Positions 1-48,150 of a DNA stretch of 48,150 bases are shown piece by piece. This DNA is from Patescibacteria group bacterium (lineage in GTDB: Bacteria; Patescibacteriota; Minisyncoccia; Phycocordibacterales; JACZSL01). The stretch's first letter is position 1; every line of letters begins with the position of its first letter. The stretch lies in contig JACZSL010000005.1 of NCBI GenBank assembly GCA_022574205.1, positions 1-48,150 of the forward strand, written 5' to 3'. The notes below the pieces were generated by a model. The model had not been told where the DNA came from. It saw only the letters and a program-made list of their open reading frames with translations, and did no database searches. The translations under genes and the position numbers were made by a program.

Positions 1-2
1 TT

Positions 3-428
3 ACAAGCTTACTTATAGTTTATGTTCGGGCTTACGTAACATTCAACGCTGCAAGCCGCATCAATACAGCCGCGCTTAGCAGCGGAGATCGTATTACTAG
101 GGAAATTAAACTCACTGAAAGCGTTAATGTAGCTGCAAGCACCTTCGGCACACACCCTGGGAATCTGGTCTTAAACACAAACCCCGGAGGAGTACCCACA
201 GTTATTGAATTTTATCTCGACGGTACAACACTTAAAATTAAAAGAGATGGAGTAGTTGTCGGTGCGCTCACAGGGAGCAACGTAAACATCGACAAACTTA
301 TTTTTTGGCACACCTCTTTGGGTAGTGCCCAAATTGTGAGTTATGAAATGGACATAATGACTTCCGCCGGATCTTCAACACGATCCACCACTTTCTTAAC
401 AAGTTCAGCTATAAGAGGAGCGTACTAA
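3..428 (+). CDS. Prepilin-like (PulG/PilW-type) protein, 5' truncated
   Basis: An uninterrupted frame runs from the window edge to a TAA at 426-428, so only the C-terminal part is present. It opens with a hydrophobic stretch (LLIVYVRAYVTF), as expected at the end of a pseudopilin transmembrane helix, followed by a beta-rich, Ser/Thr-rich domain (for example EFYLDGTTLKIKRDG). It ends one base before the next gene, which has a PilX-like start, so the two are probably co-transcribed as part of a type IV pilus or pseudopilus operon. The signature N-terminal cleavage site lies outside the window, so the family call rests on the helix, the domain style and the neighbour. Confidence 0.55.
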   Translation, partial: TSLLIVYVRAYVTFNAASRINTAALSSGDRITREIKLTESVNVAASTFGTHPGNLVLNTNPGGVPTVIEFYLDGTTLKIKRDGVVVGALTGSNVNIDKLIFWHTSLGSAQIVSYEMDIMTSAGSSTRSTTFLTSSAIRGAY

Positions 429-429
429 C

Positions 430-2295
430 ATGAAAAGCCAAAAACGAAACATAGAAAGAAATAGAGGACAGGTCGTTATATTAGCTGTAATACTATTTTC
501 CCTTGGCAGCTTTATATTTGTGAGCGGTGTTATGTCGCAAGTTTTGTCTGACACTAAAGCGACTAACAATTCAATCCGGTCGAAGCAATCGTATTATCTC
601 GCAGAGAGCGGCATTGAGGATGTGATATACCGAATAGTAACAAACAAATCAACAAGTGCATCTGAAACATTGTCTCTAGGCGGATCCACCACGACAATAG
701 ATACGATTGATGTCGGCGGAGGAAGGAAAGAAATTACTGCAGAAGGAGACGTGACAAACCTTATACGACGCATTACCACAGAATTAATTACATCAACTAC
801 AGGAGCCTCTTTTTTCTATGGTGCGCAAGTAGGAGAAGGTGGGCTTGAAATGGATAATAGTTCACGGATTGAAGGTGCAGGTGACACCGTTGGCAATGTA
901 TATTCTAATGGACCGATTGTGGGAGCCACAGGAGCAACAATCACTGGAGATGCGGTGGTTGCGACAGGTCTTGAAGAAGACGAACAAGCAAGATCAACGG
1001 TATATAATCAACCACAAATCGTAGGACAGACTAATCCTAATATTGATTACGCTCAAAGCTTTTCCCCCATCAAAACAGGACCACTCGCAAAAATCAGTAT
1101 GTATATTGAGAAAGTTGGCAGCCCAGGCAGCAGACAAGTAAAAATAGTTGCCGACAATGCCGGTTCACCCGACACTTCAACAATCTCGGAAGGAACTTTA
1201 ATTAATAGTTTAGTAGGCACAGACCCCGCATGGATTGATGTTATATTTAGTAATCCGCCAATCTTAACTGGAGGAACGACATATTGGATAGTGCTTGACG
1301 CTATTAAAAACAGCAGTAAATATTGGATATGGTGGTCAGACAGCAACAATGGCTTTGGTAATGGCGTTGCAAAATACAGTCAGGATTGGGACGACGATCC
1401 ATGGACACTCATCATTGGGGATCTGACTTTTAAAACGTATACAGGAGAAGGAGTAAGCTCTATCGCTGGGGTTACCGTTGACGGTGACGCACGAGCTAAC
1501 TCTATAACAAACAGCTCTGTTTGTGGGGATGCTTACTATCAAACGATTGACGCGACTTCTCTTGATTTTGTTAATAGTCCCACTAATCCCACCTGCTCCG
1601 ACCCTTTAACGCCGGGAACCGCTTTTCCGGGAAGCACGGATTCACCCCCTCTAAACATGCCCCTATCTTCCGCGATTATCACCGACTGGAAATCCGAAGC
1701 TCTCGCCGGTGGCACCATCGTTGGTGACTGCGGCGACGCAGGGGATCCTAGTTGTGTCATTGATGATGACGAGACACTTTCAATTGGACCGAAGAAAATT
1801 GACGGAAATCTTGTACTATCAAAAAGACAGACCCTCAACTTAACCGGGGTGGTACACGTTACGGGTAATTTTGACATTAATGGAAATAATACAATTATAA
1901 AGTGTGATGCTTCGTTTGGAAGCTCTGGGTGCATCCTTGTTATTGACGGGTGGATTCATATCCAAAATAATGCAACGTTTTCCGGTTCCGGTGATCCTGA
2001 CAGCTATATTATGATTCTTACTACGCTTCAAGGTTGTACCGGCTCTGGTGGAAGTGGCTGCACGCATCACGATGGCGCAATGGATTTGCACAATAATGCT
2101 GGAGGAGCCATTTTTTACGCAACGGACTCCATGATTAATCTGCACAACGGCGTCAACGTTACAAGTGCGGTCGCGTACAAACTGCGTCTGGATAACACCG
2201 CTGTTATCACTTACGAAAGTGGCACAAATAGTGCCAGCTTCTCTTCCGGCCCATCTGGTGGGTGGAGTATAGACAAGTGGGAAGAGGTTGAGTAG
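430..2295 (+). CDS. PilX-like pilus-associated protein with large extracellular region
   Basis: A 621-residue protein with a short basic N-terminus, one membrane helix at about residues 14-36 (VILAVILFSLGSFIFVSG), then the stretch YYLAESGIEDVIYR that is characteristic of PilX/PilW-type minor pilus proteins. The rest is predicted extracellular. Residues about 200-340 resemble a beta-sandwich 'choice-of-anchor' type domain (SFSPIKTG...TTYWIVLDA). The C-terminal half is Gly/Asn/Cys-rich and repetitive, like a beta-helix. It is far longer than an ordinary PilX (about 150-200 aa), so a fused adhesin-like stalk is inferred. Start ATG 430 follows the upstream stop by one base and AAGAGGAG lies 6-13 nt upstream. 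Confidence 0.6.
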   Translation: MKSQKRNIERNRGQVVILAVILFSLGSFIFVSGVMSQVLSDTKATNNSIRSKQSYYLAESGIEDVIYRIVTNKSTSASETLSLGGSTTTIDTIDVGGGRKEITAEGDVTNLIRRITTELITSTTGASFFYGAQVGEGGLEMDNSSRIEGAGDTVGNVYSNGPIVGATGATITGDAVVATGLEEDEQARSTVYNQPQIVGQTNPNIDYAQSFSPIKTGPLAKISMYIEKVGSPGSRQVKIVADNAGSPDTSTISEGTLINSLVGTDPAWIDVIFSNPPILTGGTTYWIVLDAIKNSSKYWIWWSDSNNGFGNGVAKYSQDWDDDPWTLIIGDLTFKTYTGEGVSSIAGVTVDGDARANSITNSSVCGDAYYQTIDATSLDFVNSPTNPTCSDPLTPGTAFPGSTDSPPLNMPLSSAIITDWKSEALAGGTIVGDCGDAGDPSCVIDDDETLSIGPKKIDGNLVLSKRQTLNLTGVVHVTGNFDINGNNTIIKCDASFGSSGCILVIDGWIHIQNNATFSGSGDPDSYIMILTTLQGCTGSGGSGCTHHDGAMDLHNNAGGAIFYATDSMINLHNGVNVTSAVAYKLRLDNTAVITYESGTNSASFSSGPSGGWSIDKWEEVE

Positions 2296-2318
2296 ACTAG
2301 CCGGTTTTGCCTTTATGC

Positions 2319-2324
2319 TACAAT
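2319..2324 (+). promoter_or_regulatory. -10 box TACAAT directly before tpiA
   Basis: TACAAT lies 6 nt before the ATG at 2331, so initiation at the usual distance would begin at or next to the A of the start codon. No good -35 and no Shine-Dalgarno site are seen. This favours 2331 over an upstream in-frame TTG that lies inside the promoter. Confidence 0.45.
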
Positions 2325-2330
2325 CTATCC

Positions 2331-3110
2331 ATGCTTAAAACTAAAAAGAGAATCGTAATTGCAAACTGGAAAATGAACCCACAAACTGCGGATGATGCGT
2401 GGAGTTTATTTTCCGGTATAAAGAAAACAGCTTCTAAGCTACGATTTGTTCATACTATTATTTGTCCGCCAGCAACCTATCTGCTTGATCTGTCAGACTC
2501 ATATAGAGGAAAAAATATTTCTTTTGGAGCACAAAATATTTTCTGGAAAGAAAAAGGGTCATTTACTGGGGAAATTAGTGCGCGTCAAATACACGACGCT
2601 GGAGCGCGGTTCGTTTTGGTCGGACATTCCGAACGCCGCGCGCTCGGGGAAACAAATGAAAACGTTTGGCTAAAAGTTAAAGCAGCACTTAAAGAAAGAC
2701 TCCACGTTATATTGTGTATCGGCGAGAGTGAACGCGATGAGAGTGGGGATTATCTACACTTTTTGCGCGAGCAACTTGAGTCTGCTTTAAATGGAGTAAA
2801 AGCTGCTGACCTCAACCGCACCATTATTGCTTACGAACCCATTTGGGCTATAGGGAAAACTGGAGAGGACGCAATAACCCCCGACAAACTTCATGAAATG
2901 GTGCTCTTTATAAGGAGAGTACTCGTCGAGCGTTACAATAAAACAGCAATTGATACACCTATTATCTACGGTGGCTCTGTTGAAAAGGAAAATGCACAAG
3001 GACTCCTCGAACGCGGTGTTGTCGCTGGCTTTTTGGTTGGGCATGCAAGTCTGGATGCTACAGAGTTTTCGAGCATTTTGAAAATTGCGAACGAAACAAA
3101 AGCGCTATGA
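2331..3110 (+). CDS. tpiA: Triose-phosphate isomerase
   Basis: Interconverts dihydroxyacetone phosphate and glyceraldehyde 3-phosphate in glycolysis. The 259-residue product has the family's substrate-binding NWKMNP near the N-terminus, VGHSERR with the catalytic histidine, AYEPIWAIGKTG with the catalytic glutamate and the flexible loop 6, and the phosphate-binding YGGSV. Length is normal (about 250 aa). The frame is open upstream of 2331, but that part lies inside the -10 box, so ATG 2331 is preferred. pgk follows 114 bp downstream with its own promoter, giving a small lower-glycolysis block. Confidence 0.95.
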   Translation: MLKTKKRIVIANWKMNPQTADDAWSLFSGIKKTASKLRFVHTIICPPATYLLDLSDSYRGKNISFGAQNIFWKEKGSFTGEISARQIHDAGARFVLVGHSERRALGETNENVWLKVKAALKERLHVILCIGESERDESGDYLHFLREQLESALNGVKAADLNRTIIAYEPIWAIGKTGEDAITPDKLHEMVLFIRRVLVERYNKTAIDTPIIYGGSVEKENAQGLLERGVVAGFLVGHASLDATEFSSILKIANETKAL

Positions 3111-3211
3111 GTTCCGATAGTTATCACGTAAACTCATGACAAACAAAAAAGCGCAGTCGAAATTTAATAAAAACCTAACATCTAGAGCAGGGACAGCTTC
3201 TGTCCGTGTCC

Positions 3212-3217
3212 TATAAT
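3212..3217 (+). promoter_or_regulatory. -10 box TATAAT before pgk
   Basis: A perfect TATAAT ends 7 nt before the pgk ATG, again implying a leaderless transcript. Just upstream, GGACAG and CTGTCC form a small inverted repeat (about 3191-3205) over the expected -35 position, a possible operator. Confidence 0.55.
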
Positions 3218-3224
3218 TATCGGG

Positions 3225-4367
3225 ATGAGCGGGAAAATTAAGTATATAAAGGATATCCCCGATCTAGAGGGTAAACGTGTTCTTCTACGCGCCTCCCTTA
3301 ATGTTCCAATTAAGGACGGTATGCTCGTAGACGATTTTCGTATCTTACGTGCTCTAGAGACAATCGAATTTCTAAAAGAAAAAGGTGCACGAACAATAAT
3401 AATTTCTCATATTGGTAGAGATCCGAAAGAAACACTACGTTCAGTTTACAACCACATAAGCAAAAAAATAGAATTAGATTTTGTAGAGGAAGTCATTGGT
3501 GATGAGGTAGAAAAAAGTGTTTCAAAAATGAAAAACGGCGACGTCATTCTCCTTGAAAATCTACGAAGTAATATTGGTGAGACAACAAATGACATACAAT
3601 TTACTGCAAAGCTTGCATCTAATGCTGATCTTTATATAAACGACGCATTTGCCGTCGCGCATAGAGCACATTCGTCTTTAGTTGGGATTCCTCGCTTTTT
3701 ACCAAGTTATGCAGGCCTTCTTTTTGAGTATGAATATAAAAATCTTTCAAGAGCGATAAGCCCAACACAACCAGCTTTATTTATATTAGGAGGAGCAAAG
3801 TTCAGCACCAAGCAACCCTTGGTAGAAAAGTTTGTTGAAATATATGACCATGTGTTTATTGGTGGAGCACTCGTCAACGATTTTTATAAAGCACGTGGGT
3901 GGGAAGTTGGACGCTCTAAAACCTCAGAATTTCCTGTAAAACTCGAACACCTCTTGGAGAATCCAAAAATTGTATTACCTATTGATGTCACTGTTATATC
4001 GCTTAGTGGAAAGAGTTCCAACAAAAAACCAAATGAAGTTAAGCCGGACGAAATGATTGTAGACAGTGGTCCAGAAACACTAAAAAATCTTGAAACACTC
4101 ATAAAAAAGTCTAGTTTCGTTTTATGGAATGGCCCACTTGGTGATTACAAAATGGGATTTCGCGGAAGTACTGAGCGTGTTGCAAATATAATTAATGACA
4201 ATAATGTCCCCGCTGTTGTTGGAGGAGGGGATACTGTGGCGTTAATTCACGCGGCGGGGCTCGTCGACTCATTCGTTTTTTCCTCAACGGCTGGCGGTGC
4301 AATGCTCGAGTTCTTACTCACAGGGACTCTTCCTGCTATAGAAGCGCTTCAGGCGAGCACAAAATAG
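3225..4367 (+). CDS. pgk: Phosphoglycerate kinase
   Basis: Transfers phosphate from 1,3-bisphosphoglycerate to ADP in glycolysis. The 380-residue protein has the N-terminal substrate-binding segments (RASLNVP, DDFRIL, ISHIGR), the NDAFAVAHRAHSS segment, LGGAKFSTK in the nucleotide domain, the hinge WNGPLGDYKMGF and the GGGDTVALI loop. It is slightly shorter than typical PGK (about 390-400 aa). LRASLNVP replaces the usual LRVDFNVP, so the Asp of that motif is Ser here, a divergent but recognisable variant. Transcribed from its own leaderless-type promoter after tpiA. Confidence 0.94.
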   Translation: MSGKIKYIKDIPDLEGKRVLLRASLNVPIKDGMLVDDFRILRALETIEFLKEKGARTIIISHIGRDPKETLRSVYNHISKKIELDFVEEVIGDEVEKSVSKMKNGDVILLENLRSNIGETTNDIQFTAKLASNADLYINDAFAVAHRAHSSLVGIPRFLPSYAGLLFEYEYKNLSRAISPTQPALFILGGAKFSTKQPLVEKFVEIYDHVFIGGALVNDFYKARGWEVGRSKTSEFPVKLEHLLENPKIVLPIDVTVISLSGKSSNKKPNEVKPDEMIVDSGPETLKNLETLIKKSSFVLWNGPLGDYKMGFRGSTERVANIINDNNVPAVVGGGDTVALIHAAGLVDSFVFSSTAGGAMLEFLLTGTLPAIEALQASTK

Positions 4368-4379
4368 GTTGCCAATAAT

Positions 4380-4787
4380 TTAAATTTCCGCGCGAATACT
4401 CTCGGCAACTTTTTCCGCTTCACCTTCTTTGTAATCTTTTTTACCCCAGTGTTTATATCCGTCATCTTTGAAACGAGGAATGACGTGTATGTGCGCGTGG
4501 AATACAAGTTGCCCTGCGGCTGGCTCGTTATTCATCGCAATATTTATACCGTCAGCGTTTGTAGCTTTTTTAACAGCAATAGCCACTTTTTTCACAGTGT
4601 TCATTACATGTGAAAGTGCTTCCTCTGGAATTTCATATATATCTTTATAGCGTTCTTTTGGAACTACAAGAGTGTGTCCAGGGTTGTTTGGTGTAGCATC
4701 TAAAAACGCATATGTATATTCGTCCTCGTACACTTTGTGTGCCGGAAGTTCCCCAGCTATAATTTTCAAAAATATATCGTCTGACAT
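4380..4787 (-). CDS. HIT family nucleotide hydrolase/transferase
   Basis: A 135-residue histidine-triad protein of the HinT/Fhit class, which hydrolyses nucleoside phosphoramidates or dinucleotides. The catalytic HAHIHV triad is at about residues 98-103, preceded by NNEPAAGQ; the N-terminal half has HTLVVPKERYKDIYEIP, also conserved in the family. It is convergent with pgk (12 bp between stops) and divergent from recJ across a 30-bp gap that must hold both promoters. The physiological substrate cannot be told from sequence. Confidence 0.9.
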   Translation of the reverse strand: MSDDIFLKIIAGELPAHKVYEDEYTYAFLDATPNNPGHTLVVPKERYKDIYEIPEEALSHVMNTVKKVAIAVKKATNADGINIAMNNEPAAGQLVFHAHIHVIPRFKDDGYKHWGKKDYKEGEAEKVAESIRAEI

Positions 4788-4817
4788 ATACCATATATTC
4801 TATGTTAAAATACTCCA
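4788..4817. promoter_or_regulatory. Divergent HIT/recJ promoter region
   Basis: Only 30 bp separate the two start codons. TTAAAAT lies close before the recJ ATG, and a TATAT-rich stretch lies before the HIT ATG on the other strand. Both transcripts are probably leaderless. No -35 consensus is clear. Confidence 0.35.
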
Positions 4818-6521
4818 ATGGCAACCTATGTGCTCCGCAAAGAACTTTCAAAAAAAGCAAAAGAGGATCTTAAAGTTTATGACCCTTTGCTACAGGAGCT
4901 TCTTTACAGCCGCGGTATAGACTCAGAAGAAGCTGCACAAATTTTCTTAGAACCTGACTACGAACGCGACATTCACGACCCATTCCTCATGCACGGCATG
5001 GAAAAGAGTGTAGACAGAATCCTTAAGGCTATAAAAAACAAGGAGAACATTGTTATTTACAGTGACTACGATTGTGATGGCATACCGGGAGGTGTGGTTC
5101 TACACGATTTTTTTAAGAAGATTGGGTATAAACATTTTTCAAACTATATTCCACATAGACACGAAGAAGGATACGGCTTAAATATCTCCGCGATAGAAAA
5201 AGCGGGGGAAGAAGGAACAAAAGTTCTAATAACAGTTGACTGCGGAATCACAGACGTAGCCCCTGTAAAGCGCGCTAACGAGCTCGGCATTGATGTAATC
5301 ATTACCGACCATCATTTACAACACGGTAAAGCCCCAGAAGCCTACGCAATACTGAACCCAAACCAAAAAGCGGATAAAACCTATCCTTTCAAAGGTCTTT
5401 GTGGCGCAGGTGTTGCTTTCAAGCTCGTGCAAGGACTCATCCAAAAAGGAGATTTTAATATTACAAAAGGATGGGAAAAGTGGCTATTAGACATGGTTGG
5501 CTTATCGACTGTTGCAGACATGGTGCCGCTTAAAGGTGAAAACAGGGTGTTAGCATACTACGGACTTTACGTGCTTCGAAAGTCTAGGCGTCCAGGCTTA
5601 CAGCAACTGCTTCGAAAAATTCGTGTTAATCAGACCACTATAACCGAGGAAGACATTGGTTTTATGATAGGCCCTCGCATTAATGCGGCTAGTCGCATGG
5701 ATCACCCAATGGACGCGTTTAAACTACTTAGCACAGACGATCCAGTGGAGGGAGGTATACTGAGCATATATCTCGATAAGTTAAACAGGGAGAGAAAGGG
5801 AATTGTAGGCGCCATGACTCGCGAGGTAAATGCGAGACTTAAAAAGCTTGCTAAGATTTCCGACGTCATCGTGATGGGGAATCCTGACTGGCGGCCGGCG
5901 CTTTTAGGGCTCGTTGCAAATAGTGTTATGGAAGAGCATGAGAGGCCGGTGTTTTTGTGGGGGCGCGAAGGCAGCGATACCTATAAGGGTTCATGCAGAT
6001 CGGATGGGAGTATAAATGTTGTTGAGTTTATGGGAAGTATTTCAGATACATTTATAGACGCAGGCGGGCATGCATTTGCTGGAGGGTTTTCAGTAAAAAA
6101 TGATAAAATTTTTGATTTTGAGAAAATTTTGAACAAGGCATATGCAAAATTCCCAAAAGAGAGTGTAGATAAGACTGTAATCATCGATAAAAAGATGTCG
6201 ATTGATGAAGTCAACGAAGATGTCTTTCGGTCTATCAACAAATGCGCGCCGTTTGGAGAAGCAAACCCAAAACCTCTGTTTCTTTTTGAAGATATTGTGA
6301 TAGAAAAGATAGAATTGTTCGGAAAAGACAAAAATCATCTTCGTTTACACTTCAAAAACGGAAGCGACAAAATAATAAGCGCAATTAAATTCTTCGCGAC
6401 ACTCGACAGCTTCGATAAAGATCTAGCAGAGGGAGTGAAAGTAAACATAGTCGCCAATTTTGAGAAATCCACGTTCTTAAACAAGACAGAATTGCGTCTT
6501 CGAATTGTAGATATTTACTAG
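4818..6521 (+). CDS. recJ: Single-stranded-DNA-specific exonuclease RecJ
   Basis: A DHH/DHHA1 5'-3' exonuclease of recombination and mismatch repair. The 567-residue protein shows the DHH phosphoesterase motifs in order: YSDYDCDGIPGG (metal ligands), LITVDCGITD, TDHHLQHGKAPE and LCGAGVAFKL, then the DHHA1 motif GGHAFAGGFSV at about residues 414-424, followed by an OB-like C-terminal domain. Length matches bacterial RecJ (about 560-580 aa). It starts at ATG 4818, right after an A+T-rich box. The downstream zinc-ribbon gene has its own promoter. Confidence 0.93.
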   Translation: MATYVLRKELSKKAKEDLKVYDPLLQELLYSRGIDSEEAAQIFLEPDYERDIHDPFLMHGMEKSVDRILKAIKNKENIVIYSDYDCDGIPGGVVLHDFFKKIGYKHFSNYIPHRHEEGYGLNISAIEKAGEEGTKVLITVDCGITDVAPVKRANELGIDVIITDHHLQHGKAPEAYAILNPNQKADKTYPFKGLCGAGVAFKLVQGLIQKGDFNITKGWEKWLLDMVGLSTVADMVPLKGENRVLAYYGLYVLRKSRRPGLQQLLRKIRVNQTTITEEDIGFMIGPRINAASRMDHPMDAFKLLSTDDPVEGGILSIYLDKLNRERKGIVGAMTREVNARLKKLAKISDVIVMGNPDWRPALLGLVANSVMEEHERPVFLWGREGSDTYKGSCRSDGSINVVEFMGSISDTFIDAGGHAFAGGFSVKNDKIFDFEKILNKAYAKFPKESVDKTVIIDKKMSIDEVNEDVFRSINKCAPFGEANPKPLFLFEDIVIEKIELFGKDKNHLRLHFKNGSDKIISAIKFFATLDSFDKDLAEGVKVNIVANFEKSTFLNKTELRLRIVDIY

Positions 6522-6522
6522 T

Positions 6523-6551
6523 TTGACTTATAGATGGCGTGGGCGTAGTAT
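6523..6551 (+). promoter_or_regulatory. Promoter TTGACT-17-TAGTAT
   Basis: TTGACT (6523-6528) and TAGTAT (6546-6551) are 17 bp apart, overlapping the end of recJ. It drives the zinc-ribbon gene at 6585, whose mRNA would have a short leader with a Shine-Dalgarno site. Confidence 0.7.
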
Positions 6552-6584
6552 CTTGTTAGACATTTTCTGCAAGGAGTATCTATT

Positions 6585-6878
6585 GTGGAACAATACGATA
6601 AGAAAGAGAAACCAACTGATGTGATGTGCCAGTCATGTTTTGGAACTTTAATTGCTCGCACATATCTACCTTCAAAAAACGCCTCAGAGAAGTATCGAGT
6701 TACGGAAGGTTATCATTGTATTAACTGCAAGGCTATGTATCATGATTTCCCAAGTTCTGAAATACAGGAAAGGACGAAACAAGATAAAGAATTTTGGGAA
6801 CATGCCAGGTCCATACTTCCGGAGGGTAAGCTGCTTGAATCTACAATTTCTAAACTGAGGAAAAGGGTAAAAAATTAG
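6585..6878 (+). CDS. Small zinc-ribbon protein, unknown function
   Basis: A 97-residue protein with two Cys-x2-Cys knuckles (CQSC at about residues 15-18 and CINC at about 45-48), the layout of a zinc ribbon, followed by a charged, probably helical C-terminus rich in Lys/Glu. GTG 6585 is chosen because AAGGAG lies 8 nt upstream; an internal ATG at 6624 would cut into the first knuckle region and has no ribosome site. It is a single-gene unit between its own promoter and a terminator at 6936. Function is not recognisable; a nucleic-acid-binding role would be typical for such folds. Confidence 0.65.
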   Translation: MEQYDKKEKPTDVMCQSCFGTLIARTYLPSKNASEKYRVTEGYHCINCKAMYHDFPSSEIQERTKQDKEFWEHARSILPEGKLLESTISKLRKRVKN

Positions 6879-6935
6879 AAAAGCAGATGCAAGAAATCCG
6901 ATCTTCACACTCGTGAGATAAAGAATCTATTGTGC

Positions 6936-6970
6936 TATCCCTGACATACACAATGCCAGGGATATTTTTT
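6936..6970 (+). terminator. Rho-independent terminator after the zinc-ribbon gene
   Basis: TATCCCTG (6936-6943) pairs with CAGGGATA (6957-6964), followed by a run of T. Confidence 0.85.
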
Positions 6971-7028
6971 ATAATAAAAAGTTGATGTTATAGTGATGGA
7001 TATGTATATAGTATAAGGGGATTGAAAA

Positions 7029-7100
7029 GATTTAAGATTTAGGATTTAAGATCAATTTTCAATTTCCAATTTTCAATGAATGCTTCAATTTTCAATGTAT
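7029..7100 (+). repeat. A+T-rich short tandem-like repeat
   Basis: Imperfect repetition of short units such as TCAATTTTCAATTTCC, GATTTAAGATTTAGG and TTCAATTTTCAATG within a gene-free stretch. No coding potential is seen. It lies between two terminators. Confidence 0.6.
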
Positions 7101-7105
7101 CAAAC

Positions 7106-7140
7106 AAAAGAATCCTTGATTTAAATCAAGGATTCTTTTT
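7106..7140 (+). terminator. 34-bp perfect palindromic terminator, copy 1
   Basis: AAAAGAATCCTTGATTT (7106-7122) is followed directly by its exact reverse complement (7123-7139) and then more T. A near-identical hairpin occurs at 9217-9250, so the two copies bracket rnhA and comEC. The symmetry lets it work on either strand. Confidence 0.75.
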
Positions 7141-7142
7141 TC

Positions 7143-7204
7143 ACACCCACTATCCTAAGTCATACTGGGACAGTGGGTGTGGATGATATCTTCTAATGTA
7201 TAAT
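7143..7204 (+). promoter_or_regulatory. Hairpin plus TATAAT box before rnhA
   Basis: ACACCCACT (7143-7151) pairs with AGTGGGTGT (7172-7180); TATAAT follows at 7199-7204 and ends 6 nt before ATG 7211. The hairpin covers the -35 area and may be an operator. The transcript would be leaderless. Confidence 0.55.
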
Positions 7205-7210
7205 ACAGTT

Positions 7211-7636
7211 ATGAAAAAATTGACTCTTTACACTGACGGTGGCTCTCGTGGGAATCCTGGGCCAGCCGGAGCCGGCGCAGTTGTTTATGATGAAAAAGGT
7301 CATCTACTGGCTGAAGTGTCGGTGTATCTCGGCGAAAAGACAAATAATTGGGCTGAATATGAAGCAATTATTTTAGGACTTCGTGAAGTGAAAAAATTGG
7401 TACCAGAAAAAGAGAGAAAGGACCTTGAACTTGAAGTACGCATGGACAGCGAGCTAATACAAAGACAACTGACGAATAAGTATCAAATAAAAGAGGAATC
7501 ACTCTTTCCTCAATTTATTAAAGTGCACAATATGCGCGTCAAAGACTTTCCAAACATTTCGTTTACACACGTTCGGCGCGAGGACAACGAAGAGGCAGAC
7601 CGTCTCGCAAACGAGGCAATGGATCGCGGAAAGTAA
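7211..7636 (+). CDS. rnhA: Ribonuclease HI-like protein
   Basis: An RNase H fold protein of 141 residues, expected to cleave RNA in RNA-DNA hybrids. It shows YTDGGSRGNPG (first catalytic Asp), a Glu in NNWAEYEAIILGL, an Asp in VRMDSELI, and the last acidic residue in REDNEEADRLANEA. Spacing and length fit the compact RNase HI-like family. The frame is open upstream to 7196, but that ATG sits inside the -10 box, so 7211 is chosen. It ends 3 bp before comEC; the two probably form one transcript. Confidence 0.88.
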   Translation: MKKLTLYTDGGSRGNPGPAGAGAVVYDEKGHLLAEVSVYLGEKTNNWAEYEAIILGLREVKKLVPEKERKDLELEVRMDSELIQRQLTNKYQIKEESLFPQFIKVHNMRVKDFPNISFTHVRREDNEEADRLANEAMDRGK

Positions 7637-7639
7637 AGC

Positions 7640-9148
7640 ATGAAAGCCAAGGCGTTTTACGTTTTCATAGCGAGTTTTGTGCTAGGAGTGGCTTTCCACT
7701 CTTTTTTTGATTTTGGTTTCGCTTTTTCGCTTTTCTCATTTGGACTTGCAGTAACACTTTTTATTCTTTATTTGATCAAGGGAAGGCAACAGTCGATCTT
7801 AATTGTTTCAGTAAGTATTCTAGCACTAAGTCTCGGCCTACTGCGGTTTGACATTGCGACTCTTAACAAAGGCGATCCGCTTCTCGACACACTGATTGGA
7901 GTGGAAGTCACGTACGAAGGCGTTGTTGTTGATGAGCCGGATGAGCGTGAAAACTCTACAAGGCTCATTGTCGAATTGGAAAAAGCAGGCGAGGATGGGG
8001 TCCGCGGGAAGGCACTTGTCATTACTGAACGCTTCCCAATACTCTCGTATGGCGACCGACTTGAACTCAAGGGAAATCTTGAAAAACCGGAAAACTTTGT
8101 AAACGAACAAGGAAACGTTTTTAATTATATTTCTTATCTCGGAAAAGACGCCATCTACTATTTACTTACCTTCCCACAGGTTGAGAGAGTGGGTATAGGC
8201 GCAGGTAATTCAGTTAAGCGCACGTTATTCGCCACTAAAGAAAGATACCTTAATTCAGTGGAACGCTTAATTCCCGACCCAGAAGTTTCGCTCCTTGGCG
8301 GACTTGTTGTTGGTGCAAAGCAATCTCTCGGAAGTGAACTTCAAGATAAGTTTAGAAAAACCGGCATCATACACATTGTTGTATTAAGCGGCTACAACGT
8401 AACGATCATTGCAGAAGCAATCATGCGTGTTTTGGCATTCTTGCCAAAGGCAGCTTCATTATCAATAGGGGGAATTACCATTTTATTATTCGCTCTAATG
8501 ACGGGAGCAAGTGCTACTATCGTTCGAGCAAGTATCATGGCAGTTCTTGTTCTTTTAGCGCGGGCGACTGGGCGCACAGTTCTCATCACCCGAATACTTT
8601 TCATTGCAGGGTTTTTCATGGTGTTACACAATCCAAAAATTGTTATTTTCGATCCGTCATTCCAATTATCGTTTCTCGCAACAATCGGTTTGATTCACCT
8701 TGCGCCTTTCATAGAAAAGTATTTTCATCTGGTGCCTACTCGTTGGAAACTTCGCGAATTTGCCACCGCAACGGTTGCTACACAGATTTTTGTTTTGCCG
8801 CTCCTGCTTTACCTTATGGGAGAGCTTTCACTCGTCGCAGTTCCGGTGAACATTCTTATTCTGGCATTTATACCACTTACCATGCTTTTTGGCTTTCTTG
8901 CCGGGGTCATTGGTTGGCTTTCTATAACAATAGCGCTCCCGTTTGCCTACATTGCACACGGTCTTCTATCCTACGAACTCTTTGTGGTCGACATTTTCTC
9001 GAAGCTCCCATTTGCGTCTGTGTCTATAGAACATTTCCCAATTTGGCTTATGATACTATTTTACGTTTTCTACGGATTCATTCTATTTAAAGTTTCAAAA
9101 AGAAAATTGCCACCCAAGGGGTTGAAGCAAGTTCCCAATACTCTCTAA
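7640..9148 (+). CDS. comEC: ComEC/Rec2-type competence DNA channel (membrane part only)
   Basis: A 502-residue polytopic membrane protein with the ComEC family order: two or three N-terminal helices, an OB-like soluble segment (about residues 80-180), then the competence domain with IHIVVLSGYNVTIIAE, GASATIVRASIMA and FDPSFQLSFLATIGLIHLAP, all strongly characteristic. In natural transformation it moves single-stranded DNA across the inner membrane. The usual C-terminal metallo-beta-lactamase domain is absent; a separate gene for it lies at 11254. The last codons and stop lie inside a 44-bp perfect palindrome. Confidence 0.9.
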   Translation: MKAKAFYVFIASFVLGVAFHSFFDFGFAFSLFSFGLAVTLFILYLIKGRQQSILIVSVSILALSLGLLRFDIATLNKGDPLLDTLIGVEVTYEGVVVDEPDERENSTRLIVELEKAGEDGVRGKALVITERFPILSYGDRLELKGNLEKPENFVNEQGNVFNYISYLGKDAIYYLLTFPQVERVGIGAGNSVKRTLFATKERYLNSVERLIPDPEVSLLGGLVVGAKQSLGSELQDKFRKTGIIHIVVLSGYNVTIIAEAIMRVLAFLPKAASLSIGGITILLFALMTGASATIVRASIMAVLVLLARATGRTVLITRILFIAGFFMVLHNPKIVIFDPSFQLSFLATIGLIHLAPFIEKYFHLVPTRWKLREFATATVATQIFVLPLLLYLMGELSLVAVPVNILILAFIPLTMLFGFLAGVIGWLSITIALPFAYIAHGLLSYELFVVDIFSKLPFASVSIEHFPIWLMILFYVFYGFILFKVSKRKLPPKGLKQVPNTL

Positions 9149-9175
9149 TTCGCGCGAATTAGAGAGTATTGGGAA
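9132..9175. repeat. 44-bp perfect palindrome over the comEC stop codon
   Basis: From TTCCCAATACTCTCTAATTC to its exact reverse complement with no loop, centred at 9153/9154 (CGC|GCG). The comEC TAA (9146-9148) lies in the left arm. A short T-rich stretch follows, so it may end transcription; it is unusually long and perfect for that. Confidence 0.85.
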
Positions 9176-9216
9176 GACTTTTAATTGTAAAGAAAAAACA
9201 ATATAAATAGTATGCA

Positions 9217-9250
9217 AAAAGAATCCTTGAATTAAATCAAGGATTCTTTT
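9217..9250 (+). terminator. Palindromic terminator, copy 2
   Basis: Same hairpin as at 7106-7139 with one central mismatch: AAAAGAATCCTTGA, a short loop, then the complement ending in TTTT. It lies downstream of comEC. Confidence 0.7.
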
Positions 9251-9300
9251 AAAACAAGCCAGCTTAATCTACTAAACACTCATTTTGTCAATTTATAGAA

Positions 9301-9326
9301 AAAACCCCAGAGTATTCCGGGGTTTT
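9301..9326 (-). terminator. Terminator of the first small membrane-protein gene
   Basis: AAAACCCC (9301-9308) pairs with GGGGTTTT (9319-9326). Read on the minus strand it follows the small gene ending at 9349 and is followed by T-rich sequence. Confidence 0.8.
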
Positions 9327-9348
9327 CGGGTCGGCTTCGACGATAAAC

Positions 9349-9483
9349 TTACTCAAGCAGCACAGTAACGAACACTACTACAACAAAAGCTACAAATATG
9401 CAACCCATAACCTTGTCAAGTAAATCAATACTTTTATATGGGTCATCGAGAAAGCGCTTTACATCTTTCAACCATGCGTTCAT
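9349..9483 (-). CDS. Very small membrane protein, paralogue 1 (44 aa)
   Basis: Forty-four residues starting MNAWLKDVKRFLDDPYK, then one hydrophobic helix (VMGCIFVAFVVVVFVTVLL). AGGAGG lies 7-12 nt before the ATG. A promoter lies upstream on the same strand (TTGGAG-16-TATAAT, extended TGC) and a strong terminator downstream. It is the clear relative of the gene at 9625-9756: both begin MN-x-W-x-K-(D/E)-(V/I)-KRFL and have one C-terminal helix. The 25 nt after both stop codons are also nearly identical. Function unknown; a membrane-bound regulator or a toxin-like peptide are possibilities that sequence cannot decide. Confidence 0.75.
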   Translation of the reverse strand: MNAWLKDVKRFLDDPYKSIDLLDKVMGCIFVAFVVVVFVTVLLE

Positions 9484-9533
9484 AGTAAACCTCCTGAATT
9501 CAAAAGATGAGAAAAAAATGTCCCACTTCCGCT

Positions 9534-9561
9534 ATTATAGCAATTACAATGAGGACTCCAA
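9534..9561 (-). promoter_or_regulatory. Promoter of small membrane protein 1
   Basis: On the minus strand, TTGGAG (9556-9561) and TATAAT (9534-9539) are separated by 16 bp, with an extended TGC before the -10 box. Confidence 0.7.
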
Positions 9562-9577
9562 GTTTTCATGTAAAAGA

Positions 9578-9600
9578 AACCCCGCACAATATGCGGGGTT
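9578..9600 (-). terminator. Terminator of the second small membrane-protein gene
   Basis: AACCCCGCA pairs with TGCGGGGTT around a short loop; on the minus strand it follows the gene that ends at 9625. Confidence 0.8.
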
Positions 9601-9624
9601 TTTGGGTCGGCTTCGACGACGAAC

Positions 9625-9756
9625 TTACTTAAATGTGACAACAAAAAATACTATCACAACAAAGGCCCACAACACATAAATTGACGCTTCTGTGAGTAGC
9701 TCGTGGCTTCTACGGCCATGCAAAAAGCGTTTTATTTCTTTTTGCCAAGTGTTCAT
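9625..9756 (-). CDS. Very small membrane protein, paralogue 2 (43 aa)
   Basis: Forty-three residues starting MNTWQKEIKRFLHGRRSHE, then a hydrophobic helix (IYVLWAFVVIVFFVVTF). GAGGAGG is centred about 9 nt before the ATG; a promoter is seen upstream (TTGATT-16-TATAAC) and a terminator downstream. It shares its N-terminal pattern, length, topology and 3' untranslated sequence (GTCGTCGAAGCCGACCC-like) with the gene at 9349-9483, so the two are a tandem duplication, each as its own transcription unit. Such short genes are easily missed by annotation pipelines. Confidence 0.75.
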   Translation of the reverse strand: MNTWQKEIKRFLHGRRSHELLTEASIYVLWAFVVIVFFVVTFK

Positions 9757-9795
9757 GACGAACCTCCTCGAACATTTTCAAAGAGAACTGTAGTG

Positions 9796-9823
9796 GTTAT
9801 ACAGTAATAAATACACAAATCAA
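9796..9823 (-). promoter_or_regulatory. Promoter of small membrane protein 2
   Basis: On the minus strand TTGATT (9818-9823) and TATAAC (9796-9801) lie 16 bp apart. Confidence 0.6.
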
Positions 9824-9834
9824 GTCTCCACATC

Positions 9835-9883
9835 TATCATCACGATGCGCTTTAAGCTGGCCTCCGGCAACATCATGATGATA
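9835..9883. repeat. Inverted repeat between sod and the small genes
   Basis: TATCATCACGATG (9835-9847) and CATCATGATGATA (9871-9883) pair with one mismatch. It lies downstream of sod and upstream of small gene 2. There is no T-run; role unclear. Confidence 0.5.
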
Positions 9884-9916
9884 AGTGTTGGGGTCAAGTG
9901 TTGTGTTTAACGTATG

Positions 9917-10501
9917 TTATTTCACTTTTGCAAATCGGTCTTCAGCAACAGTCCAATTTGTGTTTGCTAAAAATGCGTCAACATACTTTGCTTTTTCACT
10001 TGGAATGTAATCCACCATAAAAGCGTGCTCCCACATGTCGAGCGCAAAGAGAACAGAGAGTCCGGACAGATGCCCGAGCTCATGGTCGCCGACAAAAACA
10101 GTATGAATAGTGCGAGCTTTGTCGTCGTAATAGACGGTGACCCATCCTATGCCGCGAGTTCCGGCAACTTCTTTAATGTGATCGAGGAATCCACTTACGT
10201 CTCCGTATTTTGTGCTTACCGCTTTCGCTAACGCTCCGCCACCGTCAAGCTCTGCGTTTCCTCCTTCTAACTGTTCAAAATAATTTTCGTGCATTCGCAT
10301 GCCGTCAAACTCAAATGCAAATCTCCTCCGAAGTTCTGCGCTTGTATATGCGTCTTTTCCTTCAGCACCTTCTCTAAGTTTCTCCGCAATCAGATTTACA
10401 TGTTTTACGTAACCAGCGTACAAACCCAGGTGAACTTCGATTTGTTTTTCTGAAAGCCCTTTTAAACTCGGAATATTAAATTCTTGTTTTTTATATGTCA
10501 T
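9917..10501 (-). CDS. sodA: Fe/Mn superoxide dismutase
   Basis: Dismutates superoxide to oxygen and hydrogen peroxide. The 194-residue protein has the expected metal-ligand context: an early His in VHLGLYAGYVKHVN, a second in MRMHENYFEQL, and the Asp and His of LDMWEHAFMVDY near the C-terminus. GIGWVTVYYDD precedes the last pair as in other family members. A TATAAT box on the minus strand ends 7 nt before ATG 10501, which argues against the upstream in-frame TTG. Whether Fe or Mn is used cannot be read from sequence. The gene suggests exposure to oxygen despite an otherwise reduced lifestyle. Confidence 0.88.
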   Translation of the reverse strand: MTYKKQEFNIPSLKGLSEKQIEVHLGLYAGYVKHVNLIAEKLREGAEGKDAYTSAELRRRFAFEFDGMRMHENYFEQLEGGNAELDGGGALAKAVSTKYGDVSGFLDHIKEVAGTRGIGWVTVYYDDKARTIHTVFVGDHELGHLSGLSVLFALDMWEHAFMVDYIPSEKAKYVDAFLANTNWTVAEDRFAKVK

Positions 10502-10542
10502 TAATTTAATTATAGCACTCAAATACGAACTCTGAATCTATT

Positions 10543-10953
10543 TTATAGTCTAAAACAATTCCACGTTTTGTGTTCAAGATTGCACCCAAGCCGCATTCCT
10601 TCTTGACATTGTGCTGGTGGTTCGGGACCACAGAGACTTCGAGCCTCTTCACCAAAAATAATATTATCACTAATAGCATTCTCCACAGCTTGGCCCTCCT
10701 CAAATGTTATATCATCAAGTGGTCCTGGAACATTAATTGCTTCGTTAATTTCAGCATTTCTATCTTTAACTTGTTGCTTCACATCTTCCGCTAGCTGTAT
10801 CACAGAGTCAATGCTTTCTTTACCGCTATCGTTATCCAATGTGTCAATTTCCCCCACATTCTGAAGAGCATAGAAAGTAGTGCCTGTAATTCCTACAATA
10901 ATTGCTAAAGTAATTAGAATGCTTATTAATCCAAAACCTTTTTTATTATTCAT
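10543..10953 (-). CDS. Small pilin-like protein with prepilin-style N-terminus
   Basis: A 136-residue protein starting MNNKKGFGLISILITLAIIV. Lysines, then Gly-Phe, then a long hydrophobic helix resemble a type IV prepilin leader (G-F at the cleavage site), although Glu at mature position +5 is not present. The remainder is acidic with a coiled-coil-like segment (IQLAEDVKQQVKDRNAEINEA split over residues 52-75) and four cysteines near the C-terminus (CGPEPPAQC, then C...C). A -10 box TATACT on the minus strand ends 6 nt before the ATG. It ends 41 bp upstream of sod, on the same strand. Probably membrane-anchored and cell-surface. Confidence 0.5.
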   Translation of the reverse strand: MNNKKGFGLISILITLAIIVGITGTTFYALQNVGEIDTLDNDSGKESIDSVIQLAEDVKQQVKDRNAEINEAINVPGPLDDITFEEGQAVENAISDNIIFGEEARSLCGPEPPAQCQEGMRLGCNLEHKTWNCFRL

Positions 10954-10983
10954 GATAAAAGTATATTCCCTTTTTACAAAATC

Positions 10984-11253
10984 ACGAAGTGATTTATAGC
11001 AAAAAGCAATCCTGTTTTGGGACCAAAAATTCCTTCTCTACCTATAAGCATGTACCCAACAGACACATGTCCGCCCATGGAGGAACTCGGAAACCTTTTG
11101 TTCCAACAAAACAAATTACTAAAACATATATGTTAGTAATTACTGCGATATATCGCAGTAAGACAAGTATTTTATTGTGAGTGGTCCGCTAGAAGCGGAT
11201 TGCTGTTTGCTAACTCACTTTGTTCCTAAGCAAACAGGGAATACAATTAGTAG
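10984..11253. other. Gene-free stretch with four palindromes
   Basis: No convincing gene. It holds ATTACTAA/TTAGTAAT around ACATATATGT (11115-11140), a perfect 20-bp palindrome TACTGCGATATATCGCAGTA (11141-11160), TCCGCT-aga-AGCGGA (11185-11199) and CTGTTTGCT/AGCAAACAG (11203-11237). TACAAT at 11242-11247 ends 6 nt before the ATG of the next gene, giving a leaderless promoter. Confidence 0.6.
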
Positions 11254-12111
11254 ATGCAAAAGCTAAAGGAAAACTCTTTACTTTACACACTCCTTTTTAC
11301 TTTCCTTTTCACCGCTGTGGTCTGGTATTTCGTACTTGCAAACGAAAGGGAGCAAGTTCTTACAGTAGCATTTCTCGATGTTGGGCAAGGAGATGCGATA
11401 TTTATAGAAGCGCCAAACGGGAATCAAATGCTGATTGACGGCGGTAGAAATAGAAGTGTTCTACGAGAGCTTAGTCGCGTCATGCCGTTTTATGATCGTT
11501 CTATAGATGTGGTGCTTGCGACGCATCCGGACGAAGACCACATCGGTGGACTTCCCGACGTACTTAAACGCTTTGATGTCGATCTATTCCTAGAGCCGGG
11601 TGTAAAGCATGATACCAATGCGTACAAAGAAACCCTACGACTCATTGAAGCTAACAATATTAAACACGTTCTTGCACGCCGCGGAATGCAAATTGACCTT
11701 GGTGGAGGAGTGAGTCTTGAGATTTTATTTCCCGACCGCGATGTTACAGGTCTCGAAAGCAATGCCGCGTCCGTGATCACACGCCTCGTGTATGGAGAAA
11801 CAGAATTTCTATTTACCGGCGATTCGCCGCGCGCTATAGAAAAATATGTCGTATTGCTTGATGGCGCGCACCTCCGAAGTGATGTACTAAAAGTTGGACA
11901 TCACGGCTCGAAGACATCATCAGCAGACGTATTTATTGCCGCAGTCTTACCGCAGTTTGCGGTTATTTCTGCAGGCAAAGATAACCGTTACGGTCATCCG
12001 CATGAAGAAGTCATCTCTGCGCTAAAAGACGTGGACGCAATAATTGTTTCTACATCCAAGAACGGTACTATCATTTTCGAGTCAGATGGAGAGAGGTTAA
12101 AAAGAAAATAG
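11254..12111 (+). CDS. Secreted/membrane-anchored metallo-beta-lactamase, ComEC C-terminal domain type
   Basis: The 285-residue protein has one N-terminal membrane helix (LLFTFLFTAVVWYFVLA) followed by a metallo-beta-lactamase fold: FLDVGQGDAIFIEAPNGN, the metal motif THPDEDHIGG at about residue 90, LFTGDSP, and KVGHHGSKTSS, all typical of the ComEC C-terminal nuclease-like domain. It probably works with the separate ComEC channel at 7640, degrading or processing the non-transported DNA strand. The unusual point is that the domain is encoded alone, 2.1 kb away. Start ATG 11254 follows a TACAAT box by 6 nt. Confidence 0.85.
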   Translation: MQKLKENSLLYTLLFTFLFTAVVWYFVLANEREQVLTVAFLDVGQGDAIFIEAPNGNQMLIDGGRNRSVLRELSRVMPFYDRSIDVVLATHPDEDHIGGLPDVLKRFDVDLFLEPGVKHDTNAYKETLRLIEANNIKHVLARRGMQIDLGGGVSLEILFPDRDVTGLESNAASVITRLVYGETEFLFTGDSPRAIEKYVVLLDGAHLRSDVLKVGHHGSKTSSADVFIAAVLPQFAVISAGKDNRYGHPHEEVISALKDVDAIIVSTSKNGTIIFESDGERLKRK

Positions 12112-12134
12112 CCCTGCATTGGATTGCAGGGCTA
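12109..12134 (-). terminator. Terminator shared by convergent genes
   Basis: TAGCCCTGCA (12109-12118, including the stop codon of the plus-strand gene) pairs perfectly with TGCAGGGCTA (12125-12134). The T-run (TTTTCTTTTT) is on the minus strand, so it mainly ends the minus-strand gene at 12145. Confidence 0.8.
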
Positions 12135-12144
12135 CACTATCAAG

Positions 12145-12534
12145 CTACGTTTTCATCTTTTCTTTCTCTTTTTGGGGATTTTTTTGTTGCCTGCCCAAGG
12201 CAATTTTAATTATAAAGTGGCAGACTTTATCAACTCCAACAGGTTTTGATCCATCCGGACAATCTAGCAATGTTCCAGAATTGTATGACCTGAACACCCA
12301 ATAAACAGCAACACTGACTTCGTTTTCTGCTATTATTGTTGCCCGAAGTTTTTGAGCTCCAATATTAACAACAATTTCTTCTTTTGAGTGCTCGCTCCCA
12401 ATGGAAACGTATGCCTCCAGAATCAAATTCTCAACCTCCTGCACTGTCGGTAGTGGAATTTCAATAGTCAGAGGTTGTCCAAATGTTGGCGATGCAAAAA
12501 GTAGAAAAAGAACTATCGCAACCATTTTTTTCAT
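12145..12534 (-). CDS. Small secreted protein, unknown function
   Basis: A 129-residue protein with a classical signal peptide (MKKMVAIVLFLLFASPTFGQ, cleavage likely after FG or GQ). The mature part contains an acidic first half, two cysteines (DCPDG and KVCHF) that may form a disulphide, and a Lys/Gln-rich tail. AAAGGAGG lies 9-16 nt before the ATG, one of few strong Shine-Dalgarno sites in this part. No family was recognised. It is flanked by terminators on both sides, so it is monocistronic. Confidence 0.6.
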   Translation of the reverse strand: MKKMVAIVLFLLFASPTFGQPLTIEIPLPTVQEVENLILEAYVSIGSEHSKEEIVVNIGAQKLRATIIAENEVSVAVYWVFRSYNSGTLLDCPDGSKPVGVDKVCHFIIKIALGRQQKNPQKEKEKMKT

Positions 12535-12637
12535 TGATCTATCCTCCTTTGTATGTGTGTTCGGACCAGATATCTGTTACCAAGACTATACTTATTGTGT
12601 GAATTGAGCAAATTTTAGCCGTGTTGTAATAAAAAAA

Positions 12638-12666
12638 GTCCGATCGTGCTTGGACACCCGACCGGA
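12638..12666 (-). terminator. Terminator after rpmB
   Basis: On the minus strand GTCCGGTCGG pairs with CGATCGGAC and runs into seven T; it lies about 50 bp beyond the rpmB stop. Confidence 0.8.
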
Positions 12667-12713
12667 CAAATGATCCACAATTACGTGAATAAGGTAACTA
12701 TATAATTTTAGCT

Positions 12714-12959
12714 CTATTTAAGAATACCAGCTTTACGCAATGTGTTATAGGCCCCGTTCTTATTAATAGTTCGGATTGCTTTTGTGCTGAGTGTAAGAGT
12801 AACGAACTTTTTCAACTCCGGCACATATATACGCTTTTTCTGTAAATTAGCGTGTCGTCTTTTCTTTCCTGTAGGATTAAACTGAGTAGCACGCGTACGG
12901 TTTGAGTACCCGCCAGCCATTTTTGAACTTTTTCCTGTTATAGCGCATTTCTTAGCCAT
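12714..12959 (-). CDS. rpmB: Large ribosomal subunit protein bL28
   Basis: The 81-residue product begins MAKKCAITGKSS and contains the Asn/Arg-rich segment with RRHANLQKKRIYVPEL typical of bL28, ending in a TIRTINK-type C-terminal helix. Length fits the family (about 60-80 aa). It stands alone on the minus strand, outside the main ribosomal cluster, divergent from the site-2 protease gene. It has a TATGAT-like box upstream and a terminator downstream. Confidence 0.92.
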   Translation of the reverse strand: MAKKCAITGKSSKMAGGYSNRTRATQFNPTGKKRRHANLQKKRIYVPELKKFVTLTLSTKAIRTINKNGAYNTLRKAGILK

Positions 12960-12999
12960 ATTTGTTTTTGTTCGCTTATGCTATCATAAAACCATTCTC
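12960..12999. promoter_or_regulatory. Divergent rpmB / site-2 protease promoters
   Basis: The 40-bp gap holds overlapping A+T boxes for both directions: TATGAT on the minus strand and TATCAT on the plus strand, sharing the same bases. Confidence 0.4.
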
Positions 13000-13677
13000 A
13001 TGCAACCAGACGCATTTTTATTTCAAATTATTATACTGATTTTTTCTGTCGTCATACATGAAGTGACGCATGGATACGTTGCCCAGATGTTGGGAGATCC
13101 GACAGCAAGACTTGCCGGACGCCTCACCTTAAACCCCATAAAACACATCGACCCACTTGGTTCAGTGATTATTCCTGGGATTTTACTTCTTTCGGGCTCC
13201 AGTTTTCTTATCGGATGGGCTAAGCCTGTACCATATAATCCATACAACCTCTCAAACCAAAAGTGGGGGGAGGCATTAGTTGCAGGCGCCGGTCCCGCTG
13301 TTAACATTTTTATCGCGTTAATCTTCGGGTTAATTATTCGTTTTGGCACTTCTTTTGACGTTTTGTCTGGGGCATTTATAGAGATTGCTAGTTTCGTTGT
13401 CTTTATTAATATCCTTCTTGCAATATTTAACCTCATTCCCGTGCCTCCACTTGATGGTTCAAAAGTGCTCGCTTCCATCCTCCCATACCACATATCACAA
13501 AAATATATGGGCATCCAACATATGTTGGCGCGCTATGGAATCCTGGGTAGTTTCCTCTTTATATTCCTATTCATATACTTTCTATGGAAACCTTTTTTCA
13601 CAATAGTTGCGAGTATATTCAGGATAATCACGGATCACCATTTATGTGAGCTATTATCACGCATCTGCGGGTTCTAG
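13000..13677 (+). CDS. Site-2 protease (M50) family membrane metalloprotease
   Basis: A 225-residue polytopic protein with the intramembrane zinc motif HEVTH (about residues 21-25) in the first helix and NLIPVPPLDGSKV (about 141-153), the NPxPPLDG-type third-ligand motif. This is the short single-core M50B type without a PDZ domain, common in reduced genomes. Such proteases cut membrane-bound regulators or signal peptides; the substrate is unknown here. It starts at ATG 13000 in the divergent region with rpmB. Confidence 0.88.
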   Translation: MQPDAFLFQIIILIFSVVIHEVTHGYVAQMLGDPTARLAGRLTLNPIKHIDPLGSVIIPGILLLSGSSFLIGWAKPVPYNPYNLSNQKWGEALVAGAGPAVNIFIALIFGLIIRFGTSFDVLSGAFIEIASFVVFINILLAIFNLIPVPPLDGSKVLASILPYHISQKYMGIQHMLARYGILGSFLFIFLFIYFLWKPFFTIVASIFRIITDHHLCELLSRICGF

Positions 13678-13680
13678 GAT

Positions 13681-13709
13681 TTGCATAAAATGGTGCGCTG
13701 TAGTAGAGT
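13681..13709 (+). promoter_or_regulatory. rpsL operon promoter
   Basis: TTGCAT (13681-13686), 17-bp spacer, TAGAGT (13704-13709). The predicted transcript starts near 13716 and includes a tiny GNRA-loop hairpin (CGC-GAAA-GCG, 13720-13729) followed by six T just before the rpsL ATG. Confidence 0.55.
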
Positions 13710-13745
13710 ATTGCTTAGTCGCGAAAGCGCCTTTTTTGTTAAAAT

Positions 13746-14156
13746 ATGCCAACAATAAATCAACTTGTTCGAAAAAGAAGAAAAAATCAGGTCCGAAAGT
13801 CCAAAGTGGTCGCACTTGGGCGTGGTTTTAATACACTAAAAAACCGGCCTACTTTTTACCCATCCCCCTTTAAGCGTGGTGTGTGTATTAAGGTGACAAC
13901 CAAAACTCCGAGAAAGCCAAACTCTGCTATACGAAAGATTGCTCGTGTTCGTCTTACAAACGGCATGGAAGTGACAGCATATATACCGGGAGAAGGGCAT
14001 AATCTACAAGAGCACTCAGTCGTACTTCTAAGAGGTGGTCGTGTAAAAGACATTGGTGTTAGATACACGATTGTCCGTGGACGGCTTGATACAGAGGGTG
14101 TGGCAAATAGAAAGCAAGGACGAAGTCTCTACGGCGCAAAGAGAGCTAAATCATAA
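13746..14156 (+). CDS. rpsL: Small ribosomal subunit protein uS12
   Basis: Decoding-centre protein of 136 residues with [48 protein letters not shown] and a Lys/Arg-rich C-terminus (YGAKRAK). In many bacteria streptomycin-resistance changes fall at the lysine of the KPNSA region; here the sequence reads PRKPNSA. The N-terminus starts [13 protein letters not shown] as in typical uS12. One base separates its stop from rpsG, so they are translationally coupled. First gene of the str-type cluster. Confidence 0.97.
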
Positions 14157-14157
14157 T

Positions 14158-14628
14158 ATGCGAAGAAAACTAAAATCTAAAAGAATCATTCTCCCTGATG
14201 AACAATACGGCTCGCCTCTTGTCGCAAAATTTATCAACGCTATCATGATGGGTGGCAAGAAAAATGTTGCACGCAGAGTTGTATATGGTGCGTTCGATGA
14301 GATGAAAAAAGAGGATGCAAAGGTAGATCCATTATCAATCTTTGAAACAGCTTTAAAAAACGTTGGTCCGAATATGGAAGTACGTTCTAGACGTGTTGGT
14401 GGCGCAAACTATCAAGTGCCAAGAGAAGTTCGTCCAGATAGGCGTCAAGCGCTCGCAATGCGTTGGATTATTGCTAGTGCAAAATCAAAGAAAGGTATTC
14501 CAATGAAAAAGAAACTCGCAATGGAGCTTCTTGCAGCAAGCGCAGGCGAAGGTGAAGCAGTCAAAAAACGAGAAAACATTCACAAAATGGCCGAAGCCAA
14601 CAGGGCGTTTGCGCATTTCGCGTGGTAA
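14158..14628 (+). CDS. rpsG: Small ribosomal subunit protein uS7
   Basis: A 156-residue 16S-rRNA 3'-domain assembly protein with ILPDEQYGSPLVAKFIN, MGGKKNVARRVVYGAF, NVGPNMEVRSRRVGGANY and RRQALAMRW, all family signatures. ATG 14158 is used: the upstream in-frame region belongs to rpsL. Length matches bacterial uS7. It is followed by a gap containing a strong hairpin before fusA. Confidence 0.97.
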   Translation: MRRKLKSKRIILPDEQYGSPLVAKFINAIMMGGKKNVARRVVYGAFDEMKKEDAKVDPLSIFETALKNVGPNMEVRSRRVGGANYQVPREVRPDRRQALAMRWIIASAKSKKGIPMKKKLAMELLAASAGEGEAVKKRENIHKMAEANRAFAHFAW

Positions 14629-14662
14629 TAAAAGCACCCTTAGGAGGAGCCCTTACTATTCT

Positions 14663-14685
14663 AGTTGGCTTTGCCAACTTTTTTT
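14663..14685 (+). promoter_or_regulatory. Terminator-like attenuator before fusA
   Basis: AGTTGGC (14663-14669), TTT loop, GCCAACT (14673-14679), then TTTTTT. It has the full form of an intrinsic terminator yet lies 15 nt before the fusA start, inside the operon. Partial termination or regulated read-through is inferred. Confidence 0.7.
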
Positions 14686-14700
14686 AATCAAGTATTAACA

Positions 14701-16848
14701 ATGAGTACAGATTTAAGCAAAACACGAAATTTTGGTATCGTTGCGCACGTAGACGCAGGAAAAACTACAACATCGGAACGGATTTTGTTCTATACGGGAA
14801 TGAGCCACAAAATTGGTGAAGTTCATGATGGCAATACAATAACTGACTGGATGGAACAAGAGCGAGAACGCGGTATTACTATTACCGCGGCGGCTGTTAC
14901 GTGTACGTGGCACAAATCCGGAACAGATAAGACTCCAGAAAATGCTATTCGTTTTAATATTATAGACACACCCGGACATATCGACTTTACTTCAGAGGTA
15001 AAACGTTCAATGCGCGTCTTAGATGGCGCCGTTGTGGTCTTTGATGGTGTTGCCGGCGTTGAACCGCAATCTGAGACAAACTGGCGCTATGCAGCAGAAG
15101 CGAACGTACCGCGCCTTTGTTTCATCAATAAACTTGACCGCACCGGTGCGGATTTTGAACGTTCATACGCGAGCATACTAGACAGACTTTCCAAGAAAGC
15201 AGTCAGACTCCAAATACCTATAGGCGAGGAAGAACATCATGAGGGAGTCATTGACGTTCTTGAGAAGAAAGCATTCCACTTCGAAGGCGAGATGGGAATT
15301 AATGTTGTTGAAGTTGATATCCCAGAGAATCTTTCAGCTCAAGTAGAGAAATACCACCATGAACTCGTCGAGCGCATAGTAGAAAATGACGAGAGCCTTT
15401 TAGAGGCATTTCTCGAAGGAAATGAGCCTAATCTTACTGACTTAAAGAGAGTCCTTAGAGAGGCAGTTATCTCAAATGAAATCTTCCCTGTGCTTTGTGG
15501 TTCTGCACTCAAAAACAAAGGTGTTCAAAAAGTACTAGACGCTGTTGTTGATTATCTTCCGTCTCCAATAGACCTTCCGCCAGCAAAAGGTGTGCATCCG
15601 GACACCGGCGAAGAAATCGAGAGAAAAGCGGATGTGAACGAACCATTTTCGGCACTTGTTTTTAAACTTCAAACAGATCCTTTTGTAGGTCAACTCTCAT
15701 TCTTTCGTGTGTATTCTGGTGGCGTCAAAGCAGGTTCATACGTATATAACTCAATAACGAGAAAGAGAGAACGTGTTGGACGAATTGTTCGACTTCAAGC
15801 CGACAAGCGGGAGGAAGTGCAGGAAGTCTCAACAGGAGAAATCGCTGCAATGGTGGGGATGAAGGACGCTAAGATCGGGCACACACTTTGTGATGAAGCA
15901 CAGCCTATCATTCTTGAAGAAATGACTTTCCCGGAGCCTGTCGTTTCAGTCCGTATCGAACCAAATACAAAAGCCGATCAGGAGAAAATGGGGATCGCTC
16001 TTTCTAAATTGTCCGACGAGGATCCCACCTTTAAAGTGTCTATTGACGAAGAAACACTCGAAACTATAATTTCCGGTATGGGAGAGCTTCACCTTGAAAT
16101 CCTTGTTGATCGAATGAAACGAGAATTTTCTGTTGGAGCTAACATCGGTAAACCGCAAGTTGCATATAAAGAAACAATTCGCGGAACAGCAGAAGCGGAA
16201 AGCAAATATATCAAGCAAACAGGCGGTCGTGGTCAGTACGGACACGTAAAGATTAGGATTAAACCACTTGAAGACTTTCCGGAGGACAAGAAACTTCCTA
16301 AGAATGTGAAGCGTAGCGAGGGATTTGAGTTTATAAACTCAATCAAAGGAGGTGTTGTTCCCAGCGAGTATATTCCTGCAGTTGAGAAGGGTATTAAAGA
16401 AGCGATGGAAAAAGGTATTGTCGCAGGTTACAAAATGACTGATATTTCCATTGAACTTTACGATGGCTCATATCACGACGTTGACTCGTCAGAAATTGCA
16501 TTCAAAATAGCAGGTTCTCTTGCTTATCAAGACGCAGCTAAACGCGCAAAACCTGTTATCCTTGAGCCAATTATGAAAGTTGAAATAAACACACCGGAGA
16601 GGTTCATGGGCGACATCACAGGAAATATAAATTCAAAACGAGGACAAATTGAATCAATGGACGACAATGGAATGGGTGGAAGAAAAATAAACGCCAAAGT
16701 TCCACTTTCAGAAATGTTTGGATACACAACCATACTTCGCTCAATGACTGAGGGACGAGCGACTGCAATGATGGAGTTTGATCACTATGAAGTGGTTCCG
16801 GCTAATGTCTCGGAAGAAATCAAGAAAGCGCGGGGGACTGCGGAGTAA
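14701..16848 (+). CDS. fusA: Elongation factor G
   Basis: Ribosomal translocase GTPase of 715 residues from ATG 14701. G motifs are clear: AHVDAGKTT (P-loop), RGITITAAAVT (switch I), DTPGHIDF (G3), NKLDRTG (G4) and a GSALKNKG G5 segment, followed by domains II-V with the EF-G sequences GMGELHLEIL, RGQYGHVKI and GRATAMMEF. An upstream in-frame TTG at 14665 lies inside the attenuator hairpin and is rejected. Length and order are normal for bacterial EF-G. Confidence 0.97.
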   Translation: MSTDLSKTRNFGIVAHVDAGKTTTSERILFYTGMSHKIGEVHDGNTITDWMEQERERGITITAAAVTCTWHKSGTDKTPENAIRFNIIDTPGHIDFTSEVKRSMRVLDGAVVVFDGVAGVEPQSETNWRYAAEANVPRLCFINKLDRTGADFERSYASILDRLSKKAVRLQIPIGEEEHHEGVIDVLEKKAFHFEGEMGINVVEVDIPENLSAQVEKYHHELVERIVENDESLLEAFLEGNEPNLTDLKRVLREAVISNEIFPVLCGSALKNKGVQKVLDAVVDYLPSPIDLPPAKGVHPDTGEEIERKADVNEPFSALVFKLQTDPFVGQLSFFRVYSGGVKAGSYVYNSITRKRERVGRIVRLQADKREEVQEVSTGEIAAMVGMKDAKIGHTLCDEAQPIILEEMTFPEPVVSVRIEPNTKADQEKMGIALSKLSDEDPTFKVSIDEETLETIISGMGELHLEILVDRMKREFSVGANIGKPQVAYKETIRGTAEAESKYIKQTGGRGQYGHVKIRIKPLEDFPEDKKLPKNVKRSEGFEFINSIKGGVVPSEYIPAVEKGIKEAMEKGIVAGYKMTDISIELYDGSYHDVDSSEIAFKIAGSLAYQDAAKRAKPVILEPIMKVEINTPERFMGDITGNINSKRGQIESMDDNGMGGRKINAKVPLSEMFGYTTILRSMTEGRATAMMEFDHYEVVPANVSEEIKKARGTAE

Positions 16849-16894
16849 ATCGTGCAAAGATACATAAAAATCGAAAAAAATCGTTTTCTCGGGG

Positions 16895-16922
16895 TTGACT
16901 ATTATTTCGGTTTTGCTACTAT
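16895..16922 (+). promoter_or_regulatory. tuf promoter
   Basis: TTGACT (16895-16900), 16 bp, TACTAT (16917-16922) with an extended TGC. Initiation near 16930 would give a leader of about 425 nt. Confidence 0.75.
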
Positions 16923-16929
16923 GTGCGTA

Positions 16930-17354
16930 CCGCGATTGAGCGTTCTTTTTGTTTGTGAGTTCCATTTCGGGACAAAGTAAAAAAACGCCCCAGTTACGGG
17001 GCTTCTTTATTAACGATGCAGAGTGAAGAGTGAACACTTGGAGCTCTGCAAGACTCATTGAGGACTTTTGTGATCCGCCAAGCGGCGGAGAAACAAAAGA
17101 GCCAATGAGTAGACGGCTTCTGTAAGAAGAGTGAAACGTGAAAGCGAGTGAAACGAAGCTTTCACGTTTCCGAGCCGAGGAGTTAATATAGGGTCAATAC
17201 CCCAATGCTTGCATTAGGGTGGTATGAACGAAGCGAGTTCAACAAACAGCGCACGTTTAATACAGGGCCCCTTTATAAATAGGCTAGTCTTTAGGCTTCG
17301 AGAAGGCGTTCTCGCGCCTCGACGCTTGAAATCTAGCGGGTAGAAATAATTAAT
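16930..17354 (+). promoter_or_regulatory. Long structured 5' leader of tuf
   Basis: No gene is seen in this 425-nt stretch, but several stable hairpins are. A terminator-like GCCCC/GGGGC with TTCTTT lies at 16987-17008. A three-part hairpin at 17054-17109 has CTCATTG/CAATGAG, CTTTTGT/ACAAAAG and CCGCC/GGCGG stems. A perfect 13-bp stem GAAACGTGAAAGC / GCTTTCACGTTTC lies at 17133-17170. AATG/CATT within ATACC/GGTAT lies at about 17196-17226, and a GC-rich hairpin at about 17300-17330. It resembles an attenuated or ligand/protein-sensing leader. Confidence 0.7.
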
Positions 17355-18548
17355 ATGGCAGAAAAATTTGATCGTTCAAAGCCGCACGTAAACGTAGGAA
17401 CCATCGGTCACGTTGACCACGGTAAGACTACTCTTACTGCTGCGATTTTGCACTCACTTGATCTTGATGGTCAAAAGGTAAGGCTTAGGAAAGTCGATGA
17501 TATCGATAGTGCGCCTGAAGAAAAAGCACGAGGTATTACAATTGCTCTTTCACACAACGAGTATGAAACAGCAGCACGTCACTACGCGCACATCGATGCG
17601 CCTGGGCACGCGGACTACATTAAAAACATGATTACTGGTGCCGCACAGATGGACGGCGCAATTCTTGTTGTTGCCGCAACTGACGGTGTTATGCCACAAA
17701 CTCGTGAGCACATTCTACTTGCAAAGCAGGTTGGTGTTCCAAAGATTATAGTATTTTTGAACAAAGTAGACATGGTTGATGATCCAGATCTTATCGACCT
17801 AGTTGAAGAGGAGGTTCGAGAACTTCTTACAAAGTATGATTATGACGGTGAAAAAGTTCCGGTCATCCGAGGTTCAGCTTTGAAAGCTCTTGATGGAAAA
17901 TCAAAAGACGATGAAGAAGTAAAGAAAATTCTTGAACTCACAAAAGCTATCGACGAATACATCCCAGTGCCAGTGAGAGAAACTGACAAACCATTTCTTA
18001 TGCCGATTGAGGACATTTTCTCTATTGAAGGACGAGGTACTGTTGTAACAGGCCGAATCGAGCGAGGAGTTGTGAAAATTGGGGAAGAAGTTGAAATCGT
18101 TGGAATCAAAGATACATCAAAGACCACTATTACTGGTATTGAAATGTTCAACAAGCAGCTCGATACAGGAGAAGCTGGCGACAACGCAGGGCTTCTACTT
18201 CGAGGTCTTAAAAAAGAAGATGTCCACCGAGGACAGGTGCTTGCAAAGGTAGGTAGCGTTACGCCTCACACAGAGTTTGAGGCAGAAGTCTACATTCTTT
18301 CAAAAGAGGAAGGAGGACGACATACACCATTCTTTTCTGGCTACAAACCGCAGTTCTACATGCGAACAACAGACGTTACAGGAGATGTCACACTTGCAGA
18401 AGGAACAGAGATGGTTATGCCAGGAGACACCGTTACATTTAAAGTAAAACTTGTCGTACCTATTGCTCTAGAAGAGAAACAAAGATTTGCAATCCGCGAA
18501 GGTGGTAAAACAGTTGGTGCGGGCGTCGTAACTAAAGTAGTCGCTTAA
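17355..18548 (+). CDS. tuf: Elongation factor Tu
   Basis: Delivers aminoacyl-tRNA to the ribosome. The 397-residue product has GHVDHGKTT (P-loop), [13 protein letters not shown] (switch I), DAPGHADY (G3), NKVDMVDD (G4), a [10 protein letters not shown]5 segment, and domain II/III sequences such as [13 protein letters not shown] and [16 protein letters not shown]. Length is as expected. It has its own promoter and very long leader, separating it from fusA, unlike the contiguous fusA-tuf of many bacteria. Confidence 0.97.
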
Positions 18549-18592
18549 GAAGAACAAGGGAGCGGAACGATTATTGTTTTACTTACCCACCA

Positions 18593-18663
18593 AAATTTTA
18601 GCAAAGCTAAAATTTAAGCGTGTATAAGATTTTCTAAGCTTACTTTGTTCACTAATAAAATCT
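18593..18663 (+). promoter_or_regulatory. Two hairpins between tuf and rpsJ
   Basis: AAATTTTAGC-AAA-GCTAAAATTT (18593-18615) is a perfect hairpin. Then AGATTTT (18627-18633) pairs with AAAATCT (18657-18663), ending 3 nt before the rpsJ ATG. The second is the same leader hairpin found before rplD and rpmI. There is no Shine-Dalgarno site; the hairpin occupies its place. Confidence 0.65.
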
Positions 18664-18666
18664 AAG

Positions 18667-19122
18667 ATGGCTACGAAAAAAGAAGAAACAACCAAAAAGA
18701 CCAAAACGTCCACCACACGCACCTCCACCCAAGGTAGAAAGAAGAAAGTTACAGCAAACCCGCCTGCTGGCAAGGCAGGAACTAAAATAAGTAAAACTTC
18801 TAAGAAAAAAGAAGTAACCCAAAGACTTCGTATCAAGGTCCGTGCTTACGAGCACAAGATTCTTGACGCATCAGTTAAACAGATCATCGATACAGCCACA
18901 AGATTCGACGCGACAATTTTAGGTCCCATACCTCTTCCAACAGAGATGAAAAAATATACAGTTAATCGTTCAGCATTTATCTTTAAAGACGCGCGAGAAC
19001 AATTTGAAATGCGAGTGCACAAACGATTGATTGATATAATAAGCCCGTCACCAAAAGTGATTGAGGCGCTGACAAATCTGAATTTACCTTTAGGTGTAAA
19101 TATAGATGTAAAAATGATCTAA
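18667..19122 (+). CDS. rpsJ: Small ribosomal subunit protein uS10 with lysine-rich N-terminal extension
   Basis: The uS10 core starts at about residue 50 (QRLRIKVRAYEHKILDAS) and includes GPIPLPTEMKKYTVNRS and REQFEMRVHKRLIDI, standard family signatures. Before it lies a 50-residue Lys/Thr/Ser-rich low-complexity extension. Total length is 151 against about 102 in E. coli. The same kind of tail is seen on uL23, uS5, uL22 and uS19 here. A terminator follows directly, so the rest of the S10 operon uses another promoter. Confidence 0.95.
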   Translation: MATKKEETTKKTKTSTTRTSTQGRKKKVTANPPAGKAGTKISKTSKKKEVTQRLRIKVRAYEHKILDASVKQIIDTATRFDATILGPIPLPTEMKKYTVNRSAFIFKDAREQFEMRVHKRLIDIISPSPKVIEALTNLNLPLGVNIDVKMI

Positions 19123-19127
19123 AGAAA

Positions 19128-19152
19128 AAAACGCCACAAGTTGGCGTTTTTT
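19128..19152 (+). terminator. Terminator after rpsJ
   Basis: AAAACGCCA, loop CAAGT, TGGCGTTTT plus more T. It splits rpsJ from rplC. Confidence 0.85.
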
Positions 19153-19161
19153 TTGTTATTG

Positions 19162-19371
19162 CTATTCTAGTATGAAGTTACAGGTCTTTGTGCGAGAAGT
19201 GGCTTGGTAATCATATGCTCCGTATTCCGGCGGGCCATTCTTTGGGTGGCACTCTTTTATATTAATGGTATACTTGTAATGGTAGCTTGCGTACGATATC
19301 CCCACGACGCAAGCATCGAGGCCCCTTAGAAGGAAATTAAAGGGTCTCACCTTAAGCGGGCCGCATCTCAC
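19162..19371 (-). CDS. Possible small orphan protein in the rpsJ-rplC gap
   Basis: A 69-codon minus-strand frame in an otherwise gene-free gap. The product is Tyr/Cys/Pro-rich with no family recognised; four cysteines might suggest a secreted or metal-binding peptide. There is no Shine-Dalgarno site and no clear promoter. It is listed because the gap has no other content and a second minus-strand orphan lies in the comparable gap before rpsN. Chance is a real alternative. Confidence 0.25.
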   Translation of the reverse strand: MRCGPLKVRPFNFLLRGLDACVVGISYASYHYKYTINIKECHPKNGPPEYGAYDYQATSRTKTCNFILE

Positions 19372-19390
19372 GATGCTGCCCGCGTTTTAC

Positions 19391-19418
19391 TTGCACTACT
19401 TTTTAATTCCTGTATAGT
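19391..19418 (+). promoter_or_regulatory. rplC promoter
   Basis: TTGCAC (19391-19396), 16 bp, TATAGT (19413-19418). It restarts transcription after the rpsJ terminator. Confidence 0.65.
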
Positions 19419-19476
19419 AATTCTCATTGAATCCATGTCCTCAAGAAGACTAATAGGGGACCACTGGGAAGCTAAG

Positions 19477-19502
19477 TCGCTGCTTTCTGGTAGCGATTTT
19501 TC
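19477..19502 (+). promoter_or_regulatory. Attenuator-like hairpin before rplC
   Basis: TCGCT (19477-19481) pairs with AGCGA (19492-19496), followed by TTTTT, 4-5 nt before the preferred rplC ATG at 19507. It has the same form as the hairpins before fusA, rpsS and rpsN. Confidence 0.5.
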
Positions 19503-19506
19503 AAAT

Positions 19507-20100
19507 ATGAAATTTATTCTTGGAACAAAGGAAAATATGACTCAAGTCTGGAATGAGGACGGGCGGGTTTTTCCCGCCACAATAATTTCAGCCGGCCCTG
19601 TTAAAGTTATTCAAATAAAAGATGTCAAAAAAGATGGATATGCCGCGACACAAGTTGGGTATGGTACTAAAAAAGAAAAGAACGTAAATAAAGCACAAAG
19701 GAAAGGGGGACTCTTTCGATTTCTTCGCGAATTTAGAGGGAATACCCAGTACAAGGTTGGCGACAAAATAGACGTTTCTTCCTTTTCGGTTGGTGACATC
19801 GTTGAAGTCTCTGCTATTTCAAAAGGAAAAGGATTTCAGGGGGGCGTTAAGCGACATGGATTCGCGGGCGGTCCGCGAACGCATGGTAATAAGCATCACG
19901 AACGAGCGCCGGGATCAATCGGCGCGACAGGGCCACAGCGAGTGTTAAAGGGGGTTAGAATGGCAGGACGTATGGGCAACGAGCGTGTAACAGTCAAAAA
20001 CCTTAAAATTCTTCAGATTGACCAAGAAGAAAATAAAATGTTAATTAGTGGCGCCATTCCAGGACATCGTGGCACTCTCATAGAAATTACAGGAAAATAA
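19507..20100 (+). CDS. rplC: Large ribosomal subunit protein uL3
   Basis: A 197-residue uL3 beginning MKFILGTKENMTQVWNEDG, with VGYGTKKEKNVNKAQ, FRGNTQYKVGD, and the peptidyl-transferase-facing loop RHGFAGGPRTHGNKHH, then GSIGATGPQRV and MAGRMGNERVTVKNL. An upstream ATG at 19435 is in frame but its 24 codons coincide with the leader hairpin and do not match uL3, so 19507 is chosen. First gene of the rplC-rplD-rplW-rplB run. Confidence 0.95.
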   Translation: MKFILGTKENMTQVWNEDGRVFPATIISAGPVKVIQIKDVKKDGYAATQVGYGTKKEKNVNKAQRKGGLFRFLREFRGNTQYKVGDKIDVSSFSVGDIVEVSAISKGKGFQGGVKRHGFAGGPRTHGNKHHERAPGSIGATGPQRVLKGVRMAGRMGNERVTVKNLKILQIDQEENKMLISGAIPGHRGTLIEITGK

Positions 20101-20127
20101 TGACCCGCGGGGAATATATTTTACTTA

Positions 20128-20224
20128 ACCGAGCACATAGTATTAAGAAACCACAATAAGAAACATGAAAAGATCTCAATCTAATAGCTACAATCACCAA
20201 ATAAATGCACACTATGTGCTCGGT
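20128..20224 (+). repeat. Family A palindromic element, copy 1
   Basis: 97 bp bounded by ACCGAGCACATAGT (20128-20141) and its exact complement ACTATGTGCTCGGT (20211-20224). The interior contains TATTAAGAAACCACAATAAG and AACATG, nearly identical to copy 2. It is preceded by a weaker hairpin (AAAATA/TATTTT) and followed by the leader hairpin of rplD. Confidence 0.9.
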
Positions 20225-20227
20225 GTG

Positions 20228-20264
20228 AGATTTTCTAATCTCGCAAAGCTCGATAACAAAATCT
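20228..20264 (+). promoter_or_regulatory. Leader hairpin before rplD
   Basis: AGATTTT (20228-20234) pairs with AAAATCT (20258-20264), then AAC and the ATG at 20268. It matches the hairpins before rpsJ and rpmI. Confidence 0.65.
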
Positions 20265-20267
20265 AAC

Positions 20268-20948
20268 ATGGAAGCAAAAGTATACGATATAACAGGGCGT
20301 GAAACAGGGAAAGTAACATTACCAAAAGAAGTTTTTGGGCTTCCTTGGAATGCTGACTTGGTGCATCAAGTTATGGTGGGGCAATCTTCTAATGCACGCA
20401 CTCCAGTTGCACACACAAAAGACCGCAGCGAAGTACGCGGAGGCGGCCGAAAACCATGGCGCCAAAAAGGTACGGGGCGAGCGCGGCACGGCTCAAGTAG
20501 GAGCCCTATATGGAGTGGTGGTGGTGTCACTTTTGGTCCACGAAACGACAGAAATTACAGTAAAAAAATCAACAAGAAGATGCGCACGAAAGCACTATTT
20601 ACTGTTCTCTCGGAGAAATTAAGAGACGGAGAAATCCTATTTGTTGATAGTATTTCTTTTAATGAAGCAAAAACAAAAGAGGCAGTAAAGACACTCGAAG
20701 GAATTTCGAAAATAAAAGGGTTCGGTGGTCTGCCACAAAAGAAAAAGAATTCAGCGCTTATTGCTTTGTCTTCACACGATATAAACACAGCAAAAAGTTT
20801 CAGAAACTTCGGAAACATTCTAGTAGAGGAGCTTCGAAACTTAAATGTGATTACAGCTCTCACTTATAAATATATTATTGTTGCTAATCCAAAAGAAGCT
20901 CTTAAAATGTTAGAAAGCAGGACATTTTCTAAACGAAACTCTAAATAA
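20268..20948 (+). CDS. rplD: Large ribosomal subunit protein uL4
   Basis: A 226-residue uL4 with VHQVMVGQSSNARTPVAHTK, RGGGRKPWRQKGTGRARHG and RSPIWSGGGVTFGPR (the exit-tunnel loop), and a C-terminal globular part ending in ITALTYKYIIVANPKEALK. In E. coli uL4 also represses the S10 operon; whether this one does is unknown. It is separated from rplC by a 167-bp gap filled by structured repeats. Confidence 0.96.
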   Translation: MEAKVYDITGRETGKVTLPKEVFGLPWNADLVHQVMVGQSSNARTPVAHTKDRSEVRGGGRKPWRQKGTGRARHGSSRSPIWSGGGVTFGPRNDRNYSKKINKKMRTKALFTVLSEKLRDGEILFVDSISFNEAKTKEAVKTLEGISKIKGFGGLPQKKKNSALIALSSHDINTAKSFRNFGNILVEELRNLNVITALTYKYIIVANPKEALKMLESRTFSKRNSK

Positions 20949-20953
20949 ATATC

Positions 20954-21424
20954 ATGGCATTTTTTAAACGAACAAAAAAATCTGAAGATAAGCCAAGTCA
21001 GCCTAAAGCTGATAAAGTTACAAAAGTTAAATCTACAACTGTAACCGAAGCTCCCGCTGAACCTAATGTTTCAAGGACGAAAAGCGACAAGAAGACAGTA
21101 AAACACACCGAAATCAAACGTTCCACGCTTATTTCAAAAGAATTAGACCTTTCTGGTATATTGCTACGACCGCGCATTACTGAAAAAGCGACGATTGTCG
21201 CGGAGAGTGGCGTGTATGTGTTTGAAGTTTCCAAACGCGCAACCAAACATACTATAAAACAGGCAGTCAAGAAGATTTATAAAGTCGATGCAATTCGTGT
21301 AAACATAGTCAAGCTTCCTTCGAAAAAACGAGTATCAGGACGAACGCGAATAGTAGGTGTAAAGTCAAGCGGAAAGAAAGCGTATGTCTACTTAAAGAAG
21401 GGAGATCGTATTGAGTTCGTTTAG
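20954..21424 (+). CDS. rplW: Large ribosomal subunit protein uL23 with N-terminal extension
   Basis: The uL23 core begins near residue 68 (GILLRPRITEKATIVAES) and continues VYVFEVSKRATKHTIKQA, KVDAIRVNIVKLPSK and a C-terminal KKAYVYLKKGDRIEF. About 65 residues of Lys/Ser/Thr-rich sequence precede it (total 156 aa; about 100 is usual). uL23 sits at the tunnel exit where targeting factors dock, so the tail could matter there, but that is inference. Starts 5 bp after rplD. Confidence 0.94.
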   Translation: MAFFKRTKKSEDKPSQPKADKVTKVKSTTVTEAPAEPNVSRTKSDKKTVKHTEIKRSTLISKELDLSGILLRPRITEKATIVAESGVYVFEVSKRATKHTIKQAVKKIYKVDAIRVNIVKLPSKKRVSGRTRIVGVKSSGKKAYVYLKKGDRIEFV

Positions 21425-21469
21425 AAATTAAAGGAGTCTCGGTTTACCGATACGACTATTAATTACTTA

Positions 21470-21566
21470 ACCGAGCACATAGTATTAAGAAACCACAATA
21501 AGAAACATGGAAATATCTTTATCTAGTAACCACAATCACCAGGTATCTACGCACTATGTGCTCGGT
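21470..21566 (+). repeat. Family A palindromic element, copy 2
   Basis: 97 bp with the same 14-bp perfect inverted ends as copy 1 (21470-21483 and 21553-21566). The interior shares its first 27 bases with copy 1. A nested hairpin with AATTAA/TTAATT and GGAGTC/GACT lies just upstream, the same type as upstream of copy 5. Confidence 0.9.
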
Positions 21567-21610
21567 AATGATTCTGTAGCATCCGCCTAAGGCGGATTAA
21601 CATCATCTGT

Positions 21611-22453
21611 ATGAAAAAACTAAAACCTAAAACACCAGGAAGCCGCGGCACAGCAATCGTTTCCTATAAAAAAATACTCACGAAATCGAAGCCCCACAAG
21701 GCGTTGACGAAAGGATTTCGTCGTGGTTCAGGGAGGAACAGCGCTGGGCGAATTACAACACGCCATAAAGGCGGTGGTCATAAAAGAAGGTTCCGTGAGA
21801 TAGATTTCAAATATAATAAGCGGGATATGGAGGCTCGTATAGAGAGTGTTGAGTATGATCCAAATCGTTCTGGTTTTATTGCACTTGTGCTATTTAGGGA
21901 TGGCGAACGACGTTATGTTGTTGTGTCAAAGGGTGTTACGGTTGGCGACACGTTTATTGTTTCAGAAAATGCACCTGTTAAGCTAGGAAACCGTCTTCCA
22001 CTTGGAAAGATTCCTATTGGTACGTTTGTATATAATGTTGAATTAAAACCAGAAGGTGGTGCGCGCATCGCCAGATCAGCAGGCAATGCAGCAGAGGTAA
22101 TTGCGCACGACCAGGGACATACTAACCTTAAGATGCCGTCATCAGAAGTGCGTAAAGTACCGAGCCTTGCATGGGCGTCAATAGGCGAAGTTTCAAACGA
22201 TGAACATAAGCTCGTTGTGTTAGGGAAGGCTGGACGAAAACGCTGGATGGGGATTCGTCCTACTGTTCGCGGAGCCGCGATGAACGCAGTTGATCACCCA
22301 CATGGAGGAGGAGAGGGCAGAGCGGGCCGTGGTCATAGGCGAGCTAGAACAAAGTGGGGAAAACCATCAGGAAAAGGGCAGAAAACCAGAAAGCCAAAAA
22401 AATACTCAAATAGCCTGATTTTACGAAGGAGAAAGGTGGGTAAGAGACGATAG
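21611..22453 (+). CDS. rplB: Large ribosomal subunit protein uL2
   Basis: A 280-residue uL2 with KGFRRGSGRNSAGRITTRHK, GGGHKRRFREIDFKYN, the beta-barrel body, and the C-terminal signature AMNAVDHPHGGGEGRAGRG near the peptidyl-transferase centre. Length is normal (about 273-280 aa). A CCGCCT-AAGGCGG hairpin lies just before the start, and the gene ends before a gap with a new promoter for rpsS. Confidence 0.97.
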   Translation: MKKLKPKTPGSRGTAIVSYKKILTKSKPHKALTKGFRRGSGRNSAGRITTRHKGGGHKRRFREIDFKYNKRDMEARIESVEYDPNRSGFIALVLFRDGERRYVVVSKGVTVGDTFIVSENAPVKLGNRLPLGKIPIGTFVYNVELKPEGGARIARSAGNAAEVIAHDQGHTNLKMPSSEVRKVPSLAWASIGEVSNDEHKLVVLGKAGRKRWMGIRPTVRGAAMNAVDHPHGGGEGRAGRGHRRARTKWGKPSGKGQKTRKPKKYSNSLILRRRKVGKRR

Positions 22454-22508
22454 GCGAAACAATAGTTAGTTGACACACAGTTTTATTTTTTGGAAATCCC
22501 ATTTTTCG

Positions 22509-22563
22509 TTGACATCTATACATATTTTGGTAGTATAGGCCCGAAGCTCAGAGGAGCTTTTTT
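22509..22563 (+). promoter_or_regulatory. rpsS promoter with attenuator-like hairpin
   Basis: TTGACA (22509-22514), 16 bp, TAGTAT (22531-22536). Eight bases further, AAGCTC-AGAG-GAGCTT (22544-22559) is followed by six T, the form of an intrinsic terminator at the very start of the transcript. The rpsS ATG is at 22617. Confidence 0.75.
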
Positions 22564-22616
22564 ATATCGTCTCCCGAGGCACATCCGATTTACGGAAGTC
22601 CGAGATTAAAAAACCA

Positions 22617-22955
22617 ATGACGCGATCACTGAAAAAAGGTCCTTACGTAGATGAAAAACTACTTAAGAAAATAGTCCAAAAAAAGTCCGATAAAAACGGA
22701 ATTATTAATACTTGGGCGCGAGGCAGCCAAATTGCACCAGAAATGGTGGGATTTACTTTTGGTGTGCACAATGGTCGCGAGCATATTGAAGTATTAGTTT
22801 CAGAAGACATGGTAGGACACCGTTTTGGTGAGTTCTCTCCAACAAAGAAGTTTATTCGACACGGTGGAAAGATGCAGAAAGAGCTTGAAATAAAACGAAA
22901 GGAGGCTGAAGTTACAGCAGCGAAAACCGCAAAAGCAGCAGCTGACTCTAAATAA
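22617..22955 (+). CDS. rpsS: Small ribosomal subunit protein uS19
   Basis: The 112-residue product starts [19 protein letters not shown] and has [20 protein letters not shown] and [19 protein letters not shown], the family core. It is about 20 residues longer than usual because of an Ala/Lys/Glu-rich tail ([13 protein letters not shown]). Driven by its own promoter; a 132-bp gap with a long inverted repeat separates it from rplV. Confidence 0.96.
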
Positions 22956-22970
22956 TTTTCAGTCATGAAT

Positions 22971-23087
22971 CCTGTACGAAATAAAAAAGTTATGTTACAC
23001 CAATCAACAGAAACGAACAATGTAGTTTGTGGTCGCCATTATAAGCAATTAGTGGATGGAAATTTTTAATTTACTATTTCGTACGGG
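22971..23087 (+). repeat. Long hairpin element before rplV (different ends from family A)
   Basis: CCTGTACGAAATA (22971-22983) and TATTTCGTACGGG (23075-23087) pair at 12 of 13 positions around a 91-nt interior. The right arm abuts the rplV ATG, so it would hide the start if formed. Layout resembles family A (about 100 bp, 13-14-bp ends, directly before a ribosomal-protein gene) with unrelated sequence. Confidence 0.8.
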
Positions 23088-23582
23088 ATGAAAGCAAAAC
23101 TTCGACAATACAGACAGGCTCCACGTAAAGTCCGACTCGTTGCAGATTTTGTGCGTGGCAAAGAGGTAATAAAAGCGCTTGATCTCCTCCTTTACATTAA
23201 TAAGCGTGCCGCACGACCACTTCGAAAGTTGATTCTATCTGCAGCGGCCAATGCGAAGGAAGCTAAAGGATTTTCACAAGACGAACTTTTTATAAAAGAG
23301 GTGCGTGTTGATAAAGGTCTTACTTACAAACGATTTCGAGCAAGAGCACGTGGGCGTGCCGCACCGATACACAAACACACAAGCAATATTTCAATTGCAC
23401 TTGAAACAAAAAAGTTACCCGAGTCTCCAAAAGCCGTAGAGCCAAATGGAAAAGTTAAAAAAGAGACGAAAATCATCTCTAAAAAGGATGATAAACATAA
23501 AAAAAAGAAAACACCAACGACTAAAACTAGCAAAGCTAGTTCGCCCGACCAGTCGAAGACTGGTTTAAGGAAAAATAGTTAA
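23088..23582 (+). CDS. rplV: Large ribosomal subunit protein uL22 with lysine-rich C-terminal tail
   Basis: Core residues 1-110 show YRQAPRKVRLVADFVRGKEV, AARPLRKLILSAAANAKEAK, FIKEVRVDKGLTYKRFRARA and the beta-hairpin RGRAAPIHKHTSNISI, typical uL22. A 55-residue Lys/Thr/Ser-rich tail follows, giving 164 aa against about 110. ATG 23088 directly follows the inverted-repeat element. One base separates it from rpsC. Confidence 0.95.
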   Translation: MKAKLRQYRQAPRKVRLVADFVRGKEVIKALDLLLYINKRAARPLRKLILSAAANAKEAKGFSQDELFIKEVRVDKGLTYKRFRARARGRAAPIHKHTSNISIALETKKLPESPKAVEPNGKVKKETKIISKKDDKHKKKKTPTTKTSKASSPDQSKTGLRKNS

Positions 23583-23583
23583 C

Positions 23584-24258
23584 ATGACACACGTTGTTCA
23601 CCCATATTCACATAGATTAGGCATTTTACGCAGCTGGAAGAGTCGGTGGTTTGCTAATTCCCCTAAACAATATCGAGAGAACCTTAAATGTGACACACTT
23701 ATCAGAGAATTTTTGATGAAACGGCTCCGTGGATTTTATGTAAGTTTAATTGAAATTGAGCGAAACGGTGGAATATTACGAATTATTATTAAAACATCAC
23801 GCCCCGGAATGATTATTGGCCGAAGTGGCGAAGGCTCTCAAAAGCTGAAAAGCGATCTTTTAAAAATGATCAACAAAATTCGTTTTATAGGAAGCACCCC
23901 TGAAGTAAAGCTTGATATAGAAGAAGTCCGCTCTCCAGAGAGCAACGCAGCTATAGTAAGCCAAATGATAGCTGAGGCGCTCGAAAAGCGTGTACAGTTT
24001 CGTCGTGTATTAAAGCAGACTGTAGAAAAAGTTATGGCTAATCGCGACGTTCTCGGAGTACGTATAACTGTGGGAGGACGTCTTGGTGGCGCTGAAATGT
24101 CACGAAAAGAGAGTATAAAAAAAGGGAGAATTCCTCTACAGACATTTCGGGCAGACATTGATTATGCGACTGAAAAAGCCCATCTCCCATATGGTGTTAT
24201 TGGCATTAAAGTATGGATTTACAAAGGAGACGTGTTTGATAAAAAGGATTCACGATAA
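23584..24258 (+). CDS. rpsC: Small ribosomal subunit protein uS3
   Basis: A 224-residue uS3 with the N-terminal HPYSHRLGILRSWKSRWFA, the KH domain with RPGMIIGRSGEGSQKLKSDL, and the C-terminal VRITVGGRLGGAEMSRKE and GVIGIKVWIYKG. It lines the mRNA entry channel. Length is typical (about 210-235). It sits in a tight run rplV-rpsC-rplP-rpmC-rpsQ-rplN-rplX-rplE with gaps of 1-8 bp. Confidence 0.97.
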   Translation: MTHVVHPYSHRLGILRSWKSRWFANSPKQYRENLKCDTLIREFLMKRLRGFYVSLIEIERNGGILRIIIKTSRPGMIIGRSGEGSQKLKSDLLKMINKIRFIGSTPEVKLDIEEVRSPESNAAIVSQMIAEALEKRVQFRRVLKQTVEKVMANRDVLGVRITVGGRLGGAEMSRKESIKKGRIPLQTFRADIDYATEKAHLPYGVIGIKVWIYKGDVFDKKDSR

Positions 24259-24266
24259 AAAGTATT

Positions 24267-24689
24267 ATGTTATTTCCCAAAAAAGTAAAACATAGAAAAT
24301 GGCAAACTGCCCGAAAGAATAAAAAAAAGATTCACCCTGAGACGCGTGGCATTTCTTTAGTGTATGGTTCGTTCGGCCTTAAGGCCATAACACCAGCACG
24401 CATAAAAAGTAATCAGATCGAGGCGGCACGACGTGTAATTTCCCGAACGACAGGGAAAACAGGAAAAACATGGATTCGGATTTTTCCCGACAGGCCATTT
24501 ACTCGAAAGTCTGCAGAAGTTGGTATGGGTAAAGGCAAAGGTGACCCGCAGGGATATGAATTTCTTGTAAATCCTGGACGTATTATTTTTGAGGTAGACG
24601 GTGTTAATGAAAGTGTGGCCCGAGAAGCACTTCGTAAGGCGGGTGCTAAGCTTCCAATAAAATCGACTATTGTAGCTAGAAACGGATAG
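24267..24689 (+). CDS. rplP: Large ribosomal subunit protein uL16
   Basis: A 140-residue uL16 beginning MLFPKKVKHRKWQTARKN, with GSFGLKAITPARIKSNQIEA, RIFPDRPFTRKSAEVGMGKG and a GDPQGYEFLVNPGRIIFEV segment. It contacts the A-site tRNA in the large subunit. Length normal. Follows rpsC by 8 bp. Confidence 0.97.
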   Translation: MLFPKKVKHRKWQTARKNKKKIHPETRGISLVYGSFGLKAITPARIKSNQIEAARRVISRTTGKTGKTWIRIFPDRPFTRKSAEVGMGKGKGDPQGYEFLVNPGRIIFEVDGVNESVAREALRKAGAKLPIKSTIVARNG

Positions 24690-24693
24690 AAAC

Positions 24694-24897
24694 ATGGCAG
24701 ACATCAAGAAAAAAAGTAACATTGATCTTAAAAAAGAACTCCTGGAAAAACGGGAGGACTTGAGAGCATTTCGTTTTGGCGTCGCAGGTTCTAAAGTTAG
24801 AAATATTAAGGCAGGGAAAAACCTTCGAAAGAATATATCACGCGTGCTAACGGAACTCCGAGCGCGAGAGATTGAGGTTAAGGAAAAACAAGTATAA
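24694..24897 (+). CDS. rpmC: Large ribosomal subunit protein uL29
   Basis: A 67-residue, all-helical protein with DLKKELLEKREDLRAFRFG and KVRNIKAGKNLRKNISRVL, matching the uL29 coiled hairpin. It binds near the tunnel exit beside uL23. Starts 4 bp after rplP. Confidence 0.95.
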   Translation: MADIKKKSNIDLKKELLEKREDLRAFRFGVAGSKVRNIKAGKNLRKNISRVLTELRAREIEVKEKQV

Positions 24898-24900
24898 AAC

Positions 24901-25170
24901 ATGACAGATAGAACTAAAACAGATGAGCTTAAGGCTCAAAAGAAAACCTTAAAGCGGGAAATTACAGGCGTTGTTGTGTCAGCAAAAATGCAAGACACAA
25001 TTGTCGTTGCGGTAACGCGCTATGTTAAACATGTAAAATATGGGAAATACCAAAAACGAGTGAAGAGATACCACGCACACGACGCTGGTAACAAGTGCGT
25101 AGTGGGAGACAGGGTGACTATCCGTGAGAGCAGGCCAATTTCCAAGAAAAAACACTTTATTGTTGTTTAA
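24901..25170 (+). CDS. rpsQ: Small ribosomal subunit protein uS17
   Basis: An 89-residue uS17 with the OB-fold core KREITGVVVSAKMQDTIVVA, VKHVKYGKYQKRVKRYHAHD and GDRVTIRESRPISKKKHFIV. A short charged leader of about 15 residues precedes the core. Starts 3 bp after rpmC. Confidence 0.96.
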   Translation: MTDRTKTDELKAQKKTLKREITGVVVSAKMQDTIVVAVTRYVKHVKYGKYQKRVKRYHAHDAGNKCVVGDRVTIRESRPISKKKHFIVV

Positions 25171-25177
25171 GAGTAAT

Positions 25178-25549
25178 ATGATTCAACCACAAACATTAGT
25201 ACACATAACCGATAACACTGGCGCAAAAATGGGCCGTGTGTTTAAGATACTCGGTGGCTCAAAGCGAAGATACGCACAAATCGGTGATCTAGTTGTGCTA
25301 TCTGTACAAAGCGCGGAGCCGCGTCGACAGACAAAGAAGAAGGATGTACTTCGCGGTGTTGTGGTTCGTCAGAAAAAACCATTTAGGCGAAAAGACGGTT
25401 CATATATTCGGTTTGATGAAAATGCTGTTGTGATTATTGAGAAAGAAAAGAAAGAACCACGAGCAAACCGTATTTTTGGACCGATTCCACGCGAACTTGG
25501 TGAGCGTGGTTATCAAAAAATTATTTCGATGGCACCGGAAGTAGTTTAG
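25178..25549 (+). CDS. rplN: Large ribosomal subunit protein uL14
   Basis: A 123-residue uL14 starting [19 protein letters not shown], with [37 protein letters not shown] and [21 protein letters not shown] 25178 is preferred over an upstream in-frame codon that lies within rpsQ. Length is exactly typical (about 122 aa). Confidence 0.97.
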
Positions 25550-25554
25550 GCAAT

Positions 25555-25866
25555 ATGAAAATCAGAAAAGGAGACGAAGTAAGAATAATTGCAGGAAAGG
25601 ACAAAGGGAAGTCCGGTAAGGTTTCTCGCGCCTTCCCCGCGATGAGCCGTGTACTTATCGATGGTATAAATGTAAGCAAGCGCCACCAGAAGCCGCGCAA
25701 GGAAAACCAGAAAGGACAAATTGTTGAAAAAGCAATGCCCATTCACGTATCAAATGTTATGCTCATTGACCCAAAGATTGGGAAAATTACACGCATAGGA
25801 TACAAGATAGTTAAAGGGAAAAAAGTTCGCGTTGCACTCAAAAGTAAAACGGAGCTTAGTTCATAA
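25555..25866 (+). CDS. rplX: Large ribosomal subunit protein uL24
   Basis: A 103-residue KOW-domain protein with [20 protein letters not shown] at the N-terminus, then [20 protein letters not shown] and a C-terminal [20 protein letters not shown]. An early assembly protein of the large subunit. One base separates its stop from rplE. Confidence 0.96.
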
Positions 25867-25867
25867 T

Positions 25868-26416
25868 ATGTCACAAACAAAGGAAAAACATAATATTACG
25901 CTTTCTGCACTCGGCAACACGTTTGGTTATAAGAATGCACTTGAGATGCCACGCCTACAAAAGGTTGTAATCTCTGCATCAACGGGCTCTGTGAAGGACA
26001 AAAAAAAGATTGAACTAATTCAAGACCGACTTGCAAAGATCACAGGGCAAAAAACCGCACCGCGTGGGGCTAAGAAAAGTATTGCGGCGTTTAAAATCCG
26101 CGAAGGAGATACAATCGGATATCAGGTGACATTGCGTGGGCAACGCATGTATGATTTTTTGGATAGGTTGCTTCATATTGCGCTACCACGTGCACGAGAC
26201 TTTCGTGGGCTAAGTAGAGAGAGTGTAGACCTAATGGGTAACGTAACCATAGGCGTCCGAGAGCACACAATATTTCCAGAGACAGGAGATGAAGATATTA
26301 AAGATGTCTTTGGCTTTGCTATTACGGTCGTGACTACTGCTAATAATAAGAAAGACGCTCTCGCATTTTTGGAACATTTAGGCTTTCCATTTAAAAAAGA
26401 AGATATAAAAAAATAA
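25868..26416 (+). CDS. rplE: Large ribosomal subunit protein uL5
   Basis: A 182-residue uL5 with NALEMPRLQKVVISASTGSV, ITGQKTAPRGAKKSIAAFKI, GDTIGYQVTLRGQRMYDFLD and REHTIFPETGDEDIKDVFG. It binds 5S rRNA and contacts P-site tRNA. ATG 25868 fits uL5; an upstream in-frame ATG lies inside rplX. A terminator follows, ending this unit. Confidence 0.97.
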   Translation: MSQTKEKHNITLSALGNTFGYKNALEMPRLQKVVISASTGSVKDKKKIELIQDRLAKITGQKTAPRGAKKSIAAFKIREGDTIGYQVTLRGQRMYDFLDRLLHIALPRARDFRGLSRESVDLMGNVTIGVREHTIFPETGDEDIKDVFGFAITVVTTANNKKDALAFLEHLGFPFKKEDIKK

Positions 26417-26425
26417 TAAAAACAG

Positions 26426-26448
26426 CCCCGCCTTGCGACGGGGTTTTT
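26426..26448 (+). terminator. Terminator after rplE
   Basis: CCCCG (26426-26430) and CGGGG (26439-26443) flank an 8-nt loop and are followed by five T. Confidence 0.8.
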
Positions 26449-26471
26449 GTTTACCTATAATGTTTAGCGTC

Positions 26472-26867
26472 TCAGTACCAAATTCTGAAACCTATCCATT
26501 TTGGCTGGCAGCATTTACCATTGCTATTTGCCTTTAATAGATCGACAAAGTGTTTTCCCGTTATCGGGATTACTGTGCACGAACAATCATACAATTGGAA
26601 CTGTAAGAAGCGCAGTTTCTTGTGTTGATACACTATTGGAAAAAATGGAAAGATTCTTCTGTACCAAACAGGCTTCCAGTTACCAAGCGCATAATCCAGG
26701 CTTTTAAGGCTGTTATCCACGAGGGGCCTCCTTATGTAAGAGTATGTAAGAGACAAGTTCCAAGTGTTAATTGTACTAAATTGGAACCAAGTGTCTACGA
26801 AGGGTTTAAATTCAACTTTGGAATTTAGAACACCACCTGCCGATGTGAGGCTGTATTTTATGCTCAT
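26472..26867 (-). CDS. Possible orphan protein in the rplE-rpsN gap
   Basis: A 131-codon minus-strand frame fills almost the entire 550-bp gap between rplE and rpsN. The product is rich in Trp, Tyr and Phe with several cysteines near the end, starts MSIKYSLTSAGG, and has no recognised family. No Shine-Dalgarno site or strong promoter is seen. An open frame of this length by chance is possible, and codon quality is only moderate, so the call is tentative. If real it is an insertion inside the spc operon that forced a new promoter for rpsN. Confidence 0.35.
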   Translation of the reverse strand: MSIKYSLTSAGGVLNSKVEFKPFVDTWFQFSTINTWNLSLTYSYIRRPLVDNSLKSLDYALGNWKPVWYRRIFPFFPIVYQHKKLRFLQFQLYDCSCTVIPITGKHFVDLLKANSNGKCCQPKWIGFRIWY

Positions 26868-26905
26868 TTACTAGTGTTATAGAAAAGCTTAGCTTAGGCA
26901 TAAAA

Positions 26906-26963
26906 TTGACATTATACGGCTCAATTGCTAGTATGAGGCGCAAGCTTTGGCGAGCCTTTTTTA
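26906..26963 (+). promoter_or_regulatory. rpsN promoter with attenuator-like hairpin
   Basis: TTGACA (26906-26911), 17 bp, TAGTAT (26929-26934) with an extended TGC: the best promoter in the cluster. AGGC (26936-26939) pairs with GCCT (26954-26957) and six T follow, 5 nt before the ATG at 26968. Confidence 0.75.
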
Positions 26964-26967
26964 ATAT

Positions 26968-27153
26968 ATGGCCAAAAAATCAGTTATTGCCAGAAGTCAA
27001 AAAACACCAAAATTCAGCACACGAATTGTGCGTAGGTGTTTTCGTTGTGGCCGTAAGCGTGGCTATATGAGAGATTTTGATCTATGTAGAATCTGCTTCA
27101 GGGAGCTTGCAAACGAGGGGCTTATTCCAGGGATAAAGAAGTCATCATGGTAA
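26968..27153 (+). CDS. rpsN: Small ribosomal subunit protein uS14, zinc-binding type
   Basis: A 61-residue uS14 of the short zinc type: [20 protein letters not shown] supplies the four cysteine ligands, followed by the conserved [17 protein letters not shown] end. Its stop overlaps the rpsH start by 7 nt. Start ATG 26968 directly follows the T-run of the leader hairpin, with no Shine-Dalgarno site. Confidence 0.97.
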
Positions 27154-27542
27154 CAGACCCAATTTCAGATCTAATCATACAGATAAAAAACGCTCAGGCA
27201 GCCAAAAAGGAACATGTCTGCATTCCGTTTTCGCAGTTTAAATTTGCAATCGCAAATAAACTAAAGGAACGTGGATACATAGGAAAGGTTAGTAAAAAAG
27301 GAAAGAAAATACATAAAACCATTGAAATCGAGCTAAAGTATAACGAAAACGGCACACCACGTATAAGTGGAGTCACCCGCGTATCAAAGCCGGGACGGAG
27401 AATCTATGTGAACGTAGCGTCCATAAGGAAAGTCAAATATGGTAAGGGCTCACTTATTATTTCGACACCAAAAGGTGTGCTTACTGACAGTGAAGCGAAA
27501 CGTGAAAACACAGGAGGTGAGACTCTCTTTAAAATTTGGTAA
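27147..27542 (+). CDS. rpsH: Small ribosomal subunit protein uS8
   Basis: A 131-residue uS8 starting [20 protein letters not shown], with the central [40 protein letters not shown] and the C-terminal [19 protein letters not shown], all conserved. It overlaps rpsN by 7 nt, implying translational coupling. In E. coli uS8 represses the spc operon. Confidence 0.97.
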
Positions 27543-27550
27543 CGGCTTTG

Positions 27551-27593
27551 CCCACAGTTGGGGATTCAAGTTTATTGAATTTCCAACTGTGGG
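27551..27593 (+). repeat. Long near-perfect hairpin between rpsH and rplF
   Basis: CCCACAGTTGG (27551-27561) pairs with CCAACTGTGGG (27583-27593); inside, ATTCAA pairs with TTGAAT around a 5-nt loop. No T-run follows. Confidence 0.85.
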
Positions 27594-27604
27594 TGCAAAA
27601 CGTT

Positions 27605-27634
27605 ACCCAGCACCTTTCGCGAAAGGTGCTGGGT
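27605..27634. repeat. 30-bp perfect palindrome between rpsH and rplF
   Basis: ACCCAGCACCTTTCG followed by its exact complement CGAAAGGTGCTGGGT. It stands 11 bp after the preceding hairpin and 48 bp before the rplF ATG. No T-run, so processing or mRNA stability are as plausible as termination. Confidence 0.85.
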
Positions 27635-27682
27635 GTAAGAACATCTAATGTTCGCTTGCGCTCACATAAGAATATCTAACAC

Positions 27683-28216
27683 ATGAGTAGAATCGGAAAA
27701 CAACCAATCACTATTCCAGATAAAACTGAAGTAAGCATTTCAGATGGTATTTTGAGTGTCAAAGGCCCTCTTGGTGAATTGACGCGAAAAGTTAGAAATG
27801 ACGTTAAGATAGAAGTTGTGGGACAGGAGGTGGTTGTAACACTGGTAAAGAAAACACGCCTAGCACGAGCGCTTTGGGGCACTTATGCGTCTCACATCGA
27901 TAATATGGTTCATGGAGTAAACGAGCTTTTTGAAAAAAAGTTAGTTGTAGAGGGTGTAGGATATCGTGTTGAACTATCCGGAGGTGAACTAACACTTAAT
28001 ATGGGATATTCACATCCAGTAAAACTGACGGTTCCAGAAGGGATCGAGGTTCAGGTTCTAAAAAATACAATCAATATCAAAGGTTCAGATAAAGAAGTTG
28101 TTGGACAATTTGCCGCCGAAGTACGCTCTGTACGGAAGCCAGAGCCATATAAAGGAAAAGGGATTCGTTACCACGACGAGGTTATTAGGCGAAAGCAAGG
28201 TAAGAAAGCTGTTTAA
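27683..28216 (+). CDS. rplF: Large ribosomal subunit protein uL6
   Basis: A 177-residue uL6 starting MSRIGKQPITIPDKTEVSI, with two homologous domains, VKGPLGELTRKVRNDVKIE, VVEGVGYRVELSGGELTLNM and the C-terminal KPEPYKGKGIRYHDEVIRRK that lines the factor-binding site. Length normal. The leader contains AACATCTAA...AATATCTAACACATG, a variant of the AATCTAACATG start context. Confidence 0.97.
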   Translation: MSRIGKQPITIPDKTEVSISDGILSVKGPLGELTRKVRNDVKIEVVGQEVVVTLVKKTRLARALWGTYASHIDNMVHGVNELFEKKLVVEGVGYRVELSGGELTLNMGYSHPVKLTVPEGIEVQVLKNTINIKGSDKEVVGQFAAEVRSVRKPEPYKGKGIRYHDEVIRRKQGKKAV

Positions 28217-28223
28217 TAAAATC

Positions 28224-28574
28224 ATGAAATCATCACAGAAAAAAGCAGCACAAAAGCTAAGGCGACATGCGCGTATACGGGCAAAAGTATCTGGGACCAG
28301 TAAAACGCCGCGGCTTTCTGTCTTTAAATCAAACAAATATATTTCTGCTCAACTCATAGATGATGAGAAAGGTGTAACATTAGCCTCTTCAAGCTCTAAA
28401 GGAAGTAAAGAAAAAACAAAGGAAGCGAAGGCGCGTGAAGTTGGTGCGGCTATTGCAAAAGCTGCAAAAACGAAAAAAATTTCAAAAGCAGTCTTCGACC
28501 GTGGAGGTTTTACATACACTGGAAATATAAAAATGCTTGCAGAAAGTGCTCGTAAAGGCGGGCTTAAATTTTAA
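28224..28574 (+). CDS. rplR: Large ribosomal subunit protein uL18
   Basis: A 116-residue uL18 with RRHARIRAKVSGTSKTPRLS, VFKSNKYISAQLIDDEKG and the C-terminal FDRGGFTYTGNIKMLAESAR. It binds 5S rRNA. ATG 28224 starts the recognised core; the upstream in-frame stretch lies in rplF. Length normal. Starts 7 bp after rplF. Confidence 0.96.
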   Translation: MKSSQKKAAQKLRRHARIRAKVSGTSKTPRLSVFKSNKYISAQLIDDEKGVTLASSSSKGSKEKTKEAKAREVGAAIAKAAKTKKISKAVFDRGGFTYTGNIKMLAESARKGGLKF

Positions 28575-28577
28575 ATT

Positions 28578-29183
28578 ATGGAAAGCAATACACAAACAGC
28601 AGAACAAACAACTAAAGATAAAGCCGTAACAAAAGTGGCTCCAATCCCCGCAACGAAAGCAGAGGAAAAAGTCACGCCTAAGCCTGAACAAAAACCTCGA
28701 CATAGAAACGAACGTACACGAATGCCACGTCGTGCGCCTCGTAGACAAGAACGTCGTGAATTTGACCAAAAGATTATCAGCATCAGACGCGTAACGCGTG
28801 TTGTTGCTGGTGGGAGACGTTTTAGTTTCAGTGTTTCAATTGTAATTGGCGACGGCAAAGGAAAAGTTGGTGTTGGTGTTGGGAAGGCGTCTGATACAGC
28901 ACTTGCGATTGAAAAAGCTGCACGAGTAGCAAAGAAACATATGATTAAAGTACACAGAACCGAAAACAAAAGTATTGCACACGATGTATCTGCCAAGTAC
29001 TGTGCATCTAGAGTTTCTATACTTCCCGCTCCAGGCAAAGGAATAGTTGCAGGGAGTTCCGTACGAAACGTACTTGAGCTTGCTGGTATCAAAGACGTTA
29101 CTGCAAAAATATTTTCACGTAGCAAGAACAAATTAAATAACGCTCAAGCTGCAATTAAAGCCCTATCTTCACTACAGAGCTAA
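28578..29183 (+). CDS. rpsE: Small ribosomal subunit protein uS5 with N-terminal extension
   Basis: The uS5 core begins near residue 60 (FDQKIISIRRVTRVVAGGRR) and has FSFSVSIVIGDGKGKVGVGV, ILPAPGKGIVAGSSVRNVLE and AGIKDVTAKIFSRSKNKLN. A 55-residue Lys/Glu/Arg-rich extension precedes it (201 aa in total; about 165 usual). The next gene is rplO, with no rpmD (uL30) between, as expected for CPR bacteria. Confidence 0.96.
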   Translation: MESNTQTAEQTTKDKAVTKVAPIPATKAEEKVTPKPEQKPRHRNERTRMPRRAPRRQERREFDQKIISIRRVTRVVAGGRRFSFSVSIVIGDGKGKVGVGVGKASDTALAIEKAARVAKKHMIKVHRTENKSIAHDVSAKYCASRVSILPAPGKGIVAGSSVRNVLELAGIKDVTAKIFSRSKNKLNNAQAAIKALSSLQS

Positions 29184-29191
29184 ACATTAAA

Positions 29192-29644
29192 ATGCAAATT
29201 AATAACGTACAAAGAGTTCATAAAAATAAAACGAAAAAACGCATAGGTCGTGGAGGTCTTCGTGGTAAAACCAGCGGTCGCGGCCATAAAGGACAGAAAG
29301 CACATGGAGGGCACGGAATTCGTCCCGAAATGCGCGACACTATCAAAAAGTTGCCAAAAAAACGCGGATATCGTTTCAGAAGCATTCAAACTAAGCCTTA
29401 CGTAGTAAACTTAGGAGCGTTAGATACGGCGTTTGAAGCTGGGGATAATGTGTCGCCAAAAACACTTTCCCTAAAGAAACTCATACGAAACAAGAAAAGT
29501 AAACGTATTCCTGTAAAAATTCTCGCTACAGGAAAAATTACCAAAAAACTTTCAATTACTGGATGTAGTGTCTCTGACAAAGCTCGAGAGCACATTGAAA
29601 AAGCAGGGGGAATGATAGAAAATAAAGGAACATCGCAACTATAA
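29192..29644 (+). CDS. rplO: Large ribosomal subunit protein uL15
   Basis: A 150-residue uL15 with the Gly/Arg-rich N-terminal KKRIGRGGLRGKTSGRGHKG and GHGIRPEMRDTIKKLPKKRG, then a C-terminal domain (IPVKILATGKITKKLSITGC). It begins 8 bp after rpsE. A family A element and leader hairpin separate it from secY. Confidence 0.96.
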   Translation: MQINNVQRVHKNKTKKRIGRGGLRGKTSGRGHKGQKAHGGHGIRPEMRDTIKKLPKKRGYRFRSIQTKPYVVNLGALDTAFEAGDNVSPKTLSLKKLIRNKKSKRIPVKILATGKITKKLSITGCSVSDKAREHIEKAGGMIENKGTSQL

Positions 29645-29652
29645 TTTTCATT

Positions 29653-29748
29653 ACCAAGCACATAGCATGAACCAATCAAACACATGAAACATTTACAGAC
29701 TTTTGCTCAACACTCCACACTATTTTGTGAATGCACTATGTGCTCGGT
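29653..29748 (+). repeat. Family A palindromic element, copy 3
   Basis: 96 bp between rplO and secY. Ends ACCAAGCACATAG and CTATGTGCTCGGT pair except for one base. The interior is the most divergent of the short copies but keeps a CACATGAAAC segment. AAGATTTTGTAACATT follows, the start of the leader type seen elsewhere. Confidence 0.85.
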
Positions 29749-29804
29749 CTAAGATTTTGTAACATTCTCTCTCCATGCTCAAAATAATTAACAAAACCTA
29801 AAAC

Positions 29805-31079
29805 ATGTTCGAAATCATTGCACAAAAGGCCAAGCACATCATCCAAGACGAAGCGCTTCGAAAACGTCTTCTCTTTGTGCTAGGCGCTCTAATTTTGTTT
29901 CGTATTCTCGCAGCTATTCCGATCCCAGGTGTTGACTCTTTGGCACTCGCAGCTTTTTTTGAAAACAATCAATTTCTCGGACTACTAAATATTTTTTCTG
30001 GAGGCGGATTAGCCAACTTATCTGTAGTAATGCTCGGTGTCGGTCCCTATATTACTGCTTCAATCATCATGCAGCTTCTAACGATTATGTCCCCACGCCT
30101 TAAAATGATGTATCAAGAAGAAGGTGAGGCCGGGAAGAAAAAATTTACACAATATTCCAGACTTTTAACCGTTCCTCTCGCTTTCATGCAAGCATTTGGT
30201 TTTCTAGTTCTTTTACAGCGACAAGGCATTGTTCCTGGTCTAGAACTCTTTGATATGGTCGTAAACATTATGGTCATTGCAACTGGCTCCATTTTGCTTA
30301 TGTGGATTGGAGAACTTATTACCGAATTTGGCATAGGAAACGGCGTCTCACTCCTTATTTTCGCTGGTATTGTTGCGGGGCTTCCAACAACCGTAAGCCA
30401 ACTATTCTTTACATTTGATATTTCTCAGTTACCCCTCTACTTAGGGTTTATTGCCGCAGCGCTTGTAATTGTCGCCGGGGTCGTGATAATTACCGAAGCC
30501 GAACGGCCCATACCCATAACCTATGCAAGGCGTGTGCGCGGTAACAAAGTGTATGGAGGTGTGTCGACGTATCTTCCACTTCGCTTAAACCAAGCCGGTG
30601 TGATTCCTATCATCTTCGCGCTTTCGATTCTATTATTTCCACAGATGATACTTAATTTTCTCACAGGTGCACAAAACGCTATCGTCTCAAGAGGCGCTGA
30701 TTTCTTGCTTGGTATACTCGCAAACCAGTGGTTTTATGCATCTCTATACTTCTTCTTTGTTTTTGTATTTACTTACTTCTATACTGCGGTCACATTTGAT
30801 CCTAATAACATAGCTAAAAACTTGCAAAAAAGCGGCGCTTTCGTTCCGGGTGTGCGGCCAGGCAACAACACCGCAGAATATATAGGACGTATTTTAACCA
30901 GACTCACGCTCGTTGGAGCTACTTTCCTAGGGTTAATTGCCGTATTGCCGCTTGGTATGCAAGCTGTAACCGGCATTACAGCGTTTGCGATTGGTGGAAC
31001 AGCACTTTTGATCGCCGTATCCGTGGTTCTTGACCTCGTGAAGCGTATTGACGCACAGCTTTCTATTCGCGAATATTAA
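29805..31079 (+). CDS. secY: Preprotein translocase subunit SecY
   Basis: A 424-residue membrane protein with ten predicted helices. It shows IPIPGVDSLALAAFF, NIFSGGGLANLSVVMLGVGP, PYITASIIMQLLT, TEFGIGNGVSLLIFAGI, YARRVRGNKVYGGVSTYLPL, NQAGVIPIIFALSIL and FVPGVRPGNNTAEYIGRILT, all SecY signatures. It forms the protein-conducting channel with SecE. Position after rplO is the classic spc arrangement. Confidence 0.97.
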   Translation: MFEIIAQKAKHIIQDEALRKRLLFVLGALILFRILAAIPIPGVDSLALAAFFENNQFLGLLNIFSGGGLANLSVVMLGVGPYITASIIMQLLTIMSPRLKMMYQEEGEAGKKKFTQYSRLLTVPLAFMQAFGFLVLLQRQGIVPGLELFDMVVNIMVIATGSILLMWIGELITEFGIGNGVSLLIFAGIVAGLPTTVSQLFFTFDISQLPLYLGFIAAALVIVAGVVIITEAERPIPITYARRVRGNKVYGGVSTYLPLRLNQAGVIPIIFALSILLFPQMILNFLTGAQNAIVSRGADFLLGILANQWFYASLYFFFVFVFTYFYTAVTFDPNNIAKNLQKSGAFVPGVRPGNNTAEYIGRILTRLTLVGATFLGLIAVLPLGMQAVTGITAFAIGGTALLIAVSVVLDLVKRIDAQLSIREY

Positions 31080-31114
31080 AGAAAAATAATGAGCATAGCG
31101 AATGTATTTTTCTT
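31079..31114 (+). repeat. Upstream hairpin module of copy 4
   Basis: Directly after the secY stop, AAGAAAAATA pairs with TATTTTTCTT around ATGAGCATAGCGAATG. A related AAAATAATGA...TATTTT hairpin precedes copies 1 and 6. Confidence 0.6.
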
Positions 31115-31115
31115 A

Positions 31116-31213
31116 ACTGAGCACATAGTATAAGTTAAGCAAGTATCCAAAATATAAACAGATTTTTATTGAGTAATCATAATGGTTTAAGGATCGCATA
31201 CTATGTGCTCGGT
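31116..31213 (+). repeat. Family A palindromic element, copy 4
   Basis: 98 bp between secY and adk. ACTGAGCACATAGTAT and ATACTATGTGCTCGGT pair with one mismatch. It is followed by GATGATTTTGTAACAT and, before adk, AAATCTATCATG. Confidence 0.88.
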
Positions 31214-31268
31214 GATGATTTTGTAACATAATTTTTCACTAGAGCTCAAATTAATTAGTAAATCTATC

Positions 31269-31862
31269 ATGGAATTACAAACAGTTATTTTTTATGGACG
31301 TTCAGGTAGCGGTAAAGGGACGCAGGCGGAACTACTCCAAAAATATATTGAAAAGAACGATCCCAAGCGTCGAGTATTATATTTACAAACAGGAGCTATA
31401 CTGCGCGAGCTTGCAAAACAAAATACGCACACAGCCAAGATGGTCAAGAAGATTTTAGAAGAAGGAGGTCTACTGCCAGCCTTCTTGTCAATATGGGCGT
31501 GGGGCACTTTCTTTATGGACAAATATACCGGAGGGGAACATCTTCTACTGGATGGAGTTACGCGTAGAGTAGACGAGGTCCCAGTGCTTGACGGTGCATT
31601 AAAGTTTTACGGCAAAGATAAAAATCCGGATGTCGTTATTTTAAATGTATCTCGAGAGACGGCAGTAAAATATCTTATGAAGCGAGGAAGGTATGATGAC
31701 AACGAAGACGATATAAATGAGAGACTTGACTGGTTCGAGGAAAATGTAATTCCAACATTAGATTTTTTTAAAAACAATCTAAACTATAATATACACGAAA
31801 TAGATGGAGAGAAATCAATTGAAGAAGTTCACGAACAGCTCATCAAAAGTCTCGGTATATAA
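31269..31862 (+). CDS. adk: Adenylate kinase-like nucleoside monophosphate kinase
   Basis: Transfers phosphate between ATP and AMP to yield ADP. The 197-residue protein has the P-loop YGRSGSGKGTQ, an NMP-binding region with LQTGAILRELAK, LLLDGVTRRVDE in place of the usual DGFPR motif, and RGRYDDNEDDINERL with the catalytic arginines. The large zinc-type LID is not visible, so this is the short form. Position secY-adk-map is the classic spc order. Substrate range cannot be judged from sequence. Confidence 0.88.
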   Translation: MELQTVIFYGRSGSGKGTQAELLQKYIEKNDPKRRVLYLQTGAILRELAKQNTHTAKMVKKILEEGGLLPAFLSIWAWGTFFMDKYTGGEHLLLDGVTRRVDEVPVLDGALKFYGKDKNPDVVILNVSRETAVKYLMKRGRYDDNEDDINERLDWFEENVIPTLDFFKNNLNYNIHEIDGEKSIEEVHEQLIKSLGI

Positions 31863-31873
31863 TTTTAATAATC

Positions 31874-32638
31874 ATGATTATTACTTCGAAAGAAGAGCAT
31901 GAAATATTACGCGAAAGCGGCAGGCGTCTTGCTCGTATACGTGACCTAGTTTCGGCCATGGTAGCCCCAGGTGTATCGACAAAAACTCTCAACGGAGAAG
32001 CAGAACGGCTCATACGGGACGGAGGTGATGTTCCGGCTTTTTTAAACTACACACCAAGCGAATCGGCACGTCCGTATCCAGCAACTTTATGTGTATCTGT
32101 AAACGATGAAGTTGTTCATGGCGTTCCAAACGAAAATCCTTACATCTTAAACGAAGGTGATATTGTTGGACTCGACATAGGTCTTGTTCACCGTGGTATC
32201 ATAACCGACACAGCGGTTACAGTAGCTGTGGGGAATATAGACCCTAAGGCACAAAAGCTCATGGACGCTACGCGACAAGCTCTAAACGCTGGCATAAAAG
32301 TTGCGAAAGCGGGAAACCATGTCGGCGATATAGGGGCCGCGATTGAAAAAAGTGTAGGTAATCGTTACAGTATAGTCCGAAAGCTTGGAGGGCACGGTGT
32401 GGGTAAAAACGTACACGAAGACCCATTTATACCAAACTTTGGAACACCAGGTACTGGAGCAGAACTGGTATCAGGAATGGTGCTTGCTCTAGAGCCAATG
32501 TTAAACGAAGGAAGCGAAGGCGTTAGGTTAGCTCCCGACGGCTTCACATTCAAAACAGTTGATGGAAAATTAAGCGCCCACTTTGAGCACACAATACTCG
32601 TGACCGACGGAGAAGCTGAAGTTATCACAAAACCTTAA
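31874..32638 (+). CDS. map: Type I methionine aminopeptidase
   Basis: Removes the N-terminal Met of new proteins. The 254-residue enzyme contains the metal-ligand set in order: GDIVGLDIGLVHRG (first Asp), ITDTAVTVAVG (second Asp), KLGGHGVGKNVHEDPFIPNF (His), MVLALEPML (Glu) and SAHFEHTILV (final Glu). NDEVVHGVPNE supplies the catalytic His near residue 80. Length is normal for MetAP-Ia. Starts 11 bp after adk. Confidence 0.95.
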   Translation: MIITSKEEHEILRESGRRLARIRDLVSAMVAPGVSTKTLNGEAERLIRDGGDVPAFLNYTPSESARPYPATLCVSVNDEVVHGVPNENPYILNEGDIVGLDIGLVHRGIITDTAVTVAVGNIDPKAQKLMDATRQALNAGIKVAKAGNHVGDIGAAIEKSVGNRYSIVRKLGGHGVGKNVHEDPFIPNFGTPGTGAELVSGMVLALEPMLNEGSEGVRLAPDGFTFKTVDGKLSAHFEHTILVTDGEAEVITKP

Positions 32639-32762
32639 ACAAGAGAGCTAAAAGTTTTTTTCGAATATTACAATTAAACAACATACCCATTCTTATGTAT
32701 ATTATGGATTAATTTTTATAGAAGGTAGATTACTATAACGATTTTATAACTAATTATTATAT
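32639..32762 (+). promoter_or_regulatory. A+T-rich gap with ndk promoter
   Basis: Very A+T-rich, no gene. TTATTATAT stands directly before the ndk ATG, and TATATTATGG lies further upstream. No hairpin of note. Confidence 0.35.
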
Positions 32763-33368
32763 ATGGCACATCATAAAAAAGAGAGAACGCTTGCAATAAT
32801 AAAACCAGACGGAGTACAACGATCTCTAATTGGGGAAATTGTAAAGCGATATGAAAAAGTAGGACTAAAACTTGTAGGACTTAAGATAATTGTCCCAACA
32901 GGTGCGCATGTGGAAAAGCACTACACATTAGATCCCGAGTGGAAAAAGAATGTGGGTGAAAAAACTATTGCGGCGTATAAGAAACAAGGCGTAAAACCTC
33001 CCGTAGAAGATCCGGTGGAGCAAGGGGAAAACGTACTTGCTGCGCTAAAGAAATATTTTACGAGTGGACCAGTAATTGCAATGGTATGGGAGGGAGCTCA
33101 TGCTGTTGAAATAATCAGAAAACTTACCGGTGGGACTGAACCTCGCACAAGTGATGTTGGTTCCATTAGAGGCGACTATGTTTTGGATTCATACCAAATG
33201 TCGGATATGGATGGGCGAGCAGTTAGAAATCTAGTTCATGCGTCAGGGTCTATTGAGGAGGCAGACAGTGAAATATCATTGTGGTTTAGTGACGACGAGT
33301 TAATAGACTACAAACTTGTTCAAGAACAAATTCTATATGACGTCAATATAGACGGAGTCTTCGAGTAA
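32763..33368 (+). CDS. ndk: Nucleoside-diphosphate kinase, enlarged form
   Basis: Equilibrates NTP and NDP pools. RTLAIIKPDGVQRSLIGEIV, the SGPVIAMVWEGAHAVEIIRK strand-loop, GSIRGDYV and NLVHASGS with the phosphorylated His are all present. At 201 aa it exceeds the usual 140-150. About 30 extra residues lie between KHY and SGPV (the region with KKQGVKPPVEDPVEQGENVL), where ordinary NDK has a short helix, and the C-terminus is extended. The catalytic set is intact, so activity is likely. Confidence 0.92.
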   Translation: MAHHKKERTLAIIKPDGVQRSLIGEIVKRYEKVGLKLVGLKIIVPTGAHVEKHYTLDPEWKKNVGEKTIAAYKKQGVKPPVEDPVEQGENVLAALKKYFTSGPVIAMVWEGAHAVEIIRKLTGGTEPRTSDVGSIRGDYVLDSYQMSDMDGRAVRNLVHASGSIEEADSEISLWFSDDELIDYKLVQEQILYDVNIDGVFE

Positions 33369-33454
33369 GCCTTTGTTTGAAACTTATTTTTAAAAGATAG
33401 AAGTTTCTACTTTCTTCTTTTAGTTATGCACATCCTATAACTTCATATAAGCGG

Positions 33455-33460
33455 TATAAT
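33455..33460 (+). promoter_or_regulatory. TATAAT box of the 6S-like RNA
   Basis: Perfect TATAAT, with the predicted RNA 5' end (AGGA) 6 nt further. No convincing -35. Confidence 0.5.
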
Positions 33461-33466
33461 ATATGT

Positions 33467-33613
33467 AGGATTGTTAGCCAATATCCACTTTAAGAACATT
33501 TTAGGGAGCCTTATAATCTTCGCTGTGATGAATAAGCCCTTGGCTTGATCTGATCGGTACTAGAAGATGCGGGCACCCACCTGGATCTCTAGGGTATGTT
33601 GGTTAATAGTCCT
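33467..33613 (+). ncRNA. ssrS: Candidate 6S-like RNA
   Basis: A gene-free 147-nt segment whose two ends form one long imperfect helix: AGGA pairs with TCCT, and GTTAGCCAATATCC pairs with GGTATGTTGGTTAAT through Watson-Crick and wobble pairs. The right half contains GGGCACCCACCTGGATCTCT, close to the CACCCACC-type box common near the 3' side of bacterial 6S RNA. Size, closed rod shape, own TATAAT box and a downstream hairpin fit 6S RNA, which binds RNA polymerase. The name is an inference; no covariance search was possible. Confidence 0.5.
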
Positions 33614-33621
33614 TGCTCTTA

Positions 33622-33657
33622 GCAAAACGTCCTAGGCCAAAAGGCCGGACGTTTTGC
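33622..33657 (+). terminator. Strong hairpin after the 6S-like RNA
   Basis: GCAAAACGTCC (33622-33632) pairs with GGACGTTTTGC (33647-33657), with AGGCC/GGCC in the loop. The T-run is only inside the stem, so termination is likely but not certain. Confidence 0.6.
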
Positions 33658-33721
33658 GTTAACCTGAACAAAAATATTGTTTTTGTTTTAACAAGTGCGA
33701 AATCACAAAAAAGTTTGTTTG

Positions 33722-33727
33722 ATATAA
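33722..33727 (+). promoter_or_regulatory. TATAAT before the YjdF-like gene
   Basis: TATAAT ends 7 nt before ATG 33735: another leaderless-type promoter. Confidence 0.5.
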
Positions 33728-33734
33728 TATAAAA

Positions 33735-34127
33735 ATGCTTAACTTGCATAAAAACCACCTCTCTTTAGTTATCATCCTCCTTTCTTTTATCGTAACGGTA
33801 GCACACGTCGTTGCTCTTAATTTTTATCTTTACTGGACTTTCTGGTGGTTTGATCTTTCTGTACATTTTTTGGGAGGATTGTGGGTTGCACTAACCAGCC
33901 TATGGATATATCTATTTATACATAGCGAGAAAGAGCTTGGTAGGAGAAAGACTTTTTTTATTGTGTTCACTGCAATTATTGTGGTCGGAGGACTGTGGGA
34001 AGCTTTTGAATACTTTGCTGGCATCTCACCGGGAGATAATTTTATTATTGACACGGCCACGGACGTCCTCATGGACCTATTAGGTGCGAGCGCTGGGCTT
34101 TTGTATTTCAATCGCACCCATAACTGA
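33735..34127 (+). CDS. Small polytopic membrane protein, YjdF/DUF2238-like
   Basis: A 130-residue protein with four predicted helices. Conserved acidic/aromatic positions match the DUF2238 (YjdF) family: WFDLSVHFLGGLWVAL, GGLWEAFEYFAG and DTATDVLMDLLGASAG. This family has no settled function. It starts at ATG 33735, next to a TATAAT box, and ends 11 bp before a beta-CASP nuclease gene on the same strand; co-transcription is likely but a functional link is not evident. Confidence 0.65.
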   Translation: MLNLHKNHLSLVIILLSFIVTVAHVVALNFYLYWTFWWFDLSVHFLGGLWVALTSLWIYLFIHSEKELGRRKTFFIVFTAIIVVGGLWEAFEYFAGISPGDNFIIDTATDVLMDLLGASAGLLYFNRTHN

Positions 34128-34138
34128 TTAATTGTTAT

Positions 34139-35524
34139 ATGAATAAAAAAACAATAGCTCTAACATTTTATGGTGGCGCAGAGACCGTAACCGGCGCCAA
34201 TTTTTTGCTTGAAGGAATCCTCGAAGAAAAAAAGAAACTTCGATTGCTCGTAGATTGTGGAATGGAGCAGGGGGACAAATTTTGTAAGGATTGCAACTTC
34301 GAAAAATTTCAGTACTCTCCAAGCGACATCGACGTACTCATCGTGACGCATGCCCACATGGACCATATTGGCCGCATACCACAACTTGTACGCTTAGGCT
34401 TTAAAGGTGTTATATACTCCACAGACGCGACAAGAGCGCTTTCCGAAATTATGCTCGAGGATGCCTCCCACATCCTCGCCCTTGAGGCTAAGAAAGCCAA
34501 AAAAGAGCCTATATATAAAGCTGAAGACGTGAAGAGTGCATTAGAGTTGTGGAAAGGAGTTCCATACTACGCCTCTACAGAGCTTCCTAGCGGCTTTTCA
34601 TTTGAATTAAAAGATGCCGGCCACGTACTTGGTTCGAGTATCATAGAGGTCAAATATGGAGAAAAGAGAATTGTATTCACGGGGGACTTAGGAAATTCAC
34701 CATCCCCGTTATTAAGAGATTCTGAAATTATTACGGACGCAGACTATCTTATAATGGAAAGCGTTTATGGCGACAGGAATCACGAGACCAAAAACGACAG
34801 GGTACATATGTTAAAGAATGTTATTGAGGAAACAATTAAAAATAAAGGAGTTTTACTTATACCCGCGTTTTCGATTGAACGTACACAAGTACTTTTATAT
34901 GAACTAAATGAAATGATAGAGAGTGGGTCACTTCCACATATTCCCGTTTATCTTGATTCACCACTTGCCATACGAGTTACACAGATCTATAAGCGCTACA
35001 CGAGTCTTTTTAAAGAGTCTATACAAGAGCAAATCCGTAAAGGAGATAACATTTTTGATTTTCCCAAACTCACATTTACCGAGCATCAAAAGGACTCAGA
35101 AGGAATCGCATCGAATCCGAGCCCTAAAATTATTATCGCAGGGAGCGGCATGAGTCATGGTGGTAGAATCATAAATCATGAGAAAATATATCTATCGAGC
35201 AACATGAACACACTATTATTTATTGGCTACCAAGCCGCGGGGAGTTTGGGTAGAAAAATACAGGATGGTCTTAAAAAAATCCACATTGAAGATAAAAGTA
35301 TTACAATTCGCGCAAACATCAGGACAATCTCCGGTTATTCTGCGCATAAAGATATGGACGGACTCGTGGAATTTGTGGAGGGAATGGCAGAAAATGTGCA
35401 AAAAGTTTTTGTTACAATGGGAGAACCAAAAGCATCTCTTTTCCTTGCACAACGCCTTCGGGAATATCTTAATGTTTCCGCAATTGTTCCAAAAAAAGGC
35501 GAGGTATTCAAAATAGATTTTTAG
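34139..35524 (+). CDS. Beta-CASP metallo-beta-lactamase ribonuclease-like protein
   Basis: A 461-residue protein with the metallo-beta-lactamase motifs VTHAHMDHIGRIPQL (HxHxDH), KDAGHVLGSSIIEV and VFTGDLGNSPSPLL, then a beta-CASP insertion (LIPAFSIERTQVLLYELN, YLDSPLAIRVT), ASGSGM-like AGSGMSHGGRI, and a C-terminal RNA-specificity segment ISGYSAHKDMDGLVEF (motif C His). This is the archaeal-CPSF/YSH1-like group found in many bacteria, expected to be an RNA endo- or exonuclease. It lacks the extra C-terminal domain of RNase J. Confidence 0.9.
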   Translation: MNKKTIALTFYGGAETVTGANFLLEGILEEKKKLRLLVDCGMEQGDKFCKDCNFEKFQYSPSDIDVLIVTHAHMDHIGRIPQLVRLGFKGVIYSTDATRALSEIMLEDASHILALEAKKAKKEPIYKAEDVKSALELWKGVPYYASTELPSGFSFELKDAGHVLGSSIIEVKYGEKRIVFTGDLGNSPSPLLRDSEIITDADYLIMESVYGDRNHETKNDRVHMLKNVIEETIKNKGVLLIPAFSIERTQVLLYELNEMIESGSLPHIPVYLDSPLAIRVTQIYKRYTSLFKESIQEQIRKGDNIFDFPKLTFTEHQKDSEGIASNPSPKIIIAGSGMSHGGRIINHEKIYLSSNMNTLLFIGYQAAGSLGRKIQDGLKKIHIEDKSITIRANIRTISGYSAHKDMDGLVEFVEGMAENVQKVFVTMGEPKASLFLAQRLREYLNVSAIVPKKGEVFKIDF

Positions 35525-35557
35525 TTGATATCAGGTCCACTCAAATAAACCCTAAAT

Positions 35558-35593
35558 TATCATAGAGTTATCCTTGTGATATCATAGGGATAA
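35558..35593 (+). promoter_or_regulatory. Repeats at the AbrB-like gene promoter: possible operator
   Basis: TATCATAG occurs twice as a direct repeat (35558-35565 and 35580-35587), and TTATCC/GGATAA form an inverted repeat (35568-35573 and 35588-35593) ending 2 nt before the GTG start. AbrB/MazE-type proteins often repress their own promoter through such sites. Confidence 0.4.
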
Positions 35594-35595
35594 AC

Positions 35596-35817
35596 GTGAG
35601 AGGGTATACTATCCGTATTGCAAGAAGAAAACTACACAATAGAAGTATACGCAAACTTCAAAAAACTTCAGGACCATATTATACGAGTATTCCGATCGAG
35701 ATCATTCGAAAACTTAAGTGGAAAAGTGGCCAGAAAATTGTTATAAAAAAGTACGGCAGAAACAAGATCATTATCGAGGATTGGCCCATTCGACGGGCTC
35801 AGGACGAGAAAAAGTAA
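35596..35817 (+). CDS. AbrB/SpoVT-type swapped-hairpin DNA-binding protein
   Basis: A 73-residue basic protein. After a 20-residue Arg/Lys-rich leader comes GPYYTSIPIEIIRKLKWKSG then QKIVIKKYGRNKIIIEDW, matching the AbrB/MazE swapped-hairpin fold. The GTG start at 35596 is the only in-frame start near the promoter. No toxin gene is adjacent (the next gene is convergent and unlike MazF), so a stand-alone regulator is more likely than an antitoxin. A bidirectional terminator follows at once. Confidence 0.65.
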   Translation: MRGYTIRIARRKLHNRSIRKLQKTSGPYYTSIPIEIIRKLKWKSGQKIVIKKYGRNKIIIEDWPIRRAQDEKK

Positions 35818-35841
35818 ACCCCTGAATTAGTTCAGGGGTTT
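35816..35841. terminator. Bidirectional terminator
   Basis: AAACCCCTGA (35816-35825) and TCAGGGGTTT (35832-35841) form a perfect stem overlapping the stops of the convergent genes on both sides. Confidence 0.8.
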
Positions 35842-36318
35842 CAAATTTTTGTATTCGCCACGGATTCTCTCCAGTGTTTCATCGATTGAATCTTCATAAG
35901 CAGCATTTATTTGCGGATTATTTTTTCTTGCTGGATGGTCTTTATTCATAAGAAGACAGAATACATTTGCACCTTGAACAGGAAAAACTCTGAACTTGTC
36001 CTTAGCAATTTGAATAGGAATACCCCCAATAACATTAAGATCAAATTCTGTTGCGGCTTTTTCAACAAAATGCCTATCCTCTTTTGGGAGCGTTATCAAT
36101 GTCCAAAGGGTTTCAAGCCAACCGAACATCCGGATTTGCAGTATGTCATTTCTTGCCGTTCCTATCGGATAATCGCGATATTCTAATAGTGTTACGCATT
36201 CAATAATGCCCGGCATCGTTGGTTTAATGAGTCCTATAAAATGAATCAAATCTTCATCCTCAAGAGCAGTTAGTGTTTCTTCTGTCGTCTCTACTTTGTA
36301 TAAGGATTCATAATCCAT
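35827..36318 (-). CDS. Hypothetical cytoplasmic protein (163 aa)
   Basis: The product from ATG 36318 (MDYESLYKVETTEETL) is acidic and soluble, without signal peptide or cysteine clusters. Features include EDLIHFIGLIKPTMPGIIEC, IQIRMFGWLETLWTLITLPK (as LQIRMFGW...) and FVEKAATEFDLNVIGGIPIQ. AGGAG lies about 8 nt before 36318, which decides the start over an open frame reaching 36441. It is divergent from the gene at 36402. No family was recognised. Confidence 0.6.
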   Translation of the reverse strand: MDYESLYKVETTEETLTALEDEDLIHFIGLIKPTMPGIIECVTLLEYRDYPIGTARNDILQIRMFGWLETLWTLITLPKEDRHFVEKAATEFDLNVIGGIPIQIAKDKFRVFPVQGANVFCLLMNKDHPARKNNPQINAAYEDSIDETLERIRGEYKNLKPLN

Positions 36319-36388
36319 CACATCTCTCCTGTATGAATCTAAATCTGTTATATCAAATATGGAGGAGTACACAAGGTAAATCATGTGC

Positions 36389-36394
36389 CATAAT
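36389..36394 (+). promoter_or_regulatory. CATAAT box before the gene at 36402
   Basis: CATAAT ends 7 nt before ATG 36402; the pattern again implies a leaderless transcript. Confidence 0.4.
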
Positions 36395-36401
36395 ATATTT
36401 A

Positions 36402-36866
36402 ATGCCGGATTCAAATCTTGAAATACTTCGGAAAGAAACACTCATTAAACTGATTGAGAACAGTGTTGGTTCTCGCATGTTCAATTCTGTTCTAGTTCGT
36501 TTTAAGGGTAAAGATGAAATAAAAGATGTTTTAAAAAACGGCGAATATTCGTGTGCATTTTTTGTAAGTTCACTTTTATATCTTACAAAGTTGATAGATG
36601 AGCCACATGCGACGGTCAAGAGCACCGAAGCATTTCTGCTAAAAAGTAACGATTGGAAAAAAATTCCACTTGCTGACGCAAAGACGGGAGATGTTGTGGT
36701 GTGGGAGAAACGGTCGTTTTCGGATGGTAGTGAACATGCCCACATGGGTTTTGTATTGGGTGAGAAAGAAGCCGTATCAACAAACTCCGAACAGAAAAAG
36801 GTTGTGAGACATCATATAGGGGCTGGAGAAAGAACAGTGTCTGCAGTATATAGAAGTATTGACTAA
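36402..36866 (+). CDS. NlpC/P60- or CHAP-like cysteine peptidase fold protein (tentative)
   Basis: A 154-residue soluble protein. GEYSCAFFVSSLLYLTKLI places a Cys at the start of a helix, followed about 60 residues later by ADAKTGDVVVWEKRS and then SEHAHMGFVLGEKEAVSTNS with a His at the start of a strand. This Cys, 'GDVVVW', His order is the usual layout of NlpC/P60 and CHAP peptidases or amidases. There is no signal peptide, so a cytoplasmic role or non-classical export would be needed. ATG 36402 fits the -10 box; the upstream open frame overlaps the divergent gene. Confidence 0.5.
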   Translation: MPDSNLEILRKETLIKLIENSVGSRMFNSVLVRFKGKDEIKDVLKNGEYSCAFFVSSLLYLTKLIDEPHATVKSTEAFLLKSNDWKKIPLADAKTGDVVVWEKRSFSDGSEHAHMGFVLGEKEAVSTNSEQKKVVRHHIGAGERTVSAVYRSID

Positions 36867-36870
36867 AAGC

Positions 36871-36896
36871 AAAAACCCGCCGTGAGGCGGGTTTTT
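36871..36896. terminator. Bidirectional terminator before rplT
   Basis: AAAAACCCGCC-GTGA-GGCGGGTTTTT, a perfect 11-bp stem with T-runs on both strands; it also ends the infC-rpmI-rplT operon. Confidence 0.9.
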
Positions 36897-36898
36897 AT

Positions 36899-37243
36899 CT
36901 AACTGATTTCTTTAATAATTCTCTCAAATGTTTCTGGGTGATCTTTTGCAAGGTGAGACAGGATTTTTCTATCAAGTAAAACTTCCTTCTGCTTCAATGC
37001 TCCAATAAACTTGCTGTACGATAGGCCGTGCATGCGGGTCGCCGCATTAATACGAAGGTTCCATAATCTTCGGAACACACCCTTTTTCTTTCTCCGGTGT
37101 GAAAAAGCATGCATTCCAGCGTGCAAGAGAGCTTCCTTTGCTTGCTTTTCTTTAGTGCTACGACCGAAACGATACCCTTTTGCAAGGCGTAGTACATTTC
37201 GTCTGTGCTTCAATTTAGTTGTACCTCTTTTTACTCGTGGCAT
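36899..37243 (-). CDS. rplT: Large ribosomal subunit protein bL20
   Basis: A 114-residue bL20 with MPRVKRGTTKLKHRRNVLRL, AKGYRFGRSTKEKQAKEALL, FRRLWNLRINAATRMHGLSY and KIL-type C-terminus (ILSHLAKDHPETFERI). Its operon infC-rpmI-rplT is classic. In E. coli and Bacillus, the operon is autoregulated (bL20 or an L20 leader); here the gaps instead hold family A elements. Confidence 0.97.
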   Translation of the reverse strand: MPRVKRGTTKLKHRRNVLRLAKGYRFGRSTKEKQAKEALLHAGMHAFSHRRKKKGVFRRLWNLRINAATRMHGLSYSKFIGALKQKEVLLDRKILSHLAKDHPETFERIIKEIS

Positions 37244-37282
37244 GATAGATTTTTAATGAGCGAAGCGATTATAAAAATCATC

Positions 37283-37379
37283 ACCGAGCACATAATGTGC
37301 TACTGTGAGATTATTATGACTATTTAATAAATGTTTGTTCATGTTTTGTATATTGATTTGTTAATATTATGTGCTCGGT
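37283..37379 (-). repeat. Family A palindromic element, copy 5
   Basis: 97 bp between rpmI and rplT, oriented with transcription. ACCGAGCACATAAT and ATTATGTGCTCGGT are perfectly complementary. Compared with copies 1-2 the last two bases differ in both arms together, a compensatory change that supports selection for pairing. Next to one arm ATCTCACAGT is shared with copy 6. Confidence 0.9.
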
Positions 37380-37425
37380 TAATTAAATTATAGTCGTCCT
37401 CACAAGTTCAGACTCCTTAATTTAA

Positions 37426-37611
37426 TTAGCTATATGGCAGGAAACGCGCCTTTGCCTTTTTACTCAAATTGAAATGTGTGCTTCGCTTGCGGTCTAATTG
37501 TCCCACGCGTGATTCTTTTGCATTGTAATGATCTATGCCAGGCTTTCGCGCTATTATCTTCCCCTTTTTTGTAATTTTCAATCTCTTTGAATATGATTTA
37601 TTTGTTTTCAT
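37426..37611 (-). CDS. rpmI: Large ribosomal subunit protein bL35
   Basis: A 61-residue basic protein MKTNKSYSKRLKITKKGKII with ARKPGIDHYNAKESRVGQLD and STHFNLSKKAKARFLPYS, matching bL35. ATG 37611 is preferred to an upstream TTG in the leader; AAAATCTAAC precedes the ATG exactly as at rplD. Located between family A copies 5 and 6. Confidence 0.93.
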   Translation of the reverse strand: MKTNKSYSKRLKITKKGKIIARKPGIDHYNAKESRVGQLDRKRSTHFNLSKKAKARFLPYS

Positions 37612-37667
37612 GTTAGATTTTGTTGGCAAATTTTCACCACGTTCAGATTTAATTTATAAAATCTTAC

Positions 37668-37928
37668 ATCGAGCACATAACTTATGCAAGACTGTGAGAT
37701 AGCTTTTCTTTCAACCTTTTTATTGTTTGATCACGTTGTTTAAGTTTCATTTCTCTAGTTCTAGCATCCTTCTCGGATTTATATGCTTCGTAATATATTA
37801 ATTCTGGTTTTTTGTTTTTTTATGTTCCTTTAACCTCCTTTTCAAATCGTTTGAGTATCCTATATACGTCTCACTTTTAAATTTATCTTTAATTAAATAA
37901 ACGTAATATATAAGGTTATGTGCTCGGT
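37668..37928 (-). mobile_element. Family A element, copy 6: long form carrying a GIY-YIG frame
   Basis: 261 bp between infC and rpmI, bounded by GTTATGTGCTCGGT (37915-37928) and ATCGAGCACATAAC (37668-37681), complementary at 13 of 14 positions. The same ends bound the five 97-bp copies. The interior is almost wholly a decayed GIY-YIG nuclease reading frame. ATCTCACAGT just inside one end is shared with copy 5, suggesting that short copies arose by internal deletion. A GAAAATAATGA...TATTTTC hairpin lies immediately upstream. Confidence 0.75.
37682..37911 (-). pseudogene. GIY-YIG endonuclease remnant
   Basis: Reading the minus strand gives YYVYLIKDKFKSETYIGYSN then DLKRRLKEHKKTK, the core of a stand-alone GIY-YIG domain (YVYLI, YIGYS, the Arg/His helix). 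After an A-run the frame shifts by one base and continues PELIYYEAYKSEKDARTREM and KLKQRDQTIKRL to a TAA, the expected end of this roughly 80-residue family. Two lesions are visible: ATA where an ATG start would be expected, and one missing base in the A-run near 37820. It is therefore probably inactive, unless the A-run length is a sequencing error. Confidence 0.75.
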
Positions 37929-37960
37929 CAAGAAAATATAATCGCTCCGCTCATTATTTT

Positions 37961-38485
37961 CTAAGATTTTTTTCCTCGCTCAATTGTTGCTGAGAACCCT
38001 TTTGGACTTTTCTTTATTACATCCGCTATTTTGTAATCTTCAGTTACTAGCTTCAAAAATCCCTCAATATGACTCTTTAAAAATTTTTCATCCATATACT
38101 TATATCGTCCACGAAGGAAAAGATCAACTCTCACTCTGTGGCCCTCTTGCAACCACTCTGAAATTCTTTTAGCTTTGAGATTAAGATCGTGACTCCCAGT
38201 CCCTACTTTGATTTGAATCGTCTTCGTCTTCGTTTTCGTTATGTGCGATTTCGCCTTTATTTCACGCTGTTTCTTCTGTTGTGAATACTGAAACTTACCG
38301 TAATCCATTATCTTTGCAACCGGAGGCACAGCCTTCGGTGAGATCTCAATAAGATCAAGCCCAGCCTCTTCGGCTATCTTGAGAGCGTCGTCGCGACTTA
38401 TGACTCCAAGATTTGCGTCGTCTTGGCCAATGACCCGAAGTTCTTGCGCTCTTATATATTGATTAATGGCTACAGTTTCTTTCAA
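37961..38485 (-). CDS. infC: Translation initiation factor IF-3
   Basis: IF-3 discriminates the start codon and keeps subunits apart. The product shows NQYIRAQELRVIGQDDANLG, then LDLIEISPKAVPPVAKIMDY, GKFQYSQQKKQREIKAKSHI, and the C-domain with GTGSHDLNLKAKRISEWLQE and VRVDLFLRGRYKYMDEKF. The frame opens with TTG at 38485, but an in-frame ATT at 38467 lies exactly where IF-3 usually begins (INQYIRAQ), and infC classically uses ATT. The start is thus uncertain between the two. First gene of infC-rpmI-rplT. Confidence 0.95.
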   Translation of the reverse strand: MKETVAINQYIRAQELRVIGQDDANLGVISRDDALKIAEEAGLDLIEISPKAVPPVAKIMDYGKFQYSQQKKQREIKAKSHITKTKTKTIQIKVGTGSHDLNLKAKRISEWLQEGHRVRVDLFLRGRYKYMDEKFLKSHIEGFLKLVTEDYKIADVIKKSPKGFSATIERGKKS

Positions 38486-38534
38486 TTAAGTGTTTTTCGC
38501 CGAAAAAGCGAGCTTAAACGTAAAATATTTATGT

Positions 38535-38563
38535 AATGTAGCATAAATTCTGTCATACATCAA
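38535..38563 (-). promoter_or_regulatory. infC operon promoter
   Basis: On the minus strand TTGATG (38558-38563), 17 bp, TACATT (38535-38540). A TTTTTC/GAAAAA mini-hairpin lies in the leader. Confidence 0.6.
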
Positions 38564-38630
38564 TAGGTGCACATAGCGCTAATAAAGCACAAAATTTGAC
38601 CAAAATCACTCAAATCACATTAGGTATCAT

Positions 38631-38670
38631 AAAAACCGCCCAAATCCACGATAAATTCCAGGCGGCTTTT
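38631..38670 (-). terminator. Terminator of the former nrdB gene
   Basis: On the minus strand GCCGCC pairs with GGGCGGT across a 19-nt loop and runs into TTTTT; it lies 15 bp beyond the stop of the nrdB relic. Confidence 0.65.
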
Positions 38671-38684
38671 CTATTAATATTTAC

Positions 38685-38876
38685 TTACCACGTGGGGGTT
38701 CCTCCGGTCTTGTACTCAGTTACGCGCGTCTCAAAGAAGTTCTTCTCTTTTGAAAGGTCAATTGCCTCGCTTATCCATGGGAATGGATTTTCTACATTGT
38801 ATTGTGTCGGAAGCCCTATGCTTTCAGGACGCCTGTCTACAATGTATTCCACATAAACTCTACATTTTTTAGACAC
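38685..38876 (-). pseudogene. nrdB: C-terminal relic of ribonucleotide reductase small subunit (NrdB)
   Basis: The frame encodes VYVEYIVDRRPESIGLPTQY, then NVENPFPWISEAIDLSKEKN and FFETRVTEYKTGG: the extreme C-terminus of class I NrdB, including the tail that docks to the large subunit. A TAG stands directly before the first possible start (GTG), and nothing NrdB-like lies upstream, so about 80 percent of the gene is missing. The stop codon and a terminator remain. This is a truncated relic left by rearrangement, or a join between contigs. Confidence 0.8.
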
Positions 38877-38903
38877 CTACGTAGCCGACAGTATAGTATA
38901 TCT

Positions 38904-39071
38904 ATGCAATGGTTTGATTTTCAAAAACCAACATTCAGTATCATTAGTATCACTCACGAGGATTCTCGTAACAAATTTTTCGATTTTTCTAAATTTCAAA
39001 AAGAATGTGTAAGTAAAAGGTATTTTGAATCTCATACAAAACCTTATCCACAGGACTTGAAAGTAAAATAA
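38904..39071 (+). CDS. Possible small protein (55 aa)
   Basis: A frame MQWFDFQKPTFSIISITHED ending SHTKPYPQDLKVK, with a GTATAGTATAT box just before the ATG. It lies next to the nrdB breakpoint. No family is recognised. Codon use is acceptable but the frame is short, so it may be chance or the fragment of another broken gene. The rest of 38877-39335 shows only the promoter of the M3 peptidase gene. Confidence 0.3.
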   Translation: MQWFDFQKPTFSIISITHEDSRNKFFDFSKFQKECVSKRYFESHTKPYPQDLKVK

Positions 39072-39209
39072 AATGTTGCGCACCCATGCTAGAAAATGGC
39101 TATGTTACGGGCTAAATCACGAATTAAGATTGTTATACACTTCACAAAAACGTCGAAAATCTAAAATCACCACTAACATACTCTTCACCACAGTGGCATT
39201 CGACCTTTG

Positions 39210-39218
39210 TGCTATAAT
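39210..39218 (+). promoter_or_regulatory. Extended -10 promoter of the M3 peptidase gene
   Basis: TGC followed by TATAAT (39213-39218), an extended -10. The leader to ATG 39336 would be about 110 nt. Confidence 0.5.
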
Positions 39219-39335
39219 TCGCGCTATCACTTGTCCCGTTGAGAGTCTACAATTACTTGGTTTCGCCAAAAAACGTAGAGATAACGGTTCAGCACGATAA
39301 AATCGATAATATTAAAAGAATAATTTTCTAATGGG

Positions 39336-41306
39336 ATGGAACGACGAAAGTATACAAAAAAAGACTTCAAGTGGGTGAACTGGACTCCAAAAGATATTAA
39401 TCGAATTTCGAGGGAAATTATTGTCGCTAAAAAAAAGGCCTATAAAAAAATTAAGCAAATTAAAGTTCAAGATAGAACGTTCGAAAATACTATAATAGCA
39501 ATCGAATCTTCAGACTACGATGACCTTCCTAATATGCATCGAATGGGACTTTTAAAAAATGTGCATCCTAAAAGCGATGTCCGCCTTCATGCTCTAAAAG
39601 CCATAATAAAACTAGACAAAGCATTCACTGATATTGAGTATGATGAGGAAATGTATAAGGCCGTACAATCTGTAAAAGCAAAAAAAGAAAAATTAAAAGA
39701 CGAAGACAAAAAACTATTTTCAGACATGTTGCGCGGGTATAAACGAATGGGATTTGGATTACCGAAGGCAGCACGAAAAAAAATACAAAAAAACAGTAAG
39801 CTTCTGTCGCAATATGAAAATCAGTTTGAAAAAAACATAAATGATTACGAAGATCATATTCTTTTAAACAAAGATGAGCTCGGTGGACTTCCAGAAAACT
39901 TTGTAAAAGGTCTGGCGCGCTCTAAAAGCGGAAAATATAAAGTTTCACTAGATTATCCGGACATTGGACCGTTTTTACAACATTCAGATAATGCAAAGAA
40001 GCGCGAACTTCTTGCGCATAAGAATTTAAAAAAAGGGGGAGCGCGCAATGCCGTGCTTCTTCAAAAGATGATTTCCTTACGCAAAGAAAACGCAAAACTT
40101 CTCGGATATCGAAATCACGTAGATTATAAAGTGGAAGTTCGCATGGCTAAGCGAGACACGATTGTCAAAAAGTTTTTGGAAGACCTCATACATAAAACAG
40201 AAAGGAAAATTGAAAAAGATTTGATTAGATTAGAGAATGCCAAAAAGAAGCACACAAAAAATAAGAGCGTAAAAATATTGTATTTCGATGTTGCCTATTA
40301 CGCGAATATTTTAAGAAAAGAAAAGTATAATATCGATCCAGAAAAAGTTCGTGAGTACTTTCCTTTTAAACAAGTGATGAAGGGCACGTTTCTAATTTAC
40401 AGCAAACTTTTTTCTGTAAAATTTAAGCGAGTAACGCAGGTACCTCTGTGGCACAAAGACGCCGAACTCTATGAAGTTAGAAACCTAGACGGTTCTATTC
40501 GTTCATATTTTATGCTTGATTTGTTTCCTCGCCACGGAAAATACGGGCATGCCTGTGCGGTTGATGTTGTGCCTGGATATTTGAAGCCAAACGGGACATA
40601 TAACACACCAATGGCTTGTATGATCGCTAATTTCAACAAATCTCGCAAAGGAGTTCCTTCGCTCTTAAGTCACAACGAGGTCGAAACATTTTTTCATGAG
40701 TTTGGACATATAATGCATTATGTTTTAACTACGGCCGAACATGCTTCACAGTCTGGTTTCAATACAACCTGGGATTTTGTAGAAGCACCCTCACAAATGT
40801 TGGAAAACTGGGTATGGGAGAGCGCTCCCCTTAAAAAACTGTCGCGCCATTACAAAACTAGGGCACCTTTTCCAAAAAGCATGCTCGACTCACTAATAAA
40901 AGCAAAACAATTTATGGTAATTTACAACACAATGCGACAGCTAATACTTTCATACACTGATTTTCTAATTCACACAAAGTATCCGAAAGACCCAAACGCA
41001 CTCTATAGAACTCTTGTTAAAAAATATGTCCATATAGATATACCAAAAGATAATCTTTACTGCGCAGGGTGGGGGCATCTTAGCGAGTATGATGGAGGAT
41101 ATTATGGATATTTATGGGCACTGGTATATGCCGCCGACATGTTTACTCGATTTAAAAAGGAGGGAGTCTTAAACGCGCGTGTTGGCCGTGATTATAAGGA
41201 AATGATTCTAGAAAAAGGAGGAAGCGCCGATGAATATGAAATGGTTAAAGATTTTCTTGGCCGCAAGCCAAACAATAAAGCATTTCTAAAAGAAATCGGA
41301 TTGTAG
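39336..41306 (+). CDS. M3 family oligoendopeptidase (thimet-like)
   Basis: A 656-residue zinc metallopeptidase expected to degrade short cytoplasmic peptides. The active site FFHEFGHIMHYVL (HExxH) is at about residues 451-463, followed after about 25 residues by WDFVEAPSQMLENWVWE with the third ligand Glu, both characteristic of M3. The N-terminal two thirds are helical and Lys-rich as in M3A enzymes (typical length 650-700). C-terminal YDGGYYGYLWALVYAADMF matches the conserved Tyr/Gly segment. Monocistronic. Confidence 0.92.
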   Translation: MERRKYTKKDFKWVNWTPKDINRISREIIVAKKKAYKKIKQIKVQDRTFENTIIAIESSDYDDLPNMHRMGLLKNVHPKSDVRLHALKAIIKLDKAFTDIEYDEEMYKAVQSVKAKKEKLKDEDKKLFSDMLRGYKRMGFGLPKAARKKIQKNSKLLSQYENQFEKNINDYEDHILLNKDELGGLPENFVKGLARSKSGKYKVSLDYPDIGPFLQHSDNAKKRELLAHKNLKKGGARNAVLLQKMISLRKENAKLLGYRNHVDYKVEVRMAKRDTIVKKFLEDLIHKTERKIEKDLIRLENAKKKHTKNKSVKILYFDVAYYANILRKEKYNIDPEKVREYFPFKQVMKGTFLIYSKLFSVKFKRVTQVPLWHKDAELYEVRNLDGSIRSYFMLDLFPRHGKYGHACAVDVVPGYLKPNGTYNTPMACMIANFNKSRKGVPSLLSHNEVETFFHEFGHIMHYVLTTAEHASQSGFNTTWDFVEAPSQMLENWVWESAPLKKLSRHYKTRAPFPKSMLDSLIKAKQFMVIYNTMRQLILSYTDFLIHTKYPKDPNALYRTLVKKYVHIDIPKDNLYCAGWGHLSEYDGGYYGYLWALVYAADMFTRFKKEGVLNARVGRDYKEMILEKGGSADEYEMVKDFLGRKPNNKAFLKEIGL

Positions 41307-41316
41307 TTAATGTGTA

Positions 41317-41436
41317 CTATAGTGCGAGGAATATAACATACAATTGCCTGCCGGCTTCCAACGCTTTTTTCTTGCCGATTGACGTGCCGACTTCACGAAA
41401 AAGAGAAGATAGAAACGCTAAGATTATGCCGAACAT
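41317..41436 (-). CDS. 39-codon mini-gene resembling the first helix of an EamA-type transporter
   Basis: The product MFGIILAFLSSLFREVGTSI then GKKKALEAGRQLYVIFLAL has a hydrophobic segment, an amphipathic basic segment and a second hydrophobic end. The pattern is reminiscent of the N-terminus of EamA/DMT transporters in CPR genomes, so it may be a truncated relic. However, a TATAAT box on the minus strand (41445-41450) ends 8 nt before the ATG, so it may be expressed as a small membrane peptide. No downstream continuation is seen; it meets the end of the M3 gene. Confidence 0.4.
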   Translation of the reverse strand: MFGIILAFLSSLFREVGTSIGKKKALEAGRQLYVIFLAL

Positions 41437-41557
41437 ATGTGAAAATTATAACACTCTGTTAGAAATTCTATAAAATAACGTACCCCGACAAAAAAGCACG
41501 CAAAGTGACCTATCCTGCAAGTAAAACGGAACGGAGTTTTTCGCGCCCCTATTATAT

Positions 41558-41587
41558 TTGACAACTTGTTGTGTTTGGTGGTATAAT
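41558..41587 (+). promoter_or_regulatory. Consensus promoter TTGACA-18-TATAAT
   Basis: Both boxes are perfect (41558-41563 and 41582-41587). It drives the orphan gene at 41639 with a leader of about 45 nt that contains an AAGAGGA ribosome site. Confidence 0.85.
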
Positions 41588-41638
41588 CAAGGTGGAAAAT
41601 ACGCAGTTTCAGCTCGCCCTTTAACAAGAGGATTCGAC

Positions 41639-42457
41639 ATGCAACCACTGGAAGCTAAGATTCACTACCGTCACGCAAATGGCAAGTTCAAGATTCAACT
41701 AATTTTCAACAAACCGTACGAACTTGCTGCCTGTTCTGACCCTCTCCTCGCAAGACAACTCCCAAGAAATGTAAAAGAAGGAGACGTAAAAACAGTTTTT
41801 CTGGAGAGTCCAACTGCTAGTATGACACTCTTCAAGTTTCATTCAGGTATACGCACGTACTTGGCGCCACTGTTTTTGTATAACAAGGAAAACAGTGATA
41901 GCGGTCTTATTGTCGTAACGAAGCCGGACATTCCACCATTTCGTCTCAACTGGCTTGTATTCGATTACTTGGATGGATGCTTCATAGTTTACGCGGACAA
42001 TGGCAAAATCTATGTAAACAAACATGCGCCCGCTAAGGCCGCAAAGATTGACTATCCTGTTATATCTGACCTAAGCCTGCTTTTTCAGTTTGTTTGCAGA
42101 ACGATATCAGAAACGGACATGCTGGCCGGCACGAGAACGCATAAAGAGTCCGAACCTATTAGAGTGACAACGGAGGAAAAAGACACAAACATGACCGAGC
42201 AAACTGAAACCCCCGAACACGCGGCAGATAAGCGTGTACGCTATTTTGTACATGTTTTGCTGCACAAGCTTGTGGCTTCCTTGGACGGCGTGAGACTCAA
42301 GTTGGCACAGCCTAGATTCAAGAAAAAAAGTTTTAATGAAGCTCTTTCCAACTCAAAGTCATTTTTGGATCGGTATGATTTACCAAAACTTGAAAACAAT
42401 GGCGATTCTAAGGTGGAGTATTTGGAAAAGAAATCAAATTCTAGTGACGCTAGCTAA
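41639..42457 (+). CDS. Orphan cytoplasmic protein (272 aa), unknown function
   Basis: No family recognised. The N-terminal 170 residues look like a beta-rich globular domain (KFKIQLIFNKPYELA, FKFHSGIRTYLAPLFLYN, FRLNWLVFDYLDGCFIVYAD). A Thr/Glu-rich linker follows at about 170-200 (TTEEKDTNMTEQTETPEH), then a helical C-terminal part (VRYFVHVLLHKLVASLDGVR) and a charged tail. No signal peptide or helices in membrane. ATG 41639 is chosen because the frame upstream runs through the promoter. A strong promoter and terminator mark it as a well-expressed single gene. Confidence 0.65.
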   Translation: MQPLEAKIHYRHANGKFKIQLIFNKPYELAACSDPLLARQLPRNVKEGDVKTVFLESPTASMTLFKFHSGIRTYLAPLFLYNKENSDSGLIVVTKPDIPPFRLNWLVFDYLDGCFIVYADNGKIYVNKHAPAKAAKIDYPVISDLSLLFQFVCRTISETDMLAGTRTHKESEPIRVTTEEKDTNMTEQTETPEHAADKRVRYFVHVLLHKLVASLDGVRLKLAQPRFKKKSFNEALSNSKSFLDRYDLPKLENNGDSKVEYLEKKSNSSDAS

Positions 42458-42533
42458 GTAAGAGGGATTCAAAAGAAGGTTACTATTTAATATTTGGAGC
42501 GCTAAAATAGTGACTGGTACATTTAGGACGATA

Positions 42534-42566
42534 AACCGCAAAATTTTATAAATTTTGCGGTTTTTT
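42534..42566 (+). terminator. Terminator of the 41639 gene
   Basis: AACCGCAAAATTT pairs with AAATTTTGCGGTT, followed by T6CT8. Confidence 0.92.
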
Positions 42567-42617
42567 CTTTTTTTTTAAAAAATTTAGTTTTATGTACAGA
42601 TATTTAGGGAATTTTCG

Positions 42618-42646
42618 TTGACGTATCTCTATTTAAGTCGTATTAT
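42618..42646 (+). promoter_or_regulatory. Promoter TTGACG-17-TATTAT
   Basis: Upstream of the small membrane-protein gene at 42701; the leader carries GGAGG at 42689-42693. Confidence 0.75.
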
Positions 42647-42700
42647 AAAATCAGGTCTGCAGTGTGTTGTTGCAGCATTCTATCGACGGAGGAATTCGCA

Positions 42701-42943
42701 ATGTTTGTAACACAGTTTTCGCAATATAATACTTGGGCTATGATAGGGATTGCTTCGTTTGTTCTCTATTATGTCCTTGTTTTTTCTTGTTTCGCGTTTC
42801 GTCACCTCTTTTTCCCCCTCATCCACCCTTCAAAGAAGATCATCGGTGCGATTAAGAATACATATTCTTTGTTCACGAATATGATAGCAATCGTGTTCGG
42901 GATTAGCACACTTTTTTTCGTTCTTTCCTTATACTTATTATAA
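42701..42943 (+). CDS. Small two-helix membrane protein (80 aa)
   Basis: MFVTQFSQYNTWAMIGIASF opens a first helix (about residues 13-36, through VLYYVLVFSCFAF). A short basic loop with HPSKKIIGAIKNTY follows, then a second helix (MIAIVFGISTLFFVLSLYLL). The strong GGAGG site 7 nt before ATG 42701, a promoter and a terminator make it convincing despite its size. No family recognised. The frame upstream of 42701 is Cys-rich and lies before the ribosome site, so it is not used. Confidence 0.7.
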   Translation: MFVTQFSQYNTWAMIGIASFVLYYVLVFSCFAFRHLFFPLIHPSKKIIGAIKNTYSLFTNMIAIVFGISTLFFVLSLYLL

Positions 42944-42977
42944 TACAGAACGGCCTCCCAAAGGCCGACTCGCAGTA

Positions 42978-43012
42978 TGCGCCACTATTTGTTTGTGGCG
43001 CACAGTTTTTTA
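42978..43012 (+). terminator. Terminator of the 42701 gene
   Basis: TGCGCCAC (42978-42985) pairs with GTGGCGCA (42995-43002), then a T-run. A GGCC/GGCC hairpin precedes it. Confidence 0.88.
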
Positions 43013-43106
43013 TTTTTTACCTGGCTTTTTTATCAATCGGAGTAGACGACTCAATTTATTCAGGCATACAGCGAGCTTTGATGTTTAATATGATATTATT
43101 TTTTGT

Positions 43107-43451
43107 ATGATTACCATTTACGAGAAATCTACATGCAGTAAATGTAGATTAGCCAAACAGATTCTTAACGATGCCGGTGTGGAGTACAAGGATGTTTTGT
43201 ACTACGAAACTCCTATTTCCAAAGAGAAACTAAGTGAATTATTAAAAAAGCTTGGCATGACGGCCAGGGAATTTATCAGGAAAGGCGAAGCTGTTTATAA
43301 AGAACTTAATTTAGGTGATGAAAGTGTAACTGAGGAAGCCCTCATTGACGCCATGGTAGCCAACCCTGACCTAATTGAGCGTCCTATTGTAGAAAAAGGT
43401 GAAAGAGCGGTTATAGGACGTCCTCCAGAGAACATAAAGGAGTTGTTGTAG
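43107..43451 (+). CDS. ArsC/Spx-family thioredoxin-fold reductase
   Basis: A 114-residue protein with IYEKSTCSKCRLAKQILNDA (CxxC at the start of helix 1) and the C-terminal LIERPIVEKGERAVIGRPPE typical of the ArsC (glutaredoxin-coupled arsenate reductase) superfamily. The CxxC arrangement and TAREFIRKGEAVYKEL resemble ArsC-like YffB/ArsC2 members more than Spx. Actual arsenate reduction is unproven and no other ars gene is nearby. A TATGAT/TATTAT box stands close before the ATG. Confidence 0.85.
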   Translation: MITIYEKSTCSKCRLAKQILNDAGVEYKDVLYYETPISKEKLSELLKKLGMTAREFIRKGEAVYKELNLGDESVTEEALIDAMVANPDLIERPIVEKGERAVIGRPPENIKELL

Positions 43452-43475
43452 TAACCTCCTTATCAAAAAAACAAA

Positions 43476-43497
43476 AAAGCGACTAATGCCGCTTTCT
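43476..43497 (-). terminator. Terminator serving the minus-strand RNA
   Basis: AAAGCG and CGCTTT flank an 8-nt loop. The clean T-run (TTTTTTGTTTTTTT) is on the minus strand, so it ends transcripts coming from 43850. Confidence 0.65.
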
Positions 43498-43847
43498 AAA
43501 AAAATGTACTATTGATACCCTTACCCTAGCTCCGGGTTGGACCCGCGCTTTGGCGGGCTTATTTGCACCGGGAATCTCCCGAGTTTACACTGCTTGCACA
43601 GCGGTCCTCTCTTGAGGAAACAAATAAATATCTTGAAGTGTTTTTACTCCTCCGCGCAGGCCCCAGGTCAAACTTCTTACACCCGTACCCGCTTTGCGCT
43701 CATGATTCTCTCCCTGTCTCTATCAGCCGTTCAAGGGATTCTCGTTGCTCATTTCATGAGATCAGCCCAACGTTAGCCGGGCCTCAGTTTCTGGTCCGCC
43801 TATGGCGGAATGAGTCCCAGCCTAGTCGTCTGACTAGGATTGTTTCT
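43498..43847 (-). ncRNA. Candidate structured non-coding RNA, family not recognised
   Basis: About 350 nt without a credible gene and visibly richer in G+C than its A+T-rich surroundings. On the minus strand it has a consensus promoter and ends at an intrinsic terminator. It is full of short hairpins: CCTAGTC/GACTAGG, CCGCC/GGCGG, CTCATG/CATGAG enclosed by CAACG/CGTTG, CCTC/GAGG, CGGGA/TCCCG and CCCGC/GCGGG. A segment TGTAAACTCGGGAG...GGTGCAAATAAG is loosely like the CR-IV side of RNase P RNA, but the P4 core (GAGGAAAGTCC) and tmRNA ends are missing. Identity open. Confidence 0.55.
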
Positions 43848-43853
43848 GTCTTT

Positions 43854-43881
43854 ATAATAATGGAAATAAATGTTGTGTCAA
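43854..43881 (-). promoter_or_regulatory. Promoter of the candidate RNA
   Basis: On the minus strand TTGACA (43876-43881), 16 bp, TATTAT (43854-43859). Confidence 0.7.
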
Positions 43882-43883
43882 AT

Positions 43884-44018
43884 CAAATAAACTATTTTAA
43901 ACTTCCATATATCTCACATACTTCTATATATGACGGGAGATTAATGAATGACGCCTGCCACGTAACTACCGCGTAGCGTTATGGTACTGGGGTTAGAACC
44001 TACCTCTACGAGAGTCAT
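43884..44018 (+). repeat. Family B repeat, copy 1
   Basis: Order of shared blocks: CTATTTTAAACTTCCATATA, CTTCTATATATGACGGGAGA, TTAATGAATGACGCCTGCC, an imperfect hairpin around CTAC-CGC-GTAG, then GGTACTGGGGTTAGAACCT (core GTTAGAACCT at 43992-44001). The 48 bases around the hairpin are nearly identical to copy 2. Confidence 0.8.
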
Positions 44019-44089
44019 TTTCAGTGTTTTTTAAATATTAATATTCTAGCTGTATTGAACATGAAAAGTATTTCTACTATACTTAAAAT

Positions 44090-44479
44090 ATGAAATATAG
44101 TTACAGTAAAAGTACAAACCTTTCTTTTCAGGAAGCAATAGAAAAAGTGAAGGAGGAACTTACTAAAGAAGGATTTGGTGTGCTTACAGAAATTGATATA
44201 AAAGCAACACTGAAAGAGAAGTTGAATATTGACTTTGACAACTATGTAATCCTCGGTGCATGCAACCCACCGTTCGCACACAAATCACTTCTTGCTGAAA
44301 AAGAAATCGGCCTCTTTTTGCCGTGCAACGTTATTGTGTATGAAGAGGATGGCAAAACAGTTGTCTCAACAATTGTACCGTCTGTACAAATGAGCATGAT
44401 TGAAAATAAAGAGTTAAAAAGTATTTCAGGTGAAGTAGAAGATGGGTTAAAGAAAGTTATAGACTCACTTCCAAGTTAA
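44090..44479 (+). CDS. DUF302 family protein
   Basis: A 129-residue protein with the DUF302 layout: a strand-helix start (SYSKSTNLSFQEAIEKVKEE), EGFGVLTEIDIKATLKEKLN, the conserved YVILGACNPPFAHKSLLAEK and IGLFLPCNVIVYEEDGKTVV. The single Cys in GACNPP is typical. Function of the family is not settled (often linked to stress or metal genes). A TATACT box ends 8 nt before the ATG. It lies between family B copies 1 and 2, like a single-gene cassette. Confidence 0.85.
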   Translation: MKYSYSKSTNLSFQEAIEKVKEELTKEGFGVLTEIDIKATLKEKLNIDFDNYVILGACNPPFAHKSLLAEKEIGLFLPCNVIVYEEDGKTVVSTIVPSVQMSMIENKELKSISGEVEDGLKKVIDSLPS

Positions 44480-44600
44480 AGCTATTTTATACTTCTATAT
44501 ATCCCTGCTTACAGCAGGCAAGTATTGTGGGAACTATGCCTGCCACGTAACTACCGCGTAGCGTTATGGTACTGGGGTTATAACCTACCTGTTTTGCACC
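44480..44600 (+). repeat. Family B repeat, copy 2
   Basis: Starts one base after the DUF302 stop. It has CTATTTTATACTTCTATATA, a CCTGC/GCAGG hairpin, ATTGTGGGAACTATG, then the same hairpin block as copy 1 and the core GTTATAACCT (44577-44586) within a perfect palindrome GGTTATAACC, followed by GTTTTGCACCTTAAAG. Confidence 0.8.
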
Positions 44601-44692
44601 TTAAAGAACCACTTTAGAAAATGAAAAAAGTTGTAATATAAAAGAAAACAACTAAACAGCAATTGAATTAAGCATAGTATTCAAAAAATCTC

Positions 44693-45235
44693 TTAGTCTG
44701 TCACTTGAGAATTTTTGTTTTGCGACAAGTTAATTACATCCTTAATTAACCCGTTAGATATGTGGAATGTTTTTCCTTCGTCATCTTTCAATACGGTTGA
44801 GCGCATAGTAATCCTTACAACTTGTCCTTCAAAGCTGCCTATTTTTACTTTATCACCAATCCCGTATTGATTTTCAATTAATATAAAAAGTCCTGAAACA
44901 AAATCTTTCACTAATGACTGGGCACCAAAACCAATTGCCAAACCTATTACTCCTGCACCTGCTAAAACTGGTCGTATATCGATACCTAACAGACTCAGAG
45001 TCATGAGTAAAATTACAACATAAATGACGACATTTCCTGTTGTTATAATTATTTTTCCCAGAGTTTCCGTCCTCTTTTCTTTTTGAGAAACGTGATCATC
45101 ATCTCCATCGTCTACTATATGGACAAGGTGGTTAACTGCAACCCTGAGTAGAAATCTGCCCAAAAAAAACAAGGCAAGAATCCCCACAACGTCTACTGTG
45201 TTCTCTTTGACAATAGTAAGTATAAATTCTTGCAT
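44693..45235 (-). CDS. MscS-family mechanosensitive channel, minimal form
   Basis: A 180-residue protein with two N-terminal helices, a charged loop (VDDGDDDHVSQKEKRTETLG), the pore helix segment GVIGLAIGFGAQSLVKDFVS with GLFILIENQYGIGDKVKIG, and the beta domain (FEGQVVRITMRSTVLKDDEG, HISNGLIKDVINLS). It ends soon after, lacking the alpha/beta C-terminal domain of E. coli MscS (286 aa). It would relieve osmotic downshock. It is the only minus-strand gene between family B copies. Confidence 0.88.
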   Translation of the reverse strand: MQEFILTIVKENTVDVVGILALFFLGRFLLRVAVNHLVHIVDDGDDDHVSQKEKRTETLGKIIITTGNVVIYVVILLMTLSLLGIDIRPVLAGAGVIGLAIGFGAQSLVKDFVSGLFILIENQYGIGDKVKIGSFEGQVVRITMRSTVLKDDEGKTFHISNGLIKDVINLSQNKNSQVTD

Positions 45236-45240
45236 GATAT

Positions 45241-45469
45241 TTAACCTATCACTTATAACAAAAATTGCAATACGGAATCAGTATAATTGAAAAGATTGTT
45301 TGTTAGGTGTAAATGATAATAGGGACAGGCATAAATAAATCGTAAAAAGTGACGTAATTACTTAGGGAAGACAAGTTGTGTGTTGTATCTTGCTCGACAA
45401 TACATAGTAAATAATGTTTTGTAAAGCAAAATTGTTCAATACTCTACTCACAAAAAATACCTTTTAAAA
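45241..45469. other. A+T-rich gap, no feature seen
   Basis: No gene, strong promoter or hairpin was found apart from the presumed mscS promoter near 45240-45300. Confidence 0.4.
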
Positions 45470-45690
45470 TAAGCTATTTTGAACTTCCACATATCTCACC
45501 CTTCACTGCGCTCAGGATCTTCAACATATTTCTATATACGACGGAGATTAATGAGTGACGTTAGGACCTATTTGATTGACCAAAAAAATATGCAGTATAT
45601 GCAATGTATGACAGAGTTTGCACAAACATGCAGAACATGAAGTGTCGAGGTGTGATTGTGGGACTATGTTAGAACCTGTTGTTTTTGATC
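45470..45690 (+). repeat. Family B repeat, copy 3 (with a second core)
   Basis: Starts CTATTTTGAACTTCCACATA, keeps CTATATACGACGGAGATTAA and TGAGTGAC, then a core-like GTTAGGACCT (45560-45569). After a 98-bp unique segment comes ATTGTGGGACTATG, also present in copy 2, and a second core GTTAGAACCT (45668-45677). The usual hairpin is missing. It looks like a mosaic or an insertion between two cores. Confidence 0.65.
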
Positions 45691-45702
45691 CTATTTTTGC
45701 TC

Positions 45703-45730
45703 TTGACATAGTTGAAAACAATGCTATTTT
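45703..45730 (+). promoter_or_regulatory. Promoter of the M49-like peptidase gene
   Basis: TTGACA (45703-45708), 16 bp, extended TGC and TATTTT (45725-45730). AGGAGG follows at 45762-45767 before ATG 45777. Confidence 0.7.
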
Positions 45731-45776
45731 GGAACTGGAAAGTTGGGTCCTTAAGCCTTGAAGGAGGTAAGTAAAA

Positions 45777-47201
45777 ATGGCTCATGCAACAGGCAAAACA
45801 CACGAACACATTCAGGTATCTATTCGGGCAGATGTATCACATCTGACGACCCACGACAGGCAAATTCTTTCTTTGTTGATTGAAGCAACTCGACTTATAA
45901 ATCCTGTCTATCTTACTCAGATGAAGCAGGACCTTGGCGGGACCAACGGCATCTTTGACAAGACGAGGGGCAACAATTACTACCCCGAAGGAATGACTCG
46001 CGATGATATTGAAGCGTATCTTGACGAACATCCCGACGAGACGGATGCCGTCATGAGCCCCTTCACCGTTGTTGAGAGGAGTGATGAGCGGCTTATCACG
46101 ACACCGTACTCCGAGTACTATCGTGATCATCTTGATCGAGTCAGCTCGCTTCTTGAGGAAGCAGCACAACTCACGGATAATGAGTCATTCAGAAAATTCC
46201 TTTTGGGCAAAGCGAAAGCATTTCGTACCAACGAATATCGTACAAGTGACATCGATTGGGTGCATGTTGACGGTGTACCTCTGGAGCTTACCATCGGTCC
46301 TTACGAAAGTTCCGAAGACAAACTCTTCGGAGTGAAGCGAGACATCGAGGGTGTACTCGGAGTCGTACTTTCGCAAGAAACTGCAGAGGCACAGATGTAC
46401 CAAGAACAGGTGGCAAGGTTCGATGCTCATCTTGGGAAGAAGTATGGTTACACTGCCTCCACAACACTGACGCCCATGGTGGTCATGGACGAAGTCCTTG
46501 TCGGCGGTCGTCCGTGGTATGGTTATGTCCCGATGGCTTATAATCTTCCGAATGACGCTGATATCCAGAAGGAAGTCGGGTCCAAGAAAGTGTTCATCCG
46601 GAATATCATGCGGGCGAAGATGGAGCTCATCACTAAGCTCATCGCGGAAAGTGTACTCGACCCACATGTTGCAGCTTTGGTTGAGCCTTCGATCTTCATG
46701 AGTTTTATCATCGGACATGAATCATCACACGGACTCAGCTTCCGCTTTAGCGGTAACGACTTTCTCACTCTCGGTTCGCCACTTGAAGAAGGAAAGGCAG
46801 ATGTATTTGGTATGATCTTCCTCTATTTCCTCGCTGAGAGTGGAATTATCGACAGAGACATAGCTGAGAGAGCAGTGATCACTAATCTCGCGGATGGTTT
46901 ACGCCAGATTCGGTTTGGGATCGAAGAAGCTCATGCTGTCGGGACTCTCATTCAGTACAACTGGTTCCTGAAGCACGGCGCCATGCAGTTTGGTGGCAAG
47001 GGATTGGAATTCAAGCCGGCACTGTTCAAACAAGTGCTTGATGGTCTTGGTGACGAGTTCTATGCATTGTCGCAGACACACAACCACGAGATAGCACAAC
47101 AATTCGTGGATGAATGGGGTCGGGTGCCGGACGAAGTTCGCACGATGATCGCATCGTTTGATGATATTCCTATCGACATTGATCCGGTTTTTGAAGTCTA
47201 A
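45777..47201 (+). CDS. Dipeptidyl-peptidase III-like (M49-related) zinc peptidase
   Basis: A 474-residue protein. FIIGHESSHGLSFRFSGND gives an HExxH site (about residues 319-323) and PLEEGKADVFGMIFLYFLAE supplies the third ligand in EExxAD, the pattern of bacterial DPP III-like proteins; classical M49 enzymes have HExxGH. No signal peptide. The first half contains LINPVYLTQMKQDLGG and HVDGVPLELTIGPYESSEDK, also family-like. Its codon use is visibly more G+C-rich than neighbours and it has a canonical promoter and AGGAGG site, so recent transfer is plausible. Substrate unknown. Confidence 0.8.
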   Translation: MAHATGKTHEHIQVSIRADVSHLTTHDRQILSLLIEATRLINPVYLTQMKQDLGGTNGIFDKTRGNNYYPEGMTRDDIEAYLDEHPDETDAVMSPFTVVERSDERLITTPYSEYYRDHLDRVSSLLEEAAQLTDNESFRKFLLGKAKAFRTNEYRTSDIDWVHVDGVPLELTIGPYESSEDKLFGVKRDIEGVLGVVLSQETAEAQMYQEQVARFDAHLGKKYGYTASTTLTPMVVMDEVLVGGRPWYGYVPMAYNLPNDADIQKEVGSKKVFIRNIMRAKMELITKLIAESVLDPHVAALVEPSIFMSFIIGHESSHGLSFRFSGNDFLTLGSPLEEGKADVFGMIFLYFLAESGIIDRDIAERAVITNLADGLRQIRFGIEEAHAVGTLIQYNWFLKHGAMQFGGKGLEFKPALFKQVLDGLGDEFYALSQTHNHEIAQQFVDEWGRVPDEVRTMIASFDDIPIDIDPVFEV

Positions 47202-47213
47202 TCAACGTTGTAT

Positions 47214-47247
47214 GGCTGGGAGGTTTTAACCTCTCAGCCTTTTTTTA
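47214..47247 (+). terminator. Terminator of the M49-like gene
   Basis: GGCTGGGAGGTT (47214-47225) pairs with AACCTCTCAGCC (47228-47239), followed by seven T. Confidence 0.9.
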
Positions 47248-47284
47248 TTTTTTCGAATAGATAGCAAATATGTTCTTACAAAAT

Positions 47285-47400
47285 AAGGATTTTATTCTTC
47301 TATATACTTCTATGTACGACGGAGATTAATGAATGACTCCTGCCCCGTAGTGAGCTTTGCTCTACTACTGGGGTTAGAACCTGTGGTTTTGTATCTTAAA
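47285..47400 (+). repeat. Family B repeat, copy 4
   Basis: CTTCTATATACTTCTATGTA, CGACGGAGATTAATGAATGA, then a hairpin with different sequence but the same position (GTAGTGAGC / GCTCTACTAC between CCCC and GGGG), the core GTTAGAACCT (47373-47382) and GTGGTTTTGTATCTTAAAA. Conserved shape with changed stem sequence argues that the hairpin itself matters. Confidence 0.8.
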
Positions 47401-47407
47401 AATAAGT

Positions 47408-47435
47408 GAGCCGCCTCGTGTGAGGCGGCTCTTTT
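47408..47435. terminator. Terminator-like hairpin
   Basis: GAGCCGCCTC-GTGT-GAGGCGGCTC then TTTT on the plus strand; it separates repeat copy 4 from the minus-strand gene. Confidence 0.75.
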
Positions 47436-47454
47436 GTGACTCCAGCGATTTGGA

Positions 47455-47778
47455 TTATGCGGCGAGAGCGAGATCTTCCTCGCATGCCACCGGAATTGTG
47501 ATCACATTGACCGAGACGTTAATGTCCGCGAAGACATTGAGCGGAATCACCAGGCCGGGTCGGCTGATGATCGCAACTTCGTCCTGAACATACTCGATTT
47601 CGCTTCCCGGTGTCTCGTGGAACCTGACGGTTTCGGTTTCTTCGATACCGTAATTTATCTGAACATCGGTTGGGATGTTAGAAAAATTCATTACTGCGCC
47701 GTCCTTGTAACACATGGCGCAATCTTCCAGGCTCACATCGGGTTTGTGGAACCCAGCGATGCCGTAACCAATTGACAC
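47455..47778 (-). CDS. Small acidic protein of unknown function
   Basis: A 107-residue acidic product, beta-rich by appearance (VQINYGIEETETVRFHETPG, VAIISRPGLVIPLNVFADIN), with three cysteines and no signal peptide. The start is uncertain. GTG 47778 has AGGAG 11 nt upstream, and the frame is open further to about 47970 without an ATG, but that part overlaps the better-looking plus-strand gene. Codon use is G+C-rich like the M49-like gene nearby. No family recognised. Confidence 0.5.
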   Translation of the reverse strand: MSIGYGIAGFHKPDVSLEDCAMCYKDGAVMNFSNIPTDVQINYGIEETETVRFHETPGSEIEYVQDEVAIISRPGLVIPLNVFADINVSVNVITIPVACEEDLALAA

Positions 47779-47854
47779 AAGAACTTGATCTCCTGCTTCG
47801 CCATCGCGGAAATCCTTCGAAAGTCCTGAGATTTCAAATAGGTGTACAGAGCTT

Positions 47855-48150
47855 ATGGTCCCGCTGGGTATGAGAATACCCGGTGAGATTCCTTTGGAGC
47901 TCTTTGAGGATCCGAACTCATACGCACACCTGTTGCCACCAATGAATTTTGATAAGCCGAGAGAGCGCTTTCAGGGTGCGGTAAGATACGTGTCAAATTG
48001 TCTCGGCGGTCGTCTGATAGAAATGTTGGAATCTGAGGAAGAGCCAAAACCAGTCTTTGAGCGTTGGAGCGAACTTTTCGAGTTGCAACTAACAGCCACT
48101 GACAATGTGATGGACGCCTTCAAACACACAAATGCAGATCTTGATGAACT
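47855..48150 (+). CDS. Unknown protein, 3' end beyond the window
   Basis: An open frame from ATG 47855 (alternative ATG 47870) runs off the window end, giving at least 98 residues: MRIPGEIPLELFEDPNSYAH, then NFDKPRERFQGAVRYVSNCL and a Glu-rich helical part (ESEEEPKPVFERWSELFELQ). The residue pattern and codon use look real, and are G+C-rich as in its neighbours. No family recognised from this part. It overlaps an upstream extension of the minus-strand frame at 47455, which limits that gene's start. Confidence 0.55.
   Translation, partial: MVPLGMRIPGEIPLELFEDPNSYAHLLPPMNFDKPRERFQGAVRYVSNCLGGRLIEMLESEEEPKPVFERWSELFELQLTATDNVMDAFKHTNADLDE

Follow-up and report, generated by a model that had tools for sequence, protein, structure and literature searches.

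A probable short gene-cassette array in a Patescibacteria genome and its apparently class-wide 33-bp sites in Paceibacteria

The window analysed here, a 48,150-nt stretch of a Patescibacteria group bacterium contig (JACZSL010000005.1, assembly GCA_022574205.1), probably carries a short gene-cassette array that would be integron-like with neither attC hairpins nor IntI, and whose likeliest enzyme would be an Xer recombinase acting in trans. Four copies of a repeat were found on one strand (at 43885, 44475, 45467, and 47280), with DUF302, MscS, and M49 genes between successive copies, as the first-pass annotation of this DNA had described (Table 1). The repeats are composite: each has a predicted cassette-junction site with the core TGRAYGAYGTTAGAACC, and copies 1, 2, and 4 also carry a nested hairpin. 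The sequence GTTAGAACCT, or a form with one mismatch, occurs at 43992, 44577, 45560, 45668, and 47373, and the 20-mer GACGGAGATTAATGAATGAC gave 3 matches, against 0.00 expected, when up to 3 mismatches were allowed. Copies 3 and 4 share the AT-rich flank of site 1, as do two further genomes (G001 and G014), and site 2 is weak when scored as a full site (-4.6 bits). The M49 gene has a G+C content of 48.6%, which is reached by only 0.6% of the genome's 1425-bp windows and agrees with the high G+C first reported for the right end. A palindrome similar to the second palindromic element in the flank of site 3 was observed at the end of contig C10.

Table 1 Putative features of the array and their positions in the window
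Feature	Position	Strand	Remarks
AT-rich flank 5' of site 1	43885..43935	+	TTCYATAT twice, ~22 bp apart
Site 1 left half (GGAGATTAATGAATGACG)	43936..43953	+	Joined halves minus hairpin, 23.1 bits
REP-like hairpin, copy 1, 39 nt	43954..43992	+	Inserted at G^TTAGAACC
Site 1 right half (TTAGAACCT)	43993..44001	+	
Putative cassette gene 1: DUF302 protein (PF03625)	44090..44479	+	
Site 2 left half (..ATTGTGGGAACTATG)	44521..44538	+	Type found at right core of double sites
REP-like hairpin, copy 2	44539..44577	+	Identical to copy 1
Site 2 right half (TTATAACCT)	44578..44586	+	
Putative cassette gene 2: MscS-type mechanosensitive channel	44693..45235	-	
Second palindromic element (CCTTCACTGCGCTCAGGATCTTCAA) in AT-rich flank of site 3	45499..45523	+	Approximate boundaries, from comparison with copy 1
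Site 3a, 33-bp site, intact	45541..45573	+	19.6 bits
Mini-ORF encoded by site 3, MSDVRTYLIDQKNMQYMQCMTEFAQTCRT, class I	45551..45640	+	
Site 3b, second core of double site, 108 nt further downstream	45649..45681	+	20.1 bits
Putative cassette gene 3: M49-like metallopeptidase, high G+C	45777..47201	+	
Site 4 left half	47321..47338	+	Joined halves minus hairpin, 17.7 bits
REP-like hairpin no. 3 of the array, 35 nt, other sequence version	47339..47373	+	
Site 4 right half (TTAGAACCT)	47374..47382	+	
Gene of unknown function beyond site 4	47455..47778	-	Contig ends at 48150

The site is a 33-bp motif with sharp edges at -11 and +21, roughly GCTCCGnnTAG-TGGACGAYGTTAGAACC-TnTTT. A strict 17-mer of it was found in 52 of the 384 genomes of the class Paceibacteria (0 for the reversed control), and a site matrix run over 762 kb of DNA with a threshold of 14 bits gave 118 sites above this value, the reversed control again giving 0. 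Neighbouring sites 200-6000 bp apart in these 762 kb lay on the same strand in 59 cases and on opposite strands in 1 (binomial p ~1e-16), with a median spacing between neighbours of 1.04 kb. Of the 62 intervals between sites, 39 hold a single ORF of 60 aa or more. G681 has 20 sites in 20 kb, and G726 has arrays of 8 and 5 sites. The correlation between left and right site halves within genomes was not significant, and the two halves are found in several combinations in the family of the window's genome. In that genome, the sites are not evenly scattered, the window array being accompanied by two single copies only, and copy 1 had no match in the plasmid collection. No clear inverted arms were found around any centre of the site; their absence is unusual for a tyrosine-recombinase site and counts against the cassette reading.

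The sites are apparently part of an integron-like system that extends across the whole class Paceibacteria and is undescribed, as no published description of such a cassette system was found in the literature searched. A viral origin was rejected, since of the 19 viral contigs that fit a loose pattern only two, L177 and L179, have a match that scores as a real site, and in both it lies at a contig end. A riboswitch or known RNA was rejected as well: the window gave no Rfam match, three element-bearing loci gave tRNAs only, and there was no consistent consensus fold.

An array can occur in one species and be missing from a related one at a locus that is otherwise colinear. In the congener G699 and in G502, a member of the same family, DegP, ClpB, and a 239-aa gene are closely followed by an FFVRL gene and a sigma factor, and G691 has one extra gene at this place. 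The DegP/ClpB-FFVRL locus of G726 holds a 15.0-kb insert that contains all 8 sites, with colinearity returning beyond the insert; the corresponding gap in G699 contains no site. Against the cassette reading, neither excision circles nor strain-level rearrangements were seen in these comparisons, all of which were made between species, and few cassette families were shared between arrays in the sample examined. Gene content between sites was not fixed. The cassette genes encode NUDIX, glyoxalase, epimerase, dehydrogenase, amidase, kinase, and polyketide cyclase proteins, functions that look like integron cargo. Together, the class-wide arrays, whose sites lie on one strand and are separated by roughly one unrelated gene each, and the presence or absence of an array at a colinear locus support the cassette reading, and with it the initial proposal of cassettes ended by recombination sites other than attC.

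Under this cassette model, a cassette would consist of one gene, in either orientation, and one boundary site. We infer that neighbouring direct sites would recombine at their cores, with a crossover point at or beside G^TTAGAACC, and cassettes could in this way be excised, captured, and reshuffled by the resident Xer-type tyrosine recombinase, which would work in trans. The genome of the window encodes only this one tyrosine recombinase, on another contig; it fits XerC/XerD best and reaches 103.5 bits against TIGR02249 (cutoff 265). The first-pass annotation had proposed a test for an integrase or other recombinase in the same genome; an Xer-type enzyme is present, but no integron integrase. 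Ten recombinases from array genomes likewise reached no more than 78-137 bits with the integron-integrase model, whose cutoff is 265. Xer-type tyrosine recombinases are the only recombinases common to most array genomes, from which we infer that Xer may act in trans on double-stranded sites. A serine recombinase was rejected as the common enzyme, as it was absent from 7 of the 15 array genomes tested. No recombinase gene adjoins an array, and no tyrosine recombinase was found in the array genomes G419, G197, and G199, which, as MAGs, can be incomplete. If the cassette model is right, the resident Xer-type tyrosine recombinase is the likeliest enzyme, a call that we place at about even.

A transposase or other mobile unit (e.g., of the Y1 or RAYT type) that inserts beside its own kind seems unlikely as the agent that moves the sites; the arrays would then reflect serial insertions and not inter-site recombination. 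Y1 transposase genes are widespread in the order, occurring in 112 of 197 genomes, one lies at the locus of the G726 array in the congener G657, and the array genomes in which no tyrosine recombinase was found would also fit. However, the window's genome contains just one Y1 gene, which lies on a different contig (C18), the 33-bp site has neither a hairpin nor a second end that could bound an element, and right flanks vary between cassettes while left arms are alike within a genome.

The hairpin of 35-39 nt sits exactly at G^TTAGAACC in copies 1, 2, and 4 and had been taken at first for part of the repeat. Judging from its distribution, it is a separate element inserted into cassette junctions and not part of the site, as copy 3 lacks it and so does the corresponding site of a relative (G001). 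The hairpin of copy 4 does keep its place and pairing with another sequence, as had been noticed, and folds strongly (DNA z = -4.15); the one common to copies 1 and 2 has no significant fold in its context. The element is dispersed in 33 of the 197 related genomes, with differing flanks, conserved arms and bulges, and a variable loop. A Y1 transposase is found in 25 of these 33 genomes versus 87 of the 164 without the hairpin (p = 0.02). In the window's genome, no hairpin copy was seen next to the Y1 gene, which has a score of 50.5 with the REP-transposase model (cutoff 80). Like the REPs of REP/RAYT systems (RAYTs being REP-associated Y1 transposases), the hairpin is a short, extragenic, imperfect palindrome that is dispersed; this applies to the hairpin only and not to the site. 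Unlike REPs, all three intact hairpin copies in the window's genome occupy the cassette core, and we know of no preference for such a target among REPs. Three window sites were interrupted later by the REP-like hairpin, which a Y1 transposase of the RAYT type presumably moved, and are probably damaged. A caution applies to arrays of this kind: their hairpins need not be attC stems and may have been inserted later.

Copy 3 is a double site without the hairpin, whose two cores lie exactly 108 nt apart with no gene between them. These two cores around a gene-free segment had been recognized from the start, but a one-off insertion does not hold, since the 108-nt spacing recurs in several related genomes. 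The 108-nt segment was rejected as plain protein-coding DNA: the codon-position test was flat over all class I pairs, though amino-acid motifs are conserved in frame. An in-frame mini-peptide, M(D/N)DVRT..., is encoded at about one site in three by a mini-ORF that starts in the left half of the site and runs on through the core; further classes end in IVxSW or ECVKTFESRVV. Recombination by itself does not account for this conserved mini-ORF, which counts against the cassette reading. The motif could instead be a conserved short gene or a leader that controls expression and was spread by ordinary duplication, the cassette look being a by-product. Such an element would be consistent with the short IP-type motif, found in the core's frame at 28 of 145 distinct sites compared to 3-4 in other frames and with varying third codon positions, and with close mini-ORF pairs that differ mostly at third positions. 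We nevertheless regard it as quite improbable, given that adjoining genes upstream and downstream occur in all four orientation combinations with none fixed towards the site, that the start codon is often lost (CTG in 20 of the 145, non-start codons in more), that the ORFs at many sites are very short, and that the codon-position signal is flat.

The cassette reading might be taken further, to a separate system native to Paceibacteria, with direction-fixed, double-stranded 33-bp sites, a general Xer-type or unknown enzyme, and recombination that joins two mini-peptide gene parts, so that translation would cross cassette junctions. We see this as a real possibility that falls somewhat short of an even chance; if true, the system would be a main route of gene gain in these ultra-small genomes, independent of integrons. 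A class-wide cassette system makes the question of how the reduced, probably host-dependent Paceibacteria gain genes a testable one: its 33-bp site is simple and can be searched for, so that genomes already available can be mined for their cassettes.

Integron arrays, including the integrase-less CALIN, share with the Paceibacteria arrays single unrelated accessory genes, each with one site, the one-strand orientation of these sites, and lineage-specific array content. A CALIN-type remnant, with degenerate attC sites and a lost integron integrase, would account for this layout and for the typical cargo functions. The integron R box is GTTRRRY, and the core GTTAGAAC resembles it, but with A and not Y as the seventh base. 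The inverted partner GGTTCTAAC of the core, with one mismatch and within 200 bp, was found at 3 of 98 sites on each side, not above the reversed control (2 and 6), and single-stranded pairing between core and flank did not exceed that of shuffled flanks, apart from slightly more pairing at the final two bases. On the inverted-partner search and base-pairing profiles, attC identity was rejected, and the recombinases of the window's genome and of all ten tested cases fall below the integron-integrase cutoff; a remnant is therefore mostly refuted and very improbable. Integrons have an IntI with an extra domain and a folding attC (inverted R''/R' and L''/L' boxes), whereas the Paceibacteria arrays have no integron integrase and their site no attC stem-loop. 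This site is a double-stranded motif of 33 bp whose right half is conserved and whose left half varies, and it often carries an in-frame mini-ORF. No report of integrons in Paceibacteria was found in the literature searched.

In Xer dif modules, the sites are 28 bp long, have inverted arms for XerC and XerD, and typically alternate in orientation. Unlike these (28-bp site, inverted 11-bp arms, 6-bp spacer), the Paceibacteria sites measure 33 bp, are nearly always in one orientation, and lack clear inverted arms. C and D dif modules are named in PMC13141974. As in the Xer-mobilised pdif modules of Acinetobacter, gene modules in the Paceibacteria arrays lie between short double-stranded sites, on which a chromosomal Xer recombinase may act in trans.

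The four repeat copies and their cores lie on one strand of the window where the first-pass annotation had placed them, and in numbers far exceeding chance expectation. The intervening genes were read correctly as DUF302, an MscS channel (on the strand opposite to the repeats) and an M49-like peptidase; the last has an unusually high G+C content, in the top 0.6% of windows for this genome. The window is one whole contig of a 650-kb, 23-contig assembly. A stretch of ~360 nt adjoining the array (G+C 50%) folds well as RNA (z = -2.8), with no Rfam match and no homologue among the fetched loci; it may be an unknown structured RNA. Another contig of this genome ends 46 bases away from an AT-rich repeat flank that contains a palindrome, and the assembly may therefore break at another array copy.

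Coordinates of the repeat copies and of related features
Feature	Location	Position	Strand
Copy 1	window	43885	same for copies 1-4
Copy 2	window	44475	same for copies 1-4
Copy 3 (hairpin-free double site)	window	45467	same for copies 1-4
Copy 4	window	47280	same for copies 1-4
Candidate structured RNA	window	43500-43860	-
Repeat flank and palindrome	G000 (the window's genome), contig C10	24997-25026 (locus L005, 1501-1530)	
Site with common tail	locus L199 (G000, contig C11)	3458-3474	
Site with common tail	locus L234 (G726)	about 5068	
Site on viral-classed contig	locus L177	14707-14723	

The hairpin had been taken as an integral part of the repeat, but the repeat proved composite. With copy 4 as query, most matches among 197 relatives were to the hairpin only; they came from 33 genomes and had unrelated flanks. 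The remainder of the repeat found different genomes, where the same site occurs without the hairpin, as in G001, in which ATGAACGAC-GTTAGAACCT is uninterrupted. In window copies 1, 2 and 4, an element of 35-39 nt, CCTGCC...GGGG, stands immediately 5' of TTAGAACC; copy 3 lacks it at either core. When the hairpin is omitted from scoring, copy 1 reaches 23.1 bits and copy 4 17.7 bits, while copy 2 scores poorly. The whole genome holds three intact hairpins of this type, all in the window array, and two divergent ones elsewhere. A Y1 transposase is somewhat commoner in hairpin genomes (25/33 vs 87/164 others, p = 0.02). Because of the hairpins in unrelated flanks, the hairpin-free sites and the Y1 association, we regard the hairpin as a REP-like insertion, presumably tied to a particular transposase. 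At loci L131 (G206, contig C5) and L137 (G072, contig C33), this core is interrupted at GTTA^GAACC by a palindrome of another kind (..GGTGAGCTTGTC..); hairpin elements thus entered the site more than once.

The first related elements, met in further families of Parcubacteria, were double sites; in several of them, from different genomes, the spacing between the two cores is exactly 108 nt. Copy 3 has this same form, and its two cores are not the accident of a single insertion that had been proposed. Alignment of sixty-six sites delimits the motif sharply at -11 and +21, with a variable left half (about GCTCCGnnTAG), a near-invariant TGGACGAYGTTAGAACC and then TnTTT. The motif is class-wide: a pattern search found TGRAYGAYGTTAGAACC in 52/384 genomes of the class and its reversed pattern in 0/384. 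The sites at L199 and L234, from distant genomes, have a common downstream tail (AGAATAAGGCTAAGTGGTGGGTT and AGGATAAGGCTAAGTGATGAGTT), and site tails therefore come in families. A strong site (46 bits) lies near the end of a 14.8-kb contig classed as viral, in which visual inspection suggests several phage structural genes; this could reflect a cassette-virus link, or the contig could be chimeric or a prophage edge.

Many sites have a short ORF, M(D/N)DVRT... (in the window, MSDVRTYLIDQKNMQYMQCMTEFAQTCRT), that begins at the core; three kinds of tail can be recognised: ..ECVKTFESRVV (class I), ..IVxSW (class II) or ..FYIPSL.. (class III). The class III motif is in frame in 28/145 distinct sites, vs 3-4 in other frames, and its third positions vary. 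The start codon is frequently CTG or lost, and is therefore not needed everywhere.

Across 762 kb of fetched DNA, the 33-bp matrix detected 118 sites above 14 bits and the reversed control none. G681 has 20 sites within 20 kb, and G726 two arrays of 8 and 5. Neighbouring sites 200-6000 bp apart were on the same strand in 59 cases and on opposite strands in one; loci were mostly fetched for holding a site, neighbour strand not being a selection criterion. Median spacing was 1.04 kb, and 39 of 62 between-site intervals held exactly one ORF with a length of 60 aa or more. Each of the four possible strand arrangements is seen among flanking genes, most commonly both opposite to the site, which therefore does not simply belong to the 5' or 3' region of a gene. 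The folds represented among twenty array genes, taken from G681 and G726, include NUDIX, glyoxalase, epimerase, dehydrogenase, YcaO, amidase, S49 peptidase, small kinase and polyketide cyclase.

One locus shows lineage-specific array presence, not excision as such. In G699 (the genus of G726) and G502 (its family), a run of DegP, ClpB and a 239-aa gene leads, in no more than 1.3 kb, to genes for an FFVRL protein and a sigma factor; in G691, of the same family, one extra gene lies at this place. In G726, the two sides lie 15.0 kb apart, all eight sites fall inside the insert, and colinearity returns beyond. No site was found in the corresponding gap of G699, G691 or G502. G657, another congener, has a Y1 transposase there, then a contig end.

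Left and right site halves were not significantly correlated within G681, G690, G726, G576 or G045, and the window's family has several pairings of halves (small numbers in both cases). Exchange at the core would give such uncorrelated halves. The claim that the sites are not canonical attC stands: no inverted core partner was found around them, nor excess single-strand pairing beyond the last two bases, so that there is no support for a folded substrate like attC. The window's genome offers one Xer-like tyrosine recombinase and one Y1 transposase as candidates, and most array genomes encode one Xer-like protein (none found in three, in a sample that includes MAGs); of ten array-genome recombinases tested, 0/10 attained the integron-integrase cutoff, and serine recombinases were absent from 7/15 array genomes. 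Our best guess among recombination models, at perhaps an even chance, is Xer acting in trans. At L216 (G665, contig C14), an Xer gene is seemingly split by an insertion that resembles an intein and has endonuclease-type motifs, in a 770-aa ORF at whose end the recombinase sequence resumes.

The survey covered the class Paceibacteria, with all comparisons between species. The literature searched, which excluded subscription papers and preprints, held no description of integrons or cassettes in these bacteria. The putative cassette system works like an integron but lacks two integron-defining features that were tested, and is therefore not classed as one. Acinetobacter dif modules, whose inverted arms and alternating orientation are missing here, resemble it in the likely use of the resident Xer.
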